The notes under the pieces are model-generated. The model made no database searches. It was not told the DNA's origin and saw nothing but the letters and a program-made list of their open reading frames with translations. From the NCBI RefSeq assembly GCF_027942295.1, contig NZ_CP101416.1, positions 4,574,501 through 4,638,500 on the forward strand: a stretch of DNA of 64,000 nt, in the 5' to 3' direction. Every line of letters begins with the position of its first letter. Within the stretch, counting starts at the first letter, position 1. Both the position numbers and the translations under genes were made by a program. This document shows positions 1 to 64,000 of this stretch, in pieces. The stretch comes from Pseudanabaena sp. Chao 1811 (GTDB taxonomy: Bacteria; Cyanobacteriota; Cyanobacteriia; Pseudanabaenales; Pseudanabaenaceae).

Positions 1-202
1 ACAATTAGAAAATGATTGGGAAATATTAGGAGCGACTCCCGCCACGATCGCTAAAGTTGCCAATCGTTATCGCTGGCAAATTCTATTAAAATTCATGCCT
101 GATGTTTTACTCAATGTACCGAACTTAGAAGAGTTACGAATGTTAGTGAATTCTAAAGCTGTGAGAGTTGCGATCGATGTCGATCCATTAACAATTCTAT
201 AA
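1..202 (+). CDS. priA: Primosomal protein N' (PriA helicase), C-terminal end
   Basis: This is the last 66 codons of a gene whose start lies outside the window; the reading frame begins at base 2 and stops at TAA 200-202. The peptide contains NRYRWQILLK followed about 40 residues later by VRVAIDVDPLTIL at the very C-terminus. This pair of blocks is typical of the end of PriA, the 3'-5' helicase that restarts stalled replication forks by loading the primosome. Only the C-terminal domain is visible, so helicase motifs and zinc-binding cysteines cannot be checked. The assignment rests on these two short blocks and the DVDP ending, which are distinctive. Confidence 0.8.
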   Translation, partial: QLENDWEILGATPATIAKVANRYRWQILLKFMPDVLLNVPNLEELRMLVNSKAVRVAIDVDPLTIL

Positions 203-234
203 ACAATGTATCGTAAAGCGAGATATTGTTTATT

Positions 235-2511
235 TTAACGGAAGTTCCATACTTCGTAACGGCGATTGCGGAGGGTGAGGATTTGTCCTTCGGTGCTGCT
301 TGGTAATACATCTAGCCATAATCTACCTCCATTCATATCACTAAATATCAGGGAGCCATCACTCGAAAAAGCGATCGCTAAAGGATAATGGCGATCGCCT
401 AGATCAACTTGCGATCGATCTAGTAATAGTAAATACTCAGACTTGCCAAAGCCATCTAAATTCACCGAGGTGAGTGTCCATTGTTGTTGGGCTAGGACAC
501 CAAAGTCTTCAATACTCATGGAGACCTGTCCATTGCGTTGCAACTCACTATACATAGATCGAATTATGCGTTCAATCACTTTTGGAGAGAGCGTTTGCCA
601 ATCAACAGAGTTTCCCTTAGGGGGATCGAATGTACCACCACTAGTTACTAGTGGCGGAATGATGCTTTTTGTCAGTAAAGGCGCGAGACTAGCTTCACCC
701 GAAGCTAAAATCTTCAACTGACCATCATCACCAACCCACAAAGATTGAGCAGTCAGGAATGATGTTTGAGCCTTGCCATAGGCATCGTATAGCACCACAC
801 CCAGATTATTGTTAATCGAAAGTCCTAAGATGCGCCATAGCAGAATTGATGAGCGATCGCTTAGTTCTGAGAATGGATCATTGCGCCACTTATCACCATC
901 CTTCATCAAATCAATCCGCACTTCGTACCAAGCTTGCCCCGATTCTAATTTTGGTGGAGGCAAGAACCATTCCGAGCCAGCATTTCCTTTACCAATGTAG
1001 GTAACACTGCCCAGCAATTGCTGTGGTTTGAGCAAGATCGGCGCAAGATCTAGTCTTTGTAATAATTGATTGAAGTCCTTCGCATCAACCTTTTGTTCTC
1101 TCAACCAATTTTCAGCACGCCGCAAGCCATTACGTTGGAGCACAACTAATCCTCCCCACAGCTTGATCTCCGTCGCATTGGTAAAAGTCAACATGGTCAT
1201 TGCTCTCTGCCAAATATGAGGATGATATTTCTCCAACATTTCCGCAATCCGATCGCCTTTATAGGTGGTATCGTTAGCGATCGCGATCGCCTCACTCCAG
1301 CGTCCATCAATGATATTAATGAGGGCTTTTTCGCCAATATTTGCATTGGGATTATCGGCTCGCTCAGAGGTGATTTTGGCATGTAAGGAAATTAGATCAT
1401 ATTGTTCCTGTAAGAATGGCGATAGAGTTTTACCCTGCGCTCGCAATTCATTAACCATAAGATTAAACTTACCCAAGGCAGGCGACCATAGTCCCACACT
1501 CGCCATAAGTAGAGCATCTTGATAGGCTTTGGGTTGATTTTTTGCTTCATTGAGATTGATCTGTCGCAACTGGACTTTCTTAATAGAAGTGGCGATCGCT
1601 TCTTCAGGTTGATAGACCAAAAACATTGGCTCAAATTCCTGACTTTGATTGACTACCAATTGTGGAGAATTAGGATTGCTCGTAAGGATACTTCGCCATT
1701 TAGGAATCTCTCCTGCGGCGCTTGTCCAAGACTCTAATTCAAATAGTTGAGATCGCTTGTCTGTCACAAAGTAATAAATCTGTCCATAGGCAATCCCATC
1801 TACTCTTCCTGATGTCGTGAACCAAAGACCATCTTTTTGATCACCAATTTGCTTGGGTGGATTATCGATTAAAGACAGTTTTTTGAGTGGTAGTCGGTTG
1901 CGGTTTGGCTGTAAACGTTCAGGAGGTGAGTAGGTAGCATATTTTAAAAGAGGCGATCGCACAAAATATTCATCGATGCCTGAGATCGTCATGGTACTTA
2001 CTAACATTAACTTCTCAATACCACGATCCCAAACTGTTTGATAAAGGCGGATCTCGCGAATATTCTGAGTTTCTGTTTCTAGAACTGTATAGATAACTTC
2101 CCCAGTTTTAAGATTGTAATTTTCACCGAGTTTAAGTTGACTACGCCCCAGTTCTTCTTGAATTTGTTTGATGCTTTTAGGAACATTCCACAATGAGTTG
2201 GGGTAAAAAGCAGGCGCATCGGAGGAGGCTAACCAACTAATGGCTAATGGATTAACGAGATAAATTGTCCCCACCGCAATTAGCCATCCTACTAGTGGAA
2301 TACTCAACACTATTCCCAAATCTGCCAAAGTCAAGCGATCGCGCGATTCACTGACCTTTTTATTTAATTTTTTATCGAATACTTGATTCGCCTGTAATTC
2401 AGTAGATTGATCCACTCCACGATCAACCCCTAATGCTCCACGATCTGTCTTGACAAGATCGCCTACGGATTTTGAAGATTCAGGCAAAGATTCCATGCGC
2501 AGTATCGGCAA
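235..2511 (-). CDS. Conserved cyanobacterial membrane-anchored protein, function unknown
   Basis: I do not recognise a named family for this 758-residue protein. After a polar N-terminus of about 60 residues there is one strong hydrophobic segment (about residues 67-92, containing IPLVGWLIAVGTIYLV). The remaining 650 residues look soluble, so a bitopic protein with a large extracytoplasmic or cytoplasmic domain is likely. The middle (about 320-500) is helical and Ala/Leu-rich, resembling a tetratricopeptide-like scaffold, but no clear repeat can be written. The C-terminal third is rich in beta-like stretches. Start ATG 2511 is used; an in-frame ATG at 2496 is an alternative. It ends 33 bases after the convergent priA gene. 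Function cannot be inferred from the context. Confidence 0.7.
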   Translation of the reverse strand: MPILRMESLPESSKSVGDLVKTDRGALGVDRGVDQSTELQANQVFDKKLNKKVSESRDRLTLADLGIVLSIPLVGWLIAVGTIYLVNPLAISWLASSDAPAFYPNSLWNVPKSIKQIQEELGRSQLKLGENYNLKTGEVIYTVLETETQNIREIRLYQTVWDRGIEKLMLVSTMTISGIDEYFVRSPLLKYATYSPPERLQPNRNRLPLKKLSLIDNPPKQIGDQKDGLWFTTSGRVDGIAYGQIYYFVTDKRSQLFELESWTSAAGEIPKWRSILTSNPNSPQLVVNQSQEFEPMFLVYQPEEAIATSIKKVQLRQINLNEAKNQPKAYQDALLMASVGLWSPALGKFNLMVNELRAQGKTLSPFLQEQYDLISLHAKITSERADNPNANIGEKALINIIDGRWSEAIAIANDTTYKGDRIAEMLEKYHPHIWQRAMTMLTFTNATEIKLWGGLVVLQRNGLRRAENWLREQKVDAKDFNQLLQRLDLAPILLKPQQLLGSVTYIGKGNAGSEWFLPPPKLESGQAWYEVRIDLMKDGDKWRNDPFSELSDRSSILLWRILGLSINNNLGVVLYDAYGKAQTSFLTAQSLWVGDDGQLKILASGEASLAPLLTKSIIPPLVTSGGTFDPPKGNSVDWQTLSPKVIERIIRSMYSELQRNGQVSMSIEDFGVLAQQQWTLTSVNLDGFGKSEYLLLLDRSQVDLGDRHYPLAIAFSSDGSLIFSDMNGGRLWLDVLPSSTEGQILTLRNRRYEVWNFR

Positions 2512-2848
2512 ATCTTATACAGATGACATAGCCTAGCATATCTGGGCTGATCTAGCGATCGTATGCATTATTTATAACTATCACCAGTCTTAGCCATGCT
2601 ACAAAACCAGAAAATGCGTGTCGTTACTTCTTACCGCCAATAGCTTCTTGGGTTTTAATTTTGCAGGTTTGTCGAGGTTAGGGGTACAGCAATAATGCCA
2701 ATGTGCATATGCCTGAAACCTTGTTTTGGCAAACGTACAGAAAAGAAAGAAGCCTTATTTACAGATAGAATAGGCTTTATCTTCTGCTACTTAACCCGAA
2801 CTCACATTTTATTAAGGAATTGCTCTGTATCTGGAACTAACGTTAATT
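2512..2848. other. Intergenic region between divergent genes
   Basis: This 337-base stretch separates the divergently transcribed unknown gene and prmC. I see no convincing coding frame, RNA gene or strong hairpin. It presumably holds both promoters. Confidence 0.5.
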
Positions 2849-3715
2849 ATGAATTTCTGGGAATGGTACGATCGCCAAATTTGTGCTGCCAAGCAGCATG
2901 ACGTACCAATATATGAATTAGATTGGTTAGTCTTACGTTTGACTTGTTTAGATAAATTAGACCTGAGATTGCGATCGCCAAATATCGCGCAGAAAGTTAC
3001 ACCTAAATTATTAACTAAGCTAGATCAACTCTGGCAAAAAAGATTAAGCGATCGCCTACCTGTGCAGTATTTAGCAGGCTCAGTCACATGGCGTGATTTA
3101 GAATTGCAAGTCACTCCCGCCGTTTTAATCCCCCGTCCTGAGACGGAATTAATCATTGATATTATTGCCGAGCATTGCCAAAATGCGATTTATCACAATG
3201 GGATCTGGGTGGATTTAGGAACTGGTAGTGGCGCGATCGCGATCGCCTTAGCTCAGCATTTTCCTCAAGCACAAATTCATGCAGTTGATTTTAGTGAATC
3301 TGCTTTAGAAATCGCCAAAATTAATGCCAATGTAAATAACCAGAAAATTCAATTTCATCATGGCAGTTGGTTTGAGCCATTAGCAAAATTAGATCTCCAG
3401 AAGCAATTAATAGGACTTATTTCTAATCCTCCCTATATTCCTAGTAATGAAGTTTTAAATTTACAGCCAGAAGTGACTAATCATGAGCCACACTCTGCTT
3501 TGGATGGTGGCAAAGATGGACTGGATGACATTAGAGAATTAGTCGATACTGCACCAGCATTTTTAATTTCTGGTGGATTTTGGATCATTGAGATGATGCA
3601 AGGTCAAGCGGAAATTGTGCGATCGCTTTTACAAACAAATGGCAAATATAAAAATATTCAAATCCATCGAGATTACTCAGATATTGAAAGATTTATATCG
3701 GCTCAGATTAATTAG
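2849..3715 (+). CDS. prmC: Release factor glutamine methyltransferase PrmC (HemK)
   Basis: PrmC uses S-adenosylmethionine to methylate the glutamine of the GGQ motif in release factors RF1 and RF2, which makes termination efficient. The 288-residue length is normal. Residues 1-80 form the helical N-terminal release-factor-binding domain. The linker motif IPRPETE lies at about 94-100. The Rossmann methyltransferase core has VDLGTGSGAIAIAL at 121-134 for SAM binding. The catalytic NPPY is at 193-196, which binds the glutamine amide. The gene stands alone and its stop overlaps by four bases the stop of the convergent tic20-like gene, so the two mRNAs end tail to tail. Confidence 0.95.
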   Translation: MNFWEWYDRQICAAKQHDVPIYELDWLVLRLTCLDKLDLRLRSPNIAQKVTPKLLTKLDQLWQKRLSDRLPVQYLAGSVTWRDLELQVTPAVLIPRPETELIIDIIAEHCQNAIYHNGIWVDLGTGSGAIAIALAQHFPQAQIHAVDFSESALEIAKINANVNNQKIQFHHGSWFEPLAKLDLQKQLIGLISNPPYIPSNEVLNLQPEVTNHEPHSALDGGKDGLDDIRELVDTAPAFLISGGFWIIEMMQGQAEIVRSLLQTNGKYKNIQIHRDYSDIERFISAQIN

Positions 3716-4230
3716 CGTATTTGCGAATAGCCAACATCAGAAATCACAGGTATTTTATCAGCATACTTGCCTCGAATACATTCAAAGATGCCATATACAG
3801 ATGCAGCTATGACACCTAAAAATGTAACACTAGCAATTATCTGAAGCATGAAAGGGAAAAAGGATAGCTTCCCTAAGATCAGTGCTAAAAGCTCAGTGAA
3901 TGCACCCACAAGAGCAATAATTATATCTAGCAGTAATGCTTGCATGGCATTGAAGCGGATAAAGTGATTTACCTTATAGTTTCTAACTACAAAAATAAAT
4001 ACACAAAACCAAGCAACAAAGCGAATTGAAATAAAATCAATAATTGAAATTGCTAGAATTCTGTATAAATAGAAAACAGGAGTAAAAATTGTTGCTAATT
4101 GGGGAAACTGCTCGAACAAAAATGCCCCAAATAATACTACAGCAGTAATTGGTAGTATGTAAGGCAAACTGGCATAAAGCCTATCTAAATAATCAATTGA
4201 ACTACGTCGTACCATTTTTACACCTCGCAC
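3712..4230 (-). CDS. Tic20-family membrane protein (copy 2 of a tandem pair)
   Basis: This 172-residue protein has four hydrophobic helices and the Tic20 signature: an N-terminal LDRLYASLPYILP segment and a central HFIRFNAMQALLLDI segment. In chloroplasts Tic20 is part of the inner-envelope protein import channel. Cyanobacterial homologues are integral plasma or thylakoid membrane proteins of uncertain role. It lies directly downstream of a second Tic20-like gene; the start of this gene overlaps the end of the upstream one by 13 bases, so they form one transcription unit. The two proteins are clearly paralogous (shared RFN-MQALL block and similar helix spacing) but have diverged substantially. 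Confidence 0.85.
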   Translation of the reverse strand: MRGVKMVRRSSIDYLDRLYASLPYILPITAVVLFGAFLFEQFPQLATIFTPVFYLYRILAISIIDFISIRFVAWFCVFIFVVRNYKVNHFIRFNAMQALLLDIIIALVGAFTELLALILGKLSFFPFMLQIIASVTFLGVIAASVYGIFECIRGKYADKIPVISDVGYSQIR

Positions 4231-4727
4231 TGAAATGATGCAGCTTGAGAAAGTGTAGGAATATCAGAATATTCACCTTTAATACTTTGATAAACTGCAT
4301 ATCCAGTTAATAGCATCACTCCAATGAACATTGTGTTAGCAAAAATTGCACTAATTACAGATGGCAATGCAGCATTGGATAGTTGCTCAAGGAATTGGAA
4401 GAGAATTTGACCGATAAATAAGACAATTTGCATTAACAATGCTTGCATCGTATTAAAGCGAATAAAGCGAGGAATACGGGCATCTCTGACCACCAAAAAA
4501 TATAAGCCCATAAATAAGAAAAACTCACCTGTTAATCCCAGAAAAGGCACTAGTGGGAATGACAGCACATTGCTATAAATCCAGATGAAAGGAATAAAGG
4601 GAAGGATAAGCAAGGGGAACTGTTGAAATAAAACGGCTCCATAAATCACCCCTGCCGACATGGGCAAAAGATAGGGCAAGCAACTATAAAAGCGATGTAA
4701 GGGTGTTGCAGCTTGCTGCCAATTCAT
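4218..4727 (-). CDS. Tic20-family membrane protein (copy 1 of a tandem pair)
   Basis: This is the first gene of the tandem Tic20-like pair. It has four predicted membrane helices, LHRFYSCLPYLLP near the N-terminus and RFIRFNTMQALLMQIV in the middle, matching the family. I chose the ATG at 4727 (protein MNWQQAATP...) because it is preceded by AAAGGAAA at proper Shine-Dalgarno spacing and begins about where the paralog begins. A longer frame reaches 4802, but the extra 25 residues have no counterpart in the paralog. The promoter region faces chlH, and an HLR1-type element lies 124 bases upstream of this start. Confidence 0.85.
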   Translation of the reverse strand: MNWQQAATPLHRFYSCLPYLLPMSAGVIYGAVLFQQFPLLILPFIPFIWIYSNVLSFPLVPFLGLTGEFFLFMGLYFLVVRDARIPRFIRFNTMQALLMQIVLFIGQILFQFLEQLSNAALPSVISAIFANTMFIGVMLLTGYAVYQSIKGEYSDIPTLSQAASFQCEV

Positions 4728-4850
4728 AAAGATTTCCTTTGAGTTCAGGGCATTTACTGGCATTATAGCGATCACAGACTCACAAATGAGAGACCGCAAC
4801 ATATAAGATATTTAAGAAATGTTTACATTTTGCCGTCATTAAGCTTAAGA

Positions 4851-4868
4851 AATGTAACGAAATGTAAA
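4851..4868 (-). promoter_or_regulatory. HLR1-type RpaB binding site between tic20 pair and chlH
   Basis: Read on the minus strand this is TTTACATT, two bases TC, then GTTACATT. It is an exact match to the HLR1 consensus, two (G/T)TTACA(T/A)(T/A) repeats separated by two bases, which the response regulator RpaB binds in cyanobacteria. A further single half-site TTTACATT lies on the plus strand at 4822-4829. The site is 124 bases from the tic20-like start and about 190 bases from the chlH start, so it could control either gene or both in response to light or redox state. The motif match is seen directly; binding is inferred. Confidence 0.6.
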
Positions 4869-5057
4869 CAAATCAATTTCAAATTATTGCATTTATTGCC
4901 CAAAATCAACCACTGCAATGGTTGTCTGGTATTAAATAGTGAATAGGTATAAATCTTTAATTGCAAATTGTTGCACTATGTAACAGTTTGAGCAACACAT
5001 AACCAAACGCAATATATAAAATCCAAAAAAATCAGGACAGTAATTTAAGGAGACTGC

Positions 5058-8000
5058 ATGTTCACTTCTGTGCCACCGATCGCAACATTATCTAGTAGAC
5101 GTATCATTCCCGAAAATCTACAGGGTCGGGTCTTAATGAAGTTGGTCTATGTAGTGCTGGAACCTCAATATCAGAGCGCTATGTCGGCGGCTGTAAAGTC
5201 CATTAATAAAAACAACCCCAACCTAGCGATCGAGGTAAGTGGTTATTTAATTGAGGAACTTCGTAGTCCAGAAAATTACGAGGTTTTTAAAGAAGATATT
5301 GCTGAGGCGGATATTTTTATCGCGTCTTTGATTTTTATTGATGATCTTGCTACGAAAATTGCTCAAGCAGTTGCACCCCATCGCGATCGCTTGTCTGCTT
5401 GCGTCGTATTCCCATCGATGCCAGAGGTAATGCGCCTCAATAAAATGGGCAGCTTTAGTATGGAAAACCTAGGGCAATCTAAGAGTGCGATCGCCCAGTT
5501 TATGCGGAAGCGTAAGGAGAAATCGGGCAGTTCTTTCCAAGACAGTATGCTCAAGGTCGTGCAGACTCTGCCGAAGATTCTCAAATATATGCCTATTGAT
5601 AAGGCGCAGGATGCTCGTAACTTCATGTTGAGCTTCCAATATTGGTTAGGAGGTTCGACAGAAAATATTGAAAACTTCCTATTGATGCTTGCTCAAAATT
5701 ATTTGCCTAGCGTGAAGGCAAGAGCAAAAGAAAATGGTGCGGCTCCTCTAATTATTAAAGACCCTGTTACCTATTTGGACATGGGGCTATGGCATCCTCT
5801 CGCACCGAAAATGTTCGAGAATACTACCGAATATTTGGATTGGTATAATGCCCGTACCGATATTCCCGATGACATGAAAGATCCCCTTGCACCTTGCGTG
5901 GGTCTATTGATGGCACGTACTCACCTCGTTACAGGCGATGACGCGCATTATGTGGCGATGGTTCAGGAATTGGAATCCCTCGGCGCTAGGGTTATTTCCG
6001 TATTTAATGGGGGCTTAGACTTCTCAAAGGCGGTCGAAGAGTATTTCTATGATCCTAAGCAAAAGGATCGAGCGATTGTGGATAGTGTTGTCTCCCTGAC
6101 TGGTTTTGCTCTTGTTGGAGGACCCGCAAAGCAAGATCACCCCAAGGCGATCGAAGCTCTCGAAAAACTGAATCGTCCCTACATGGTAGCCCTGCCCCTA
6201 GTCTTCCAAACTACCGAAGAATGGCAAGATAGCGATCTTGGTTTACATCCTGTACAAGTTGCCCTTCAGGTTGCCTTACCTGAACTCGATGGCGGACTTG
6301 ATCCTATTGTGCTTTCGGGGCGCGATAGCATGACTGGTCGTTCCCATGCTTTAGGCGATCGCCTCGAAACCATCGCCAACCGTGCGATCAAATGGGCAAA
6401 TCTCCGCCGCAAGCCTCGCCATGAGAAGAAACTGGCGATTACCATCTTCAGTTTCCCTCCTGATAAGGGCAATATCGGAACTGCCGCCTATTTAGATGTA
6501 TTCTCTTCCATTCATAAGGTTGTAGAAGCTCTCGGTAATAATGGCTATGACGTTCAAGGATTACCGAAGACATCCCACGATATGATGTCCGAGATTCTGC
6601 ATAACCCTGAAGCAATGGTTGGCAGTCCTGAACTCAACGTTGCCTATAAGATGTCTGTACCTGAGTATGAAGCCCATACTCCCTACGTCGATCGCATTAT
6701 CGAGCAATGGGGACCTGCGCCCGGACATCTCAATTCCGATGGACAGAACTTGATTATTTACGGTAAGCAGTACGGAAATATTTTCGTAGGCGTACAACCC
6801 ACCTTCGGTTATGAAGGCGACCCCATGCGCTTGCTCTTTAGCAAATCCGCTTCACCCCATCATGGCTTCGTTGCTTATTACACCTATCTCAACCATATCT
6901 GGGGAGCCGATGCTGTCCTCCACTTCGGTACTCACGGCTCAATGGAGTTCATGCCTGGGAAGCAAGTGGGTATGTCTGGAGATTGCTATCCCGACAGCTT
7001 GATCGGAGCGCTACCCAACATCTATTACTACGCCGTAAACAACCCCTCAGAAGCCACGATCGCTAAGCGTCGCGGTTATGCCACCATCATCAGCTACATC
7101 ACTCCTGCGCCCGAAAATGCAGGCTTGAGCCGTAACTTGCAAGAACTGAGTGAATTGATTGCGTCCTACAAGGATCTCCGCCTCGGTGGTCGTGGTGTCC
7201 AAATCACCAATACAATCATGGACAAGGTGCGCTTGGTCAATCTCGATAAGGATGTGGAACTTCCAGACCAAGATGCCAAGGATATGTCCCTTGAGGAACG
7301 CGATAACGTCATCGGTCAGGTTTACAACAAGCTGATGGAAATCGAGTCCCGCGTTCTCCCTTGCGGTCTGCACGTTGTTGGTGAACCTCCCAAAGTGGAA
7401 GATGTCACCGATGTGTTGACCAGCATCGCCAGTTTTGATCGCCCCGAAGACAACATGAAGTCTCTGTTGCGAATCATCTGTGAAAGCATCGGACGCGATA
7501 TCGAACAGCTTTACAAATCCAGCGACAAGGGTATTTACGCCGATGTGGAACTCTTGGCAAACATTCGGGCGATCGCCAATAAAGCTGTAGGCGCATTGGT
7601 CAAGGCAAAGGCTGATGACGATGGCAGAGTTTCCAAACTCTCGGTTCTCAACTTCTTTAGAATGGGTAAAACTGAGCCTTGGATTGAAGTTTTCCAAGAG
7701 AATGGCTATCCCAATGTTAATAAAGATGACATCAAACCTCTCTTTGAATTCCTAGAGTTCTGTCTCAAGCAAATTGTTGCTGACAACGAACTCGGCGGCT
7801 TGATCAAAGCTCTGGAAGGCGATTACATCACCCCCAGTCCCGGTGGAGACCCCATCCGTAATCCCTTAGTGCTGCCCACTGGCAAGAATATGCACGCACT
7901 CGATCCTAACTCGATTCCTACGAGTGCGGCAGTGCAAGCGGCTAAAACTGTAGTCGATCGCCTCTTAGAGCGTCAACGTCAAGACAACAATGGAGTCTAT

Positions 8001-9062
8001 CCCGAAACGATCGCAGTCGTCCTCTGGGGAACCGACAACATCAAGACCTATGGCGAATCCCTCGCTCAAGTCCTTTGCATGATCGGCGTGAAGCCTATGC
8101 CCGATGCCCTCGGTCGTGTCAACCGTTTGGAATTGATTCCCCTCGAAGAATTGGGTCGTCCTCGCGTTGATGTGGTTGTCAACTGCTCTGGCGTATTCCG
8201 CGATTTATTCGTTAACCAAATGGACTTGATCGATCGCGCCGTGAGAATGGCAGCCGAAGCCGATGAGCCTCTAGAAATGAACTTTGTCAGGAAGCACGCG
8301 ATCGCCCAAGCCGAAGAATTTGGCTTAACCATCAGTCAAGCGGCTACTCGCGTATTCAGCAACTCATCGGGTTCCTATTCCTCTAACGTTAACCTCGCTG
8401 TGGAAAATAGCACATGGGAAAACGAAGAAGAATTGCAACAGATGTACTTATCTCGTAAGTCCTTCGCCTTTGGCGGTTCCGTCAGCAACACTCAACAGCG
8501 TCAGCTTTACGAAGCCTCACTGAAGACCGTTGACATGACCTTCCAAAACTTGGATTCTTCAGAAATCAGTCTCACCGATGTATCCCACTACTTCGACTCT
8601 GACCCCACTAAGCTCGTTGGCAGTCTCCGTAAAGATGGTAAAAAACCTGCTTCCTTTATCGCTGATACTACCACCGCTAATGCTCAAGTTCGCACCCTCA
8701 CCGAGACAGTCCGACTCGATACCCGCACCAAGATTCTTAATCCCAAGTGGTATGAGGGAATGCTCAAGAGTGGTTACGAAGGTGTACGCGAAATCTCTAA
8801 GCGCCTAGTCAATACAATGGGCTGGTCGGCAACGGCTGGAGCAGTGGACAACTGGGTTTACGAAGATGTCAATGATGTCTATGTGAACGATAAGGAGATG
8901 TGCGATCGCCTCAAAAATCTCAACCCCAATTCGTTCCGTAAGATTGTTGGTACGCTTCTAGAAGTCAATGGTCGCGGCTATTGGGAAACCAGCGAAGAGA
9001 ATCTGGATAGATTGCGTGAACTCTATCAAGAACTCGAAGACCGCATTGAAGGTGTAGAGTAA
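5058..9062 (+). CDS. chlH: Magnesium chelatase subunit H (ChlH)
   Basis: ChlH is the large porphyrin-binding subunit of Mg-chelatase. With ChlI and ChlD it inserts magnesium into protoporphyrin IX, the first committed step to chlorophyll; Gun4 binds it and stimulates the reaction. The 1334-residue length is that of the cyanobacterial enzyme. The CobN/Mg-chelatase region includes conserved blocks such as [15 protein letters not shown] (near residue 628) and [19 protein letters not shown]. The start ATG 5058 has AAGGAGAC just upstream, a strong ribosome site. Codon use is smoother and HIP1-rich compared with neighbouring accessory genes, consistent with high expression. A rho-independent terminator follows 8 bases after the stop. 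chlI and chlD are not in the window. Confidence 0.98.
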
Positions 9063-9069
9063 AAACTCA

Positions 9070-9100
9070 AAAAAGGCGGTGCAATGCGCCGCCTTTTTTA
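9070..9100 (+). terminator. Rho-independent terminator of chlH
   Basis: A GC-rich stem formed by AAAAGGCGG and CCGCCTTTT with a short loop is followed by a run of T. It lies directly after the chlH stop. Confidence 0.85.
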
Positions 9101-9157
9101 TAGGAAAAATTACCGTTGGTATAATGTTAAACAGGCTATGTCAATCTAAGTTTAGTT

Positions 9158-9469
9158 ATGTTATATGCCATGAATACATTAGACAAATTAGAGCTACTTA
9201 GTGCAAATTGTAGTGATCGCAATGAGTTAGATCGGATTCTCAGTCAATTACTCAGTGTAATGTTAAATCGCCATCGACAGAAATTAGCTGTTTATGACCG
9301 TGATATTAGTAAGTTTGAGCAGAACTACAGGCTCGATTCTCATCAGTTTCAAGAACAATTTGAGTCAGGAGCATTAGGGGATGAAATGGATCTGTTTGAG
9401 TGGCTTAGTTTATGTGAGTTGCGAAAGGATCTCTTGGTTAAGATTAGTAAACTAGAGCAAGCATTGTGA
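9158..9469 (+). CDS. Putative antitoxin partner of a TumE-like toxin
   Basis: This small acidic, helical protein of 103 residues has no DNA-binding motif that I can point to. It contains a sequence stretch about FEQNYRLDSHQFQEQFESG followed by a short EMDLFEWLSL block, a pattern I associate with small partner proteins found before DUF6516 genes in cyanobacteria. It is translationally coupled to the next gene: its TGA (9467-9469) overlaps the start codon of the following ORF. An in-frame ATG at 9170 is an alternative start. The antitoxin role is inferred from position and size only. Confidence 0.55.
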   Translation: MLYAMNTLDKLELLSANCSDRNELDRILSQLLSVMLNRHRQKLAVYDRDISKFEQNYRLDSHQFQEQFESGALGDEMDLFEWLSLCELRKDLLVKISKLEQAL

Positions 9470-9861
9470 TGATTGCTGAAGATTATCTGGCTTTGATAAA
9501 GTCATTGATTGCTCTTTGTCCAATAGTGAAAAGTTTTAGCATTCTTAGAGAGGAAGCACAGGGCAATAAAGGTTTATGGCGATATCGGCTGACTTTACAA
9601 GATGATAGCCTTTTAGAAATGTTTGAGTTTTTTGAAATTCAATCAGATCAGGTTGAGGTGATTAAATACAGTTTTCATTGGCAAAGTAATGATGGACAAT
9701 TTATTAGGCGTTGGGATAATGCTGCTCACCATCCTGAGGTTGAAACTTATCCTCATCATTTACATGAAGGTGCTGAAGATTTTGTATTGCCATATCAGCC
9801 AGTTAAGTTTGAGGAGATTTTGCAAATCGTTTCGGATCTGTTGAACACAAGAATGGTTTAG
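9466..9861 (+). CDS. TumE-like / DUF6516 family putative toxin
   Basis: The 131-residue protein carries the DUF6516 hallmark RRWDNAAHHPEVETYPHHLH at about residues 85-104, preceded by a beta-rich core with YRLTLQDDSLLEMFEFFEI and YSFHWQS. Members of this family are annotated as TumE-type toxins of two-gene toxin-antitoxin systems. The dense conserved histidines suggest an RNase-like active site, but the activity is not established to my knowledge. Start is GTG 9466 or ATG 9469, overlapping the stop of the upstream putative antitoxin. Family membership is a motif-based judgement. Confidence 0.6.
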   Translation: MMIAEDYLALIKSLIALCPIVKSFSILREEAQGNKGLWRYRLTLQDDSLLEMFEFFEIQSDQVEVIKYSFHWQSNDGQFIRRWDNAAHHPEVETYPHHLHEGAEDFVLPYQPVKFEEILQIVSDLLNTRMV

Positions 9862-10212
9862 TTCGTCTGTCAAGGAACGCAATCCTTAAGGCAGCAATTC
9901 TCCTTATGACTTTTGATTTGTCTAAGCCATCAAATTTTGAACGAAATCATTAGCTTTTCAAAGATCACTATTGCGGCTATTCTCAATAGCTGCCGACAGA
10001 TAAAGACAAAATTTTCATAATGAGAATTGCTGATCCTTAAGGTAAGTGAATATTATGAAGCCTGAAGTTTTACAAAAAAATTGCGTAGAGATCGTCTTCT
10101 AACACTTCAATCTGACTGGAGACAGGATAGATTTTACTTGAATTATTGATGAATTTCATGTATGATCGCGCAATACTTTTTAAGGTAATAGTTAACGCAA
10201 CCAATTTAAGAC
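9862..10212. other. Intergenic, possible gene debris
   Basis: Nothing clearly functional is visible. The imperfect inverted pair GCGGCTATT / AATAGCTGCC near 9973-9993 could fold. A short frame ending at TGA 10147-10149 encodes DRLLTLQSDWRQDRFYLNY and is out of frame with a nearby ATG at 10055. This looks like the remnant of a small gene broken by a frameshift. Confidence 0.3.
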
Positions 10213-10743
10213 ATGCAGCGATCAACACAAGAAATTCGCGTTACCAATAAAATTATTGAGTGTGGCAGTGATTTTTGGCAAATCAGCAACGTTGCCCATG
10301 TTAGCGCCCAGCGAATCTATCTGAAAGCCGATAAGCCAAAATATGACATCAATTTGATAACTAATTGCGTGATTGCAGAAATAATTATCATTTTGATTTT
10401 AGTAAACATATACCAGAGCCGAAATATAGTCTTTTTCTTGAGTACACTTATTCCTATAGCTGTAGTTGTTTTTTCAGTCAGAAAAACTAATGAGTTGATG
10501 AAGATGTACGAAATTATCACAAATATGAAGTTATTTGAATTAGTGATTCAGACAAATGCGGGTTCAAAGTCTCTTTTTAGATCTACTGATGAAGAAACTA
10601 TAGATGAGATTAGAAAAGCTATTGGACAAGCAATGAGCGATAGTGGAAATGTTATTAGTCAGGTTTTTAATATTAAAACAATTGATGTAAAGGACAGTAT
10701 AATTAATTTAGAGAATGAAGTAAAGAATCAGAGTATTTATTAA
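10213..10743 (+). CDS. DUF6232-like membrane protein
   Basis: The 176-residue protein begins with a PH-like beta segment (WQISNVAHVSAQRIYL, about 19-34). Two adjacent hydrophobic helices follow at about 50-64 and 70-86, then a second beta segment (ELVIQTNAGSKSLFRSTDEE) and a helix (IDEIRKAIGQAM). This is the organisation of the DUF6232 family, small membrane proteins of unknown role. It is followed 25 bases later by another membrane protein gene on the same strand. The region is AT-rich and lacks HIP1 sites, unlike flanking core genes, which suggests recent acquisition. Confidence 0.5.
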   Translation: MQRSTQEIRVTNKIIECGSDFWQISNVAHVSAQRIYLKADKPKYDINLITNCVIAEIIIILILVNIYQSRNIVFFLSTLIPIAVVVFSVRKTNELMKMYEIITNMKLFELVIQTNAGSKSLFRSTDEETIDEIRKAIGQAMSDSGNVISQVFNIKTIDVKDSIINLENEVKNQSIY

Positions 10744-10768
10744 AATAATACAAGTAACATAAAATCAT

Positions 10769-11395
10769 ATGAGCGATATAAACATAGACTCCGTAAAGGT
10801 AGAAGAAAGTATCATAAACATAAATAAAGATGGTACACAGATTATTACTTGTCAATCAATTCACGGAAAAGGTTGTATGGATAGCAACGCTAGTAACGAT
10901 AGCGATAACAAATCTGATAAATCTCCAGAAAACTGCTCACAACCAATTGAATCCAGCTTGCCAGTCGAAGATTATCAGAAGAAAAAGACAACTACAAATA
11001 GACAAACAGATATACATTCGTATGACAACATGGAGTATCCTAAACCGACAAACAGAGAAAAATTATATGCTAACTCTGAAAGTTCTCAGCGTCTTTTGTA
11101 TCTTTCTGTAGTATATTTAACAATATTTGGTGTGATTATTTTTAGCATAAAGTTTGTTGAAAACTGGTGGATGCTTCCAATTGCAATTTTGGGCAGTGTA
11201 CTTACATTTAGTACTATATTAACTTTTCATGAAATTCAAGAAGGGACTATAGATAATCACACTTTTCTGTCGCTCATGTTTGAGAATTTAAAGCGGCTTA
11301 CAATGATTCAAACACTTATGGACTCTATACTGAGTTTCTCTCAATCTTCTAGCAAATCAAATAGCATTAAAGGTAGACGTACTAGGAAAAAGTAG
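10769..11395 (+). CDS. Hypothetical two-helix membrane protein
   Basis: I do not recognise this 208-residue protein. The first 105 residues are polar and rich in Ser, Asn, Asp and Lys, probably disordered. Two hydrophobic helices follow (about 111-128 and 133-150), then a helical segment and a basic C-terminus (KGRRTRKK). It starts 25 bases after the DUF6232-like gene and probably shares its mRNA. The low-complexity N-terminus plus paired helices suggests a membrane-tethered partner of the upstream protein, but this is inference. Confidence 0.5.
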   Translation: MSDINIDSVKVEESIININKDGTQIITCQSIHGKGCMDSNASNDSDNKSDKSPENCSQPIESSLPVEDYQKKKTTTNRQTDIHSYDNMEYPKPTNREKLYANSESSQRLLYLSVVYLTIFGVIIFSIKFVENWWMLPIAILGSVLTFSTILTFHEIQEGTIDNHTFLSLMFENLKRLTMIQTLMDSILSFSQSSSKSNSIKGRRTRKK

Positions 11396-11484
11396 AAAAA
11401 ATATGCGGGATTTACCTCTGAAATAAATACTAGAAAAAGAAAAAACTGCTATTTAGTGTTGAAAGAGTACATGCTCGTGACCGA

Positions 11485-11645
11485 TGTTTGATGTGGGGAA
11501 TAGGTGCTCGGGTTTTGTGGGTGGTGAGGGGGCGATCGCTGTTTGATGTTGAGATTTAGGCGATCGGTTTTTGGATGCTGAGAAGCGATCACTGTTTGAT
11601 GTAGGGAAGGCGATCGGGTTTTGTGGGTGGTGAGGGGCGATCGCT
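11485..11645 (+). repeat. G-rich imperfect direct repeats with HIP1 sites
   Basis: A unit of roughly 50 bases is repeated. Its core, from CGGGTTTTGTGGGTGG through GAGGGGCGATCGCT, occurs at 11509-11540 and 11615-11645. The preceding part GTTTGATGT-GGGAA occurs before both copies, and a degenerate GTTTGATGT copy lies between them at about 11541-11549. The stretch is strongly G-biased on the plus strand, unlike the AT-rich surroundings. No coding function is apparent. Confidence 0.7.
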
Positions 11646-11685
11646 ATTCAACGACATATCAGATATGCTAGAAATGTGGCTGTAG

Positions 11686-11862
11686 ACTATAAATTTCACC
11701 AAGGCTTATGGTCATCAAGAAACTGAATACGTCCTGAGTAACCCGCACTTAATGCAGCAGATTGGGCAATTCAAGCAGAATTCTAAAAAGTCGAACTCCA
11801 ATCAACCGAATCTTTCTCTCGATTTCGACTACATCCTAAAAAATCCAGAACTAATTACATAA
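11686..11862 (+). pseudogene. Possible decayed small gene (antitoxin-like fragment)
   Basis: An open stretch after a stop at 11683 encodes a peptide with two related motifs, ETEYVLSNPHLMQQI and about 35 residues later FDYILKNPELI, and ends at TAA 11860. The same frame continues after that stop with another plausible helix. The EYVL-NP-LM pattern resembles short antitoxin-type proteins that precede RelE-like toxins in cyanobacteria. No start codon with a ribosome site is visible and no toxin gene follows, so I read it as debris. Confidence is low. Confidence 0.3.
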
Positions 11863-12124
11863 ATTCAATTACTAATCGAAATCCACAAACAGAATCATCA
11901 GGCGCTCAGTCGTATTTCCTGAGGACACCCTGTAAACATACGAATACTTGAGAGAAACTAATAAACCCATTCACAAAAAACTGTTTAATATTCTCAAAGA
12001 AATGTAAAATTGCCATCAGTGGACATTACGAAGAATATATTAAGTAGCTTGGGAACTATATAGGCGATCGCTAATTCCATAAGTTGGTAGGAAATCCTAT
12101 CTTCCCTTTGCTCACATCTCCACC

Positions 12125-12496
12125 ATGAAATCTAAAAAGTTAGTCTGGAAAATTCTAACTGTAATTTACTTGATTGTATTTACATTGATCATCGTGCTTG
12201 CCTATAACCATGCTCTACCAGAATATCTAACCAAGAATGATAAAGCCGGTCATGTATTTCTCTATGGATTAGCGACTTTTGTAGGACAACTGGCAGGAAA
12301 TTGGCGTACCATCAAACTTTGGAACTGGGTACTGCCTTTGTTTCCACTATTATTTGTAGTCTTTACTTTCGTTGAAGAATTGTGTCAATCGCTTTCTCCC
12401 AATCGTACTTTTGATATTGGGGATTTGGTTGCAAGTTTTACGGGTATTGTGATTGGCTATGTTCTAGCGGAAATGCAAAAGCCAAAATCCAACTAG
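12125..12496 (+). CDS. VanZ-like integral membrane protein
   Basis: The 123-residue protein has an N-terminal hydrophobic helix (about 10-27), the block NDKAGHVFLYGLATF, two further helices, and the C-terminal block EELCQSLSPNRTFDIGDLVASFTGIVIGYVL. The D/N-K-x-x-H and Q/E...R-x-x-D-x-x-D pattern is that of VanZ-like proteins. VanZ itself gives low-level teicoplanin resistance, but most homologues in environmental bacteria have unknown membrane or envelope roles. It is monocistronic; a shared hairpin terminator separates it from the convergent gltX. Confidence 0.8.
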   Translation: MKSKKLVWKILTVIYLIVFTLIIVLAYNHALPEYLTKNDKAGHVFLYGLATFVGQLAGNWRTIKLWNWVLPLFPLLFVVFTFVEELCQSLSPNRTFDIGDLVASFTGIVIGYVLAEMQKPKSN

Positions 12497-12515
12497 AGTA
12501 TTGGTGCTCCAGCAG

Positions 12516-12560
12516 GCAAGAAGTGAATGGCGGCGCTTTGCGCCGCTATTCACTTCTTGC
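12516..12560. terminator. Bidirectional hairpin between VanZ-like gene and gltX
   Basis: A 20-bp stem (12516-12535 with 12541-12560, one G-T wobble) and a five-base loop lies between two convergent stops. No long T run is present, but its size and position suit termination on both strands. Confidence 0.65.
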
Positions 12561-12561
12561 T

Positions 12562-13998
12562 TTATGCAGTTAATGCTCTTTGCAAACGAGGTAAGGCTAA
12601 GCCTTTGCGGTGGAGCAGAACAAAGGTTGGGAGGATTTCAGGTCCATGCAGATCGCCTGTGAGAGCAGCTCGTAATGGCTTCATCACTGCACCTTTTTTC
12701 ACACCCTGAGACTTCATGACTTTTTTCAGGACTTCGCCTGCACTATCGACATCTAGTTCCGCAGTTTCCTTAAGAGCATCAATTAGTGCTGTGATAATAC
12801 CTGAAATCGACTCACCTTGCAGAGTTGCTTTTGCCTCTTCGGTGTAGTCCTCAAATTCGTTGAAGAAGAACTTACTAATCGTAGCAGCATCAGTCAATAG
12901 AGTTAAACTTGGCGCAATTAATTTGGTCAAGTCCAGCAACCATTGGCGATCAACAGATTCCAGATCATAGCCAGCTTCTTTGAGAAAGGGCGTAAGGCGA
13001 TCGCAAACATCTTCAATCGGCAAAGAATGTAGATATTGGCTATTAATCCAATTCAATTTATCCCAATCAAATTTTGCCCCTGCCTTATTGACGCGATCAA
13101 AGCTGAAGATTTGAGAAGCTTCTTGCAATGTGAATAGCTCTTTGCCATCGCTAGGCGACCAACCCAAGAGTGCCATATAGTTGTTAAAGGCTTCAGGAAT
13201 ATAGCCCATATTCCGAAATTCCCAAACAGAAGTTGCACCATCCCGTTTAGAAATTTTGGCACCCTGCTGATTGAGGATTAATGGTGTGTGTCCAAACTGA
13301 GGAGGGGTTGCACCTAAAGCTTCATAAATCAGGATTTGCTTAGCAGTATTCGCAATATGATCTTCACCACGAATGACTTGGGTGATCTGCATGTCAATAT
13401 CATCTACAACCACCGCAAAGTTATACAGAGGTAAGCCAATATTGCCTTGCTCATCGACACGGGCAATGACCATATCACCACCGAGGTCACTGCTACTCCA
13501 AGACACCGTGCCGCGTACTAGATCATTCCATGCGATCGTGCGTGGTTCTTCGATGATGAAGCGAACTACAGGACGACGACCTTCAGCTTCAAAGGCTTGA
13601 CGTTGCTCATCGGTAAGATGGCGATGGCGATTGTCGTAACGGGGGGCTTGTTTATTGGCTTTTTGGGCTTCGCGCATTGCCTCTAACTCAGCTTCAGTAC
13701 AGTAGCAAAAGTAGGCTTTCTTTTCAGCGAGGAGTTTTTGCACTGACGCAATATAGCGATCGCTACGTTGGGTTTGAAAAAACGGTCCTTCGTCAAAATT
13801 GATCCCAAGCCAAGCCAAGCCCTCCAGAATATTTTGGGTGTACTCATCCTTAGATCTTTCGTGATCGGTATCTTCGATTCTGAGGATAAATGTTCCCTCG
13901 TTATGACGGGCATACAGCCAATTAAATACAGCCGTGCGGGCAGTGCCGATATGTAAGTTACCCGTTGGACTTGGTGCAATACGAACTCGAACAGACAT
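12562..13998 (-). CDS. gltX: Glutamyl-tRNA synthetase
   Basis: This class I aminoacyl-tRNA synthetase charges tRNA-Glu and also supplies glutamyl-tRNA for 5-aminolevulinate, the precursor of chlorophyll and bilins. In most cyanobacteria it additionally mischarges tRNA-Gln. The class I HIGH-type motif is LHIGT at 15-19, and the KMSKS-type loop is KISKR at 248-252. Residues 98-103 (CYCTEA) are in the usual zinc-domain position but only part of a cysteine set is visible. The 478-residue length is normal. The C-terminal anticodon-binding domain is intact (LRAALTGDLHGPEI). Start ATG 13998 gives MSVRVRIAPSPTGNLHIG, the expected beginning. Confidence 0.97.
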   Translation of the reverse strand: MSVRVRIAPSPTGNLHIGTARTAVFNWLYARHNEGTFILRIEDTDHERSKDEYTQNILEGLAWLGINFDEGPFFQTQRSDRYIASVQKLLAEKKAYFCYCTEAELEAMREAQKANKQAPRYDNRHRHLTDEQRQAFEAEGRRPVVRFIIEEPRTIAWNDLVRGTVSWSSSDLGGDMVIARVDEQGNIGLPLYNFAVVVDDIDMQITQVIRGEDHIANTAKQILIYEALGATPPQFGHTPLILNQQGAKISKRDGATSVWEFRNMGYIPEAFNNYMALLGWSPSDGKELFTLQEASQIFSFDRVNKAGAKFDWDKLNWINSQYLHSLPIEDVCDRLTPFLKEAGYDLESVDRQWLLDLTKLIAPSLTLLTDAATISKFFFNEFEDYTEEAKATLQGESISGIITALIDALKETAELDVDSAGEVLKKVMKSQGVKKGAVMKPLRAALTGDLHGPEILPTFVLLHRKGLALPRLQRALTA

Positions 13999-14094
13999 GA
14001 ATTTGTAAACGTTATAAAATCCGATTATCCTTCATATCACGTTACTGTGTCGAAGAAAACTGTTATAAGCCCCAAAGACGAGACCTCGTCAGTT

Positions 14095-14212
14095 AACGTC
14101 AGTTCGGGTGAAGCTGGCAAATTTTAAGCTCAAAAGTAAAAGCCTTGCTAAGCAAGGCTTTTACTTTTGTTTTTTGAGAGAGGGTTGGCGTAGCCAACCC
14201 TCTCTCAAAAAA
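14095..14212. repeat. Double-hairpin repeat element, copy 1
   Basis: Two perfect hairpins lie side by side: 14132-14168 (18-bp arms) and 14170-14212 (20-bp arms, loop GTA, core GAGAGAGGGTTGGC). The stretch 14138-14212 matches 44313-44386 almost throughout and 63241-63275 in degenerate form. Its left side begins with AACGTCAGTTCGG at 14095-14107, one base different from the terminal repeat of the IS at 25132. It lies between gltX and the GH57 gene, both on the minus strand, so it may also terminate the upstream gene's transcript or form the leader of gltX. Confidence 0.7.
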
Positions 14213-14230
14213 CGTCTGCGTTCAGTTAGA

Positions 14231-16900
14231 TCAAGCGTGAAGCCATGCTTCTGTGGCAATTCCTAATTTGCTAGCGGTATCAATCAACTGATGTAGCTCT
14301 AAATTAGAAATACCTTCGCAGAGATTAATCTCAATGTGGATGGGTTGTTTTTCAACGGATTCTAAATCGAGAATCTGTCTAGCGAGGACACATTGAGGAG
14401 CAATCCTTTTGAATAGATAATTCAAAAAGGCTTCCTGCGAGAGATTGAGATTGAGTTTCAGATTAAGGCGATCGCTAATCGCTAGGGCTTCCTCAATTTG
14501 ATTGAGGTGATCAAATAATGCCTTCTCATGGAGATCCTGAATCTTAGAAAGTTCCTGAATCTGTCTCAAAATATATTTTTCGAGAATCTTGGCATCTTCT
14601 ACATGGGTAAACTTACAGCCGAGATTAATTGCCTCGATCGCGACGGCATCTAGTCCCACATTCGGTAATGATGTTCCTGTTTCTAGTTTCTTTAGTTCCT
14701 CCGTAAGACGATTGTTGAGAACGATATCGGCGGCTACTTGCAGTTCAGGTGGTACGGGTAAATCGTCACGACGGAAGGAAATTAATATTCCGTAATTATC
14801 GCGATATACCTGCTCGTATAGCTGATCGAGTCGAGTCAATGTCTCATCAGCAAGCATTTGTAGAATCCGATGGCGTTCTTCAGCAAATAGATGATGCAGG
14901 CTGAACTGCTCACCGCTAAAGGTACTCGCCATTGCCAAGATCACCGCCGCAGTATTCGCTTGTTTGAGAGTTTTAAAGAGAGTTGCTTTAATCTCTTCAT
15001 ATTCTCGTCGTCCCGTGAAGGGCTGAATGCAGCAATGGAAGTCATCGCCACCAAGGTGAAGTACCGCAAAAATATAACTAACTGACTCTTGGGTAATCCG
15101 CGAAGTTAAGTGAATCTGCCCGATCGCTAAAGACATCGAGCCAATTCTTTGCAGTTGATAGTCCTGCTGCTGAATTTGGTAGCAATAGATTTGTTGCGAT
15201 CGCCCATAATTTCCCAGAGTCGAACTAAGGGCATATTGAGCCGCCACTTGAGCAAGGCTAATGCGATTGGTAATTACCTGTTTGCGATAAACGCCTTCGC
15301 CATCTTTAAACTCAGTGAGGTTACTTGGAGCCTTTGCCATGCGATGAATAAATTCATCCTCTAGCAGCACTCCCGCTACATCGGCGGCTAGCTCGATCGC
15401 TCTAGCGGCATAGCGCAAAATCTGCACAGTTTCAGGACGCGACAATTCCTCAAAGAACCAACCGCAACTGGTAAACATCAGCAGGGCATGGCGCTGCATT
15501 TCCAACAAGCGCAAAGCATCAATCCTCTGTGCCGATGAAGTAACCTTAGTACCACATTGCTGCTCAAAGAACTTTTCTAAAATTGGCGAAAGATCAGGAA
15601 TGTTATCGCGCAATGAATATTGCAACACTTCGATATAGTGATCGCGAGCTTCCCAAGGATCATTAAAATATTTGCGTCCGATATCTACATAAACCGTCGC
15701 AAGGCGATCTCGTAGCCAGTTAAGACTATCGCGCAAAGGTCGCCGCCAGAGTTGCTGATAGCCCGATCCTTCACCGCCACAGGTACAGCCACCCTGCCAG
15801 CGATCGACTCCGTGGGCGCAACTCCAAGCAGTCACAGATTTTAACTCTGCTTCGTAGGTGGGTGGGAATAGGCTCAAATAATGGGCGTAATTAGTTACTG
15901 TCCAGCCACGCTTAGGAAATTCCTCCACAAAGGCATAGGAGAGCGTCTTCTCGGTGAAATGCTTGTGATGTCCGAAGGTTTCGCCATCGGTTGCCACAGA
16001 AACCATTTGATGCGGACGATTATCATTTCTGACGGCTTGACTGAGACGTTTAGCAAAATTGTGGGAACTACCTAAGAGATCACCAAAGCCCATGTCGCGG
16101 GAAATCGGCCCATCATAGAAAAATACATCGATATAAGCATCAGTATCGGGTGGCAAATGGAACTGCCCAAGTTCCGATACATTCCCCTTCGTATTGCTAT
16201 GGCGACGTAAGTAGCAACGGTAGGGACGATTAGGGTCAATCTGTGCGCCACCTACTTCTTCCCATGCAGGATTGGGATTGTCTTTGGTGGGCATGGGACG
16301 ACAGCGCTGTGCCTGCGAAGGAGCCAGCACAATAAACTTGATCCCCTCTAGTACCAGAGCCTCAAGGGTTTCATAGTCAACGGCAGTTTCCGCTAGCCAC
16401 ATTCCTTCAGGATCTCGCCCAAAGCGGGATTTGAAGTCTGCTTTACCCCAGCGAATTTGGGTCAACTTGTCGCGCCAATTGGCTAGGGGCAAAATGATGT
16501 GGTTATATACCTGTGCGATCGCATTGCCATGACCATTAAGGCGATCAGCACTGCGTTTATCGGCATCGAGAATCGCTTGATAGGTATCGCGATCGTGAAA
16601 TTCCATCCATGAGAGCAGCGTTGGCCCCATGTTGAAACTCATGTACTCATAGTTATTGACAATCTTGACGATTTTGCCATCATGACGCTCGATCCGTGAG
16701 AATGCATTGGGACGATAGCATTCATGGTGAATCCGCGCATTCCAGTCATGAAAGGGAGCCGCGCTTTCTTGCCGCTCGATCGCATTGAGGTAAGGATTTT
16801 CACGCGGAGGCTGGTAAAAGTGACCGTGAATTGTAATATAAATTCCCGAATCAGTCGGACGCTGGACATCAGGCGAAGAAACAGAAGCAGCAACAGTCAC
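14231..16900 (-). CDS. Glycoside hydrolase family 57-like protein with DUF3536
   Basis: This 889-residue protein begins with IYITIHGHFYQPPRENPYL, the N-terminal block of GH57-type enzymes that carry a C-terminal DUF3536 domain. GH57 enzymes act on alpha-glucans through a distorted TIM barrel with a catalytic Glu and Asp. Here WLAETAVDYETLEAL (about 187-201) is the likely nucleophile region and SVATDGETFGHHKHFTE (about 315-331) the acid/base region. A Cys-rich block CAHGVDRWQGGCTCGGEG follows (about 369-386). The specific substrate is unknown; glycogen metabolism is the usual guess. It is monocistronic, with the double-hairpin repeat just downstream. Confidence 0.85.
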   Translation of the reverse strand: MTVAASVSSPDVQRPTDSGIYITIHGHFYQPPRENPYLNAIERQESAAPFHDWNARIHHECYRPNAFSRIERHDGKIVKIVNNYEYMSFNMGPTLLSWMEFHDRDTYQAILDADKRSADRLNGHGNAIAQVYNHIILPLANWRDKLTQIRWGKADFKSRFGRDPEGMWLAETAVDYETLEALVLEGIKFIVLAPSQAQRCRPMPTKDNPNPAWEEVGGAQIDPNRPYRCYLRRHSNTKGNVSELGQFHLPPDTDAYIDVFFYDGPISRDMGFGDLLGSSHNFAKRLSQAVRNDNRPHQMVSVATDGETFGHHKHFTEKTLSYAFVEEFPKRGWTVTNYAHYLSLFPPTYEAELKSVTAWSCAHGVDRWQGGCTCGGEGSGYQQLWRRPLRDSLNWLRDRLATVYVDIGRKYFNDPWEARDHYIEVLQYSLRDNIPDLSPILEKFFEQQCGTKVTSSAQRIDALRLLEMQRHALLMFTSCGWFFEELSRPETVQILRYAARAIELAADVAGVLLEDEFIHRMAKAPSNLTEFKDGEGVYRKQVITNRISLAQVAAQYALSSTLGNYGRSQQIYCYQIQQQDYQLQRIGSMSLAIGQIHLTSRITQESVSYIFAVLHLGGDDFHCCIQPFTGRREYEEIKATLFKTLKQANTAAVILAMASTFSGEQFSLHHLFAEERHRILQMLADETLTRLDQLYEQVYRDNYGILISFRRDDLPVPPELQVAADIVLNNRLTEELKKLETGTSLPNVGLDAVAIEAINLGCKFTHVEDAKILEKYILRQIQELSKIQDLHEKALFDHLNQIEEALAISDRLNLKLNLNLSQEAFLNYLFKRIAPQCVLARQILDLESVEKQPIHIEINLCEGISNLELHQLIDTASKLGIATEAWLHA

Positions 16901-17096
16901 GCAAATCTTCCCTTATAAGGCAAACGATATATCTTTTTTATCTTGGCAGATATTCCCATTGGTTCGCAAGCAAATACAGAAAACTAAATAGAGGAGTGTC
17001 AACTATTTTCACGGGGATCGCGATATGGCTTAGTCTTTAGGCGAAACATTTGTGTCATAGTTTTGTAACTACCATTAGGCTACAAGGTAAGCGACT

Positions 17097-17963
17097 ATGC
17101 TCGGGAGCGTCTTAGGGACAACCAAAATTTTAGGAGTGATGGGGTTTCCCGTCAGCCACAGTCTTTCACCTGTAATGCACAATGCAGCGATCGCATCAAT
17201 GGGACTGGATTATGTATATGTACCATTCCCGATCCCTGTTGATGATCTGCCTGCGGCGATCGCAGGACTAAAAGCAATTCAATCAGTCCAAGGATTTAAC
17301 CTCACAATTCCCCACAAGGTTGAAGTAATCCCCTTGCTTGATGAAGTCTTACCGATCGCCCAATCCGTTGGCGCAGTCAATACAGTTAAGCGGATTGGCG
17401 ATCGTTGGGTTGGCACAAATACTGATGTGGCTGGCTTCCTAGAACCTCTTAAGCAAATTAACTGTGATTGGTCACAAATGCCCGCCGTGATCCTTGGTAG
17501 TGGTGGTGCAGCGAAGGCAGTCGTGGCAGCTTGTTTAGAACTTGGTTGCCCCGTAATCCATGTGCTAGGACGCGATCCTAAAAAGCTCAAAAAATTTCAC
17601 GGCACAATGACCAGTCAACTGCGCGATTACAATCTGCGGGTACATCCTTGGGCATCTCTTCCCCATTTACTAGAAGTAGCAGGCATCGTGATCAATGCTA
17701 CGCCTATCGGAATGGCGCATGATCCACATACACCAATTTCCGAAGCAGAGATGGCAATCTTACCTAACCATGCGATCGCCTATGACCTGATTTATACTCC
17801 TCGCCCTACCAAATTTTTACAGATTGCTGAGGCAAGGGGCATAAAAGCGATCGATGGTTTAGAAATGCTAATTAATCAGGGAGCGATCGCCCTTGAATGG
17901 TGGCTTGATCAACCAGTTCCTATTCAAATCATGCGTCAAGCACTAATTCATCATCTAACTTAA
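17097..17963 (+). CDS. aroE: Shikimate dehydrogenase
   Basis: AroE reduces 3-dehydroshikimate to shikimate with NADPH in the pathway to aromatic amino acids. Residues 14-32 contain the substrate block GFPVSHSLSPVMHNAA. The catalytic lysine is K74 in NLTIPHK and the partner aspartate D110 in GTNTDVAGF. The NADP-binding loop is GSGGAAKAV (about 138-146), and NATPIGM lies at about 201-207. The length of 288 residues is normal. The start ATG 17097 gives MLGSVLGTTKILGVMGFPVSHS; the in-frame N-terminus is a little longer than the minimal family start but well placed. It is divergent from the GH57 gene across about 200 bases. Confidence 0.95.
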   Translation: MLGSVLGTTKILGVMGFPVSHSLSPVMHNAAIASMGLDYVYVPFPIPVDDLPAAIAGLKAIQSVQGFNLTIPHKVEVIPLLDEVLPIAQSVGAVNTVKRIGDRWVGTNTDVAGFLEPLKQINCDWSQMPAVILGSGGAAKAVVAACLELGCPVIHVLGRDPKKLKKFHGTMTSQLRDYNLRVHPWASLPHLLEVAGIVINATPIGMAHDPHTPISEAEMAILPNHAIAYDLIYTPRPTKFLQIAEARGIKAIDGLEMLINQGAIALEWWLDQPVPIQIMRQALIHHLT

Positions 17964-18511
17964 TTTTTCAAGTAGTTTCAAATGATTTGTGAGAATATGC
18001 CTCAACGCAACAAATTTTCATAAATCATTTAGTCCCACAAGTAAAGAAGGGGTATCAGAGTGAGATTTACATGGATAAAAGATTTTGCGAAATCACTTTA
18101 GTGATATTTGTATTATTTTTTAGGTGCGTTGATTACAAGAGAACCTGAAGAATTATCTCAAACAATTATTCATCAAAGTGCTTTAAGAATCTATGTTGTA
18201 GATCTTTAAAGTGTTTTAACAACTAACAAATATAACTTTTATATAACTTTTGTATTACTTTGCGGACAAGAAATTTAAATTAGGCAGTGCTATATTGACG
18301 CTTATTCAAATAAAACCTAATTTACGATTTTTTTAGCTCTAATCTAATATCTTTGTGTAAATTATATCTAGCAATACCATGTAAACCTAAATTATTGCTT
18401 AAGACATAGGATATTAGAGAATTACAAGGAAATTAGAGACATACTCTCAAAATATAGCTAAGACTTTCTAATTTAAGGTTTCTATAAAAATAAGCAAAGG
18501 AATTACTAGTC
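17964..18511 (+). other. AT-rich intergenic region upstream of the exported protein gene
   Basis: This 548-base stretch contains no clear gene. A 30-codon open frame around 18120-18210 ends LRIYVVDL and may be debris. The rest is AT-rich, repetitive in ATAACTTT and CTAA motifs, and probably a long promoter and leader for the gene at 18512, whose ribosome site AAAGGAA is visible at about 18497-18503. Confidence 0.4.
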
Positions 18512-19279
18512 ATGAATAACACTAAGTTATTTGTATCAACAGTTGGTTTGTTTACTATTTCCCTCTCAGCGATCGCTAAGCCTGCTGAAGCTGCCTACCT
18601 GACTTATTTTGGTCAGGATCTAGGACAAGGTGAAAGTGTTAGACTTAGTTCTACTCCAAATTCCAATGCTGCCAGAAACAATTTCTTCTCAAATTTGGTT
18701 GGCGTTGGTACAGAAACATTTGAATCCCAAACTACTGGAGCCTCTGCGCCAATTGCTGTTGCCTTCGGATCTGATACTGCAACTATCACTGGTAATGGCA
18801 ACATTAGGTCAGTCGCCTCTGGAACAAATGGTGCTGGTCGCTACCCAATTTCTGGCAACAAATTCTACGAGGTTTCAGGACCTTTTACCCTTACCTTTAA
18901 CACAGCTCAAGCTGCCTTCGGTTTCTATGGAGTTGATATCGGTGACTTCAATGGTCAAGTTACATTGAACTTCACAAAAGCAGGCGGTGGAAATCAACTA
19001 TTTACCGTTCCGAATACCGCAACTCTAGGTGGTGGTGTGCTCTACTTTGGTGTAATTGGCACAGATCCTAGCGATCAATTTACCTCGGTCACATTTGGTA
19101 ATACATCTGGTGGTACTGATGTCTTCGCATTTGATAATTTCAGTATCGGTAGACAAGAACAAATTCGTCGTCCTGTACCCGTTCCCGGTTTTATCGCAGG
19201 TATTGCCTTAGCCGCAGGTGTTTTGGGTGGCAAGCAACTCAGAAAGCGTAAGAATCAAGTTCACCAAATTCAAGCATAG
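18512..19279 (+). CDS. Exported protein with PEP-CTERM-like sorting tail
   Basis: The 255-residue protein starts with a signal peptide (basic MNNTK, hydrophobic to about 20, cleavage near AEA-AY at 26-29). The mature part is rich in Gly, Thr, Ser, Asn and Phe with alternating beta pattern. The C-terminus has PVPVPGFIAGIALAAGVLGGKQLRKRK: a Pro-rich motif, a hydrophobic helix and a basic tail. That tripartite arrangement is typical of the cyanobacterial variants of PEP-CTERM signals, processed by exosortase-type enzymes and linked to surface or matrix export. The body contains FYGVDIGDF and TDVFAFDNFSIG, blocks seen in this class. The actual function is unknown. Confidence 0.75.
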   Translation: MNNTKLFVSTVGLFTISLSAIAKPAEAAYLTYFGQDLGQGESVRLSSTPNSNAARNNFFSNLVGVGTETFESQTTGASAPIAVAFGSDTATITGNGNIRSVASGTNGAGRYPISGNKFYEVSGPFTLTFNTAQAAFGFYGVDIGDFNGQVTLNFTKAGGGNQLFTVPNTATLGGGVLYFGVIGTDPSDQFTSVTFGNTSGGTDVFAFDNFSIGRQEQIRRPVPVPGFIAGIALAAGVLGGKQLRKRKNQVHQIQA

Positions 19280-19336
19280 TTAACTTTTGGGTCTTGTCCT
19301 TAAATAAAAGATGGACTGCTTTGCAGTCAATTACCT

Positions 19337-19377
19337 AGAGGGTTGTGTCCCTGCCGAAGGCAGGGACACAACCCTCT
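19337..19377. terminator. Perfect 19-bp hairpin after exported protein gene
   Basis: The arms 19337-19355 and 19359-19377 (AGAGGGTTGTGTCCCTGCC and its complement) enclose the loop GAA. It lies 58 bases after the stop of the exported protein gene. The AGAGGGTT start resembles the GAGAGAGGGTT arm of the double-hairpin repeats. Confidence 0.55.
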
Positions 19378-19435
19378 TTACATCTCTTGCTTGAAAAGGG
19401 CTATATATAGCTGCCGTTGTTTTGGTTAGAACAAT

Positions 19436-19476
19436 AAGAAGAGAAAGGCGGCGCGAAGCGCCGCCTTTCTCTTCTT
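19436..19476. terminator. Perfect 19-bp hairpin between convergent genes
   Basis: The arms 19436-19454 and 19458-19476 (AAGAAGAGAAAGGCGGCGC and its complement) enclose GAA. It lies six bases from the stop of the minus-strand protease gene and probably terminates transcription from both sides. Confidence 0.65.
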
Positions 19477-19482
19477 ATGAGA

Positions 19483-20088
19483 TTAGGCAATTTTTGACTG
19501 TTTCCATTTCCAAATGATGCCTGAGAGAGAATTGGTAAGAACATGGGCAACGATCGCTGATAGGAGATTGCCTGTATACATTGTCACCGCACCAAGCATC
19601 ATGCCCACAGCGATCGCCCAAACTGTGTAGGACAGATGCTTGGCACTTGCCATATGTAGCGCCCCAAAGACAACACTAGTAATGATTAAAGCAACTCCAT
19701 TCATACCAAGGGCAGGCAGAGCTACACCACGAAAAAGCATTTCTTCGCTAAGTCCTGGTAATAAACCTAACCAAACTAGATCGATTGGTTCTAATGGCTT
19801 AAGCACCATTTCTAAATATTCTTGAGCGGCAAGACGATAGCTTTCCCATATTTCGTAAATTAAACTACTGAGTAAAGCTACTCCTAAGCCAATTCCCAAA
19901 CCGATCGCACCATGTTCGGGTTGCCAGTAAAGTGGAACCATGGGGATACCCGTTAAGTAAACCCAACCTTTGGAAATTCCTAAGAAGATAATCGCAGTAA
20001 CTGCCATCGCAATAAGGACTTGTGATCGCGATAAAGCTTCGTTTTTTTTATCTTGATTTTGCTTAGGAGCCTGTGAGAATAGAGACAT
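19483..20088 (-). CDS. CPBP-family intramembrane metalloprotease
   Basis: This multi-helix membrane protein has the CPBP (CAAX protease and bacteriocin-processing) motifs: GLSEEMLFRGVALPALG (EExxxR), then FGALHMA and IVAHVLTNSLSG, which supply the glutamate and histidine metal ligands. Members cleave peptides within the membrane; cyanobacterial ones are of uncertain substrate. I chose ATG 20088 (MSLFSQAPKQNQDKK...) rather than the TTG at 20127, because the extra 13 residues are polar and unsupported by a ribosome site. That gives 201 residues and about five or six helices. It is downstream of the lyase-like gene on the same strand with a gap of about 100 bases. Confidence 0.85.
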   Translation of the reverse strand: MSLFSQAPKQNQDKKNEALSRSQVLIAMAVTAIIFLGISKGWVYLTGIPMVPLYWQPEHGAIGLGIGLGVALLSSLIYEIWESYRLAAQEYLEMVLKPLEPIDLVWLGLLPGLSEEMLFRGVALPALGMNGVALIITSVVFGALHMASAKHLSYTVWAIAVGMMLGAVTMYTGNLLSAIVAHVLTNSLSGIIWKWKQSKIA

Positions 20089-20188
20089 AGCAGCCTGATT
20101 AGAATGGTGGTTTGAGATGAAAGGCAATGGAAACTTATTTAAGCAATCGCAGAGTCTGAAAATTTAGTTCAGATTAGTTCAGAGGTCG

Positions 20189-21460
20189 TTAAGCAAGACT
20201 GGAAATAATTTCGACGAGACGATCAAGGTCAGCGATAGAAGTCAGGTAATGCACCGAAGCTCTTAGACAATCTGGTTCGGGCAGGGCTCGGATAAAAATT
20301 TGATACTCCGATTCTAAATGTTTAGCAATTAGTGCATGATTTTTTTGGGCGATCGCACTTTTAGCGAGTTCTCTATTTATTTGAAAGGAAATTAATCCCG
20401 ACTCTGGTGGTAGTTGGCGCACACAGTTAATGTGGGGCAAATCATTTAGTTGTTGCCATAAAATTTGGCTTAGTTCACAAATTCGCCTATAGCGTTGTTG
20501 TTGCGTTCCCCAACTATTAGAATGGGCGATCGCAATCCTTAGAGCCTCGTAAAGGGTGTAGGTCGAGCTAGCCACCTCAAACTTAGCTCCATCCTGTTTC
20601 CATTGCGGAATTGGCAGTTTACCCGTCAATCCTCGCCAACCAACAAATACAGGCTCAATTTGATCAAAGATTTCAGGACGAATATATAGCGCACCTAATC
20701 CAAGAGGTGCACACCACCATTTATGGTTTGTAAAAGCATAGAAATCCGCTTCCATCTCCGCAAGATTGAGGGGAAGCACACCCACTGACTGAGCCGCATC
20801 AACAGCAACTAAGACATTGTGAGCATGGCAAGCTTTGGCGATCGCTTGTAATGGCAAAACCTGTCCTGTATTCCAACAGACATGGCTAAGCATCACCATG
20901 CGGGTCTGTGGTTGCAAATGCTGTATCAATAAATCAACTACTTCGCCGCTATCTTTACCCTCAGCGCTTGCATTACGAGTATTGCTTAAGGGAAAATAAT
21001 CGATTTCAATACCAAAGCGCTTTTGAATCTGGACAGCGCTGGCAATAATTCCAGGATGTTCGCAGTCTGATAGCAATAGGCGATCGCCTTTTTGCCAATC
21101 TACCGCCCACAGTGCAATATTGCAGCCGACAGTAGTATTTTCTGTGAGGGTGATTGTCTTCGGGCTGACTTGTAATTCTTGGGCGATCGCAGTTTTAGTC
21201 GCATCATATTCGGACATCATCCAATCGCCTGCGGCATTGGAAAAACAACCAAGCTCCTCAATCTGGTGGAAATTGCGCGTGATGGACTCTAGAGCTGCTT
21301 CACATAAAACGCCTTGTCCACCATAGTTAAAGTAAGTACGATTTTTAACTCCTAAAGCAGGGAAATGCGATCGATGTGCGAACAAAGCCCGTTCGCGATC
21401 GCGCTCTAAAGTATCAGAATTTAGACTATTAGAAAGTGCTGCTGAAGAAATCAAAACCAA
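20189..21460 (-). CDS. Class V aminotransferase, L-cysteine/cystine C-S lyase type
   Basis: This PLP enzyme of 423 residues starts with HFPALGVKNRTYFNYGGQGVLCEAALE, which matches the cyanobacterial cysteine/cystine lyase (C-DES) more than SufS or IscS. The PLP aspartate and nearby residues are in VLVAVDAAQSVGVLPL, and the Schiff-base lysine is in FTNHKWWCAPLG. C-DES releases persulfide or sulfide, pyruvate and ammonia from cystine and was proposed as a sulfur donor for iron-sulfur clusters. I see no SufS-type active-site cysteine loop near the C-terminus. SufB, C and D are encoded 27 kb away in this window, but a sufS is not, so this could be a sulfur source. Confidence 0.75.
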   Translation of the reverse strand: MVLISSAALSNSLNSDTLERDRERALFAHRSHFPALGVKNRTYFNYGGQGVLCEAALESITRNFHQIEELGCFSNAAGDWMMSEYDATKTAIAQELQVSPKTITLTENTTVGCNIALWAVDWQKGDRLLLSDCEHPGIIASAVQIQKRFGIEIDYFPLSNTRNASAEGKDSGEVVDLLIQHLQPQTRMVMLSHVCWNTGQVLPLQAIAKACHAHNVLVAVDAAQSVGVLPLNLAEMEADFYAFTNHKWWCAPLGLGALYIRPEIFDQIEPVFVGWRGLTGKLPIPQWKQDGAKFEVASSTYTLYEALRIAIAHSNSWGTQQQRYRRICELSQILWQQLNDLPHINCVRQLPPESGLISFQINRELAKSAIAQKNHALIAKHLESEYQIFIRALPEPDCLRASVHYLTSIADLDRLVEIISSLA

Positions 21461-21544
21461 CTCCTGCCAACAAATAACTCTTACTCAGCTATTCATTATT
21501 CTATCGTTATTTGCAGCCATCTAAAAAAACAAGGTACTAGTAAC

Positions 21545-21640
21545 TAGTCGGGCATAAGTAAACCTAAAACCCCAAGCGTTGTGTTACAGTCTATGTGGGC
21601 GACACAACGCTTGGACTTTGGTTTATAGCTATGATGATCT
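21545..21640. repeat. Hairpin element with conserved outer arms (F1)
   Basis: A 13-bp inner stem (CCAAGCGTTGTGT at 21572-21584 with its complement at 21602-21614) is enclosed by outer arms CTAGTCGGGCATAAGT on the left and TTATAGCTATGATGATC on the right. The left arm resembles those of the elements at 63056-63152 and 41430-41545. The rest of the 413-base gap to the next gene holds nothing I can name. Confidence 0.5.
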
Positions 21641-21873
21641 AATTAAACAAGCTTCTTAGACTAAGATATAAGCTTTGTCTTTTAGTTGTATCGTTCCATT
21701 CCTAAGCAAGTAAGCAAAAAACTGACATAGATGGATTTTGATTGTTCAGATCAGTCGATTTCAGTGGAATATATATAAATACTGAATTAGCGATCGCCGA
21801 AATCTATTGCCACATTGAGTTTTAAAGATGAATAGGGCATTATTCTTAGATATCGCTCTTGCAGGAAAAAATA

Positions 21874-22101
21874 ATGATAGCTGGGTTTAAAGATGTGACG
21901 GCAAACCCCATCAAAAAACTGAAATTTTTACCCTACACTCTGGTGGGGATAGCTGCCTTTACACTTAATGCCAATCCTGACACAAATATCTATTTGCAAA
22001 TTTACATAACTCTACTTGAAGCCAAACTGGGAATAGTCTTGGTATATTTATTGAGCAAGAAACTGGGACAGCTTAGTAAAGGAAACGATTCTGAGTCATG
22101 A
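21874..22101 (+). CDS. Small hypothetical membrane protein
   Basis: The predicted protein is 75 residues from ATG 21874, which follows GCAGGAAAA with good spacing; an in-frame TTG at 21859 adds five residues. It has a KKLKFLP turn, a hydrophobic stretch LPYTLVGIAAFTL, and a second one LEAKLGIVLVYLLSKKL. I know no family for it. It is followed 89 bases later by a TM2-domain gene on the same strand, also a small membrane protein. Confidence 0.5.
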   Translation: MIAGFKDVTANPIKKLKFLPYTLVGIAAFTLNANPDTNIYLQIYITLLEAKLGIVLVYLLSKKLGQLSKGNDSES

Positions 22102-22190
22102 TTTGCTCTCATTAGACTCTCGTAAAATCTAAATTTTCTTGAGCATTTAGCAAAATTAAAAAGAAAAAAGAACAAATAAGGGAAACGATT

Positions 22191-22529
22191 ATGAAAAATA
22201 GGACTAGTGCCATTCTTTGGTGTTTCTTCTTAGGGGCATTTGGCGCACATAAATTTTATCTTGGACAAAGTGGCTGGGGAATTGTTTATCTACTATTTTT
22301 TTGGACTGGGATTCCATCCCTAGCCGCATTTGTGGAATTCATTATGCTGTTAGTGATGAGTGATGACGAATTTAACCGTAGATTTAATGGTGGTAATGCC
22401 CCACAAACTAATCCATCCGTCAAAGATTCAACATCTGCCCTCAGCGATCTCAAGAGACTTTATGATGAAGGTGTGATCACTGCTGAGGAGTACGAAGAAA
22501 AAAGGAAGAAGCTGCTTAAGAATATTTAG
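22191..22529 (+). CDS. TM2 domain protein with C-terminal SHOCT motif
   Basis: The 112-residue protein has a TM2 domain at about 1-62: TSAILWCFFLGAFGAHKFYLGQ and a second helix GIVYLLFFWTGIPSLAAFVEFI followed by the D-D-E-F-N-x-x-F turn. Residues 83-112 (LSDLKRLYDEGVITAEEYEEKRKKLL) form a SHOCT motif, a short C-terminal helical hairpin. TM2 proteins are small membrane proteins of unclear function; SHOCT often mediates oligomerisation. The ribosome site GGGAAA precedes ATG 22191. It belongs to a run of four same-strand genes. Confidence 0.9.
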   Translation: MKNRTSAILWCFFLGAFGAHKFYLGQSGWGIVYLLFFWTGIPSLAAFVEFIMLLVMSDDEFNRRFNGGNAPQTNPSVKDSTSALSDLKRLYDEGVITAEEYEEKRKKLLKNI

Positions 22530-22588
22530 CTTTTAGCCATTAGCTTTTAGCTTTTAATTATTAATAACTCGTAATAACTTTGATTGCT

Positions 22589-23287
22589 ATGTCTCAACCT
22601 TCATGGTTTGATCAAATACCAGCATGGGTTTGGTGCTCTTGTGTCCCAGTCTTTGGTGGTGGGGCGATCGCTTATGCTGGTGTAAAATCTGGCTCCAATC
22701 TCTGGATTGGTATTGGGGCAGCCTTTGTTGCTGTCATATTTCTACCAATTCCCGATGAAGCAATCATGGTTGCTTGGATTGCTCAAATCGCCACTGCTTT
22801 TGCGCTTAAACGGAGTTATTTAATTAAAACTTATCCCAAAGATCTAGCATTACCTGAAGATGCCAATCTATTTGGAGCGATCGCTGCAAATCGTCCCAAG
22901 ATTGACATTAACACCTGTTCTAAAAATGACATGGTCAATACTTTGGGATTACCGATTGTCTATGCCAATGATATTGAATCCTTACGCAATGAAGGACATA
23001 TCTTCACTAGCATAGAGGAACTCCATGACATTATCGAAATTCCTAATGCCACCCTCAGAAAAATTGAGCCAATGATCACGTTTAGCTATGACTATCGCCA
23101 AGAGGCAGGTTATTCATGGAAGCGGATTAACTCTATGAATGTAGATGATTTGATTGGCTTAGGCATAGAACCAAATGCTGCGAAAGTGATCGCTGAAGAG
23201 CGTCAACGTCGTGGAGACTTTAAATCAATTATGGATATCAAAAGGCGTACTGGCATCCCTTTTAGTGCCTATCGTCATCTTACCTAA
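22589..23287 (+). CDS. Membrane protein with helix-hairpin-helix repeats
   Basis: ATG 22589 gives 232 residues (MSQPSWFDQIP...). The N-terminus has three hydrophobic segments (about 11-75). The soluble remainder carries two ComEA-like helix-hairpin-helix units. The first is at about 105-165, IDINTCSKNDMVNTLGLPIVYANDI with FTSIEELHDIIEIPN. The second is at about 182-230, INSMNVDDLIGLGIEPNAAKVIAEERQRRGDF with SIMDIKRRTGI. Such units bind DNA non-specifically in ComEA, but membrane-anchored cyanobacterial versions have unknown roles. The gene is 59 bases after the TM2 gene and 47 bases before the pentapeptide gene. Confidence 0.75.
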   Translation: MSQPSWFDQIPAWVWCSCVPVFGGGAIAYAGVKSGSNLWIGIGAAFVAVIFLPIPDEAIMVAWIAQIATAFALKRSYLIKTYPKDLALPEDANLFGAIAANRPKIDINTCSKNDMVNTLGLPIVYANDIESLRNEGHIFTSIEELHDIIEIPNATLRKIEPMITFSYDYRQEAGYSWKRINSMNVDDLIGLGIEPNAAKVIAEERQRRGDFKSIMDIKRRTGIPFSAYRHLT

Positions 23288-23334
23288 ACACACTGAAAAT
23301 TTCCATTCCACCAGATTCATCAGAGAGGGCTATC

Positions 23335-24531
23335 ATGTCAATTTTCAAAATGTCTCTGAAAGAAAGCTTAGCGAAACATAAGCTATGGTTAGATAGTCAC
23401 GGGGAGAATGGGCAGCGTTTTAGTGCGGCTGGCGCAAACTTTGAAAAGACAGATCTCATTCAAGCAAATCTCCGTAAAGCCAACCTCAGTGGGGCAAATC
23501 TTAGCAAGGCTAATCTCAGTGGCGCAAATTTGCATGAAGCCACATTGTTTGGGGCAAAATTGAGGGGAGCAAATCTCAATGATGCAGATCTGAGTTCAGC
23601 TTTGTTGAGTGGTGCAGAATTGCAAAATGCCAATCTCCAAAGAGCAATTCTGACCGAGGCACTACTTTGTGAGGCTGATTTAACAGGTGCAGATCTTAAT
23701 CATGCAAATCTACACAAGGCAAATCTTAGTTTAGGAATACCTGAATTTGTCAAAGCTAAAAATATTCAATCGCTATTACTGGGGAACACAGTTCCATCTC
23801 TAGTTGCCAATCAAACAAATCTTGAAGAAGCAAACTTGAGTGGAGCTAATCTTAGTGAAGCTAATCTAGACTTTGCGAACCTCTTTGCGGCGAATCTCGA
23901 AGGAGCCAATCTGACTAAAGCTAAGCTCTTCGCTGTAAATCTTAGTAAAGCAAATCTATTGAGAGCAAATTTATCTGGAGCAGATTTATTTCAAGTTAAA
24001 GCTTTAGCAACTAACTTTAGTTTTGCGAATCTGACTGATGCTTGTATTGAAGGCTGGGCAATTGATTCAGGTACTAATTTTGATCAGGTAATTTGTGATT
24101 CTATCTATTTGAAGCATGTTCTTAGGAGCTTGCCTGATTATATTCTCAGGAGATATAGCGATCGCCGTCCTTTTAATCCTAAAACTAGGTTTGCTCAAGG
24201 GGATTTGGCAAAATTAGTAAGTAAAGAAAATGCGATCGCAGAATTAGAAGATCGAGGTTCAGATCTGTTACAGCAATATCTTCTCATCGAAGAAATTCAT
24301 CAGATCTTTGGAGAGTTATCTGAGCAATATGCTCAACGCTATGCTGATGCTTCAGAAAGCGATCGCCAAACTATTCTCAAATTAGAAATTAAATATCAAC
24401 TAAGGAGAAATCCAGCCTTTAGGGAGCGTTTATTGGATGCCCTCAATTCACAGAATCAAGAATTAAATAAACTCCTAGCGAATAATACGTTTGTTCAGGT
24501 TCCCCCAGAGCTTTTGCAAAGCTGGATTTAG
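23335..24531 (+). CDS. Pentapeptide-repeat protein
   Basis: Residues about 30-245 are built of A(D/N)LXX repeats (for example ANLRKANLSGANLSKANLSG), interrupted by a segment at about 140-165. These fold as a right-handed quadrilateral beta-helix. The remaining 150 residues form a charged helical tail with no repeat (EDRGSDLLQQYLLIEEIHQIFGE). Pentapeptide proteins are numerous in cyanobacteria and mostly uncharacterised; a few protect DNA gyrase, but nothing here points to that. It stands at the end of a four-gene same-strand run and converges on the BLUF gene, 18 bases away. Confidence 0.85.
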   Translation: MSIFKMSLKESLAKHKLWLDSHGENGQRFSAAGANFEKTDLIQANLRKANLSGANLSKANLSGANLHEATLFGAKLRGANLNDADLSSALLSGAELQNANLQRAILTEALLCEADLTGADLNHANLHKANLSLGIPEFVKAKNIQSLLLGNTVPSLVANQTNLEEANLSGANLSEANLDFANLFAANLEGANLTKAKLFAVNLSKANLLRANLSGADLFQVKALATNFSFANLTDACIEGWAIDSGTNFDQVICDSIYLKHVLRSLPDYILRRYSDRRPFNPKTRFAQGDLAKLVSKENAIAELEDRGSDLLQQYLLIEEIHQIFGELSEQYAQRYADASESDRQTILKLEIKYQLRRNPAFRERLLDALNSQNQELNKLLANNTFVQVPPELLQSWI

Positions 24532-24549
24532 GTTTACTAACTTCAGGAT

Positions 24550-24990
24550 TTAATTATTAGAGATAGTGCCTTTTTGATAGAGTTCTGTGAGTTCACGCAA
24601 AAAGCTCAGGCTTTGTCTACCAGTCATCGAGATAGGCGAAAAAGTCTCTGAACTCGAATATTTTAGAATAATGTTGCGAAGCTGTGGTTGACTATCCATT
24701 TGCACTACCTTCATCGACCAAAGTCCAAAATCACGGTGTTCAATTTCTGAAAACTCGATTAATTCTGCATTGACATGGCGCTTATCTAGCAAAATGCGAT
24801 TATAGGTCTGACTGACTACCCGCCGACTGCCCTCTAATACCTGCAAAAACATCCCATCACCGAAACTCAACATTCCTGTAATGCCTACTGTTCTATTGTT
24901 CTGTTCTGACTTTTCTAAGATATTTACCAAGTCGGGATATTCTAGTCCTGCGATCGCCTGACTAACATAAATTAAGCGATAGAGAGCCAT
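24550..24990 (-). CDS. BLUF blue-light photoreceptor, PixD-like
   Basis: BLUF proteins bind FAD and sense blue light by a hydrogen-bond switch. This 146-residue protein is a short stand-alone type like PixD of Synechocystis (Slr1694). The key residues occur at identical numbers: Tyr8 (RLIYVSQ), Asn32 (QNNRTVGITG), Gln50 (GMFLQVLEG), Trp91 and Met93 (FGLWSMKV). The C-terminal 45 residues match the helical extension that in PixD contacts a response regulator (PixE), which in Synechocystis affects phototaxis. No pixE is adjacent. Gene order places it next to the pentapeptide gene and, 140 bases upstream, the IS element. Confidence 0.92.
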   Translation of the reverse strand: MALYRLIYVSQAIAGLEYPDLVNILEKSEQNNRTVGITGMLSFGDGMFLQVLEGSRRVVSQTYNRILLDKRHVNAELIEFSEIEHRDFGLWSMKVVQMDSQPQLRNIILKYSSSETFSPISMTGRQSLSFLRELTELYQKGTISNN

Positions 24991-25131
24991 AGATTAATAC
25001 ATACGCCAAGTTTATGTATATCAGACTACCAAACATCGTAGACAATTCATCGGCAATCTTTTGAGGGGTGATCAATCCACTTAGAAGTTTTTTGAATATT
25101 TGTACATAAATCTATCCTTTTTTTATAAATC

Positions 25132-26136
25132 AACGTGAGTTCGACGAACTAAAAGATGGCAGGAGGAAGAGCAGGCAAGCCTTTAGGCTGAAGATCTAAA
25201 GCAGGTTTAGACTGGCGATAGGTATAGGCAACTAAGCCAGCAAGAAGATTAACGAGAAAATTGAAAAAGCTGCGATGACGAGAATGCTCAATCTGAGAAA
25301 TGTTCTTGAGTTGGTCATTGACGGACTCAATAATTGCGCGCTTGCAAAGCAGAATTTTGTCAATCAACTTGACCAGACAGTTTTTCATATTTTTCTTGCG
25401 CTTGGTAATCAGTTGCAAACCTTGTTCATAGAGCTTTTCAAACAACTTTTGGGAGATATAACCACGGTCACCAAACAATTGACCAAAGAGGTCTTGAGCC
25501 ATCTCAGGCACAGGTTCACGGTCATCGACATTGGCTGGTGTGAGTTTGAAAGCAAGCAATTCCCCTTTGTCATTAATAATCAAATGTAGTTTGAAACCAA
25601 AGTGCCATCCGACTGAGTTTTTGCCCCAATTGACCATTCCTTTAAATACTTTGTGAGCGTGGGCGTGGCAAGGGACACAGACATTTATTGGCGTGGAGTC
25701 AATGAATGATATCCCTGTCACTTCTCCTTTACGGGTATGGAGAAAGCAACATAACAACATCATTGTCCAAGGCATTAGCTCGACAAAACGGGTGTAGCTT
25801 ACTAAGTGCGGAAAAGCTTTTCGCCAAAACGGTATTACAGTTAGGGTATAGAACTCTTTGAAGGTTTTATATCCTGACCCATGAAAGGCGATCTCTATCG
25901 TCATCACTTCACTCAGTCTCATTCTGGAACGACTTTTTCTTTCTCCTATCATTGATGGCAACATTGGTTGCTCTTCCCAGTGTTTTTCAAAACTTTGGCA
26001 AAAATCATCTACTTCACAGAAGATTCGTGTGATATCTAAGTGCGATACGATATTGTTCATATTGCTGAGACCTTTTTTGCTTCAAACCTAGTCTCAGCTT
26101 TTCTTTTGCTTCTGTCTACTCCGTCGAACTCACGTT
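25132..26136. mobile_element. IS982-type insertion sequence
   Basis: The element is about 1005 bases with perfect 15-bp terminal inverted repeats: AACGTGAGTTCGACG at 25132-25146 and its complement at 26122-26136. It encodes one intact transposase on the minus strand that fills almost the whole length. I could not find a convincing target duplication: the flanks read TATAAATC on the left and AATATGG on the right. It therefore may have lost the duplication or have moved by rearrangement. The IS end sequence recurs alone at 44521-44533 and, with changes, next to other repeats. Confidence 0.85.
25149..26060 (-). CDS. IS982-family DDE transposase
   Basis: The transposase is 303 residues, about the normal length. 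The likely catalytic triad is Asp121 (GISFIDSTPINVC), Asp198 (FGDRGYIS) and Glu245 (CKRAIIESVNDQLKN). The N-terminal part contains the family block RLSEVMTIEIAFHGSGYKTFKEFY. It cuts and rejoins the IS ends to move the element. No frameshift or stop interrupts the gene, so it may still be active. It lies inside the inverted repeats at 25132 and 26136. Confidence 0.9.
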   Translation of the reverse strand: MNNIVSHLDITRIFCEVDDFCQSFEKHWEEQPMLPSMIGERKSRSRMRLSEVMTIEIAFHGSGYKTFKEFYTLTVIPFWRKAFPHLVSYTRFVELMPWTMMLLCCFLHTRKGEVTGISFIDSTPINVCVPCHAHAHKVFKGMVNWGKNSVGWHFGFKLHLIINDKGELLAFKLTPANVDDREPVPEMAQDLFGQLFGDRGYISQKLFEKLYEQGLQLITKRKKNMKNCLVKLIDKILLCKRAIIESVNDQLKNISQIEHSRHRSFFNFLVNLLAGLVAYTYRQSKPALDLQPKGLPALPPAIF

Positions 26137-26166
26137 AATATGGTTGCAGAATTTATAGATTGTGGT

Positions 26167-26185
26167 GGGAATGCTCTGCCCCTAC
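26167..26185 (+). repeat. Solitary REP-like half element
   Basis: GGGAATGCTCTGCCCCTAC is identical to the right arm of the palindrome at 41642-41660, which lies near the RAYT gene. No left arm (GGGCAGAGCATTCCC) is visible before it. The IS982-type element ends 31 bases upstream and may have replaced that arm. Confidence 0.6.
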
Positions 26186-26287
26186 AGGAGGATTGGTGGT
26201 GATAGGTAACAAAAGTTCTGGAAGGCGATTATGTAGTAGAAATAGGATTGTAACGATTTCTTGATATTGGACTGTAATGCTTATTCG

Positions 26288-27811
26288 CTAAAGTTCATAA
26301 GTCATTGCTAGAGAAAAAATCGCTCTAAGAGAGAAGAGATAACCATTAAGCAAATCATCGTACCCACCATCCCCACTACCTTTATAAAATCTCAACATCT
26401 TTGGAAAGCTTGCTAGAAGAGAATCTTGTGTATTTTTTGTGTCATTAATAAATTCAGTATGCGTCCTCCAGTTGTCTCTTTGTGGATGATACCAACCAAC
26501 TTTTGACGCAAATTTTTTAAACACCTTATGATCAAATTTGCCGATTTCGCCGCCACAGTCTAGCCAGAGCTTTTTCTGAATGCTAAAGCCAAACTTGCTA
26601 TTACTGTAATGCACCCACAACTGATCGATCGTCCGCAAATCTTCGCAAGGGAAAGCCTCAATCTTCTCACTATCTAGACAACCCTCTTTTTCCCGATAAG
26701 CAAACTGATGTATCAATTTAGCAGTCAGTTCATCCGCTTTGCGCCATTCCTGCGACTTTAGCAATTTCTCCAACTCACGATAATCAATCCCCTTCGCACT
26801 CACCAATTCTACAGGATTTTTCTTGACCTCTGGAACAGGCGGCGCTACAGATTTTTTACTACCCTGATCGCTAAATCTTTCCTTTAATTGCGAATTAGGA
26901 ATAGATTGCTTATTAGCCAAACGCTGAAAAGCATTAATCACCTTTATATCCGTTCCACCAGATGCCACATTTATCCGCATCCATAACTGAAAAGCCAGAG
27001 TAAAATCTTCTTCAATTTCCGCTTGGAGCGCATGTTCTCTTAGTAAAGCAATATCAGTAAGATTGGCAAACTTCGGCAACAGAATGTAATGCAACTTAGT
27101 TTCAGGTTCAACCACAACGTAAGGAGTTTGTGCATAATTCTTGTACCTTTGCGTCAACTTTGGTACACGAAATTTCAAATAATTAGCAAAACGTTCTACT
27201 GTCGCACAATTCCCCTCACCCTGAATCCGCAAAGCCTCCAGCAACACATTTGTAAAAGCCCCTTGCCCAATCTCATCAATCTCATAGGAAACCTGTGACG
27301 GACTACAAGAAAAGAACGTGATTACACCTTGCTGCTTCTCCTCACCGATGCCCATACCTGCATTCTTCGCACCATCACTGCGACAAGCATCGATCAACAT
27401 CACCACATTGTCCGCCCCACTCCGCCGCAAACGATCTGTAATACTTGACAAGGGAATTGTTGTCTTGGAAGCAATGCTGAGACTGAAATCAATTGGCAAA
27501 AGGCAATCTCTGCCTTCATAGGGCATTCCATGACCGCTAAAGTAGAACCACAGCGTATCACCTGACTCTAGGAATGGAGTTTCAAAACTTTCCGTAAAAA
27601 AAGTTTCAAGATTGCTGTAGGTTGGTTGGGTATCCCTGCCCCAAACATCGCATGGAGAATCGTCAGAAAAAAAGTACAAATTTTCAGGGCTAACCTGCAA
27701 ATCCTGCATGAAAAAATCACGCATCTTCTCAGCATCGCTTTTGGCATACTTTAGAGGCTGGATTTTTTTGTAATTATTAATCCCGACGACCACCGCGAAA
27801 TTTCTTGCCAT
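26288..27811 (-). CDS. Caspase-like (metacaspase) protein with C-terminal GUN4 domain
   Basis: The 507-residue protein begins with a peptidase C14 caspase fold (1 to about 245). The His/Cys dyad is H94 in LWFYFSGHGMP and C143 in VMLIDACRSDG, and ITFFSCSPSQVSYE and GQGAFTNVLLEAL complete the fold. A helical linker (about 250-335) leads to a GUN4 domain (about 344-500): YRELEKLLKSQEWRKADELT, FPCEDLRTIDQLW and FGFSIQKKLWLDCGG. GUN4 proteins bind protoporphyrin IX and Mg-protoporphyrin and activate ChlH. The combination suggests a protease controlled by a tetrapyrrole- or partner-binding module. It lies four bases after the Trypco1 gene in one operon. All catalytic residues are present, so it should be an active Arg/Lys-type or related protease; the substrate is unknown. 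Confidence 0.9.
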   Translation of the reverse strand: MARNFAVVVGINNYKKIQPLKYAKSDAEKMRDFFMQDLQVSPENLYFFSDDSPCDVWGRDTQPTYSNLETFFTESFETPFLESGDTLWFYFSGHGMPYEGRDCLLPIDFSLSIASKTTIPLSSITDRLRRSGADNVVMLIDACRSDGAKNAGMGIGEEKQQGVITFFSCSPSQVSYEIDEIGQGAFTNVLLEALRIQGEGNCATVERFANYLKFRVPKLTQRYKNYAQTPYVVVEPETKLHYILLPKFANLTDIALLREHALQAEIEEDFTLAFQLWMRINVASGGTDIKVINAFQRLANKQSIPNSQLKERFSDQGSKKSVAPPVPEVKKNPVELVSAKGIDYRELEKLLKSQEWRKADELTAKLIHQFAYREKEGCLDSEKIEAFPCEDLRTIDQLWVHYSNSKFGFSIQKKLWLDCGGEIGKFDHKVFKKFASKVGWYHPQRDNWRTHTEFINDTKNTQDSLLASFPKMLRFYKGSGDGGYDDLLNGYLFSLRAIFSLAMTYEL

Positions 27812-27815
27812 ACCT

Positions 27816-28226
27816 TTAAACAGACTCCGAAGGCTGAGATTTTTTAGGTAACTCTGCTCGCTTAAATTTTAACTCGATCGCCCCTTTTCCAGAGGTTTCA
27901 ATCCCCGTACCCAAGAGCTTAATTTCACCCTTAGCAGAAATGTCAACCGCCAATTTGATCTCATCTAGTTGTAGCCCTGCTTGGGGATCAATTTGTTTTT
28001 GAGCATCAGCAAAGACTCGACCAATCACCCGCACAAACTGGGACATCTGCGCCGCCAAGTTCTCCGCTTTCACCCGACTTTCTTTAATCGCTTCCCCTGA
28101 TACTGTTGCTGCTGAGCGTGGGTTAGCGGGACTGAAAGCAACTGTCTTTTGCCCAGATTGAGATTCTTGGCGATCGCTAGCGGTCACGATCCACAGTTCC
28201 TCATCACTCCAATCTTGTTCCTGCAT
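27816..28226 (-). CDS. Trypco1 (CU044_2847-type) domain protein
   Basis: The protein is 136 residues from ATG 28226, chosen because GAGG precedes it at good spacing; a TTG at 28256 would add ten residues. The C-terminal half has the block QAGLQLDEIKLAVDISAKGEIKLLGTGIETSGKGAIELKFKR (split here: LDEIKLAVDISAKG then GIELKFKR-type ending), the beta-strand pattern of the trypsin-co-occurring domain 1. These small domains are found next to peptidases in bacterial conflict systems and are thought to regulate or be targeted by them. The stop is four bases before the caspase-GUN4 start, so the pair is translationally close and probably a functional module. Confidence 0.75.
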   Translation of the reverse strand: MQEQDWSDEELWIVTASDRQESQSGQKTVAFSPANPRSAATVSGEAIKESRVKAENLAAQMSQFVRVIGRVFADAQKQIDPQAGLQLDEIKLAVDISAKGEIKLLGTGIETSGKGAIELKFKRAELPKKSQPSESV

Positions 28227-28327
28227 TTTTGCCTCTAGACTGCATATTTCTAGCAATTATGCATTATTTTCTCATATTTGATAAGTAATCATGCAGCCGA
28301 TACCAACAGTCAGTAGCTATCGGGTTA

Positions 28328-28903
28328 TTACCAAATTTCCTCAAGGCTCAATACAAACTCAGGTAATACATCTTCCCCAGAGAGAGAACTCGGATTTTGT
28401 AAAACTTCCTTAGGCTTCCCAATACGATAGATTTCCACTTCGCGATCTTTGCGATTAATCAGCCAGCCAAGCCTTGCGCCATTGTCTTGATATTCCTGCA
28501 TCTTCGCTTGCGTGACCTTCAAGTTATCACTAGGAGACATTAACTCAATCACAAAATCTGGACAAATTGGCGCAAATCGCGATCGCTGTTCGGTCGTTAA
28601 AGCTTCCCATCGCTCTTTCAAGATCCATGAGGCATCAGGAGAGCGATCGCTACCATTAGGAAGTTTAAAACCTGTGGACGAGCCAAAAGTAACGCCTAAC
28701 TTAGTCTGGCGATTCCAAATTCCTAAATCGGTGGTGATGCTAGCACTACGCATCCCTGTTTCGCCACCCTCTGGAGCCATGACGGTAATATCTCCTTGAG
28801 CATTGCGCTCGAATCTGAGGTCACTATTTTTGCGACAAAGTTGAAAGAACTGTTCATCGGTAAGATCGATGACAGACTCTAGGCTGATTGTTAAAGCGTT
28901 CAT
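28328..28903 (-). CDS. Uma2-family (DUF820) putative endonuclease
   Basis: I chose ATG 28903 (MNALTISLESVIDL...), giving 191 residues. A longer frame to 29089 would run through a perfect hairpin and lacks homology. The PD-(D/E)xK-type core is visible in SPDASWI (Asp), FAPICPDFVIELMSPSD and KMQEYQDNGARLGWLI. Uma2 proteins are very numerous in cyanobacteria and are thought to be nuclease-like or transposon-associated; biochemical function is not settled. It is divergent from the S9 peptidase gene. A second, distant Uma2 gene lies at 36837-37478. Confidence 0.8.
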   Translation of the reverse strand: MNALTISLESVIDLTDEQFFQLCRKNSDLRFERNAQGDITVMAPEGGETGMRSASITTDLGIWNRQTKLGVTFGSSTGFKLPNGSDRSPDASWILKERWEALTTEQRSRFAPICPDFVIELMSPSDNLKVTQAKMQEYQDNGARLGWLINRKDREVEIYRIGKPKEVLQNPSSLSGEDVLPEFVLSLEEIW

Positions 28904-28959
28904 AGTTCTCAGTAAGGGTTTGAGCCTACATTCCGATTTTATCACAAGCGCTGAGTCAT

Positions 28960-28996
28960 GTTTTTGAAAGCCCACCTGCGGTGGGCTTTCAAAAAC
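28960..28996. repeat. Perfect 17-bp hairpin in a divergent promoter region
   Basis: The arms GTTTTTGAAAGCCCACC (28960-28976) and the complement (28980-28996) enclose TGC. It lies between two gene starts that point away from each other, so it cannot be a terminator for either. It may be a leader structure, regulatory element or mobile repeat. Confidence 0.65.
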
Positions 28997-29087
28997 AATT
29001 TTGGCGTTAACACCAAAATCAGTTACATAATGAGAATTGCGGATCGCGATATAATCATTTATAGATAGAAAAACTTTAGTAAAACTC

Positions 29088-31028
29088 ATGGTAATGTCTC
29101 CCTACGGTTCTTGGAAATCACCGATTAGTTCTGATTTGATTGTTTCTAGTAGTATTCGCCTCGGCGCGATCGCCATTGATAGTGGTTATGTCTATTGGAA
29201 TGAGGGCAGACCGACGGAAGGGGGGCGCAATGTGATTATGCGCTATGACAGCGAAGGCAACTATCGCGAGATGACTCCTGCCAGCTTAAACGTGCGATCG
29301 CTAGTGCATGAATATGGCGGCGGCGAATATTTGGTAGATGATGGAAGGATTTATTTCTCGAACTTTAGCGATCGCTGTATCTATCGTAAAGTTGGTGGCG
29401 GCTCCTGCAAACCTTTAACCACTGAGAGTGCTTATCGTTATGCAGATTTTGTGTGGAATCGGCTCTATGGCAAATTAATTTGCGTGCGCGAAGACCATAC
29501 CGCAGGTGGCGAACCGATTAATACCTTAGTGGCGGTAAATAACAGCAATGGGGAAGATATTCAAGTATTAGTTGCGGGTGCAGATTTCTATGCTTCGCCA
29601 TGCTTAAATCCTATGGGCGATAAGCTAGCATGGATTAGTTGGCATCATCCGAATATGCCTTGGGATGGAACGGAACTATGGGTTGCGGATCTAGTAGAAA
29701 CGGAAGTAGGTGTTATCTCCGTTCAGAATCCGCAATTAGTGGCTGGTGGTGAACAGGAATCGATCTTTCAGCCGCGCTGGTCGCCCGATGGCAATCTCTA
29801 TTTTGTCAGTGATCGCACGGGTTGGTGGAATCTCTATCGCGCCGCAGAGGATCTGACAATTCAAGCCCTTGCGCCAATGGAAGCAGAATTTGGCTTACCG
29901 CAATGGGTTTTCGGGATGTCAACCTATGACTTTACAGGCGATGGTAAAATCCTCTGCTCCTATACACAGCATGGTAAATCCCATTTAGCAATTCTCGATC
30001 CTGCGAATCTTGAAGCAGGTTTACAAGAGATTGCATTACCATTTACTTCCATTTCAGGCATCCAGTGCGAAGGCGATCGCGCTGTCTTTCATGGTGGCTC
30101 AACAACGGAACCAACAGCGATCGTGTTGCTAGATATCACCAAGGGAACTTGGCAAAAAGTGCGGGTTGCTTCTGATTTGCAGCTTGATCCCGACTATATT
30201 TCGGCGGCTCAGCCTGTGGAATTTCCAACAGAAAATGGAAAGACGGCTCATGGTTTATTCTATCTACCCAAAAACAAAGACTTTCAAGCAGAACCTAATG
30301 AGAAACCACCACTACTAGTCAAAAGTCACGGAGGTCCCACCGCATCTACTTCAGGCCGTTTGAGCCTTGGCATTCAATATTGGACGAGCCGAGGCTTTGC
30401 GGTGCTAGATGTCAACTATAGCGGCAGCACAGGCTACGGGCGCGAATATCGCGATCGCCTCAAGGGTAATTGGGGCATTGTCGATGTCGATGATTGCGCC
30501 AATGGGGCAAAATTCCTTGCGGACAAGGGTTTAGTCGATGGCGATCGCTTAGCAATTTCGGGCGGTAGTGCGGGCGGCTATACCACCCTTTGCGCCTTGA
30601 CCTTCCGTGACGATTTCAAGGCAGGGGCAAGTCATTACGGCATTTGCGATCTCGAAGCTCTAGCCACCGACACCCATAAATTTGAATCTCACTATCTCGA
30701 TAGTTTGATCGGCAAATATCCCGAACAAAAGGACTTATATATTCAGCGATCGCCCATTCATTTCACCGATAAGCTATCCTGCGCGATCGCCTTTTTCCAA
30801 GGCTTAGAAGATAAAGTTGTCCCTCCCAATCAAGCGGAAATGATGGTGGAGGCTTTACGCAAGAAAGGTTTACCCGTTGCCTATGTTCCCTTTGAAGGTG
30901 AGCAACACGGCTTCCGTAAAGCCGAAAATATCAAACGCGCCCTCGATGGGGAGTTCTATTTCTATTCCCAGATCTTTGGATTTACTCCTGCGGATGAGAT
31001 CGAAGCGATCACGATCGAAAACAAGTAG
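29088..31028 (+). CDS. S9-family prolyl-oligopeptidase-type serine peptidase
   Basis: The 646-residue protein has an N-terminal seven-bladed beta-propeller (about 40-380, repeated W-SPDG and similar strands) and a C-terminal alpha/beta-hydrolase domain. The catalytic Ser lies in AISGGSAGGYTTL (near residue 495), Asp in GLEDKVVPPNQ and His in EGEQHGFRKAEN. The oxyanion block is LLVKSHGGPTAS. These enzymes cleave short peptides with a preference that cannot be told from sequence (acylaminoacyl- or dipeptidyl-peptidase type). The start may be ATG 29088 or 29094. It converges on the peroxiredoxin-like gene. Confidence 0.93.
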   Translation: MVMSPYGSWKSPISSDLIVSSSIRLGAIAIDSGYVYWNEGRPTEGGRNVIMRYDSEGNYREMTPASLNVRSLVHEYGGGEYLVDDGRIYFSNFSDRCIYRKVGGGSCKPLTTESAYRYADFVWNRLYGKLICVREDHTAGGEPINTLVAVNNSNGEDIQVLVAGADFYASPCLNPMGDKLAWISWHHPNMPWDGTELWVADLVETEVGVISVQNPQLVAGGEQESIFQPRWSPDGNLYFVSDRTGWWNLYRAAEDLTIQALAPMEAEFGLPQWVFGMSTYDFTGDGKILCSYTQHGKSHLAILDPANLEAGLQEIALPFTSISGIQCEGDRAVFHGGSTTEPTAIVLLDITKGTWQKVRVASDLQLDPDYISAAQPVEFPTENGKTAHGLFYLPKNKDFQAEPNEKPPLLVKSHGGPTASTSGRLSLGIQYWTSRGFAVLDVNYSGSTGYGREYRDRLKGNWGIVDVDDCANGAKFLADKGLVDGDRLAISGGSAGGYTTLCALTFRDDFKAGASHYGICDLEALATDTHKFESHYLDSLIGKYPEQKDLYIQRSPIHFTDKLSCAIAFFQGLEDKVVPPNQAEMMVEALRKKGLPVAYVPFEGEQHGFRKAENIKRALDGEFYFYSQIFGFTPADEIEAITIENK

Positions 31029-31060
31029 ATAAATACGGGCAAAGCCCGTATTTATCTACT
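31024..31060. terminator. Hairpin terminator shared by convergent genes
   Basis: A perfect 17-bp stem (AGTAGATAAATACGGGC with its complement) and loop AAA overlaps the stop codon of the S9 peptidase and the stop of the minus-strand peroxiredoxin-like gene. It serves both strands. Confidence 0.7.
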
Positions 31061-31847
31061 TAGTAGTCAACAGTTCTTTTTGAAATAAGAATGACAAGGG
31101 ATAGCTCGGATTTGCGGCAAATCCGAGAATGCCGCGATCGCGATGTTCGTAAATTAATGCGCCTTGGGTATCAAATAGAAATGTCGCCCCACGCTGAGTC
31201 ATGTATGAGGCATCAGGCACATAAGCGTTCCAATTGCCTAGAACTTCTGCCATATTTCGTAAGCGTAGTGTGGCAAGCTCAAAAGGACGCTGAAAACCTG
31301 AACCGCCAGCCCACTTAAAAAAAGAACCTTTTAATGGCGGTAATGGTGCGGCTTTGATGACTTCCTCATCAGCGATTAATTGTGGTGCTTTGCGATCGCC
31401 TTTATACCCTCGAAACACTTCTTTTAATGTGCCTTGGCTACCAATCCCTGCACACATCAGCATCAGATTGACCCATGCGCTTTGTCCAGAGGATAGCAAG
31501 GGAAACTTAGTTGTGAGTCCAGCATAGAGATTTAGCTGTCGATGTAGTTCTCCTGTTTTATCCATAAACATCCAGTTAGGATCAAATTCTGTAAATTTAC
31601 AGAAATATTCTCCTGATTGGCGATCGCCTATGCCTACAGCCCTAACTACAATTCCTTCAGCCTTAATTCTGTCAATTTCTCTTTGAATCCACCAAATATA
31701 TTCAAGGCTATCGAAGTCGCCTAGTTGAGGTAGTACTAAAATTAATTTGCGCGAGGTTGATGGGCATTTATCAAATATTGAGGCGATCGCGCCATCACTT
31801 ACCCGTTGTCGTTGAGTCTGATTAAGAATTTCGTAAGTATTCTGCAT
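31056..31847 (-). CDS. Peroxiredoxin-like (AhpC/TSA fold) protein
   Basis: The 263-residue protein has a thioredoxin-like core: KLILVLPQLGDFDSLEYIWWIQREIDRIKAEGIVVRAVGIG, with WMFMDKTGELHRQLNLYAG and ATFLFDTQGALIYEHRDRG. It resembles cyanobacterial AhpC/TSA-like proteins and the PRXL2 group. A cysteine at about residue 28 (DKCPSTSRK) is close to the usual peroxidatic position, but the classic TxxC motif is not present in that form, so peroxidase activity is uncertain. It ends under the hairpin shared with the S9 peptidase. No gene on its upstream side is coupled to it; about 270 bases separate it from the DUF1232 gene. Confidence 0.65.
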   Translation of the reverse strand: MQNTYEILNQTQRQRVSDGAIASIFDKCPSTSRKLILVLPQLGDFDSLEYIWWIQREIDRIKAEGIVVRAVGIGDRQSGEYFCKFTEFDPNWMFMDKTGELHRQLNLYAGLTTKFPLLSSGQSAWVNLMLMCAGIGSQGTLKEVFRGYKGDRKAPQLIADEEVIKAAPLPPLKGSFFKWAGGSGFQRPFELATLRLRNMAEVLGNWNAYVPDASYMTQRGATFLFDTQGALIYEHRDRGILGFAANPSYPLSFLFQKELLTTK

Positions 31848-32118
31848 AGTGTTGATAATTAGGGAGTATTACATTACATTAACCTACCCTATTCGAGATA
31901 GGTATCAATTCTGGATAACTAGGAAAGTAAGACATTTCACACCTTCTTGAATTAGTAAAGAATCTGCAACTATCCAAATTAAGGTGTGTTGCATTTTATT
32001 AAGATATTTTACGAAATTTATATACAATACACTGACACTAAAAATAGTGATTGTCATAACTTTCAATTCATATCTATCAGACAAATATCTCTTGACTGAC
32101 TACTAACAAATGACCTGT

Positions 32119-32976
32119 TTATATACCAAATAGATCACTCATTTTCTGCTTAGCCTTCTCTTTAACTTCAGGAGTAATATAAAAAGTACAGACAGCAATC
32201 GCTGCTGCCAGAGCTGCTAGATCATCTCCAAATCCGACAACTGGAACTATATCTGGAATAGCGTCAAAAGGTAGAATAAAGTATGCTAAGGAACCAAATA
32301 TAATGCTTTTAATTTTGATGGGAACATTAGGTTGTTGTGCTGCATAAAAGAGTAACAAGACTTTCTCTATCACTTCTTTACCTGCAATAAGGGCAAATTT
32401 TTTAAGTTTTCTCCAAAAACCTTCTTCTGTATACAAAGACCCATCAACTATAGGTTGTTCAATACTTAGATTTACAAAAAAATCAAGAACTGGAATTTCC
32501 TGTTTTGACAATATTGAAGTCGCAGCCTCTTTAGACTTGTTGACTAAATCTTTTGCATTAAGTTTGCTTGCACGGATATTTAACAGTCGTTGCACAAAAT
32601 TTTGTAATGCCTCAAGCTGACTATTTGTAACATGAAACTTTTCTTTAGCGATACAGATCGCTTTTTCTTCTTCTGGCTTAATTTCTTTGTCTACCCAAGC
32701 AACATAGATAAGGTAGAAAAGAAGACCCCAACGTAAACTATCTTCTGCTCCTTGAAGTTCATCTAGACATTTTCCTAGACATGGTGGATGTTGTATATAT
32801 GACTGAATTTCTTGTTTTGCAGAATCAGAGAGAGCTGTGTAATCTATAGTTTTAAAGATAGCTTGAGATTCCTCAAGAGCTATTTCGCCATCTGCTTTTG
32901 CAATTGCAAACAGAGCGCCATAAAAACTTAATTGATGATTTTCAGGTAACTTAGCAGGATGGAAAGAATAGCTCAT
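32119..32976 (-). CDS. TerB-like N-terminus fused to DUF1232 (YkvA) membrane domain
   Basis: Residues about 15-135 are all-helical with DGEIALEE and VAWVDKEIKPEEEKAICIAKEK, the D-x-E/D turns of TerB-type (tellurite-resistance-like) domains, thought to bind metal ions. Residues about 205-270 form DUF1232: KSIIFGSLAYFILPFDAIPDIVPVVGFGDDLAALAAAIAVC, a short membrane-associated domain with the PxDxxPD motif. The combination suggests a membrane-recruited metal or stress-responsive protein. A second gene encoding a glycine-rich hydrophobic protein lies 37 bases upstream on the same strand. Confidence 0.75.
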   Translation of the reverse strand: MSYSFHPAKLPENHQLSFYGALFAIAKADGEIALEESQAIFKTIDYTALSDSAKQEIQSYIQHPPCLGKCLDELQGAEDSLRWGLLFYLIYVAWVDKEIKPEEEKAICIAKEKFHVTNSQLEALQNFVQRLLNIRASKLNAKDLVNKSKEAATSILSKQEIPVLDFFVNLSIEQPIVDGSLYTEEGFWRKLKKFALIAGKEVIEKVLLLFYAAQQPNVPIKIKSIIFGSLAYFILPFDAIPDIVPVVGFGDDLAALAAAIAVCTFYITPEVKEKAKQKMSDLFGI

Positions 32977-33013
32977 ACTTTAAAAAAATATAAATAAAGA
33001 TGTGATTTCATTT

Positions 33014-33358
33014 TTACATTTGGCGAACATATTCTCGCAGTTGTGCTTTTAAACCCTCTGTAATCATTGGAAAATTACTAATTTCTTGGATAATAGAACT
33101 TGTTGAAGCACCATTATCCATCAGCTTTTTTACTACAGCTTTCGCGAAAGTTTCTACTCCAACTTTTGCAATCATGCTAGAAACTGATGCAATCAAAGTA
33201 AGGACAACTACACCGCCAAGCATACCAAAAGGACCTCCTAAAAGTGCTAAAGATGTTGTTATAGCAACAGCTCCAGCATAAGAAGAAGTTGCAACCAATC
33301 CCACTAAAACTAGACCAGAAACTCCCATTCCAGCTAATTTATTTACTAGTTCATCCAT
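33014..33358 (-). CDS. Small glycine-rich hydrophobic protein paired with TerB-DUF1232
   Basis: The 114-residue protein has two long Gly/Ala/Val hydrophobic helices (about 12-42 and 43-65: GLVLVGLVATSSYAGAVAITTSLALLG and GMLGGVVVLTLIASVSS; each interrupted by small residues), and a charged helical C-terminus. The pattern resembles small pore-like or glycine-zipper membrane proteins. I know no specific family. It is the first gene of a two-gene unit with the TerB-DUF1232 gene. A role as membrane partner is inference. Confidence 0.5.
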   Translation of the reverse strand: MDELVNKLAGMGVSGLVLVGLVATSSYAGAVAITTSLALLGGPFGMLGGVVVLTLIASVSSMIAKVGVETFAKAVVKKLMDNGASTSSIIQEISNFPMITEGLKAQLREYVRQM

Positions 33359-33491
33359 ATAAAATTTTGAATTGTGAGCTTAGATTAGGCAGATAAATGT
33401 AATTTGCAAATTTATTTATATACATATGATTGCCGATATATTCAGTTATTATACATCTAAATATCTTTCTAAATAATCACTTTGTGTGAAC

Positions 33492-33697
33492 TTATACAAC
33501 GCCTCCATAAATTGCAAGTTTCTCATTACAAATCCATGCCCAAATTTGATCGCCATAGGAGAAATGCCACCATTCATGTGGATGTCTCACAAATCCGCTA
33601 TGGGTCATTACTTCGTTTAATAATTGGCGATCGCGATGAAACTCCACCGCTTGGGCATTACGGAAACTTGCAAAATAATCTGGTAAAGAGCGATCGC
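33492..33697 (-). pseudogene. 5'-truncated second copy of the ddpX 3' end
   Basis: On the minus strand this frame encodes SLPDYFASFRNAQAVEFHRD through FVRHPHEWWHFSYGDQIW to LAIYGGVV and a stop at 33492-33494. It matches residues about 171-237 of the complete D-Ala-D-Ala dipeptidase at 34378-35091, with roughly 80% identical residues by eye. There is no start codon and no 5' part. The match begins at about 33697, immediately beside the stop of the DUF5615 gene (33699). The two dipeptidase tails thus flank the DUF433/DUF5615 pair as direct repeats of about 200 bases. Confidence 0.85.
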
Positions 33698-33698
33698 C

Positions 33699-34055
33699 TT
33701 ATTTCTCAAGAGTTCTCATTCTAATCTTGTCTTCTTCAATAACACTGAAATGTCCATGCCAGTCATCACGCATGGCAATCACTCTAGAAACTTTTTCAGC
33801 TACTGCTGCTCCAGATGGTGCTTTAATCCTAAATAAAATAATGCCAATAGTAGCAGGCAATTTTGAACGAAAAGCCAATTCTCCAAAATCTTTGTCAAAG
33901 GTTAAAAGAATGCGATTTTCTACTTGAGCACGATTCAACACTTCGGGGTCAGAGATTCCAGGGGATTCTACTCTAATCCAAGCAACATCATGTCCGTTTT
34001 GACGTAACGCTTCAACAGCATCAAAGGGAAAATTTTCGTTAGCAAGGAATCTCAT
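33699..34055 (-). CDS. DUF5615 (PIN-like) putative toxin
   Basis: The 118-residue protein begins MRFLANENFPFDAVEALRQNGHDVAW and contains EVLNRAQVENRILLTFDKDFGELAF. These are the N-E-N/D, D-P-E-V and D-K-D-F-G acidic motifs of DUF5615, a PIN-like nuclease fold. It is usually encoded directly after a DUF433 antitoxin, as here (three bases apart). The toxin probably cleaves RNA, but activity for this family is largely untested. The stop lies within two bases of a truncated ddpX repeat. Confidence 0.85.
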   Translation of the reverse strand: MRFLANENFPFDAVEALRQNGHDVAWIRVESPGISDPEVLNRAQVENRILLTFDKDFGELAFRSKLPATIGIILFRIKAPSGAAVAEKVSRVIAMRDDWHGHFSVIEEDKIRMRTLEK

Positions 34056-34058
34056 AGA

Positions 34059-34289
34059 TTAAGTAGAAATAGCATAGACTTTTTCGGATTTGAGAGCAGC
34101 ACTGGCATAGCTGAGACAAGCTTGTATATCCGCAACAGTGATACCTGGATAATTTCGCAGAATTTCTTCAATACTCCAACCCTGTGCCAGAAGATCAATA
34201 ATAAATTCAACTGCCAGTCTTGTTCCTTTAATAATTGGCTTGCCAACTAAAATATTAGGATTAACAGTAATTCGAGTTTGCCAGTCCAT
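34059..34289 (-). CDS. DUF433 antitoxin
   Basis: The 76-residue protein starts MDWQTRITVNPNILVGKPIIKGTRLAVEFIIDLLAQGWSIEEILRNYPGITVADIQACLSY (written here in part: NILVGKPIIKGTRLAVE and GITVADIQACL), the standard DUF433 sequence with a winged-helix-like DNA-binding fold. It precedes the DUF5615 gene by three bases in the same operon. Such pairs are type II-like toxin-antitoxin modules that autoregulate by antitoxin binding to the promoter. Between its start and the ddpX stop there is an 89-base stretch whose minus-strand frame (FWRNVEIIWLYIEQKRYIYD) continues open, possibly a further gene remnant. Confidence 0.9.
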   Translation of the reverse strand: MDWQTRITVNPNILVGKPIIKGTRLAVEFIIDLLAQGWSIEEILRNYPGITVADIQACLSYASAALKSEKVYAIST

Positions 34290-34377
34290 AACTTAAGCTA
34301 TGTAGTCAACATCATAAATATAGCGTTTCTGTTCGATATAAAGCCAAATAATCTCTACATTTCTCCAAAATATTGAA

Positions 34378-35091
34378 CTATCTAACTCCTCCATAAATTG
34401 CGAGTTTCTCATGACTAATCCATGCCCAAATTTGATCGCCATAGGAGAAATGCCACCATTCATTTGGATGCCGCACAAATCCGCTATGATTCATTACTTC
34501 ATTTAGTAATTGGCGATCGCCATGAAATTCCATCTCTTGCTCATCGCTAGAATTAGCAAAATAATCTGGTAAAGAGCGATCGCTAATTTCATCAATTGGC
34601 GAACCCATATCTATAGTTTCAATCCTTCCTACGGAAGAATTGAAACTACACAAGGTCACATCGATCGCTGCACCTGTGCTGTGAGGAGGCGGAGTTTTCG
34701 GATCTTGGCTAGGAATTGCCCAAAACTTCATTACTTCGGCATTAAGTGAATTTTTTTGATCTTCAGTAAGCGAATCTATTTCTAAGCCTTTACTTTCTAC
34801 TAACTGAACAAAGCTATAGTCCACCATAAACTGCTGCACAGGAATCGGACGATAGGCATCAAAAATCGCAATTTTCCAATTAGGTTGAAGGGTTTGCAAA
34901 TAGACTTGGGATTTTTGCAATCTTTCTAAAATTCCTTGGCGGACAAAAAAAGGAGAGCGATCGCCATATGGTGCGCCTAAAGACATATATGGATGCGGAT
35001 CGATTGTTATGATGCCAGAGTCGAGATCAGAGGAGAGTGCGACCAGTGGCTCATTACAATCGGCAATGGGAATGTGTTGATAGGGTTTCAT
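34378..35091 (-). CDS. ddpX: D-alanyl-D-alanine dipeptidase (M15D)
   Basis: This 237-residue zinc peptidase of the VanX/DdpX group cleaves D-Ala-D-Ala and is used in peptidoglycan turnover. The zinc-binding motif is HSTGAAIDVTL (SxHxxGxAxD type) at about 146-156 and the catalytic EWWHF (ExxWH type) at about 214-218. The block IAIFDAYRPIPVQ supplies the substrate arginine. A truncated copy of the last 66 residues lies 680 bases further downstream, beyond the DUF433/DUF5615 pair. The full gene itself appears intact. No vanA/vanH homologue is nearby, so this is not a resistance cluster. Confidence 0.9.
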   Translation of the reverse strand: MKPYQHIPIADCNEPLVALSSDLDSGIITIDPHPYMSLGAPYGDRSPFFVRQGILERLQKSQVYLQTLQPNWKIAIFDAYRPIPVQQFMVDYSFVQLVESKGLEIDSLTEDQKNSLNAEVMKFWAIPSQDPKTPPPHSTGAAIDVTLCSFNSSVGRIETIDMGSPIDEISDRSLPDYFANSSDEQEMEFHGDRQLLNEVMNHSGFVRHPNEWWHFSYGDQIWAWISHEKLAIYGGVR

Positions 35092-35317
35092 AGAAGAGGC
35101 GTATTGCTAAATTTGCAAACCGATGACATCATAGTGCCTTCCAAAAAGCTTATTGCCACAAGCTAAAAGCTTTTTGTCAAGAGTCAATACCTAATTGTCA
35201 ACAGCTATAGCCATATACGGCTTAATCGCTAATAATGAGTAAATACACTTACTGTACAAAAGTTAACAGTTTATCGGATATACTCCGCTAGACTCTTAGC
35301 CACGTTAATTCTGATGT

Positions 35318-35335
35318 GAGGAGGATAAGGCGATC
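35318..35335 (+). promoter_or_regulatory. Strong ribosome site in murA leader, possible non-AUG start
   Basis: GAGGAGG at 35318-35324 is the strongest Shine-Dalgarno match in this region. Eight bases later, in the murA frame, come ATC (35333) and ATT (35336); the frame has been open since TGA 35312-35314. The first in-frame ATG, at 35399, has no ribosome site. A rare AUC or AUU start is therefore possible and would add 21-22 residues. Confidence 0.35.
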
Positions 35336-35398
35336 ATTTCTACAAACCGTTCAACCAATGCAGGTACAACCAGCACTCTACAGCCAACATTACAGCCT

Positions 35399-36778
35399 AT
35401 GCAATCGACGATGGATCTCGGCACAGCTTCACAAATTATTGAGCCATTAGAATCAACCACGCTCGAACTTTCGCAAATGCCACAAATTGAACCCAACGCC
35501 CCAGTCCTCCGCATCATCGGTAAAGCCCCTTTATCTGGTCATGTCCCTATTAGCGGCGCAAAAAATTCGATCCTTGCCCTCATGGCAGGCACAATCTTAT
35601 CCTCCGAAGGCTGCCGTATTCGTAACGTCCCCAACCTCGCTGATGTGCAGCGTATGGGCGATATTCTCGAAACCCTTGGGGTCAAAATTTCTCGCAATGG
35701 TGAAGTCCTCGATCTCGACACTAGCAACCTGACCACCAACTCTGCGCCCTACGAATTGGTCAGCAAGATGCGAGCGAGTTTCTTCGCCCTAGGTTCATTA
35801 CTAGCAAGATTAGGTTCAGCAAGAATGCCTCTCCCCGGAGGCTGTGCGATCGGAGCGCGTCCTGTCGAATTGCATGTGCGTGGTTTACAAGCTTTGGGGG
35901 CGGATGTTCAAATTGAGCATGGCATCGTGATCGCCCATGCCAAGAGTCGGAATGGACGTTTGCAAGGTGCAAAAATTTATCTCGATTGCCCCAGCGTTGG
36001 TGCGACCGAAACCTTGATGATGGCAGCAACATTAGCCGAAGGTCAAACGATTATTGAAAATGCTGCCCAAGAACCTGAAGTGATCGATCTTGCGGATCTT
36101 TGCATTGCGATGGGGGCAAAAATTCATGGTGCTGGCACAAATACCATCATCATTGATGGTGTTGATAGGCTCCATTTTGCTGACTTCACCGCCATTCCCG
36201 ATCGCATTGAAGCCGCAACTTTTATGGTTGCAGCCGCCATTACGCGATCGACCTTATCAATGTCACCAGTAGTTCCCGCACACCTCACCGCCGCTATTTC
36301 TAAATTGCAAGATATCGGTGTGACCGTGCGGATCGATGCCCCCGACACAATCACCGTTATTGGTGGCGATCGCTATCGAGCAGTTGACATTGAAACTCTG
36401 CCTTACCCCGGATTTCCTACAGATATGCAAGCGCAGTTCATGGCTTTGCTGACCATCTGCGAAGGTAATGGCGTAGTGACTGAAACTGTATTTGAAAATC
36501 GCTTGCAGCACGTTGCGGAACTCAATCGCATGGGTGCAAATATTCGCCTCAAGAATAATGTGGCGGTAGTAACAGGTGTTCCGCAATTGTCGGGCGCTCC
36601 AGTTATGGCGACGGATTTACGTGCCTCGGCTGCATTGGTTATCGCGGGACTAGCCGCCGATGGTGAAACCACAGTGATGGGCTTACATCACCTCGATCGC
36701 GGTTACGATCGCATCGAAGAGAAGTTACGCAATGTTGGCGCAAAGCTCTACCGCACTACAGAAACAGTAAATGCCTAG
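35399..36778 (+). CDS. murA: UDP-N-acetylglucosamine 1-carboxyvinyltransferase (MurA)
   Basis: MurA transfers enolpyruvate from PEP to UDP-GlcNAc, the first committed step of peptidoglycan synthesis and the target of fosfomycin. The family core starts at about residue 36: [28 protein letters not shown], with Lys55 and Asn56 in the substrate loop. The reactive cysteine is C149 in [12 protein letters not shown], so the enzyme should be fosfomycin-sensitive. Residues 1-35 are a polar extension not found in most MurA proteins. A start further upstream is possible (see the leader entry). A T-rich terminator follows directly. Length is 459 residues against the usual 420. Confidence 0.95.
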
Positions 36779-36822
36779 ATAAAAAAAAGACCGTCCTAAT
36801 TACTCAGGACGGTCTTTTTTTT
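36779..36822. terminator. Rho-independent terminator of murA
   Basis: AAAAGACCGTCCT pairs with AGGACGGTCTTTT around an eight-base loop, with A and T runs on the two sides. It can act for murA on the plus strand and for the Uma2 gene on the minus strand. Confidence 0.85.
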
Positions 36823-36836
36823 ATTAGGCGATCGCA

Positions 36837-37478
36837 TTAACTAATTCCGATGATGCGACGATAGATTTCTGTAATGGGAACTTCGATATTGAGGCTAGGT
36901 AATGTGATTTTCTGCTCTAGGCGATCGCTTATTTGAAATTGCCATATATCAGCATTCTCAGATCGAGAATAATGCTCAATATATGGCTCTGATTGGCTAA
37001 TCAATAGATATTCTCTAAGGCTAGAAATGGAGCGATATTTACGAAATTTCTCACCTCGATCATACCCCTGTGTCAATGGTGAGAGAACTTCCACAATCAA
37101 TATCGGATTGAGAATTTCATCAGTACGATTATCATTAAATTCTGGCTCCCCATTAATCACTAAGGCATCCGCATAGGTTCCGCAGTTAAATTCAGGAATC
37201 CAGATCCGCATATCACTACCACAAATTTGAAAATCAGTATCACGCAGATTAATACCCAGAAAAATTATGATATTTGCTGCAATAAGACTATGGGGATGGG
37301 AACCACCAGACATAACAAAAATTTCTCCGTTGCGATATTCGAGGCGTTCTTCGGCGGCTTCCGCAAGCGATCGATAATCCTCTAAGGTGACAAATGTTGA
37401 TTGAGAAGGATCAGCACCATCGGGAGAAATTGTCGATGAGATGGGTTTAACTGGAGCGATAACGGGAGTAGCGACCAT
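36837..37478 (-). CDS. Uma2-family (DUF820) putative endonuclease, second copy
   Basis: The 213-residue protein has VTLEDYRSLAEAAEERLEYRNGEIFVMSG-type N-terminal helix and the PD-(D/E)xK-like core YADALVING, NPILIVEVLSPLTQGYDRGEKF and KYRSISSLREYLLIS. Around these the family's conserved Asp, Glu and Lys occur. It is only distantly related to the other Uma2 protein in this window and comes from a different subgroup. The function is unknown; families of this kind are often associated with DNA mobility. It converges on murA through the shared terminator. Confidence 0.8.
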   Translation of the reverse strand: MVATPVIAPVKPISSTISPDGADPSQSTFVTLEDYRSLAEAAEERLEYRNGEIFVMSGGSHPHSLIAANIIIFLGINLRDTDFQICGSDMRIWIPEFNCGTYADALVINGEPEFNDNRTDEILNPILIVEVLSPLTQGYDRGEKFRKYRSISSLREYLLISQSEPYIEHYSRSENADIWQFQISDRLEQKITLPSLNIEVPITEIYRRIIGIS

Positions 37479-37574
37479 GACTGCACCTTTGAGTTAGTCT
37501 GTCATAATTATAGTGGTTTTCTAGCGATCGCCCATTACACCATGACTCAAGAGCTAATATGAGATAATCAAAAC

Positions 37575-37877
37575 ATGAAATTTGATGTTAAAACACCACT
37601 GGGCTTTACTGTCAGGACAACAGACGAATATTGGCAAAAACTTTTAGTCAAACATCCCGATCTCGCAGATTTAGAGGAATTGGTAGAAGCTGCTTTACAG
37701 CTACCTGACGAGATTCGAGAAAGTAATCGGGACTCTGATGTGTTTTTGTTTTATTTGCAAAGACGGGAAAGACGTTGGGTAGTAGCAGTAGCCCGTAAAT
37801 TAAATGGAGATGGTTTTCTAATTACGGCTTATCAAACTGATGCAATTAAGGAAGGTAGACAGCTATGGCACAGATAA
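37575..37877 (+). CDS. Small protein, putative toxin of a TA-like pair
   Basis: The 100-residue protein reads MKFDVKTPLGFTVRTTDEYWQ, then a helix LVKHPDLADLEELVEAAL, and beta strands with VFLFYLQRRERRWVVAVARKL and FLITAYQTDAIKEGRQLWHR. The order of a T-P-L-G-F strand, a helix and three strands ending in Y-Q/H-T-D is typical of small RelE/BrnT-like or DUF4258-like RNases. I do not claim a specific family. Its last 13 bases overlap the start of the DUF2283 gene, an arrangement seen in toxin-antitoxin pairs. Confidence 0.55.
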   Translation: MKFDVKTPLGFTVRTTDEYWQKLLVKHPDLADLEELVEAALQLPDEIRESNRDSDVFLFYLQRRERRWVVAVARKLNGDGFLITAYQTDAIKEGRQLWHR

Positions 37878-38095
37878 AAGTTTTTTATGAACCTAAAATG
37901 GAATTGCTAACCGTATTTTGGCAATCTCCTCGCAAGAATCAAATTTGTTCTGAACTGGGTGATGGAATTATTCTGATAAAGGATGCTGATACTGATGAGG
38001 CGATCGGGATTGAGTTGCTTTCTTATCACCCTAATGACGATCGCTTTGATGGCGTGTCGGTGGAATTAGGTCAAGCGAATTTTGATATTTCGTAA
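37865..38095 (+). CDS. DUF2283 protein, putative antitoxin
   Basis: The 76-residue protein has the DUF2283 pattern: KVFYEPKMELLTVFW near the start, a middle strand GIILIKDADTDEAIGIELLSY and a short tail. DUF2283 proteins are small beta-rich proteins commonly encoded next to DUF4258-like genes. The start overlaps the stop of the upstream gene by 13 bases. The NACHT-GUN4 gene begins 58 bases later on the same strand, so all three genes could share a transcript. Confidence 0.75.
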   Translation: MAQIKVFYEPKMELLTVFWQSPRKNQICSELGDGIILIKDADTDEAIGIELLSYHPNDDRFDGVSVELGQANFDIS

Positions 38096-38153
38096 TTTAT
38101 ACATACTTGAGATATCGGTTTATACTGACTAAAATGCGATCGCCCTAAGCACC

Positions 38154-40421
38154 ATGACTCAAGAACCAGAAAAACCATCTCGACTGCGAAAATTTTTAAG
38201 TTTTTCATCGTTAGGCATTACTGGTAGTGCATTTATCAATTATTTGATTAAGCAAGACTGGGTAATGGCAGCGATCGCACTAACTTGTTTTGTCTTGGCG
38301 GCGATTTTGGGGATTTTCTGGGCTTATGTCAAAAACTTTTTGGAACGACTAAAAGAAAAGTTAGCAGAGAAAGGGGCTGAGGATGCCGATCGTTTTTTAG
38401 AAGGGATGGAACATTTGCGAGAAAAGTTAGCGGCAAAATCATCACAACAGGAAGCTTTAAAGGAAGTTGTCTCTCAACTATCTGATTTTGAGTCAAAATA
38501 TCTCGAAGAGCAAAAACTTACCTGCCATGAAGATCGGGCAATTGGCATTAGAGAGATCGAAGGATTTGATAACTATCCTGTCTTACAGGAGATCTTTGTC
38601 CCTTTGCGTTTGACGATTAGTGCAAGGGATGCAGGCTATGATCGTCCCGAATCCTTAGAAGATTACAAGACTACCCAAATTTGGGATTTACTACGCAATA
38701 GTCAAAACAGACCAAAACTAAAACAAATCGCGATTCATGCTTGGGGCGGATTTGGTAAAACTACGCTTTTAAAGCATCTCTCATTTATTTACAGCGCTCG
38801 CGCCTATGGCAAATATAACGCGCCGAAGTTCATTCCCTTTTTAGTTTATTTAGCAGATTGTTATCTGACTCTCTCGCAAGATAATCCGCCAAGCTTGCCA
38901 GAATTTTTAACCAATGATCACGTTAATAAATTGCTGGAAGATCAAGAGCTAGTCGCGCCGCCAGATTGGGTGTTGAACTTGCTTAGAGAAGGTCAAGCAT
39001 TGGTGATGTTTGATGGTTTTGATGAAATACCAATTTCGGAAAGAGCAAAGGTCAGTGAGTGGCTAAGTGCGGCGATGCAGAAATATCGCAATTCGGTTTT
39101 TATCATCACTTCGCGTCCAACTGCCTATCGCGAAAACTATACTGCTCAGAAGCCATCATCAAGTTTTTGGATTGAGAAATTTAATCAGGAACAACGTCAA
39201 AAGTTTGTCGAGCAGTGGTATCTCTGCCAAGAAATCATGGCTAGGGGTGGTCGTTCTGGCAAAGATGTGGAACGCGCCGCTAAAAACAAAGCAAAGTCTC
39301 TCTTAGCGCAAATTAAGGAACGTCCAGAACTAGATGCGATCGCAGGTAATGCACTCTTGTTAAATATGATGGTGCGCTACCATCGGGATGAGCTAGGCGC
39401 AGAGCTACCAAAGCGCAAGGTGGAGCTATATCAAGGCATTTGTGAGTTACAGCTAAACCGCAGACCGAGTTTAAGAAAAATTGAATTATTACTCAAATCG
39501 ACAAATCAGCGTCAAGAGGTGCTGCAATTTGTGGCGCTAGAAATGATGAAACGGGCTACAAACGATCGCGAAGAGGGCTTTAAACAAATTCAACGTGATG
39601 ATTTGTTAGATAAGCTGAAGATTGGTTTGGATAAATTTGATAGTGAAGTTAATGTGGAAAAGTTTTTGGCGCAAATGGCTGATATCAGTGAGATGTTGGT
39701 TAGAAGAGACGAAAATATCTATCAGTTCTCCCATTTGAGCTTTCAAGAATTTCTAGCTGCTTCGGAACTTGTGCGTTTAAAAGAAGATGGGGAGTCTTTG
39801 TTATTTAAGAAGTTAAGCTTGAACGTATGGAAAGATACGATTTTGTTTTATGCCAGCCTGACACCAAATCCTAATAGACTCATTCAAAGGCTAGTCGATC
39901 TCGATAATCGTGACCTCGTAGATCTCATTTATCGCCAAACTAATAAGGCTGATGTTTTAAAGTCACTCGAAAAGTTAGTGATCGATAAGCGCTATGAGCA
40001 ATTAGAAACTTATCTCAAGGCGAAGGAATGGGAAAAGGCGGATCGGGAAACCGATAGATTGATGCTGAGTGCAGTCGGGAAAGAATCAAATCAATGGCTA
40101 GATGAAGATGACTTACGCAACTTTCCTTGTGATGAGCTATTGGCTATAGATCGCCTCTGGGTAAAGCATAGCAATGGACTGTATGGCTTTAGTGTCCAGA
40201 AGCAGATTTATGTCGAGTGTGGTGGTAAGCTAGATTTTAGTTTGCCAAGTTCTGAGACTTGGGATAAATTTTGCGATCGCACTGCATGGAAAAGCGAAGG
40301 TAAATGGGTGGACTATCCCGACCAATTTTTTAACGAAAATTTTATAAGTGTGAAGGGACACCTCCCTAGATGGGATGGAATATTCTTTCTCGCATCGAGA
40401 CTTGTGAAGTGTAAGGCATAA
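38154..40421 (+). CDS. Membrane-anchored NACHT NTPase with C-terminal GUN4 domain
   Basis: The 755-residue protein has an N-terminal hydrophobic region (about 16-60, AAIALTCFVLAAILGIFW) and a helical, coiled-coil-prone segment (60-125). A NACHT NTPase follows: Walker A AWGGFGKTTLL at 196-206, Walker B ALVMFDGFDEI at 282-292, a sensor-like FIITSRPTAY at 316-325, and a winged-helix end with FSHLSFQEFLAASEL at 525-539. The C-terminal GUN4 domain (about 614-755) has YEQLETYLKAKEWEKADRET, NFPCDELLAIDRLW and YGFSVQKQIYVECGG. In NLR-like proteins the C-terminus usually senses a trigger. Here that place is taken by a tetrapyrrole-binding fold. It is related in design to the caspase-GUN4 protein 10 kb away and lies next to a TA-like pair. 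Confidence 0.9.
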   Translation: MTQEPEKPSRLRKFLSFSSLGITGSAFINYLIKQDWVMAAIALTCFVLAAILGIFWAYVKNFLERLKEKLAEKGAEDADRFLEGMEHLREKLAAKSSQQEALKEVVSQLSDFESKYLEEQKLTCHEDRAIGIREIEGFDNYPVLQEIFVPLRLTISARDAGYDRPESLEDYKTTQIWDLLRNSQNRPKLKQIAIHAWGGFGKTTLLKHLSFIYSARAYGKYNAPKFIPFLVYLADCYLTLSQDNPPSLPEFLTNDHVNKLLEDQELVAPPDWVLNLLREGQALVMFDGFDEIPISERAKVSEWLSAAMQKYRNSVFIITSRPTAYRENYTAQKPSSSFWIEKFNQEQRQKFVEQWYLCQEIMARGGRSGKDVERAAKNKAKSLLAQIKERPELDAIAGNALLLNMMVRYHRDELGAELPKRKVELYQGICELQLNRRPSLRKIELLLKSTNQRQEVLQFVALEMMKRATNDREEGFKQIQRDDLLDKLKIGLDKFDSEVNVEKFLAQMADISEMLVRRDENIYQFSHLSFQEFLAASELVRLKEDGESLLFKKLSLNVWKDTILFYASLTPNPNRLIQRLVDLDNRDLVDLIYRQTNKADVLKSLEKLVIDKRYEQLETYLKAKEWEKADRETDRLMLSAVGKESNQWLDEDDLRNFPCDELLAIDRLWVKHSNGLYGFSVQKQIYVECGGKLDFSLPSSETWDKFCDRTAWKSEGKWVDYPDQFFNENFISVKGHLPRWDGIFFLASRLVKCKA

Positions 40422-40492
40422 ACGTTTCACACTTCTTTTAACTTTTGTAAACCGACATTTACCTACGACATAATGCGCCTTTCCAAGATCCG

Positions 40493-41290
40493 TTACCTGT
40501 CACCAGCCGCCTCTCCTTCATCATTGTCTTTTTCCGAAAATTTCTGGCAAGCCACCTTTGGGTCATAGCAATTTGCTATTACAAATTTTTCAGCAACTTG
40601 TCTTATCTCTCCATCGGGCTTATCCCACTCATCCCATAACGACTTCTGCCCTCGACAACCCTTTCCCGTCTTGCCCTTAATTTTTAAATTCGCCAACAAC
40701 TTCGTACCCCAATAATTTTGCCTCTCAGGTTTCGGCTTCGGCTTATATTTCTGGCAAAATTTGCGATACTTCGCTGCACAGATCTCCAACATCGCACCCA
40801 ACATTAAAAACGCAGGATGCCACTGCGTCAACCCATCATCAGTTAAGCGGTCATAGGTTCCATAATTGCTATAGTCATAAAAAAATCCCAACTGCATCCC
40901 CGCCGCCTTCGGGTTCGCATGAATATATCGCAACGTATTCAAAGCCCACCGCATATCCGTATTCGCAAACCCCGTACTGTGATATCGCTTCTCCCAGAAA
41001 TGCCCCGTGCGATTCATCATCTGGTTAAAACACATCGCTGTATACCAGTTCAGCCAATGCATGATCTTTGGTAAATTCTCTGGTTGAGAAGGTTCTATCA
41101 AATAATGAATGTGATTGCTCATGATGCACAGAGCATAGAGTTTAAACCCAAACTTGTCTTTACATTTTTGAATAGAAAAGAGCAACACCTCTCGACATTC
41201 ATCCCGAATCAATCGAAATTCGCGATTATTACACCGAACTGTAACGTGATAGCAATAGCCAGTTTTTAGTTCGCGTGGTTTTCGAGCCAT
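40493..41290 (-). CDS. REP-associated tyrosine transposase (RAYT, IS200-like)
   Basis: The 265-residue protein has the Y1 HUH transposase core. The HUH motif is H60/H62 in CIMSNHIHYLIEP. The catalytic tyrosine is probably Y122 in LRYIHANPKAAG. The N-terminus YCYHVTVRCNNREF is typical for TnpA_REP proteins. A basic C-terminal extension (about 180-230) is present. RAYT proteins cut and move REP palindromes in single-stranded form and are usually single-copy genes with their REPs nearby. Here palindromes of the right kind lie within 500 bases downstream (41313 to 41830). Confidence 0.88.
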   Translation of the reverse strand: MARKPRELKTGYCYHVTVRCNNREFRLIRDECREVLLFSIQKCKDKFGFKLYALCIMSNHIHYLIEPSQPENLPKIMHWLNWYTAMCFNQMMNRTGHFWEKRYHSTGFANTDMRWALNTLRYIHANPKAAGMQLGFFYDYSNYGTYDRLTDDGLTQWHPAFLMLGAMLEICAAKYRKFCQKYKPKPKPERQNYWGTKLLANLKIKGKTGKGCRGQKSLWDEWDKPDGEIRQVAEKFVIANCYDPKVACQKFSEKDNDEGEAAGDR

Positions 41291-41312
41291 AATTTTGATT
41301 TTGATTAATTCT

Positions 41313-41383
41313 GTAGGGGTAGAGCATTTGCGCCACTATCTCGCAACACTCCACCACAATCTCCATCCGCAAATGCTCTACCC
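41313..41383. repeat. REPIN-like palindrome 1
   Basis: GTAGGGGTAGAGCATTTGCG at 41313-41332 and CGCAAATGCTCTACCC at 41368-41383 form a palindrome around a 35-base spacer. It lies 23 bases before the start codon of the RAYT gene. Confidence 0.75.
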
Positions 41384-41429
41384 TCTTCGCTATTACGAAC
41401 AATTTATACCTGCGATTGAGAGATTAAAT

Positions 41430-41545
41430 ATAGCCATAGCCAGTTATGTTATGACAAAAACAAAACCCAAAAGAGAGTTGCGGCGCTTCGCGCCGCAACT
41501 CTCTTTTGGGTTTTATGTCTTAACTTACTTGGCTATAGCTATATT
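41430..41545. repeat. Hairpin element with conserved outer arms (F3)
   Basis: The perfect 25-bp inner stem (41462-41486 with 41490-41514, loop TTC) is flanked by outer arms ATAGCCATAGCCAGTTATG and CTTACTTGGCTATAGCTAT that also pair, giving a total inverted repeat of about 50 bases per side. No gene spans it, so it is not an obvious terminator. Confidence 0.7.
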
Positions 41546-41591
41546 AGATATTTCGGGCAGTTCGAGATTTTTGGTGAATGATGAAGATTAA

Positions 41592-41660
41592 GGGCAGAGC
41601 ATTCCCGATTTAGACGGATCTAAGAATTCATAAATTGTTGCGGGAATGCTCTGCCCCTAC
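41592..41660. repeat. REPIN-like palindrome 2
   Basis: GGGCAGAGCATTCCCG at 41592-41607 pairs with CGGGAATGCTCTGCCCCTAC at 41641-41660 across a 33-base spacer. The right arm is identical to the solitary element at 26167-26185. Confidence 0.75.
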
Positions 41661-41744
41661 GACCTGTAAACAAATATTTTCCTTTCCTTGTGTCTAACCG
41701 ACCATTCCCAAACCGCAGGGATAAATTATCGGTAAACGCGAAGA

Positions 41745-41830
41745 GGGTAGAGCATTTGCGTATCAAGATTTCCGTGATAATTTACAAACCTTGACGCAAA
41801 TGCTCTACCCCTACTTGGGAATGCTCTGCT
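41745..41830. repeat. REPIN-like palindrome 3 with an extra half arm
   Basis: GGGTAGAGCATTTGCG at 41745-41760 pairs with CGCAAATGCTCTACCCCTAC at 41795-41814. The sequence TGGGAATGCTCTGC at 41817-41830 then repeats part of the second arm type. The gap to folK contains nothing else recognisable. Confidence 0.7.
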
Positions 41831-41946
41831 TAAAAACTCCAACCATCTGCCCATCCACCTCCAGATTTGTATGGATATATCGCACTGTATAATTCAACAA
41901 AGGCGTTGCATAGCAGCGTCTTTAATTTTTAATTAGATAAAACTTC

Positions 41947-42480
41947 ATGACAGAGCTTTGCGCGATCGCCCTCGGTAGTAACCTGAGCAGTGAAATCGGG
42001 GACTCCGAAAAAATAGTCCAAGCAGCGATCGCCCGACTCGCTAATCATCCTGAAATAGAGGTGGTTAAGGTTTCGCGTTGGTATCGCACCAAGGCAATTA
42101 CCTTGCCAAATTCCGCCCCACAGCCTGACTACATCAATGGTTGTGCAATTTTAAAAACTATTCTTAGTCCATTGCAGTTATTACGCGCTTTATTTTATAT
42201 AGAGCAAATTTTTGGACGTGAACGCCGCGAACGGTGGGGAGCTAGAACCCTCGATCTGGATTTATTGCTCTATAGCGATCGCCTGATTGACTCGCCCGAA
42301 TTAGTGTTACCGCATCCCAGAATGAGCGATCGCGCCTTTGTCCTCTTACCCCTAGCCGAAATCGCCGCCGATTGGATTCATCCTGTCACTGGTTTAGCGA
42401 TCGCCGATCTCGCCCAAAATCCCCCTGATTTAGACCTGAGCCATCCGATTGCCATTAATACTGAAGCCTTGGCATTATAG
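41947..42480 (+). CDS. folK: 2-amino-4-hydroxy-6-hydroxymethyldihydropteridine diphosphokinase
   Basis: FolK transfers pyrophosphate from ATP to 6-hydroxymethyl-7,8-dihydropterin in folate synthesis. The 177-residue protein has the family blocks ALGSNLSSEIGD at the start, RWYRTKAI, DYINGCAILKT, FGRERRERWGARTLDLDLLLY (which carries the ATP-binding arginines and two Mg-binding aspartates), and LPHPRMSDRAFVLLPLAE. Everything is present, so it should be active. Start ATG 41947 follows a region of REP-like palindromes; no ribosome site is strong. A 26-bp hairpin follows 45 bases after the stop. Confidence 0.95.
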   Translation: MTELCAIALGSNLSSEIGDSEKIVQAAIARLANHPEIEVVKVSRWYRTKAITLPNSAPQPDYINGCAILKTILSPLQLLRALFYIEQIFGRERRERWGARTLDLDLLLYSDRLIDSPELVLPHPRMSDRAFVLLPLAEIAADWIHPVTGLAIADLAQNPPDLDLSHPIAINTEALAL

Positions 42481-42525
42481 GCGCTTTTCCAGCAAGCGAG
42501 ATACAGAGGCTCTCCTACAGCAACA

Positions 42526-42579
42526 ATATAAAAACCAAAAAACTGTGGCGCACGCGCCACAGTTTTTTGGTTTTTATAT
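42526..42579. terminator. Perfect 26-bp hairpin between folK and ruvC (F4)
   Basis: The arms 42526-42551 and 42554-42579 are exact complements around a two-base loop. The right outer sequence TTAACTGCGCCCAGCTAC resembles the right arm of the element at 63056-63152. It lies between convergent stops and may terminate both genes. Confidence 0.7.
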
Positions 42580-42597
42580 TTAACTGCGCCCAGCTAC

Positions 42598-43068
42598 TTA
42601 ACCATTAATAAGCCAACAAGTTAAAGCGGCGGCGATCGCATCGGCAGCATCATCAGGACGGGGAATACTATCTAGCCCTAATTCCCGCTTTACCGCCTCC
42701 TGTACATCAGTTTTATCAGCATTGCCATGCCCTGTTAATGCTTGCTTAATCTGTGGTGGCGAAAACTCAATCGGTTCAATATTGTGCTGATTGAGAACTA
42801 ACACAATTACCCCTCGCGCTTGAGCCACATTTACTAAGTTGCCCATTCGATAAAAGAACAATTTTTCCATCCCCACCACCTGAGGTTGAAATTGTTCAAT
42901 CAGCGTGTGCATGTCCTCATAAATAGTTTTCAGGCGATCGCCAATTGGTGTCTGCTTGGGTGTAACGATCGTGCCAAATTCTAATAGTTTGGGGGAAGCA
43001 GGTTTTTCTACTTCGATTAAGCCAAATCCAACAATTGCTAAGCCTGGATCAATTCCTAAGATTTTCAT
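42598..43068 (-). CDS. ruvC: Holliday junction endonuclease RuvC
   Basis: RuvC resolves Holliday junctions made by RuvAB. I chose ATG 43068 ([16 protein letters not shown]...), because the 19 residues of the longer frame to 43125 have no family counterpart. That gives 156 residues, the usual size. The four catalytic acids are visible: Asp7 in GIDPG, Glu68 in GMEKLFF, Asp140 and Asp143 in [10 protein letters not shown]. ruvA and ruvB are not in the window, which is common in cyanobacteria. Confidence 0.95.
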
Positions 43069-43336
43069 GACAGCAATCTTATCAGACTTTATCGCGATCG
43101 CTTCTTTGGGAAATGTAAAAAGCAATATAAAATACGGATTGCCACTTTTTTATCATAATCATGGCATAACGATTTTATTGTGATCACTAGTGCAATCTAG
43201 TTTAATTAAGTTAAGAGTTTTAATGTTAAATCAAAAAAAATTTCAAAAAGCATAATATTAATTTGTTACGGGGGAATAATTAATTGTGCAGGTCTCAAAA
43301 TCATCCAAGCTATCTAATTTCAATAGTGGAGAATGT

Positions 43337-43702
43337 ATGAAAAAATACCTAGGATTTATTGCAGCTACTTTTCTTTTGGCTGAGGGATTTGGAGTTGGAG
43401 CTGCGCTCGCTGACGATAAGTATGGAGCAGTAGCAACTGGTTCCGATGGCTCGTATGGCTATGCCTATAACTACAACAGTAAAGATGCAGCGATCGATGC
43501 AGCACTTTCACAATGTGGTGACACCTGCACTACCAAAGTTTGGTTTGCGAATGCTTGTGGAGCAGTAGCAAAGGGTGGTGGAGCTACTGGATGGGCTTGG
43601 AATGCTAGTGAAACTGCGGCTAAAGATAATGCTGTTGCTAGTTGTTATGACTACGGTGGTTCTAGTTGTGAAGTAGTTGTTTGGGCCTGCACTGATCGCT
43701 AA
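43337..43702 (+). CDS. Secreted DUF4189 protein, copy 1
   Basis: ATG 43337 follows GGAGA and gives 121 residues. The first 26 residues are a signal peptide (MKKYLGFIAATFLLAEGFG..., cleavage near ALA-DD). The mature part has the DUF4189 pattern: YGAVATGSDGSYGYAYNYNSKDAA, NACGAVAKGGG and EVVVWACTDR at the end, with six cysteines likely forming three disulfides. DUF4189 proteins are small exported proteins of unknown role. A paralog follows 245 bases downstream with an almost identical signal peptide. Confidence 0.85.
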   Translation: MKKYLGFIAATFLLAEGFGVGAALADDKYGAVATGSDGSYGYAYNYNSKDAAIDAALSQCGDTCTTKVWFANACGAVAKGGGATGWAWNASETAAKDNAVASCYDYGGSSCEVVVWACTDR

Positions 43703-43706
43703 AATT

Positions 43707-43745
43707 AATCCTTAAAAAGATTACAAATTAATCTTTTTAAGGATT
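43707..43745. terminator. Hairpin after DUF4189 copy 1
   Basis: AATCCTTAAAAAGAT at 43707-43721 pairs with ATCTTTTTAAGGATT at 43731-43745. It lies directly after the stop, but the stem is AT-rich, so it is only a moderate terminator. Confidence 0.55.
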
Positions 43746-43947
43746 TTGAGTAATAATAAATTACTAATTCTTAAAAACAAAAAAATCTGAGACAAGATTA
43801 ATGAGAAGGAATTAAGTTTTAATTCTTTGGGAAACTAAGGCACGGCTATTCAAACATTGGTAGTGATCAAGAGAATGGGATAGTTTCCTTTATTTAGCAC
43901 TACTCAATCATCTAGGAAATCATCAAACTACTAGGCTATTAAAAAAC

Positions 43948-44304
43948 ATGAAAAAGTATCTAGGATTTATTGCAGCCACTTTTCTTTTAGCTGAGGGATT
44001 CGGAATTGGAGCAGCGATCGCAGGCAGCCAATACGGAGCAGTCGCCACTGGGCCAAATGGGGCTTATGGCTGGGCTTATAACTTCGATAGTGAAGAGGGC
44101 GCAAAACAATACGCGCTTTCGGCTTGTGAAGGCAGTTGTACGGAAGTAGTTACTTTTAGTAATGGTTGTGCTGCTGTTGCTAAAGGTGGTGGCTACTTTG
44201 GATGGGCTGCCGCAGCAGACGAAACAACTGCTAAAAATAATGCTCTTGGTTATTGTGGCAATGATAGCTGTGCAATTCAGGTATGGGCTTGCACAGATCA
44301 TTAG
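43948..44304 (+). CDS. Secreted DUF4189 protein, copy 2
   Basis: The 118-residue protein has the same signal peptide as the upstream copy with few changes (MKKYLGFIAATFLLAEGFGIGAAIA). The mature domain is more diverged, about 55% identical by eye: YGAVATGPNGAYGWAYNFDSEEGA, FSNGCAAVAKGGG, SCAIQVWACTDH. The six cysteines are conserved. The two copies arose by tandem duplication. The unequal conservation of signal and mature parts suggests that the mature part changes faster or is under different selection. Confidence 0.85.
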   Translation: MKKYLGFIAATFLLAEGFGIGAAIAGSQYGAVATGPNGAYGWAYNFDSEEGAKQYALSACEGSCTEVVTFSNGCAAVAKGGGYFGWAAAADETTAKNNALGYCGNDSCAIQVWACTDH

Positions 44305-44312
44305 GATTTAAT

Positions 44313-44416
44313 AAAAGCCCTGTTTAGTAAGGCTTTTGCTTCTGATTTTTGAGAGAGGGTTTGCGTAGCAAACCCTCTCTCAAAAACCGTTTTAAATTAT
44401 TCCGAACTCGTATTTT
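44313..44416. repeat. Double-hairpin repeat element, copy 2
   Basis: The 19-bp perfect hairpin 44346-44386 (core GAGAGAGGGTTTGC, loop GTA) matches copy 1 at 14170-14212, and the sequence before it (AAAAGCC then AGTAAGGCTTTTGCTTCTG) matches too. After the hairpin comes TTTTAAATTATTCCGAACTCG, which resembles the tail of copy 3 at 63276-63298. Confidence 0.75.
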
Positions 44417-44431
44417 TCAATGTCAGTTAAA

Positions 44432-44488
44432 CAAATAGCGAAAAATGGTAAGAAGCACCAAGTGCTTCTTACCATTTTTCGCTATTTG
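44432..44488. repeat. Perfect 27-bp hairpin (F6)
   Basis: The arms 44432-44458 and 44462-44488 (CAAATAGCGAAAAATGGTAA... with its complement) enclose CAA. It follows the double-hairpin repeat and precedes a solo IS-end sequence TCGAACTCACGTT at 44521-44533. The gyrB leader starts after this. Confidence 0.7.
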
Positions 44489-44520
44489 CGCTGTGCTTCT
44501 CAATAATGCAAATAGCTATA

Positions 44521-44533
44521 TCGAACTCACGTT
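44521..44533 (+). repeat. Solo copy of the IS982-type terminal repeat
   Basis: TCGAACTCACGTT is identical to the outer 13 bases of the right end of the IS at 26124-26136. No transposase or opposite end is nearby, so it may be the scar or the end of a non-autonomous element. Confidence 0.5.
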
Positions 44534-44732
44534 TTTTTACGCGATTACTGGAGGTACATAAAAACTTATTCTGAGATGGTCTCGACATATCTGTAAGGCT
44601 TTTAAGCTATAATGGCAGAGTGTTTTTGAATCTTTACTCAAAAAACACCTTAAAACACCATCAAGAGCGCTTGTAAAGTTTTTCTTTAAAGCCCCCTTGA
44701 AGACGACATAATTTCTGGAGTTGTTTACCTTC

Positions 44733-47700
44733 ATGCCTGAGATCGTTACAGAAACTTATAATGCCAATCAGATCCAAGTACTAGAAGGTCTAGAAGCAGT
44801 TCGTAAGCGACCTGGGATGTATATCGGTACAACAGGACCAAAAGGATTACATCACCTTGTTTTTGAAGTCGTTGACAACAGCGTTGATGAAGCCCTTGCA
44901 GGACATTGCGATCGCATTTTAGTTGAGCTTTTACCCGATGGCTCCGTACAGGTCTCCGATAATGGACGCGGCATCCCAACCGATACTCATCCGAAAACTG
45001 GAAAATCTGCCCTCGAAACCGTACTCACCGTTCTCCATGCAGGTGGAAAGTTCGGCGATGGTGGTTACAAAGTATCAGGTGGCTTACATGGTGTCGGTAT
45101 TTCTGTAGTTAATGCCCTCTCCGAATGGGTAGAGGTCTCCGTATGGCGACTAGAAAAAGTCTATAAGCAACGATATGAAAGGGGCTTTCCTGTCACAGAA
45201 TTAATCGCTAGCCCAAGCGAAGAAGCTCAACCCCGACGAGGTACACAGGTACGTTTCAAGCCTGATTCGCAAATTTTTACCACCCAAACTGAATTTGAAT
45301 ACGATATTCTCGCGAGCCGACTCAAAGAGCTTGCCTACCTCAATGCTGGCGTAAAAATTGAATTTTGCGATCGCCGAGGTGAAGAACTTCGCACCGATAT
45401 CTATTGTTATGAAGGTGGTATTCGCGAATATGTCGCCTACATGACTCGCGACAAAGAACCTATTCACCCTGACATTATCTATGTAAATGGTGAACGCGAT
45501 AACGTTGTTGTTGAAGTCGCATTGCAATGGTGTATTGATTCCTACAATGACAACGTTCTTGGCTTTGCGAATAACATCCGCACAATTGACGGTGGAACTC
45601 ACTTAGAAGGACTGAAAACCGTTCTTACGCGCACGATGAATGCTACGGCTCGGAGACTCAAAAAGATCAAAGAGGGCGAATCAAATCTCGCTGGGGAAAA
45701 TGTCCGAGAAGGTTTAACGGCAGTAATTTCCGTTAAGGTTACTGATCCAGAATTTGAAGGTCAAACTAAAACTAAGCTAGGTAATACGGAAGTACGCGGT
45801 ATTGTTGATTCCTTCGTTGGTGAAGTTCTCAATGAATATCTAGAGTTCCATCCTGCGGTTGCTACTTCAATTATCGAAAAAGCACTACAAGCTTTTAATG
45901 CGGCTGAAGCTGCCCGTCGCGCCCGTGAACTAGTTCGACGCAAATCTGCTTTGGAGTCTTCCACTTTACCGGGAAAGCTTGCCGACTGTAGTTCTCGCGA
46001 TCCCAAAGAATCCGAAATCTTCATTGTTGAGGGAGACTCCGCAGGCGGCTGTTTTGATGGTGATACCCTCGTTGCCCTAGTAGACGGACGCAATATTAGT
46101 TTCAAGCAATTGGTAGAAGAAGAAAAGGCTGGTAAGCAAAACTTCTGTTACACGATTCGTAACGATGGCACGATTGGAGTTGAGCAGATTATCAATGCCA
46201 GAATTACTAAGCGAAATGCAGAGGTAATTCGTGTCACTTTAGATAATGGTGAGCAGCTAGTTTGTACACCTGATCATCCTTTCATGCTTCGCGATCGCAC
46301 TTACAAAGCCGCCGCCGAACTCGCGGTTGATGATTCATTAATGCCTCTCTATCGCAGGCTGTCTAGTAAAGCTGATAAGAGCATCACCATCGATGGATAT
46401 GAAATGGTATGGAATCCCAAATCCGATGGCTGGTTATTCACGCACGTGATCGCAGATTGGTATAACCGTTATCAAGGTGTTTACCAAGTCGAAGATGGGG
46501 ATCATTGTCATCATGTTGATTTTAATAAACTGAATAATAATCCAACTAATCTCCAACGTTTGCCAAAGTTAGATCATTTGCAATTGCATCAAGTTCACAT
46601 TGCCCAAACCTTACATCGTCCTGAAGTCATCGAAAAATGCCGTCAATTAAAAACTACGGAAGAATTTCGCGATCGCATGAGTCAGAGAATGCAAGAACCT
46701 GCAACTAGAGAAATTCTCTCGCAACAGGCAAAGGCACAGTGGGAAGATGCCGATTACAAAGCCTATATGACTGCGAAGTGGCGTGAATTTTATGAGAGCA
46801 ATCCTGATTATCAAACACAAAATCAGCAGCAGTTAGATCGGTCTCAGCGAGAATATTGGAGTAATCCTGAACATCGTCAGCAGCAATCTACAAGAACAAA
46901 AGAATTTTTTGCCCAAAACCCTGAAGCAAGACAACGCTTATCAGAAATTGCACAGCAACAATGGCAAAATCCTGATCTGATCGATTGGCGACGTGTAAAA
47001 ACTCAAGAGCAATGGACAGATACCTTTAGAGCAAAACGTAAGGCTGCTTTACAACAAACCTATTACCGCAAAACCTTAGCTGCTCTTAAGCAGATTGCAG
47101 TTGAGAATGGTTGTCTTGATTTAGATGCCTATCGTGCTTATCGCATTGATACTCGCGATAAATCTCTACTCAAGTTTGAGACATTTTGCGATCGCTATTT
47201 TGAAGGTAATTCCGAACTTGCAGTTGAGGCAGTTACTAATTACAATCATCGCATTGTCAAGGTTGAGAAACTAAGCGAGCGTATTGATGTTTATGACATC
47301 GAAGTGCCAAATAGCCACAATTTTGCCCTTGCTAGTGGTGTATTTGTACATAACAGTGCTAAGCAAGGACGCGATCGCCATTATCAAGCAATCCTGCCAT
47401 TGCGCGGTAAAGTTCTCAATATCGAGCGAGCCGATGATAGCAAGATCTATAAAAACAATGAAATCCAAGCCTTAATTACAGGCTGTGGTCTTGGTATTAA
47501 AGGTGAAGACTTTAACGAAGCCCAACTTCGCTATCACAAAATTATCTTGCTGGCTGATGCGGATGTGGATGGAGCGCACATTCGGACATTGCTCTTGACC
47601 TTCTTCTATCGCTATCAAAGAGAACTACTCGATCGCGGCTTTATCTATATCGGTTGTCCTCCACTCTATAAGGTGGAGCGCGGTAAAAACCATACCTATT

Positions 47701-47978
47701 GCTATACCGATCGCGATTTGCAGGAGCTAATAGCTTCTTTCCCTCCTAATGCCAACTACAGCATTCAGCGCTTCAAAGGTTTAGGTGAAATGATGCCGCA
47801 ACAGCTATGGGAAACGACCATGAACCCTGCCACGCGATCGCTGAAACGTCTCACCATTGAAGATGCTGCGGAAGCTGATCGGATCTTCACAATCTTAATG
47901 GGTGATAAAGTTGCCCCACGCCGCGAATTTATTGAGACCTATGGCTCAAAATTAGGACTTGCAGATCTAGATATCTAA
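44733..47978 (+). CDS. gyrB: DNA gyrase subunit B with in-frame intein
   Basis: GyrB is the ATPase subunit of gyrase. ATG 44733 (MPEIVTETYNANQIQVLEG...) is chosen; GGAG at 44717-44720 is 12 bases upstream. The precursor is 1081 residues; removing the 435-residue intein leaves 646, the normal GyrB size. N-terminal GHKL motifs are VDNSVDEALAG, DNGRGIP and GGLHGVGISVVNAL. The Toprim part has EGDSAGG before the intein and SAKQGRDRHYQAILPLRGK after it, then DADVDGAHIRTLLLTFF. The intein interrupts the catalytic EGDSAGG|SAKQ loop, so the enzyme is inactive until splicing. Two hairpins follow at 47977-48045. Confidence 0.97.
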   Translation: MPEIVTETYNANQIQVLEGLEAVRKRPGMYIGTTGPKGLHHLVFEVVDNSVDEALAGHCDRILVELLPDGSVQVSDNGRGIPTDTHPKTGKSALETVLTVLHAGGKFGDGGYKVSGGLHGVGISVVNALSEWVEVSVWRLEKVYKQRYERGFPVTELIASPSEEAQPRRGTQVRFKPDSQIFTTQTEFEYDILASRLKELAYLNAGVKIEFCDRRGEELRTDIYCYEGGIREYVAYMTRDKEPIHPDIIYVNGERDNVVVEVALQWCIDSYNDNVLGFANNIRTIDGGTHLEGLKTVLTRTMNATARRLKKIKEGESNLAGENVREGLTAVISVKVTDPEFEGQTKTKLGNTEVRGIVDSFVGEVLNEYLEFHPAVATSIIEKALQAFNAAEAARRARELVRRKSALESSTLPGKLADCSSRDPKESEIFIVEGDSAGGCFDGDTLVALVDGRNISFKQLVEEEKAGKQNFCYTIRNDGTIGVEQIINARITKRNAEVIRVTLDNGEQLVCTPDHPFMLRDRTYKAAAELAVDDSLMPLYRRLSSKADKSITIDGYEMVWNPKSDGWLFTHVIADWYNRYQGVYQVEDGDHCHHVDFNKLNNNPTNLQRLPKLDHLQLHQVHIAQTLHRPEVIEKCRQLKTTEEFRDRMSQRMQEPATREILSQQAKAQWEDADYKAYMTAKWREFYESNPDYQTQNQQQLDRSQREYWSNPEHRQQQSTRTKEFFAQNPEARQRLSEIAQQQWQNPDLIDWRRVKTQEQWTDTFRAKRKAALQQTYYRKTLAALKQIAVENGCLDLDAYRAYRIDTRDKSLLKFETFCDRYFEGNSELAVEAVTNYNHRIVKVEKLSERIDVYDIEVPNSHNFALASGVFVHNSAKQGRDRHYQAILPLRGKVLNIERADDSKIYKNNEIQALITGCGLGIKGEDFNEAQLRYHKIILLADADVDGAHIRTLLLTFFYRYQRELLDRGFIYIGCPPLYKVERGKNHTYCYTDRDLQELIASFPPNANYSIQRFKGLGEMMPQQLWETTMNPATRSLKRLTIEDAAEADRIFTILMGDKVAPRREFIETYGSKLGLADLDI
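46050..47354 (+). other. GyrB intein with HNH homing endonuclease
   Basis: The intein starts at Cys (codon 46050) in CFDGDTLVALVDG and ends with VFVHN (last codon 47352-47354); the extein residue after it is Ser. Block B is CTPDHPFMLRDRTY (TxxH), and block F/G is IDVYDIEVPNSHNFALASGVFVHN (in two parts: IDVYDIEVPNSHNFALASG and VFVHN). The middle carries an HNH nuclease: HCHHVDFNKLNNNPTNLQRL. The length of 435 residues and the insertion site match, from memory, the GyrB intein of Synechocystis. All splice residues are present, so it should splice, and the nuclease looks complete. Confidence 0.93.
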
Positions 47979-48045
47979 AAGAAGAAAGGCAGCAATGCTG
48001 CCTTTCTTCTTTTAGAAAGCACCACACAAAGTGTGGTGCTTTTTT
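47977..48045. terminator. Two hairpins between gyrB and sufD
   Basis: The first (47977-48013) has 17-bp arms AAAAGAAGAAAGGCAGC with complement. The second (48016-48045) has AAAGCACCACAC with complement and a T run. They lie between convergent gyrB and sufD and may terminate both. Confidence 0.75.
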
Positions 48046-48046
48046 G

Positions 48047-49447
48047 TTAGGATTTCGTTTTTTCTAAAACAAAGCTACTAAGCGATCGCTGGATTGAGAC
48101 GATAGGAATCTCAGAAATCGCTTCCGTTGCAAAGGCATAGGTCAGCAGTTTTGCCGCACTCTCGGCATCGATCGCCCGACTTTGGAGATAGAAGATTTCT
48201 TCAGCATCCAATTGGCTAACCGTTGCACCGTGAGCGCATTTGACATTATCCGCAAAAATTTCTAACTGCGGTTTAGTATCTACTCGCGCCTTGCCCGATA
48301 GTAACAGATTACGACTTAGCTGTGCAGAATCAGTCTGCTGGGCTAACTTCGCGACTTGAATCTTGCCATTAAAGACCGCATGGGAACGCCCATCGGCAAT
48401 ACATTTATGCAGTTGCTTGCTCGATCCATGCGGATAGTTGTGAGAGATTACCGAATGGGTATCAGCAAGCTGTTCTCCATCAATAAAAGCTAAACCTGTG
48501 AGCGAAGTTTCCGTTTGTTCCGCCATTTGATGCACAATCAAATTTTGACGAGAAATCTTTGCTCCAAAGCTAATCGCTTGGTTCTTATAGACACTATTGC
48601 GAGCTTGAGCGATCGCAGTAGTGTTGATATGAATCGCTTCATCGCCTTGTCTTTGCACCTTTGTATGATTGACCTGAGCGCCTTCCGCTAGCCAAACTTC
48701 CGTCACCGCATTAGTGAAATAGAGGTGATTATTTTCACCCACAAAGGTTTGCACAAAGGTCAATTGGCTATGGCTTTCCGCAATGATCAAACAACGAGGC
48801 TGGGTGATTAAAGTTGCTTCACCTGATTGGGGAGCAGAGATAAAGAGCAATTGCACAGGATTCTCTACCACCAAATTTTTCGGTGCGAGAATGATTGCTA
48901 CATCTTCCATGCAAGCGGTATTGAGACTCGCAAAAAAATCATTAGCATCGGGATGCTGGGCGAGATGCGATCGCAACTTTGGCAAAATGCGATCGCCTAG
49001 AGATTCTAATGTCCCGATGACCAAGCCTTCCGTTACATCGCTAGTATCGGATAAGTCCTTACGATACTTTCCATTCACAAATACCAGACAATTACCTAAA
49101 GATTCTGGCGCGATATTATTGGCGATTAAGGCTTCAAGATTAGCACTACGGGAAGTGATCGCTGGTTGATTGGCAAAAGTCAAACTCCCCAAAGCGGAAA
49201 CATCGGTATATTTCCATTCTTCATCTTTAGTGGTGGGGAAAGATAGGCTTGCTAAGCGATCGCTAGCCAACTGCCGCAGGTTGCCCACAAAATCGCTGGT
49301 ATCTTGATCGGGAGTGGCAACATCAGAGCGTAAACCCACAACCTGAGCGACAAACTGCTCACTATTGACAGCCAGTTTACTGCGCGTACTTAACGCACCC
49401 TTAAATTCCGCTTGATCTTCCAATTGTCCAGAAACTTGAATAGCCAT
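48047..49447 (-). CDS. sufD: Fe-S cluster assembly protein SufD
   Basis: SufD is the partner of SufB in the SufBC2D scaffold that assembles iron-sulfur clusters. The 466-residue protein has the SufB/SufD beta-helix core with LNTACMEDVAIILAPKNLVVENPVQLLFIS in the middle (LAPKNLVVENPVQL) and the C-terminal block AHGATVSQLDAEEIFYLQSRAID, which is conserved in SufD (H-G-A-T). Its ATG overlaps the stop of sufC by one base, so the two are translationally coupled. It is the last gene of the minus-strand unit. A sufS gene, which usually follows in cyanobacteria, is not present. Confidence 0.92.
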   Translation of the reverse strand: MAIQVSGQLEDQAEFKGALSTRSKLAVNSEQFVAQVVGLRSDVATPDQDTSDFVGNLRQLASDRLASLSFPTTKDEEWKYTDVSALGSLTFANQPAITSRSANLEALIANNIAPESLGNCLVFVNGKYRKDLSDTSDVTEGLVIGTLESLGDRILPKLRSHLAQHPDANDFFASLNTACMEDVAIILAPKNLVVENPVQLLFISAPQSGEATLITQPRCLIIAESHSQLTFVQTFVGENNHLYFTNAVTEVWLAEGAQVNHTKVQRQGDEAIHINTTAIAQARNSVYKNQAISFGAKISRQNLIVHQMAEQTETSLTGLAFIDGEQLADTHSVISHNYPHGSSKQLHKCIADGRSHAVFNGKIQVAKLAQQTDSAQLSRNLLLSGKARVDTKPQLEIFADNVKCAHGATVSQLDAEEIFYLQSRAIDAESAAKLLTYAFATEAISEIPIVSIQRSLSSFVLEKTKS

Positions 49448-50229
49448 TATGCCAACACCGCCTCTTCTTCTTTGAGCCAGTCATAGCCTTTCTCTTCTAG
49501 CTCTAGCGCCAAGTCCTTACCACCCGTGAGAATGATCTTGCCATTTTCCATCACATGAATGAAGTCAGGAATAATGTAATTGAGCAAGCGCTGATAGTGG
49601 GTAATTACGAGAGAAGAATTATGAGGTGTGGAGAGCTTATTCACACCACCCGCCACAATCCGCAAAGCATCAATATCTAACCCTGAATCCGTTTCATCTA
49701 AAATTGCTAAAGTCGGATCAAGAATTGCCATTTGCAAGATTTCATTGCGCTTCTTTTCACCACCTGAAAATCCTTCATTGACGCTACGGCTCAAGAATGA
49801 TGGATTCATTTCCACAATCTCTAACTTTTCTTGAATGAAGTCATCAAAATCAATAATATCTAACTCTTCTAACCCCTTATGCTTTCGCAAATTGTTATAG
49901 GACAATCTTAAGAAATCAGAATTTGTCACCCCTGGGATTTCCAGTGGATATTGAAAAGCTAAAAATATGCCTTCTCTAGATCTAATTTCGGGTTCTAAAT
50001 CTAAGAGATTTTTGCCCTTATACCAAATCTCGCCACCTGTGACGGTATAGGCAGGATGTCCCGCTAATACTTTGGAGAAAGTGCTTTTACCAGAGCCATT
50101 AGGTCCCATAATCGCATGGACTTCACCAGACTTAATTTCGAGATTTAGTCCTTTAAGAATCTGGACTCCATCCACTTCCGCAGTCAAATCCTTGACCGAT
50201 AAAATTACTTCACTATTTTCAACAATCAT
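49447..50229 (-). CDS. sufC: Fe-S cluster assembly ATPase SufC
   Basis: SufC is the ABC-type ATPase of the SufBCD complex. The Walker A motif is GPNGSGKST at 42-50. The Q-loop is [20 protein letters not shown], the ABC signature [14 protein letters not shown], and the Walker [21 protein letters not shown], all characteristic of SufC. Length is 260 residues. It is upstream of sufD with a one-base overlap. Unlike the usual sufBCD order, sufB is not directly upstream: a plus-strand sugar dehydrogenase gene lies between them. Confidence 0.95.
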
Positions 50230-50266
50230 CTATGTTTCTCTTAACAGCTACTTAATATTGTATAGC

Positions 50267-50360
50267 GTTTTGGAAATGCGTGCGTACTCATTTCCAAAAC
50301 AAAAAAACAATCAGAGTAAGGGTTTGCGCTTTTCATTTTGCCCTAGGCAAAATGAAAAGC
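50267..50360. repeat. Two hairpins in the divergent region between sufC and the sugar dehydrogenase
   Basis: GTTTTGGAAATG at 50267-50278 pairs with CATTTCCAAAAC at 50289-50300. GCTTTTCATTTTGCC at 50328-50342 pairs with GGCAAAATGAAAAGC at 50346-50360. Both lie upstream of two divergent genes and so cannot be simple terminators. Confidence 0.6.
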
Positions 50361-50409
50361 ACTATAATCATGTAGTGAACAGATATTGGCATGAGAAGGT
50401 CGAAAAACT

Positions 50410-51657
50410 ATGAATTACCAGACAAAAGCGATTCAGACTTTACGTCATCCGTTGAGCCTCGTCATTAGCGCGATCGCTTTGCTCACAGGAAGTTGCACTG
50501 TCCCAGAACCTAAGCTGAATGAACCGATCGCGGCTCAACCAACCACATCAGCGATTGCCACTAATAATGCTACTAATAAAGCAATTGATAAAAAACCTAC
50601 TCCGACTGGTTTCAAAAAAGTCACCGTAGTCAAAGATTTAGAAAGACCTTGGGGAATGGCTTGGTTGCCTGATGGCGCGATTCTGATTACTGAACGGGTT
50701 GGTCGAGTCAAAATTTTACGCAATGGATTACTAGAGGAAATTGTGATCGCGAATATCCCGAACCTATTTGTATCTGGACAAGCAGGTTTGATGGATATCT
50801 CGTTACATCCAGACTTTGAGCAAAATAACTGGGTTTATCTTACTTATTCTTCTGGAGATTTCCAATCTAACCACACTAGTATTTTACGAGCCAAGTTTGA
50901 TGGAAAAGCTCTGGTGGAGCCGAAAGTGATTTTTGAGGTCAAACCATCCAAGTCTGGCAATCAGCATTTTGGTTCGCGCATCGTTTGGCGACCTGATCAA
51001 ACCATGCTGGTGGCGATCGGTGATGGGGGGAATCCACCATTAGAGTTAAATGGTGAACTAATTCGCAAGCAAGCCCAAAAGCTAGATAGTCAACTTGGCA
51101 AAGTCCTTCGACTTAAAGATGATGGTTCCATTCCGTCTGACAATCCATTTGCAAAAAACACTAATGCTAATCCTGCAATTTGGAGCTACGGACATCGTAA
51201 TATTCAAGGCTTGTTTGCCGATCCCTTATCGCAGCAAGTATGGTCAACAGAGCATGGTGCAAGGGGTGGGGATGAATTAAATCTCATCGAAGCTGGCAAA
51301 AACTACGGCTGGCCAGTTGTCAGCTTTAGTCAAGAATATATCGGTGGACAGATTTCCACCGAAACATCTCGTCCTGATATGGTCGATCCCCAATTGGTAT
51401 GGACTCCTGCGATCGCACCATCTGGATTGATGGTATATCGTGGCGATCGCTTTCCAGAGTGGAAAGGCAATCTCTTTGCAGGAGGCTTGGTATCGAAAGA
51501 TGTTATTCGCATCAAAATAGAGGCAAATAAAACAGCCATTCAAGAGACTATACCCATTGGGCAAAGGGTGCGTGATGTGCGGCAAGGAAAAGATGGATTT
51601 ATTTATATTCTCACCGATGAACAAGCGGGACAACTAATCCGACTGGAGCCAATGTAA
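50410..51657 (+). CDS. PQQ-dependent aldose sugar dehydrogenase family lipoprotein
   Basis: The 415-residue protein has an N-terminal signal with a lipobox-like LTGSC (Cys 29), so it may be a lipoprotein. The body is a six-bladed beta-propeller of the glucose/sorbosone dehydrogenase family: PWGMAWLPDGAILITERVGRVKI, GLMDISLHPDFEQNNWVYLTYS, NQHFGSRIVW, GDGGNPP and the block RNIQGLFADPLSQQVWSTEHGARGGDELN, whose motifs support PQQ or calcium binding. Many cyanobacteria lack PQQ synthesis, so the cofactor is not certain. It sits inside the suf locus on the opposite strand, which is unusual. Confidence 0.88.
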   Translation: MNYQTKAIQTLRHPLSLVISAIALLTGSCTVPEPKLNEPIAAQPTTSAIATNNATNKAIDKKPTPTGFKKVTVVKDLERPWGMAWLPDGAILITERVGRVKILRNGLLEEIVIANIPNLFVSGQAGLMDISLHPDFEQNNWVYLTYSSGDFQSNHTSILRAKFDGKALVEPKVIFEVKPSKSGNQHFGSRIVWRPDQTMLVAIGDGGNPPLELNGELIRKQAQKLDSQLGKVLRLKDDGSIPSDNPFAKNTNANPAIWSYGHRNIQGLFADPLSQQVWSTEHGARGGDELNLIEAGKNYGWPVVSFSQEYIGGQISTETSRPDMVDPQLVWTPAIAPSGLMVYRGDRFPEWKGNLFAGGLVSKDVIRIKIEANKTAIQETIPIGQRVRDVRQGKDGFIYILTDEQAGQLIRLEPM

Positions 51658-51689
51658 GGAATACAGCGCTTTGCGCTGAATTATAACCC

Positions 51690-51738
51690 AGAGAAATTTT
51701 TGAAAGCGCGGCTCCGCCGCGCTTTCAAAAATTTCTCT
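51690..51738. terminator. Perfect 23-bp hairpin between sugar dehydrogenase and sufB
   Basis: The arms 51690-51712 and 51716-51738 (AGAGAAATTTTTGAAAGCGC... with its complement) enclose TCC. It lies between convergent stops and can terminate transcripts from both sides. Confidence 0.75.
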
Positions 51739-51800
51739 TTACTACTTGAATCCTCAACAGGCTGTATATTTTTAAGGTTGAAAGGTGAATGGCGATCGCT

Positions 51801-53237
51801 CTATCCAACACTATTCTCTAACTTCAAAGCCAAAAGCTTATCTGCTTCCACTGCAAACTCCATCGGCAAAGCGTTAAATACTTCCTTACAGAAGCCGCTA
51901 ATAATCATGGAGACGGCATCTTCTACCGCGATACCGCGTTGTTGGAAATAGAAGAGTTGTTCTTCACCAATCTTGGAAGTAGATGCTTCATGCTCGACTC
52001 TGGCGGTATTATTTTGGACTTGGATATAGGGGAAAGTATTCGCCTGTGAGCAATCACCGATCAGCATCGAGTCACATTGAGAATAATTTCTTGCGCCTTC
52101 TGCTTTTGGTGAAATCTTCACTAAGCCACGATAGCTATTTTGGGAGCCACCTGCGGAAATACCCTTAGAAACGATTTTGCTGCGGGTGTTTTTGCCGATA
52201 TGTACCATTTTGGAGCCAGTATCAGCTTGTTGCTTATTATTGGTAAGCGCAACCGAGTAAAACTCTCCAACGGAATTTTCGCCGACTAAGACACAGCTAG
52301 GATATTTCCAAGTGATTGCCGAGCCTGTTTCTACCTGCGTCCAAGAGATTTTGGAATTCTTGCCTTGGCACAAGCCACGCTTGGTCACGAAGTTATAGAT
52401 TCCACCCTTGCCATTTTTATCGCCAGCGTACCAGTTCTGCACGGTGGAATATTTGATTTCGGCATCATCTAGGGCGACTAATTCCACAACTGCGGCGTGC
52501 AGTTGATTGGTATCAAACATTGGCGCAGTACAGCCTTCGAGATAGCTCACATAGCTACCTTCTTCGGCAACGATGAGGGTACGCTCGAACTGACCAGAAT
52601 CGCCATTATTAATGCGGAAATAGGTGGACAAGTCCATGGGGCATTTCACACCTTTGGGGATGTAGACGAAGGAACCATCGCTAAATACGGCGGCGTTCAG
52701 TGCCGAGAAGTAGTTATCAGCGATCGGGACAACGCTTCCTAAATATTTTTTGATTAGTTCGGGGTATTCATGCATCGCTTCCGAGATCGAGCAGAAAATT
52801 ACACCGACTTTGGCTAAATCTTTTTTAAAGGTAGTTGCGACGGAAACGCTGTCAAAGATTGCGTCAACGGCAACATTGGCGAGGCGCTTTTGCTCTGATA
52901 GGGAAATACCTAATTTCTCAAAGGTATCGAGCAATTCGGGATCGACTTCATCGAGACTTGCCTTTTTCTTGGACTGCTTTGGTGCGGAATAGTAAACGAT
53001 ATCTTGGTAATCGATCGCAGGATAATCCACATGCGCCCAAGTCGGTTCTTGCATCTTTAACCATTGGCGATACGCTTTGAGGCGAAATTCCAGCATATAT
53101 TCTGGCTCATTTTTCTTAGCCGAAATCATGCGGACGACATCTTCGCTAAGCCCGCGAGGAATCGTATCCGACTCAATAGACGTAACAAATCCGTATTTGT
53201 ATGGTTGGTTGACAAGTGCTTGAACCGTTGCAGTCAT
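51801..53237 (-). CDS. sufB: Fe-S cluster assembly scaffold SufB
   Basis: SufB is the central scaffold on which sulfur and iron are assembled in SufBC2D. The 478-residue protein is normal in size. Conserved blocks include [28 protein letters not shown] (start), [68 protein letters not shown] (in part: [12 protein letters not shown] and VQNWYAGD) and the C-terminal [22 protein letters not shown]. The Cys in YLEGCTAP corresponds to the conserved position in this block. It is divergent from sufR, with SufR operators between them. Confidence 0.96.
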
Positions 53238-53303
53238 GTCAGTTAAGGCTCCTGATAGTTAATGTGTAATTTTAGTGCGTTGCATAAAATTACGGGATTA
53301 AAA

Positions 53304-53356
53304 CAACTTGCTTGTTTCTTTACTCATTGTACGGTACATTAGCAACATACAAGTTG
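53304..53356. promoter_or_regulatory. SufR operators between sufB and sufR
   Basis: CAACATACAAGTTG (53343-53356) is a perfect CAAC-N6-GTTG inverted repeat, the SufR site known from Synechocystis. CAACTTGCTTGTTT (53304-53317) is a second copy with one mismatch. On the minus strand TACAAT (53326-53331) between them could be the -10 box of sufB, so SufR binding would cover the promoter. Confidence 0.75.
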
Positions 53357-53419
53357 TCAAAGTCAATTTTTTTATAACTTTACAACTTCAACACATAACT
53401 ATGGTCATTAGCTTCAGTC

Positions 53420-53472
53420 AAAAGCCAAGAGAAGATTGCGATGCAAAGCATCGCAATCTTCTCTTGGCTTTT
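53420..53472. repeat. Perfect 25-bp hairpin in the sufR leader (F5)
   Basis: The arms 53420-53444 and 53448-53472 enclose AAA. The flanks TATGGTCATTAGC and GCTTATATGACCAAC also pair. It lies between the operator and sufR start, so it would be in the 5' leader of sufR mRNA. Confidence 0.7.
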
Positions 53473-53516
53473 GCTTATATGACCAACTGCTCGAATTGCC
53501 ATCAGGAGCTTATTCC

Positions 53517-54269
53517 ATGAAAACTCCCATCGGCGTTGCTGAGATAAATACACCAGACTTAGAACTAGCGCAACTAGATCATAAGTTAGATAAAAGCGTG
53601 GGTAAAAGCGATGCCAAGCCTGAAACTAAACATGACACTAAGCAAGATATTTTGCAGCATTTGCTTAAACGGGGCGAAGTGACCGCTCAAGATTTAGCAG
53701 ATCGTCTAGATATTAGTCCCCAAGCAATTCGGAAGCATTTAAAGGATTTAGAGGCTGAGGGGCTAATCTATCACACTGCTGAGCAGGTGGGCATGGGCAG
53801 ACCACAGTTTATCTATGCTTTGACGGTGGCGGGACGCGATCGCTTTCCCGATAGCTATAACCAGTTTGCCGTAAATTTCTTAGATACGCTGATCGATACG
53901 TTGGGCAAAGAGCAAGTATCTGAGGTGTTGCAAAAGCAGTGGCAACGCAAGGCGCAAAATTATAAATCGCAACTTGGAGGAGGTTCGCTAAAGCAAAGAC
54001 TAGAGAAATTAGCCGAAATCCGCCGTTCCGAAGGCTATGTAACGGAGTGGTTTCCCGTAGAAGGGAATAGTCAAGACCAGCAAAGTTTTATTTTTACGGA
54101 ATATAATTGCGCGATCGCCCATGTGGCGGAATCTTTTCCCAGCGTTTGCGGACATGAATTAGAAATGTTTGCTACAGTTCTCGATTGTCCAGTGGAGCGA
54201 ACTCACTGGATGGTCAATGGCGAACATCGTTGTGGTTATTTGATTCAGGAACTAGCTAATAGCTGTTAG
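53517..54269 (+). CDS. sufR: Fe-S responsive repressor SufR
   Basis: SufR is a DeoR-type repressor that carries an iron-sulfur cluster and represses the suf operon and itself. ATG 53517 (MKTPIGVAEIN...) follows AGGAG at good spacing and gives 250 residues; a longer frame runs through a hairpin. The winged helix is at about 44-75 (GEVTAQDLADRLDISPQAIRKHLKDLE). The C-terminal cluster ligands are in NCAIAHVAESFPSVCGHELE, LDCPVERTHWM and GEHRCGYL: four cysteines spaced as in the family. It is divergent from sufB. Confidence 0.93.
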   Translation: MKTPIGVAEINTPDLELAQLDHKLDKSVGKSDAKPETKHDTKQDILQHLLKRGEVTAQDLADRLDISPQAIRKHLKDLEAEGLIYHTAEQVGMGRPQFIYALTVAGRDRFPDSYNQFAVNFLDTLIDTLGKEQVSEVLQKQWQRKAQNYKSQLGGGSLKQRLEKLAEIRRSEGYVTEWFPVEGNSQDQQSFIFTEYNCAIAHVAESFPSVCGHELEMFATVLDCPVERTHWMVNGEHRCGYLIQELANSC

Positions 54270-54360
54270 CTATTGGCTTGATGTTCACAACCAGTGCTAA
54301 TTCGATTAGCATAGTAAGTAGTTTTTAGATAAACAAAGGAAAATATACAAGGGTAAAAAT

Positions 54361-54597
54361 ATGAGTTTGACTTTAACTAAAGATAATGTTGAGAATGTTC
54401 TTGATGAACTGCGTCCCTATTTGATGTCTGATGGTGGCAATGTGGAACTTGTCGAAATCGAAGGACCAATTGTGAGATTGCGTTTACAAGGTGCTTGTGG
54501 TTCCTGTCCTAGTTCAGCAATGACTCTCAGAATGGGGATTGAGCGCAAATTAAAAGAAGAAATTCCCGATATTGCTGAAATTGAACAGGTTTTTTAA
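54361..54597 (+). CDS. nfu: NifU-like Fe-S cluster carrier (Nfu domain)
   Basis: The 78-residue protein is a stand-alone C-terminal NifU domain. The cluster-binding cysteines are C46 and C49 in GACGSCPSS. Such small Nfu proteins are the main carriers of iron-sulfur clusters in cyanobacteria and supply photosystem I. The gene follows sufR by 91 bases on the same strand and fits with the Suf system. The terminator at 54648-54676 comes after it. Confidence 0.95.
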   Translation: MSLTLTKDNVENVLDELRPYLMSDGGNVELVEIEGPIVRLRLQGACGSCPSSAMTLRMGIERKLKEEIPDIAEIEQVF

Positions 54598-54647
54598 AAA
54601 TTCTTAAAAGAGAACTGGCATAATTGGCAGTGAAATTCTCTTGAAAT

Positions 54648-54676
54648 AAAAAAGCTGGGCTTTGCCCAGCTTTTTT
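54648..54676. terminator. Bidirectional terminator after nfu
   Basis: AAAAAAGCTGGGC and GCCCAGCTTTTTT around TTT form a typical rho-independent terminator. It serves nfu on the plus strand and the hybrid kinase on the minus strand, whose stop it touches. Confidence 0.85.
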
Positions 54677-57600
54677 ATGAATATTTTTCTTGAAGCAAGG
54701 CTAATAGTTCCTGTGTTTTTCCGAATTGATCCTCTAGGGCATCCCATTGCTGAGCGATCGCGTTATTCTCTAAGTCATTGGCGATCGCGGCAAGAGAAAT
54801 GATACCTAAGTTACTTGCTGACCCTTTCATAAAATGGGCAATATGTCGAATCTCTGTGTAATTTTGAGAGGCGATCGCTTGTTGGAGTTGCTCTAGACTT
54901 TGGGTCGTGGAGCTATAAAAGGTTTGGAGTATCTCAGTTTTAAACTCTTCGCTACCATCAGAAATTTCATCTATAAACGTCCAATCTATCAAGGGTAAAT
55001 CTATGCTCGGAGATTCATTACTAGCTTGAGGTAAAATTAATGGATCAGATATTGCCTCAGTTGTAGTTACCTCGACAGCGTCCATAAATTTGGGCAGTTC
55101 CTGCAACTTTAGATCCCACTCTGCCAGCTTTTGGGCTAAATCGTCTTTCCGAATCGGCTTACTGAGGTAATCATCCATACCGCAATTGATACAGCGATCG
55201 CGATCCTCTTTCATTGCGTTGGCAGTCATCGCAATGATGATGATCTTCGACTTATCAGAGTTTTGATTGCGGATTGCCATAGTCGTCTCATAGCCATCTA
55301 GCTCTGGCATCTGACAATCCATTAAAATGATATCGTAATCAATACATTCTAATAAACTCAACACTTCTTTCCCGTTACCTGCTACATCAGCCTCATAACC
55401 AATGCTGCGTAATTGATGAAGAGCCACTTTTTGATTAATTGGACTGTCTTCTGCAATTAAGATTTTGAGTTTAGAAGTTTTGATTACCTGAGTGCCATCC
55501 TTAACAGGTATATGCCTAATCTTCGTAGATGTAAAGTTATCTAGATTGCCATAGGATGAGGCGATCACTGACATGAGAGTATCTAGTAAGCGTGACTGTT
55601 TGACTGGCTTTATAAGGTATTCATCAAAGCCCAATTTCTTAATTTTATTGACTCCATTTTTTTGATTGAGAGATGTCAACATAATTAACTTCGTATCACT
55701 CAATCTAGCATCCGCTTTAATTTGAATACCTAAATTCTCTCCGTCAAGATCTGGCATTTGCATATCGAGGATCGCTAATTCGTAGCGATCGCCTTCATCA
55801 AGAGCCTTTTGCATGATTGGTATAGCTTCCATCGCATTTTGGATCGTATCAACCCGCATCTGCCAAGCCGTAAGTTGGTAGGTCAAAATCTTACAATTAG
55901 TTTCACTATCATCAACAACCAATACTCGAATATTCTTAAGATCCACTTCCCGTCTAGGCTTAATCTGCGCGATTTCTTCACTAGATTGCTTAGCAAAGGG
56001 AATCCAGAACCAAAATTGAGAACCTTTTCCTTCTTCACTATCAATACCAATTTCTCCTCTCATCAAATCTACAAGCTGTTTGCAGATAGCTAGTCCTAGC
56101 CCCGTACCACCATATTTGCGCGTAGTAGATGCATCGACCTGCGTAAATGGTTGAAATAGTTTCTTTTGAGCTTCTGGAGAAATTCCAATCCCTGTATCAA
56201 TAACCCTAAATTCAACATTTGCCGTAGTATCTGTTGCAGATTTCAAAGAAACCTTAATCACGACTTCCCCTTGAGCCGTAAATTTAATAGCGTTGCTAGT
56301 GAGATTTGTTAATATTTGCCTTAATCTTGATACATCACCAGTTAAATAGTTAGGAACGTCGTGATGAATTAAAGAAGCTAGCTCTAATCCCTTGTTTTGA
56401 GCTAGCATCGCGAGTAAATCTGTGACTTCTTCTACACAAGTACTAAGCTCAAAATTAAGCTCTTCCAATTCCATTTCATTGGCTTCTAATTTAGAAAAGT
56501 CGAGGATTTCATTAATTAACGTCAAGAGATTCTCGCCACTGATCCGCACTGTTTCCACAAAATCCCTTTGGATTGCCGAAAGCGAAGTATCTGCGAGTAA
56601 ACCTGTCATCCCCAATACGGCATTCATCGGCGTACGGATTTCGTGGCTCATGGTAGCCAAAAATGCGCTCTTCATTTTTGTGGCAGTTTCTGCTTCACGA
56701 CGAGCCTGTTCTAATTCAATATTTTGTTTGGCAAGTTGCTCACGTCTACGGGTTTCCTGCTCTAAAAGTGTGCCTTGATAAAGAGCGATTCCTACTTGAT
56801 CCGCTAATTCTTTAAGAAATTCAATCTCAAAAGTTCGCCAGTGGCGAGTCTCATGGCATTGGTGAGTTATGATCAAACCCCAAAGGCGATCGCTTTCAAG
56901 AATTGGAACTACCAAATTAGCTTTAACTTGAAGTTCCGCCATCAAGTTTTTATAACATTCAGGAGACTTAGATTGCGAGATATCTTCATTAATGGTCTTT
57001 TTGCCTTGACGATATTCTTGCCATAGTCCATTGCGAAAACAGAGGTCTTGAATATCTGTATTTAAAAGACTCTGAGTTATTTCATTAATTGACTCAGCAA
57101 CTACTTTTCCTTCCCAATCGCCATCAAATTTATAAAAGATGACTCGATCTGCACTCAGGAATTTGCGTACCTCTAAGACAGTTGTGTCTAAGATTTCTTT
57201 AATATCGAGAGATTGACGGATGCGTAAGGTGATCTGAGATGTAACTAAGGATCGCCAATTCTGTACACGAATTTCTTCTTCTACACGCTTGCGATCGGTA
57301 ATGTCAGAACCTGTGATGATAATAAATTCAGCCTCATCGTCTTTATTGAGCAAGGTTGTACTTGACCACGAAATTAGAAGCTTTTCTCTATTTTTATTGA
57401 ACCAATAATTTTCTTGATACTTTAACGATTTATCTTGATTGGTTTTATTTAATTGTTCACGAATCGGTTGAACATCTTCTGGAAGTAAAAATACATTCCA
57501 AAAAACTTGATTTCTTATTTCTTCATAGCGATACCCCATTACTTTTTCGCATTCACGATTGAACCGAATAATTTTACCTTCAGGATCGATAACCATTACT

Positions 57601-58865
57601 AATGCGCCTATGGTATCTAAAACAGTGACCGTAAAATCACGTTCGCGCTTGAGGCTATTTTCTAGCTGCAAACGGGTTTTAATTTCACTATAAACAAAAT
57701 AAAATAATAGGCAGAGTACTACTAAAGTTGAGAGTAGAGCAACTACAGAAATATCTACTAAGTGATTAATTAAAGCTTGTGTTTCATTGAGCCAAGTTGA
57801 TAACTTATCTTTTTCGATATTGGCTAACTCTTCAAAATCCATTGTGTAAGAACTTACATCTCTGAATTTATCGTCTAGCATCTTCTTTTGGACTGCTTTA
57901 ATGCCAGCAGCTTCATAGAGAGCAAGTATTTCTACGGAATGGTCAAGTTCTTTTCTGATGTTTTTTATTAAGAGTTGATACTTATCAAAATTTTGATTCT
58001 TCTGTTTTGAATCGTAGAGTTTAATCTTATTAATCTTTTTGAGATTCTGAATTGATTCAATATCTTGCTTTAGCTGCACAGATAATATTTCGTACCTCCC
58101 TAAGCTATCTTCACTATTAGTAAAGATATATTCCGCCACTGCCACTTTGAGATCACGGATGTCATTTAATGGACGGCTAATTCTGGATAAGATCTCTTGC
58201 TGCTGTAAAAAAGCAGTATTTGTTTCTTGTAACTTGACTAAATTATTATAGGCAACACTACCGAGTGTAATCACCATTCCCGCAGCAATACTTGTCAAAA
58301 ACGCAATCTTTTTTAAAAATTTATTTTTATAATTTGAAGATTTTGAGGCGAAAGATAGACGGTTGACTTCCTGTATGGTGCGTCTGGTATCAATGAGATA
58401 AACAGCCTGACTGGCTAAAGTTTTTAAAGCTTCAATCTGTTTTTGATTTAATTCTCTTGGCTGGTAATCAATTACACATAAAGTGCCGATGGGATGTCCG
58501 CCAGCGATTTTCAGAGGTGCTCCCGCATAGAAGCGAATATTTGGTGGTTCTGTAACTAGTGGATTATCTCTGAACCTTTCGTCATTTAGGGTGTCAGATA
58601 CGATAAAGACATCATCTTGAAGAATTGCATGGGCGCAAAAAGCGATTTTTCTGGGGGTTTCTGTTGCCTCAAGTCCTACTTTTGATTTGAACCATTGCCG
58701 ATCTTTATCGACTAAGCTTACCAAGGCTATCGGGGTTTGACAAATGTGAGCAGCTAATTGAGTGATATCGTCAAAACCTTGTTCTGATTCGGTATCTAAA
58801 ATATTGCAGGCGTAAAGAGCGCTAACTCTTTCTACTTCATTGCTTGGTTTTGGGGCGGGAATCAT
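54675..58865 (-). CDS. Hybrid sensor histidine kinase (GAF-TM-CHASE3-TM-PAS-GAF-HK-REC-REC-HPt)
   Basis: This 1396-residue kinase has all phosphorelay parts. GAF1 is at about 20-160. TM1 is at 186-205 and TM2 at 372-394, with a CHASE3-like helical sensor between. PAS is at about 410-525. GAF2 is at about 545-695. In the kinase core, the phospho-His is H741 in [10 protein letters not shown] and the ATP-binding lid is at VIDTGIGIS and GGTGLGLAI. Receiver 1 has its Asp at 1034 ([10 protein letters not shown]) and receiver 2 at 1183 ([11 protein letters not shown]). HPt is at about 1300-1390 with H1344 in [11 protein letters not shown]2 has [14 protein letters not shown] and [10 protein letters not shown] and keeps a Cys (C637) followed by Tyr, resembling phytochrome-type GAF domains. 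The signal is unknown. Confidence 0.93.
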
Positions 58866-59489
58866 TTAGATGATGTTAATAGTTAATACTGCATAGACCT
58901 ATTAGCTAGAAAAACTTAATAGCTAAATTTAGTAGCCTAATATCGCCAGATGACATTTTATTTTTGCTATTCCATTTTACTCTGAACTATTCTGAATTAA
59001 AATTATTGTGCTTATCCCTAGCGAATACTCATCATAATTTTAGTATTACCAACGATTCTATATAGAGAGAATTGGTAAATTGGTATGAATCCACTTTTCT
59101 CCACAAAAAGTATGTTCACACTAAAGAATCTAGGTATTTGGTTAAGCTGAATACTTGCTATGACTATAGCTAGAATTTAGTCTATAGTTACGCTGAATAA
59201 TTCCCGTTATTTACTTCTAATATACAGTCTAATTTAGGCTTTATGTAGTCTAGATAAATTAAAAAAATAACGAAACCAGTTTTTTAATTTATCTGTTTTT
59301 GGAGAAAGCGCGAAGCGCTCTAGCACTCCTAAATCATGTTGTGAGATTAATAAAAGTACTTAGTATAGCGATTGGTTAACTTTGTAATGCCACTTTTTTT
59401 AAAGAAGTGTTGCGATCGCGCTTTAAAGCGGTATTCCTTCGCAGTACAATGGCGATCGCTATCTTTATGTTGTAAGCATATATACTCTC
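58866..59489. other. Long divergent intergenic region between hybrid kinase and bioB
   Basis: The 624-base region is AT-rich. Only a short hairpin (AGCGCGAAGCGCT, about 59308-59320) and HIP1 sites near 59413 and 59454 stand out. I see no coding frame or RNA gene. It presumably contains the two promoters. Confidence 0.5.
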
Positions 59490-60428
59490 TTGATTTCACT
59501 TGAATCCGTTACCAAGATTTACCATCAGCCTTTGTTGTCTCTAATATTTGAGGCACAATCAATACATCGTCAGCACCACCAAACTGATACTGTGCAGATG
59601 TGTACGCTTTCCAATATTAAGTCGGGGCGATGTCCTGAAGATTGCAAATACTGCCCTCAAAGTTCGCGTTATCCCACAGGTGTAGAGACCTATCCTTTAT
59701 TGCCGCTAGAGGAAGTGATTACCCAAGCCCAAGAAGCGAAAGAGCATGGTGCTACTCGTTTTTGTATGGGCGCAGCATGGCGTAATGCTCCCGATGGCGA
59801 AGACTTTGAACGGGTTTTACAGATGGTAGAAGCAGTGGCTGGCATGGGAATGGAAGCCTGTGTAACTATGGGAATGTTGCGTCCAGATCAAGCCCAACGC
59901 TTAGCTAAAGCAGGTTTAACTGCTTACAATCACAATCTTGATACTTCCGAAAATTTCTATCCCGAAATTATTACGACTCGCACCTATCGCGATCGCCTTG
60001 AAACAATTCAGCATGTTGCTGCCGCAGGAATTCAAGTTTGTTGTGGTGGCATCGTCGGCATGGGTGAAACTGATCGCGATCGCATTGAGCTTTTACATAC
60101 CTTAGCAAATCTCACCCCCCAGCCTGAATCAGTTCCCATTAATGCCCTTTCCCCTGTAAAAGGAACTCCTTTTGGTGATCTTGAACCAATTGATCCTTTA
60201 GTACTAGTGCGGATGGTGGCAACGGCAAGAATTCTGATGCCTAAGGCAATTGTGCGACTCTCCGCAGGACGCGATCGGCTCAGTGTTTCCGATCAAGCTC
60301 TATGTTTCCTTGCAGGAGCAAATTCCATCTTCTCTAGTGAGAAATTGTTAACTACGGCAAATCCCGAATGGGAAGATGATACAAATATGTTCCAACAGCT
60401 AGGCATCAAACCCAAAGAACTCGTATAA
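59490..60428 (+). CDS. bioB: Biotin synthase
   Basis: BioB is a radical-SAM enzyme that inserts sulfur into dethiobiotin. The protein has 312 residues from the TTG at 59490; no in-frame ATG is available upstream or near, and the TTG has no strong ribosome site. The SAM cluster cysteines are C48, C52 and C55 in SGRCPEDCKYCPQSSRY. The N-terminal block PLLSLIFEAQSIHRQHH closely matches the E. coli-type enzyme, and the C-terminal RLSAGRDRLSVSDQALCFLAGANSIF carries the second-cluster Arg region. Other bio genes are not next to it. Confidence 0.95.
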   Translation: MISLESVTKIYHQPLLSLIFEAQSIHRQHHQTDTVQMCTLSNIKSGRCPEDCKYCPQSSRYPTGVETYPLLPLEEVITQAQEAKEHGATRFCMGAAWRNAPDGEDFERVLQMVEAVAGMGMEACVTMGMLRPDQAQRLAKAGLTAYNHNLDTSENFYPEIITTRTYRDRLETIQHVAAAGIQVCCGGIVGMGETDRDRIELLHTLANLTPQPESVPINALSPVKGTPFGDLEPIDPLVLVRMVATARILMPKAIVRLSAGRDRLSVSDQALCFLAGANSIFSSEKLLTTANPEWEDDTNMFQQLGIKPKELV

Positions 60429-60444
60429 GTCGCTCAGCATAGTT

Positions 60445-60477
60445 AAAAAAAGGGAGCGCAAAGCGCTCCCTTTTTTT
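60445..60477. terminator. Bidirectional terminator between bioB and ppk1
   Basis: AAAAAAAGGGAGCGC and GCGCTCCCTTTTTTT around AAA form a strong rho-independent terminator between convergent stops. Confidence 0.9.
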
Positions 60478-60479
60478 AA

Positions 60480-62714
60480 TTATGCAAACTCAGGTCTACC
60501 CTGTGACATGAAATGCTTCTGAGAACTCATCTCAGGTTCACCATCCTTAGGATGCCTTTGAATATATGTACCATCAGACTTCAAATCCCATGTTTGGCGA
60601 TTGTCTGCTAACACAATTTCAAGGATCTGCTTCAGTTCTTTAACTAGGGATAATTCTTCTACTGGTGTAACTACCTCCACACGAGCATCTAGATTACGCG
60701 GCATCCAATCAGCACTGCCAATATATACCTGTTCATCACCACCATTACTGAAATAGAAGATACGTGAATGTTCGAGAAAGCGTCCAATCACACTAATGAC
60801 CCTGATGCGATCGCTTAAGCCCTTCACCTTAGGACGCAGGCAGCACATACCGCGAATAATTAAATCTACATTCACGCCCACCTGTGAAGCTTCATACAAC
60901 GCTGAGATGATCTCAGGGTCAACCAGTGAATTCATCTTCGCAATGATATAGGAAGGATATCCCTGCTTTTGATGTTCGATTTCCCGATAGATCAGATGCA
61001 AAAACTTTTCACGCATATTCACGGGGGCAACTAATAGCTTGCGATATTCGCGTTGGCGGGAATATCCAGTGAGATAGTTAAATAAATCCGTCAAATCTGC
61101 TCCCAAATCATCACAACAGCTAAATATTCCGAGATCGCTATAAAATCTGGCAGTTTTGGGATTGTAATTACCCGTACCAATATGCACATAGCGCACTAAG
61201 CGATCGCCTTCTTGTCGCACAACCAAAGCCGTCTTGGTATGGGTTTTCAGATTCTTTAGTCCATAGACCACATGCACACCCGCATTTTCTAGTTTTCTTG
61301 CCCAGAGAATATTGTTCGCTTCATCAAATCTCGCCTTAAGTTCTACCAATACCGCAACCTGCTTACCATTCTCCGCCGCCCGAATCAATGCATGGACAAT
61401 TGGCGAATCGCCAGAGGTACGATACAAAGTCTGTTTGATCGCTAATACCTGAGGATCATTAGCTGCCTCCTCAATAAAGCGCTGTACCGTTGTTGTAAAA
61501 GACTGATAGGGATGATGTACTAAAAAGTCACCTTCACGAATGATGTCAAAAATATTTTTATGCTCATCTGATTCCTTTAGTCGGGGATGGGTTACAGATT
61601 TCCAAGGCTGATCCTGATATTTAGGCAGTGGCAAAAAAGAGATCGCCATTAGATCGCCCAAACCAATTAGCCCCGGAATGTCATAAACATCTGCCTCCGT
61701 AATTCCCAATTGATCAATCAATTCTTGGCGAATAGCAAGAGGTACATCGTTGGCAATTTCCATTCGTACAACTGAGCCAAATTTTTGCTTACGGAGTTCC
61801 TCTTGCAAAGCCGAAATTAAATCATCTGCTTCTTCCTCCTCAATATCCAGTTCTGCATCACGGGTAATCCGAAATGGATAGTAACTGAGGATCTCCATCC
61901 CCGGAAATAATGAGTCAAGGTTATGGGCAATCACCTGCTCTAAAGGTACAAACGTATGATCCTTAGTTTCAGGAATTCGTACAAATCTTGGCAATACATT
62001 AGGAACTTTCACCCTTGCAAAGTTTTCTTCCCCCGTTTCGCGATCGCGTACTAGCACCACTAAATTGAGACTGAGATTGGAGATATAGGGGAAGGGATGG
62101 GCAGGATCAACCGCTAATGGTGTAAGTACTGGAAATAGCTTTTCCCGAAAATAGGTGGTGAGATAGTGTTGATGCTTCTTATCAATATTTTTATAATCCA
62201 GAAGTTTCACACCATGTTTGTGTAGTTCTGGACGCAATGTATTCTCAAAAAACTCATGCTGCATCGTTACCAATGGTACTAGCGCATCACGAATCGCTAG
62301 CAACTGTTTGTCGGGTTTCAATCCATCATCGGTAATAATATCGAGCTGTTCTGCAAATTTCTTCTTGACTCCTGCGACTCTAACCATAAAAAATTCATCA
62401 AGGTTAGTGCTAAAAATGGCGCAGAACTTAGCTCTTTCTAGCAATGGGGTACGTGAGTCAACCCCTTCATGTAAAACTCTCTTATTAAAGGCGATCCAAC
62501 TTAATTCACGGTTGAAAAAATATAGCGATCGATCAATTGTCTTTTCAGGTCTTTTGTTAATTGGTTGATTAATTGATTGCTCTAGTTCTAATAGAACTTT
62601 ATTTGCCTCTCCAACACTCTCTAGATGCGGCAATACCTCTACTGGCAAATCAACGGGTATTTCCACATCAGCTTCTAAATTTTTCTTAGATAAATCTCTT
62701 TTAGGCTTAGTCAT
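60480..62714 (-). CDS. ppk1: Polyphosphate kinase 1
   Basis: PPK1 makes polyphosphate from ATP. The 744-residue protein starts with a charged 55-residue extension, then the family block RSLYFFNRELSWIAFNKRVLHE (in part: FFNRELSWIAFN). The active-site His lies in VRYVHIGTGNYNPKTARFYSDLG (HIGTGNYNPKTA). The second HKD-like half has FYFSNGGDEQVYIGSADWMPRN with the conserved SADWM block. It is a phospholipase D-like fold. Polyphosphate is the phosphate and energy reserve of cyanobacteria. No pho-box was identified upstream. The terminator shared with bioB is just after the stop. Confidence 0.96.
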   Translation of the reverse strand: MTKPKRDLSKKNLEADVEIPVDLPVEVLPHLESVGEANKVLLELEQSINQPINKRPEKTIDRSLYFFNRELSWIAFNKRVLHEGVDSRTPLLERAKFCAIFSTNLDEFFMVRVAGVKKKFAEQLDIITDDGLKPDKQLLAIRDALVPLVTMQHEFFENTLRPELHKHGVKLLDYKNIDKKHQHYLTTYFREKLFPVLTPLAVDPAHPFPYISNLSLNLVVLVRDRETGEENFARVKVPNVLPRFVRIPETKDHTFVPLEQVIAHNLDSLFPGMEILSYYPFRITRDAELDIEEEEADDLISALQEELRKQKFGSVVRMEIANDVPLAIRQELIDQLGITEADVYDIPGLIGLGDLMAISFLPLPKYQDQPWKSVTHPRLKESDEHKNIFDIIREGDFLVHHPYQSFTTTVQRFIEEAANDPQVLAIKQTLYRTSGDSPIVHALIRAAENGKQVAVLVELKARFDEANNILWARKLENAGVHVVYGLKNLKTHTKTALVVRQEGDRLVRYVHIGTGNYNPKTARFYSDLGIFSCCDDLGADLTDLFNYLTGYSRQREYRKLLVAPVNMREKFLHLIYREIEHQKQGYPSYIIAKMNSLVDPEIISALYEASQVGVNVDLIIRGMCCLRPKVKGLSDRIRVISVIGRFLEHSRIFYFSNGGDEQVYIGSADWMPRNLDARVEVVTPVEELSLVKELKQILEIVLADNRQTWDLKSDGTYIQRHPKDGEPEMSSQKHFMSQGRPEFA

Positions 62715-63055
62715 AGCAACAAGTGTTTATTTTCTAATAACTAGATTACAGATATATCGAATGTTACTGTGTGAGGATAAACACTTACCTAAAGTCAGGA
62801 AGAAAAGGCTTACAAAATAAATTCTTACTTCATATAACAATCCTAAACGGTTTATGGAAGTGCACCCTGACTGAGGGAGGACACTTCCACAAACCCAAAA
62901 ATCTACAAATGATTGAGGACTGCTATATTAACACTTAATCTCAGCGCTCTGCGATTGAATACAGAAGCAGGTATTTTGCAGTAGGACAAAGCCACACCAT
63001 AAAAAATCGGTTCTTTTTCTACTGTATGTCTCTAAAGTAACAACAATAAGCAAGT

Positions 63056-63152
63056 AGTCAACCATAAGTAAACTTAAAACCCATATTTCTGTACCGCCTG
63101 CGTAGCGGGCGGTACAGAAATATGGGTTTCGCTTATAACTATGCCGAGCTAC
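63056..63152. repeat. Hairpin element with conserved outer arms (F2)
   Basis: A 22-bp perfect inner stem (63077-63098 with 63108-63129; AAACCCATATTTCTGTACCGC...) is flanked by outer arms GTAGTCAACCATAAGT and TTATAACTATGCCGAGCTAC that pair imperfectly. The right arm resembles that of the hairpin at 42526-42579. No gene is spanned. Confidence 0.75.
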
Positions 63153-63185
63153 TTAATATTAGCTTTGGTTAAGCTTACAAATTCC

Positions 63186-63302
63186 TTAAAGCCCTAGATC
63201 AAAACTCTTGAATAGCAAGAGTTTTGATCTAGGGCTTTAAGAGAGGTTTTGTGTAACAAAACCTTTCCTAAAAATTGTTTCAAGTTATGCCGAACTCGCG
63301 TT
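63186..63302. repeat. Double-hairpin repeat element, copy 3
   Basis: The first hairpin has 25-bp perfect arms (63186-63210 and 63216-63240, starting TTAAAGCCCTAGATC). It is followed by a degenerate copy of the GAGAGGGTTT hairpin (63241-63275) and the tail TTTCAAGTTATGCCGAACTCGCG that matches copy 2. The element lies just downstream of the glutathione peroxidase gene, whose stop is at 63308. Confidence 0.7.
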
Positions 63303-63307
63303 AAGTC

Positions 63308-63784
63308 TTATTTACTTAACAAAGATTCAATGTCTTGACGTAACCCAGCATCCTCAGGAGCAACGCTAGAAGGATAATACTTCACGACTTTACCTTCTTT
63401 ATCGACAAGAAACTTATTGAAGTTCCATTGCACCTGACTACCCGTGGTTTCGGTTAAGTATTTATACGCATCGGTCATGTCAGCGCCTTTCACCTTCACT
63501 TTGCTAAACATATCAAAGGTGACATCGTAGGTGAGAGAGCAGAAGCTCTTGATTTCTGATTCAGTACCAGGTTCTTGTGCGCCAAAGTCATTGCTAGGAA
63601 ATCCCAAAATCTCAAAACCTTGATCTTTGTATTCACGATAAAGAGATTCTAGACCCTTGTATTGCTTGGTATAGCCACATTTAGAAGCAACGTTAACTAC
63701 TAGAGCAACCTTGCCTTTGTATTTGGCGAGATCAACTGGTTGACCATCAATGTTAGTAATCTTGAAATCGTAAAGTGTAGACAT
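63308..63784 (-). CDS. Glutathione peroxidase family protein
   Basis: The 158-residue protein is a cysteine-type GPx, which reduces lipid or hydrogen peroxides, mostly with thioredoxin in this group. The active site is C36 in NVASKCGYTKQY, Q70 in FPSNDFGAQEPG and W120-N121 in VQWNFNKFLV, the conserved Cys-Gln-Trp-Asn tetrad. It is a normal-length enzyme without a signal peptide and so is cytosolic. In cyanobacteria homologues often use NADPH through thioredoxin. It is transcribed away from the P-loop gene. Confidence 0.95.
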   Translation of the reverse strand: MSTLYDFKITNIDGQPVDLAKYKGKVALVVNVASKCGYTKQYKGLESLYREYKDQGFEILGFPSNDFGAQEPGTESEIKSFCSLTYDVTFDMFSKVKVKGADMTDAYKYLTETTGSQVQWNFNKFLVDKEGKVVKYYPSSVAPEDAGLRQDIESLLSK

Positions 63785-63910
63785 ATTTTAAGGTTTTTAG
63801 TTTTTTTTTGAGGATAGGGTCTGAGTGTTTAAGTCTTAAGTATAAATGCTCAGATCGATTGGTGGTTGCTATAGTTGAAAAGATCCATTTAGCATTTTGC
63901 GGCGATTTGA

Positions 63911-64000
63911 ATGGCAAGTGTAATTATCCTGATTGGCGTACCTGCAAGTGGCAAGTCTAGCCTCGCTGAGCAGATGTTGCGTACTTCTAATCAGACTGCT
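63911..64000 (+). CDS. P-loop ATPase/kinase, N-terminal fragment
   Basis: The first 30 residues of a gene that runs out of the window: MASVIILIGVPASGKSSLAEQM. GVPASGKSS is a Walker A (GxxxxGKS) P-loop of the small AAA or zeta-toxin/kinase-like group. The rest cannot be seen, so I cannot name the family. Confidence 0.65.
   Translation, partial: MASVIILIGVPASGKSSLAEQMLRTSNQTA

Follow-up and report, generated by a model that had tools for sequence, protein, structure and literature searches.

Effector-fused GUN4 domains of cyanobacteria carry a hypervariable loop followed by a three-frame DNA tail

What does a GUN4 domain do at the end of a caspase? The question is raised by one gene in the 64,000-nucleotide stretch of Pseudanabaena sp. 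Chao 1811 DNA analysed here (hereafter the window), which the initial annotation read, together with its small upstream neighbour, as a tetrapyrrole-linked suicide module. The fusion itself has been known since at least 2010 (PMC2853523), and in the accessible text of the reports on cyanobacterial caspase-GUN4 orthocaspases and metacaspases (PMC2853523, PMC5756287, PMC8283722) the domain architecture is the same as that of the window protein, with 29 of 473 orthocaspases carrying GUN4 (PMC8283722). That text makes no mention of a Pepco partner, a hypervariable loop, a three-frame tail or a Y1 neighbour. The interest of the locus lies in the loop and in its DNA tail, since the architecture is already known.

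The Pepco-caspase module

The module occupies the following positions of the window.

26288..27811 (-): caspase-GUN4 protein, 507 aa
27110..27805 (-): Peptidase_C14 (caspase) domain, residues 3-234, dyad H94/C143 (Pfam, E 3e-25)
26435..26800 (-): GUN4 domain core, residues 338-459, matching positions 2-116 of the 141 in the profile (Pfam PF05419, E 3e-33)
27816..28226 (-): Pepco gene (PF24393), 136 aa, constant partner of the caspase (Pfam, E 2.6e-26)

Domain searches bear out both Peptidase_C14 and GUN4 for this protein. Its predicted structure shows a caspase fold matching MALT1 and metacaspases (Foldseek), and the dyad originally proposed, H94 and C143, is correct, with both residues invariant across 10 homologues. 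The GUN4 part matches the solved GUN4 structures 1z3x and 1y6i with E values of 2e-17 (2.5e-17) and 4e-15, respectively (phmmer). The description of the GUN4 core motifs as intact holds for profile positions 2-116 of 141, but not for the C-terminal part, where the tetrapyrrole-binding LxNxLR is absent and a hypervariable loop is found instead. The PADLOC model PDLC04062 (PD-T4-6) also matches 26288-27811, through the GUN4 part; kinase-less GUN4 proteins could therefore be wrongly labelled PD-T4-6. Two other ORFs of the window were recognised by eye only: a transposase-like ORF just 3' of the caspase-GUN4 gene (25149-26060, -) and a GyrB-like ORF of 1085 aa with a long intein-like insertion (44721-47978, +).

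The small gene ends four bases before the caspase start, as first described, but it is not the Trypco1 gene that it had been taken for. Its product covers the full Pepco profile (1-112), Trypco1 (PF19493) found no match in it up to E = 1 in the Pfam search, and Trypco1 was rejected as the caspase partner; elsewhere in the window genome, Trypco1 scores just 0.0037, on a Pepco-GUN4 paralogue. The predicted Pepco model (pLDDT 72) had no match in the PDB. At another locus of this genome (L082, G000:C1:3522000-3535000; 5371-7162, -), a GUN4 domain appears to be divided between two neighbouring genes: one encodes its N-terminal half, fused behind Pepco, and the other its C-terminal half, which ends an Hpt-like protein.

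With Pepco as the partner, the conserved linkage between small gene and caspase is upheld by a survey of gene neighbourhoods. Pepco is present in 17 of 146 cyanobacterial genomes, where a caspase lies directly 3' of 19 of the 21 Pepco ORFs; conversely, Pepco stands upstream at all 12 caspase loci tested from the same genus or family (L371-L382) and at 19 of 20 caspase homologue loci overall. The 19 Pepco-linked caspases end in different modules, namely FGE-sulfatase (12), GUN4 (5, the window's included), an nSTAND NTPase (1) and RDD (1). Pepco and the caspase are therefore the constant part of the module and the C-terminal domain is exchangeable. In the EACC1-caspase/EAD systems (Kaur et al., 2020, PMC7159879), too, a small gene that stays constant precedes a caspase whose C-terminal domain can be exchanged, and, as with GUN4 here, one domain occurs on both a NACHT protein and an effector of the same genome. 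They differ in that Pepco replaces EACC1 and in that GUN4 is not listed as an EAD.

In one genome (G008), the commonest module on this core is the target of a diversity-generating retroelement (DGR): a template repeat aligns with the FGE-sulfatase end of the Pepco-caspase gene, and 15 of the 16 mismatches between template and variable region fall at template A.

L204:6733-6865 and L070:9426-9558: template repeat of the DGR and its distant variable region, the latter the FGE-sulfatase end of the Pepco-caspase gene

The FGE-sulfatase module thus belongs to a known kind of hypervariable recognition domain. DGR-diversified C-type-lectin (FGE-sulfatase) proteins also carry a C-terminal hypervariable module on kinases, caspases, TIR and similar proteins (PMC7517822, PMC7159879). 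They follow the same logic as the GUN4 loops described below and share the Pepco-caspase core. GUN4-like domains have been noted on DGR variable proteins by Vallota-Eastman et al. (PMC7517822), as accessory domains and not as the variable part.

The GUN4 loop and the DNA behind it

Two genes of the window, 10 kb apart, carry the features that concern us here.

26340..26401 (-): loop segment of caspase-GUN4, 62 nt, after a degenerate GHLP (here ASFP), at the bilin-binding-loop position of ChlH-type GUN4 (alignment of 106 GUN4 domains)
26280..26339 (-): remains of a three-frame tail element, decayed (local alignment score 37.5)
38154..40421 (+): NACHT-GUN4 protein, 755 aa, a STAND-type NTPase with effector-type GUN4 (Pfam NACHT 1e-13, GUN4 2e-33)
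40368..40383 (+): short variable loop of NACHT-GUN4, 16 nt, after GHLP
40384..40430 (+): NACHT-GUN4 tail element, hairpin TCTCG-CAT-CGAGA, read in one of the three used frames

The alignment comprised 31 ChlH-type and 75 effector-type domains. In the ChlH-type domains (n=31), GHLP is followed by a near-invariant LSNQLRGVR, which includes the bilin-binding LxNxLR. At the same position the effector-type domains (n=75) vary in length and reach an entropy of 3.5-4.0 bits, against about 0 bits in the orthologues, and this loop is flanked by the conserved GHLP and LxSR. Pairs of close effector-type domains have cores that are 92-94% identical and loops that are unrelated. The predicted full-length structure of the window protein has a pLDDT below 50 for residues 440-506 and is uninformative for the loop, which we infer to be exposed.

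Such domains are fused to many kinds of protein. A census of 67 GUN4 proteins counted 35 with kinases, nine with caspases, five with trypsins, five with NACHT and two with TIR. The window genome has eight GUN4 domains in total: the ChlH-type domain, caspase-GUN4, NACHT-GUN4, two kinase-GUN4, RNase III-GUN4, an AAA-WD40-GUN4-FGE-sulfatase protein and a Pepco-GUN4 fusion. Within this one genome, GUN4 is shared by a core NTPase (NACHT) and by effectors, namely the caspase, the kinases and RNase III. GUN4 genes are clustered at L120 (G002:C1:2033000-2052000), L121, L124 and L125, where some proteins also contain two or three GUN4 domains in tandem, every domain with a loop of its own.

Loop lengths range from 15 to 154 nt. 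The 126 distinct loops consist of about 70% G+T, with equal composition at all three codon positions, unlike the core, and they contain eight stops in the used frame compared with 116 and 140 in the other two and 131 in shuffles; 121 of the 126 are open where 51 would be expected. A flat composition, combined with avoidance of stops in the used frame only, suggests that the loop DNA is random-looking and that the surviving loops have been selected for translation. Substantial likeness between loops was found for one pair only. When donors for 27 loops were sought in their own genomes (15, several of them draft), only the loops themselves were returned above chance, and shuffling of cassettes or gene conversion was rejected on these whole-genome searches.

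How loops change can be seen where the surrounding DNA has been conserved. Among 24 pairs of loci with similar flanks, some of them paralogues within a genus, three have an identical loop and 21 have unrelated loops, so that replacement looks episodic and complete. For L208 and L305 the flanks are 91% identical, both in the 1411 nt before the loop and in the 794 nt after it, and longer flanks also confirm synteny for L331/L337 and L279/L300. These changes are seen between species and not within a strain. Copies of the 5' flank (GGACACCTCCC) occur within some loops and might come from errors made at a broken end.

Directly behind the loop lies an element that is conserved as DNA, TCTTCTCTCGC[G/A]TCGAGACTTGTAAACTGTAACATATAAG. 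It is read in all three frames, as LLSRRDL*, LFSRVETCKL* or SLASRLVNCNI*, and has a TAA in every one of them; across 131 loops, the three frames are used 39, 59 and 33 times. Tails read in different frames are as similar to each other (identity 0.87-0.90) as those read in the same frame (0.86-0.92), whereas wobble sites of a conserved core motif reach only 0.43-0.80. The tail includes a hairpin, TCTCG-CRT-CGAGA, with a CT-rich side.

Tails were found in 16 of 18 genomes, in which a control with the reversed pattern gave none. Among the 166 unique tails, a GUN4 GxLP can be recognised ahead of 144, and a GUN4 domain detected by HMM precedes about 10 more; of the remainder, about half are at contig ends and a few are unexplained. 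None of the 31 ChlH-type GUN4 genes has a tail, with scores there at shuffle level. An exact 22-mer of the tail occurs in at least 115 stretches and, among the matches listed, all 80 records are cyanobacterial. Two plasmid records have weaker copies, and the one examined is also behind a GUN4 domain. The exact pattern was absent from viral contigs, and a viral origin of the tail was rejected.

The two genes of the window differ in the state of their tails. NACHT-GUN4 has a live-looking one, with TCTCGCATCGAGACTTGT at 40388-40405 (+). The relic behind caspase-GUN4 aligns with a score of 37.5, where the best of 500 shuffles reached 34.0 and their mean was 20.8. The loops of its same-genus orthologues are nearly all different and unrelated to the window loop, except that of L383, the closest relative (86%), which has the same loop and a decayed tail. 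With its tail decayed, the caspase-GUN4 gene of the window has thus probably ceased to change its loop, as a frozen member of a family that diversifies.

The Y1 gene and alternative explanations

The NACHT-GUN4 gene is followed, after 71 nt, by a convergent gene that may be relevant to the origin of the loops.

40493..41290 (-): Y1/HUH transposase-like (TnpA_REP-like) gene, candidate diversifying nuclease (Pfam Y1_Tnp PF01797, E 2e-18)

The HUH and Y motifs are present in its product, and NHxHYL and YIHANP are conserved. The Y1 family is clearly enriched beside tails, and no other gene family is: for 37 of 151 tails, the 2 kb downstream contain the gene or its remnants, convergent in all 37 cases, whereas none of 71 upstream control stretches does (tblastn). 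A search of 27 genomes gave 14 matches to the family, most of them adjoining GUN4 genes. These matches came from just 10 of the 27 genomes, as against tails in 16 of 18, and Y1 may therefore act rarely, have been lost in places or be just a passenger. The related enzyme TnpA_REP cleaves hairpins of single-stranded DNA at C|T (PMC8266576). With TnpA_REP/RAYT and the Y1 enzymes of IS200/IS605 (PMC8266576, PMC6006769), the system shares a Y1_Tnp domain with HUH and Y motifs, a single-strand hairpin next to the gene and a CT-rich context. It differs in that CTTC (CAAG when read on the opposite strand) precedes the hairpin in the tail consensus, and not the GTAG guide of known REPs, and in that the tail is tied to the 3' ends of GUN4 coding genes, whereas REPs are dispersed. 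Y1 is possibly the enzyme of loop replacement; the support for this is circumstantial, as many tail-bearing genomes lack the gene.

The same neighbours could be explained by decoration with a mobile element, in which the tail would be the end of an IS200/REPtron-like Y1 element inserted behind GUN4, the loops functionless scars of insertion and excision, and the C-terminus dispensable. The Y1 genes or remnants beside 37 tails and the tail hairpin, such as Y1 elements have, would agree with this, as would one pair of loci (L256/L343) that share 99.8% identity over the 507 nt following the tail and about 85% in the gene body upstream of the loop, a possible recent exchange with its breakpoint at the loop. 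Against it, the loops are kept free of stops in the used frame only and the tail has stops in all three frames; nearly all tails lie behind GUN4 and are not scattered as mobile elements are, and the loops have no source in the genomes searched. We consider this explanation unlikely.

Still less can be said for a tetrapyrrole sensor, in which GUN4 would bind protoporphyrin, Mg-protoporphyrin or bilin and control the caspase allosterically, so that photosynthetic status gates death. Kaur et al., 2020 had already proposed tetrapyrrole sensing and allostery (PMC7159879), and the homology to GUN4 is clear, as is the fusion of GUN4 to many signalling enzymes. LxNxLR is needed for bilin binding and an independent report found all paralogues to be without it (PMC10156173). 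Given that this motif is likewise missing from the window GUN4 and the other effector-type domains of our alignment, that the profile match ends before the C-terminal pocket, that a fixed pigment pocket would hardly tolerate hypervariable sequence and random length at this position, that a branch with 100/100 support parts 74 effector-type from 31 ChlH-type rows of the tree, and that FGE-sulfatase is the commoner module on the Pepco-caspase core, a role for this GUN4 in sensing pigments is not supported, and we set the explanation aside as very doubtful. The two GUN4 domains of the window share one cluster of that tree, with weak support (83/80). The original suggestion that GUN4 serves as sensor or adaptor may stand in its broad sense, but not for a pigment.

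Ordinary fast divergence would require a disordered and unconstrained C-terminus, changing by point mutation and indels, with the tail a conserved RNA or terminator element. The C-terminus is indeed of low predicted order and the tail has a small hairpin. Against this, loops are replaced all or none between loci whose flanks are about 91% identical or more, their composition is G/T-rich and blind to codons, and stops in them are selected against. A known RNA family or terminator was rejected as the tail: there is no Rfam family at the tails of 15 loci, and no U-run 3' of the hairpin. We give this explanation little credence.

Diversification of the GUN4 loop by a DGR or another templated retroelement is hardly credible, even though a DGR does target the sister module, FGE-sulfatase, and most genomes checked have reverse transcriptases, for the loops are random in length where DGR variable regions keep that of the template, no donor was found for them in 15 genomes, the window genome (G000) has no RVT_1 match, and a comparison of eight reverse transcriptase loci of seven genomes (L198-L205) with the GUN4 loci of the same genomes matched only FGE-sulfatase regions to template repeats, which led us to reject a DGR as generator. 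DGRs have a template, a reverse transcriptase, fixed length and adenine mutagenesis; for GUN4 loops we find no template, random length, a G/T bias and a three-frame tail.

A proposed recognition receptor

The reading that we favour, with a probability of roughly 0.6, is that the GUN4-derived domain is the scaffold of a hypervariable recognition receptor on the caspase of a Pepco-caspase module, its loop being replaced without an apparent template, possibly by Y1. For the family, the diversity of the loops and the DNA element behind them are observed; the generator, the ligand and the killing are proposed from them as follows. The scaffold would present a hypervariable loop, in logic akin to an antibody CDR3. 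Replacement would begin at the tail hairpin, where single-stranded DNA may be cut by the neighbouring Y1/HUH enzyme, followed by untemplated synthesis and rejoining, and lineages would retain those loops that are open and useful. A ligand bound by the loop, from phage or another non-self molecule, would then release or cluster the caspase, in a manner modelled on the FGE-sulfatase modules, which are thought to work likewise. Pepco could be an activator, an inhibitor or a substrate, and may hold or activate the caspase. The outcome would be protective cell death or shutdown. In the window, the caspase-GUN4 loop is probably frozen and NACHT-GUN4 retains both its tail and the Y1 gene. A weak hint only comes from a phage-resistant Nostoc substrain, in which a GUN4-Ser/Thr kinase gene is among three mutated genes (PMC10811720).

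A wider conjecture, against which we would still put the odds, is that cyanobacteria possess a V(D)J-like system. A domesticated HUH/Y1 enzyme acting at the hairpin, together with untemplated G/T-rich synthesis, would replace a CDR3-like GUN4 loop that controls kinases, caspases, trypsins, TIR and NACHT proteins, and the stops in three frames would complete the protein at any loop length. Like the N-regions of V(D)J recombination, GUN4 loops are untemplated-looking, G-rich and variable in length between conserved flanks, next to a hairpin element and a transposase-related gene; in both, all frames arise and open ones are selected. In contrast, the GUN4 system is non-homologous, bacterial and apparently evolutionary rather than somatic, with a candidate HUH/Y1 enzyme in place of RAG and GUN4 in place of the immunoglobulin scaffold.

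The literature searched, with preprints and most subscription papers outside it, held nothing on GUN4 hypervariability, and novelty is not certain. Untemplated receptor loops of random length have, to our knowledge and within that literature, been described only for vertebrate antigen receptors. If our reading is true, bacteria too would write random-length receptor loops with no template to copy, and the question raised is which enzyme writes them. A domain annotated for some twenty years as a pigment-signalling module would, when fused to effectors, be a hypervariable immune-type receptor family, and its tetrapyrrole-sensor annotations would need correcting. The loops would also offer a testable route to the triggers of cyanobacterial caspases.

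Follow-up and report, generated by a model that had tools for sequence, protein, structure and literature searches.

What does an NLR-like protein of a cyanobacterium sense when the domain in its sensor position is GUN4? The question is raised by a NACHT-GUN4 gene in the 64,000-nucleotide stretch of Pseudanabaena sp. Chao 1811 DNA that we analyzed (hereafter the window; Table 1). The original prediction was of a membrane-linked NACHT NTPase whose C-terminal GUN4 domain reads porphyrins or a ChlH-like partner, a new type of trigger. Domain searches bear out the architecture: Pfam matches NACHT with 51.8 bits (cut-off 26.7) and GUN4 with 116 bits (cut-off 29.2), the latter in the sensor position. 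The NTPase motifs GGFGKTT and FDGFDEI are both intact, as predicted, and the Walker motifs rank among the most conserved positions of 59 aligned homologues. The C-terminal region folds as GUN4, with Pfam, PDB relatives and fold search in agreement. Among PDB entries, sequence similarity links it to Gun4 of Thermosynechococcus (8e-14), of Synechocystis and of plants. Foldseek, queried with the domain modelled on its own (mean pLDDT just 62, with low confidence in the variable region), returned GUN4 structures only, at probability 1.00. The N-terminal membrane anchor may be retained as a possibility, backed by hydropathy (19-residue mean 1.45 from residue 30) and by helices in a full-length AlphaFold model of low confidence (pLDDT 51). 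We rejected membership in PD-T4-6, as the PADLOC match spans the GUN4 part alone.

Table 1. Features of the NACHT-GUN4 locus (window coordinates)
Feature	Position	Strand	Details	Basis
NACHT-GUN4 gene	38154..40421	+	755 aa	ORF; Pfam NACHT and GUN4 over cut-off
Hydrophobic N-terminal stretch	38199..38327	+	residues 16-58; possible membrane hairpin	hydropathy only
NACHT domain	38745..39218	+	residues 198-355; Walker A GGFGKTT, Walker B FDGFDE	Pfam
GUN4 domain	39987..40373	+	residues 612-740	Pfam, PDB relatives, fold search
GHLP codons	40356..40367	+	upstream edge of variable segment	DNA alignments of relatives
Hypervariable segment	40368..40387	+	20 nt here, shortest measured	comparison of relatives
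Conserved tail element	40388..40414	+	frame 2 here (...FLASRLVKCKA)	one copy in genome
TACCTGTCACC motif	40494..40504	+	79 nt past tail, at 3' end of transposase gene	
RAYT-like Y1/HUH transposase	40493..41290	-	265 aa; convergent	Pfam Y1_Tnp, NCBIfam

The NACHT-GUN4 fusion itself is not the news, being widespread in cyanobacteria and preceded by published GUN4 conflict proteins. A class-wide search (E <= 1e-60) found matches in 83 of the 291 cyanobacterial genomes, mostly reaching GUN4, and a search of plasmids for copies of the protein found none. The host genome, a single contig of 4.73 Mb, holds about 20 NACHT-like domains and eight GUN4 matches over cut-off, plus a ninth, partial one. GUN4-metacaspases were known before (PMC2853523), and Kaur et al. 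2020 already proposed GUN4 as a tetrapyrrole sensor in cyanobacterial conflict systems (PMC7159879). The fusion by itself is thus no new type.

Nor does the GUN4 domain of this family look built for one pigment. F196, W192 and R214 of Synechocystis Gun4 are porphyrin-related residues (PMC8967248). Aligned to that protein, the window GUN4 keeps the equivalent of F196 (F725) and carries Y721 at the position of W192; the position of R214 falls inside a hypervariable segment and has no in-register counterpart, so that the porphyrin contacts are half lost. A fixed tetrapyrrole or ChlH-linked sensor, in which porphyrin reading by GUN4 gates the NACHT switch, would agree with the GUN4 fold, the retained phenylalanine and the published proposal. 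Family-wide, however, the R214 region is sequence of random length, which a shared pigment site would not tolerate, and we regard this explanation as improbable. Since hypervariability throughout the family affects the part of GUN4 that bears the key arginine, porphyrin or ChlH reading is unsupported as a shared function, and ligands that vary suit the data better than a single fixed pigment.

Hypervariability begins within GUN4. NACHT-GUN4 relatives align up to G-H/E-L/F-P and are hypervariable thereafter; in DNA terms, the variable segment runs from the GHLP codons (GGACACCTCCC in this group) to the conserved tail TCTCGCATCGAGACTTGTGAACTGTAG. Alignments show the variation to be confined to this interval: the DNA of Pseudanabaena orthologues is alignable on both flanks and not in the segment, and four tandem kinase-GUN4 paralogues of one genome likewise align in their flanks and not in their segments. 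Across fused GUN4 genes, the segment is 20-178 nt long, with lengths random modulo 3. It is rich in G (44%) and T (31%), a bias that is alike across all codon phases and therefore indicates an origin at the nucleotide level.

Variation follows the tail element rather than GUN4. We compared one genome per species, in pairs that are not independent. Tailed genes whose GUN4 domains are 80-90% identical share a segment identity of 0.26 and never have segments of equal length (12 non-independent pairs), and this identity of 26% is no higher than that of pairs with 50-60% identical domains. Fusions that lack the tail are invariant, with segment identities of 0.97 at 80-90% GUN4 identity (3 pairs) and 0.98 at 90-100% (7 pairs), and stand-alone Gun4 proteins are 0.90-0.97 identical over the corresponding position. 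Sequence comparison thus supports hypervariability of the GUN4 tip in tailed genes well.

The segments appear to be under selection as protein. Reading frames are open through 59 of 61 segments against an expectation of 0.515 per segment (log10 P -20), a count that would overlook frames stopping over about 150 nt upstream of the tail. A dispensable C-terminus drifting without selection would account for the very high divergence in sequence and length, but it would leave about half of the segments open by chance, and it sits poorly with a tail conserved in all three frames and with conserved tail-less paralogues; we consider such drift very improbable. Two distant NACHT-GUN4 genes (L015, 7776-10205; L099, 5937-8222) have almost identical tips, MSGK.GRRGDGDFFARI, whose coding sequences differ by several silent changes; some tips thus appear to be fixed and stable, or transferred.

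The conserved tail is a 27-bp DNA element that is translated in every frame. Among all fused GUN4 genes examined, the three frames are used 23, 20 and 16 times, and within NACHT-GUN4 alone 18, 14 and 16 times, giving the read-outs LLSHRDL-stop, LFSRIETCEL-stop or SSLASRLVNCS... by frame. The LLSHRDL frame resembles LLxHPAW of stand-alone Gun4, and the tail therefore looks like an old GUN4 end turned frame-proof. Its pattern occurs in 104 of 291 genomes, that of a reversed control in 0. Caspase, kinase and TIR-like fusions share it (effectors named by sequence inspection rather than domain search). In the host genome it occurs once, and the kinase, RNase III-like and sulfatase-type GUN4 fusions there are without it.

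A second motif stands at a set distance downstream. TACCTGKCACC usually lies 79-80 nt past the tail; 44 of 65 loci have it at fixed spacing, whether or not the transposase gene is there. No structure of this cis block finds support: RNAalifold finds essentially no structured RNA there, Rfam gives sub-threshold matches only, mostly at an unrelated palindrome, and a hairpin just past the tail with at least 6 of 7 pairs is found in 28% of loci versus 20% of swapped controls.

The window contains further genes worth recording. A caspase-GUN4 protein is encoded at 26288-27811 (-), matching NCBIfam caspase_w_EACC1 with 65 bits, below the cut-off of 140. Upstream of it, a small ORF at 27816-28256 (-) resembles by eye a CU044_2847-type partner, and the 3' end of the caspase-GUN4 gene bears degenerate copies of the tail and downstream block. 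Together with NACHT-GUN4, the window thus holds two GUN4-fused candidate conflict proteins. Two small adjacent ORFs at 33699-34289 (-) resemble, by eye, a toxin-antitoxin pair made up of a DUF5615 PIN-like protein and a DUF433 protein. A gyrB-like ORF at 44721-47978 (+) has an in-frame insert of about 430 residues, which starts with CFDGDTLV, ends with VFVHN and looks like an intein.

Facing the NACHT-GUN4 gene is a transposase gene of the HUH type. REP-associated tyrosine transposases are its closest relatives, and we call it RAYT-like only because its score against NCBIfam REP_Tyr_transpos, 68.3 bits, is below the cut-off of 80. Catalytic H60, H62 and Y122 of the HUH and Y..NP motifs are invariant in 17 of 17 relatives. 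The host genome has one copy. Assignment to an IS200/IS605 insertion sequence was rejected (NCBIfam IS200 27.4 bits, cut-off 55; single copy). Upstream of the transposase gene start lies an inverted repeat of 25 bp (41462-41514), perfect and closed by a 3-nt loop, flanked by more inverted repeats at 41317-41383 and 41589-41659; these may be mobile or terminator-like elements.

Tail and transposase are associated. The transposase or its remains adjoin 31 of 69 tailed genes versus 5 of 64 tail-less fusions (p 1e-6, phylogeny ignored), and none of 29 stand-alone Gun4 genes. At the genome level, the tail is found in 42 of 49 genomes with the transposase versus 62 of 242 without (p 3e-15, phylogeny ignored; distant, often multi-copy relatives below 56% identity are excluded from the counts). 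Where present, the enzyme gene is convergent with the GUN4 gene and mostly less than 300 bp from its end. It is the sole specific recurrent neighbour of tailed genes, across several fusion types; generic clusters recurring in 10-11 loci are a histidine-kinase-like and an ABC-transporter-like family. Plasmid records outside the set used to build the pattern place it beside AAA_35-GUN4 and trypsin-GUN4 genes with diverged tails, and a third, partial plasmid match is not beside a GUN4 gene. These counts show that tail and transposase are linked, as a correlation. At one locus (L191; genome G022, 2036500-2050000), four tandem kinase-like GUN4 genes with near-identical flanks and unrelated tips end with one transposase gene, as would be the case with a single enzyme for several targets.

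On balance, we think it probable that these genes undergo targeted, apparently non-templated diversification of the GUN4 sensor tip, linked to the transposase and serving to recognize changing ligands. NACHT-GUN4 would be an NLR-like (STAND) sensor in which a hydrophobic N-terminus precedes the NACHT switch and GUN4 forms the C-terminal scaffold, the tip of which is rewritten where R214 of the porphyrin cleft would lie. New G/T-rich sequence of arbitrary length would take the place of the DNA that separates the GHLP codons from the tail. Whatever the frame, the tail would end the protein acceptably and provide a stop close by, making random segment lengths tolerable. As for the enzyme, the RAYT-like HUH transposase may nick or rejoin the tail/TACCTG block as single-stranded DNA, seeding untemplated extension or slippage repair; it would act on the neighbouring gene and on the other GUN4 genes with a tail in its genome.

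Tip variants would then recognize changing ligands, most likely molecules of phages or other invaders, and signal via the NACHT switch. Ligand recognition by the tip is plausible because it sits where Synechocystis Gun4 has R214 (PMC8967248), and the NACHT architecture, together with the effector domains that carry the same module, points to an immune role. More tentatively, and as a possibility we place a little short of probable, we propose that a domesticated HUH (RAYT-like) transposase generates diversity with neither reverse transcriptase nor template, by rewriting the tip with which GUN4 sensors fused to NACHT, caspase, kinase, TIR and protease domains would face their ligands. Both the causal role of the enzyme and the untemplated synthesis of the segment are steps that we infer.

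The transposase might instead be a bystander that prefers the tail block, with intrinsic slippage and small duplications in G/T-rich DNA, plus diversifying selection on the sensor, generating the variation. Many tailed genes lack the enzyme (38 of 69 have none beside them), tails occur in 62 genomes without a detectable transposase relative, and L106, L107 and L127 have flanks that are duplicated in part, which also fits the slippage-type repair of our proposal. Yet this account does not anticipate that the transposase is single copy in the host and many other genomes, rather than multi-copy like an IS, or that tails are better kept where it is present (0.63 mismatches to consensus in transposase-bearing genomes versus 1.35 in others; p 0.006, phylogeny ignored), and it leaves the invariance of tail-less GUN4 fusions unaccounted for. 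We consider it unlikely, though it carries real weight.

A templated source is the least probable of the explanations that we weighed. Diversity-generating retroelements (DGRs) are reported to diversify conflict proteins in multicellular bacteria (PMC10907252) and occur in cyanobacteria (PMC7517822); such an element, or conversion from a cassette store, could in principle feed the tip. A search of the single-contig host genome for reverse transcriptase (RVT_1, E <= 0.001) gave no match, however, and two segments searched for a second copy in their own genomes (G022 and G015) had none. Segment length and frame vary, moreover, unlike the products of adenine mutagenesis of a fixed template. With no template for two segments and no detectable reverse transcriptase in the host, DGR action or cassette conversion is disfavoured, and we give it the slimmest of chances.

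Targeted, transposase-linked rewriting of the tip would be a distinct kind of diversification. To our knowledge, the targeted diversifiers described in bacteria, namely DGRs, cassette conversion, shufflons and simple-repeat phase variation, copy templates, reshuffle DNA or change repeat numbers. A literature search, with preprints and most subscription papers outside its scope, found no GUN4 hypervariable tail or RAYT-linked diversifier. Our results suggest that bacteria have an as yet undescribed means of diversifying a sensor, one that dispenses with reverse transcriptase. If true, it would assign RAYT-like enzymes a role in the cell and equip bacteria with a repertoire of receptors, built by a new route in which new coding sequence of random length is placed at one receptor surface, with a three-frame tail as safeguard. 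The proposal is directly testable in culturable cyanobacteria.

The system shares parts with several known ones. Antiphage bNACHT proteins, which are NLR-related, likewise combine a central NACHT NTPase with a C-terminal sensor position; the window protein differs in its GUN4 sensor with a hypervariable tip. With the tetrapyrrole-binding GUN4/Ycf53 proteins it has in common the fold and the F196 equivalent, whereas a variable segment replaces the R214 region and NACHT is fused to the domain. The VMAP ternary and TRADD-N conflict systems (Kaur et al. 2020, 2021) also fuse GUN4 to predicted immune or cell-death domains of cyanobacteria; the accessible parts of these papers treat GUN4 as tetrapyrrole-binding and do not describe a variable tip, tail element or transposase. 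DGRs, too, target hypervariation near the C-termini of conflict proteins, but the GUN4 tip is G/T-rich and random in length and frame, with no reverse transcriptase detected in the host and no template for the two segments searched. RAYT/TnpA-REP enzymes are likewise single-copy HUH-Y1 proteins with a class-2-like Y..NP motif; the window enzyme is tied to GUN4 3' ends, and the tail element found with it, at one copy in the host genome, does not look like a dispersed REP repeat there. The proposed rewriting of the tip is comparable to the CDR3 junction of antibodies, and its tail would function in every reading frame.
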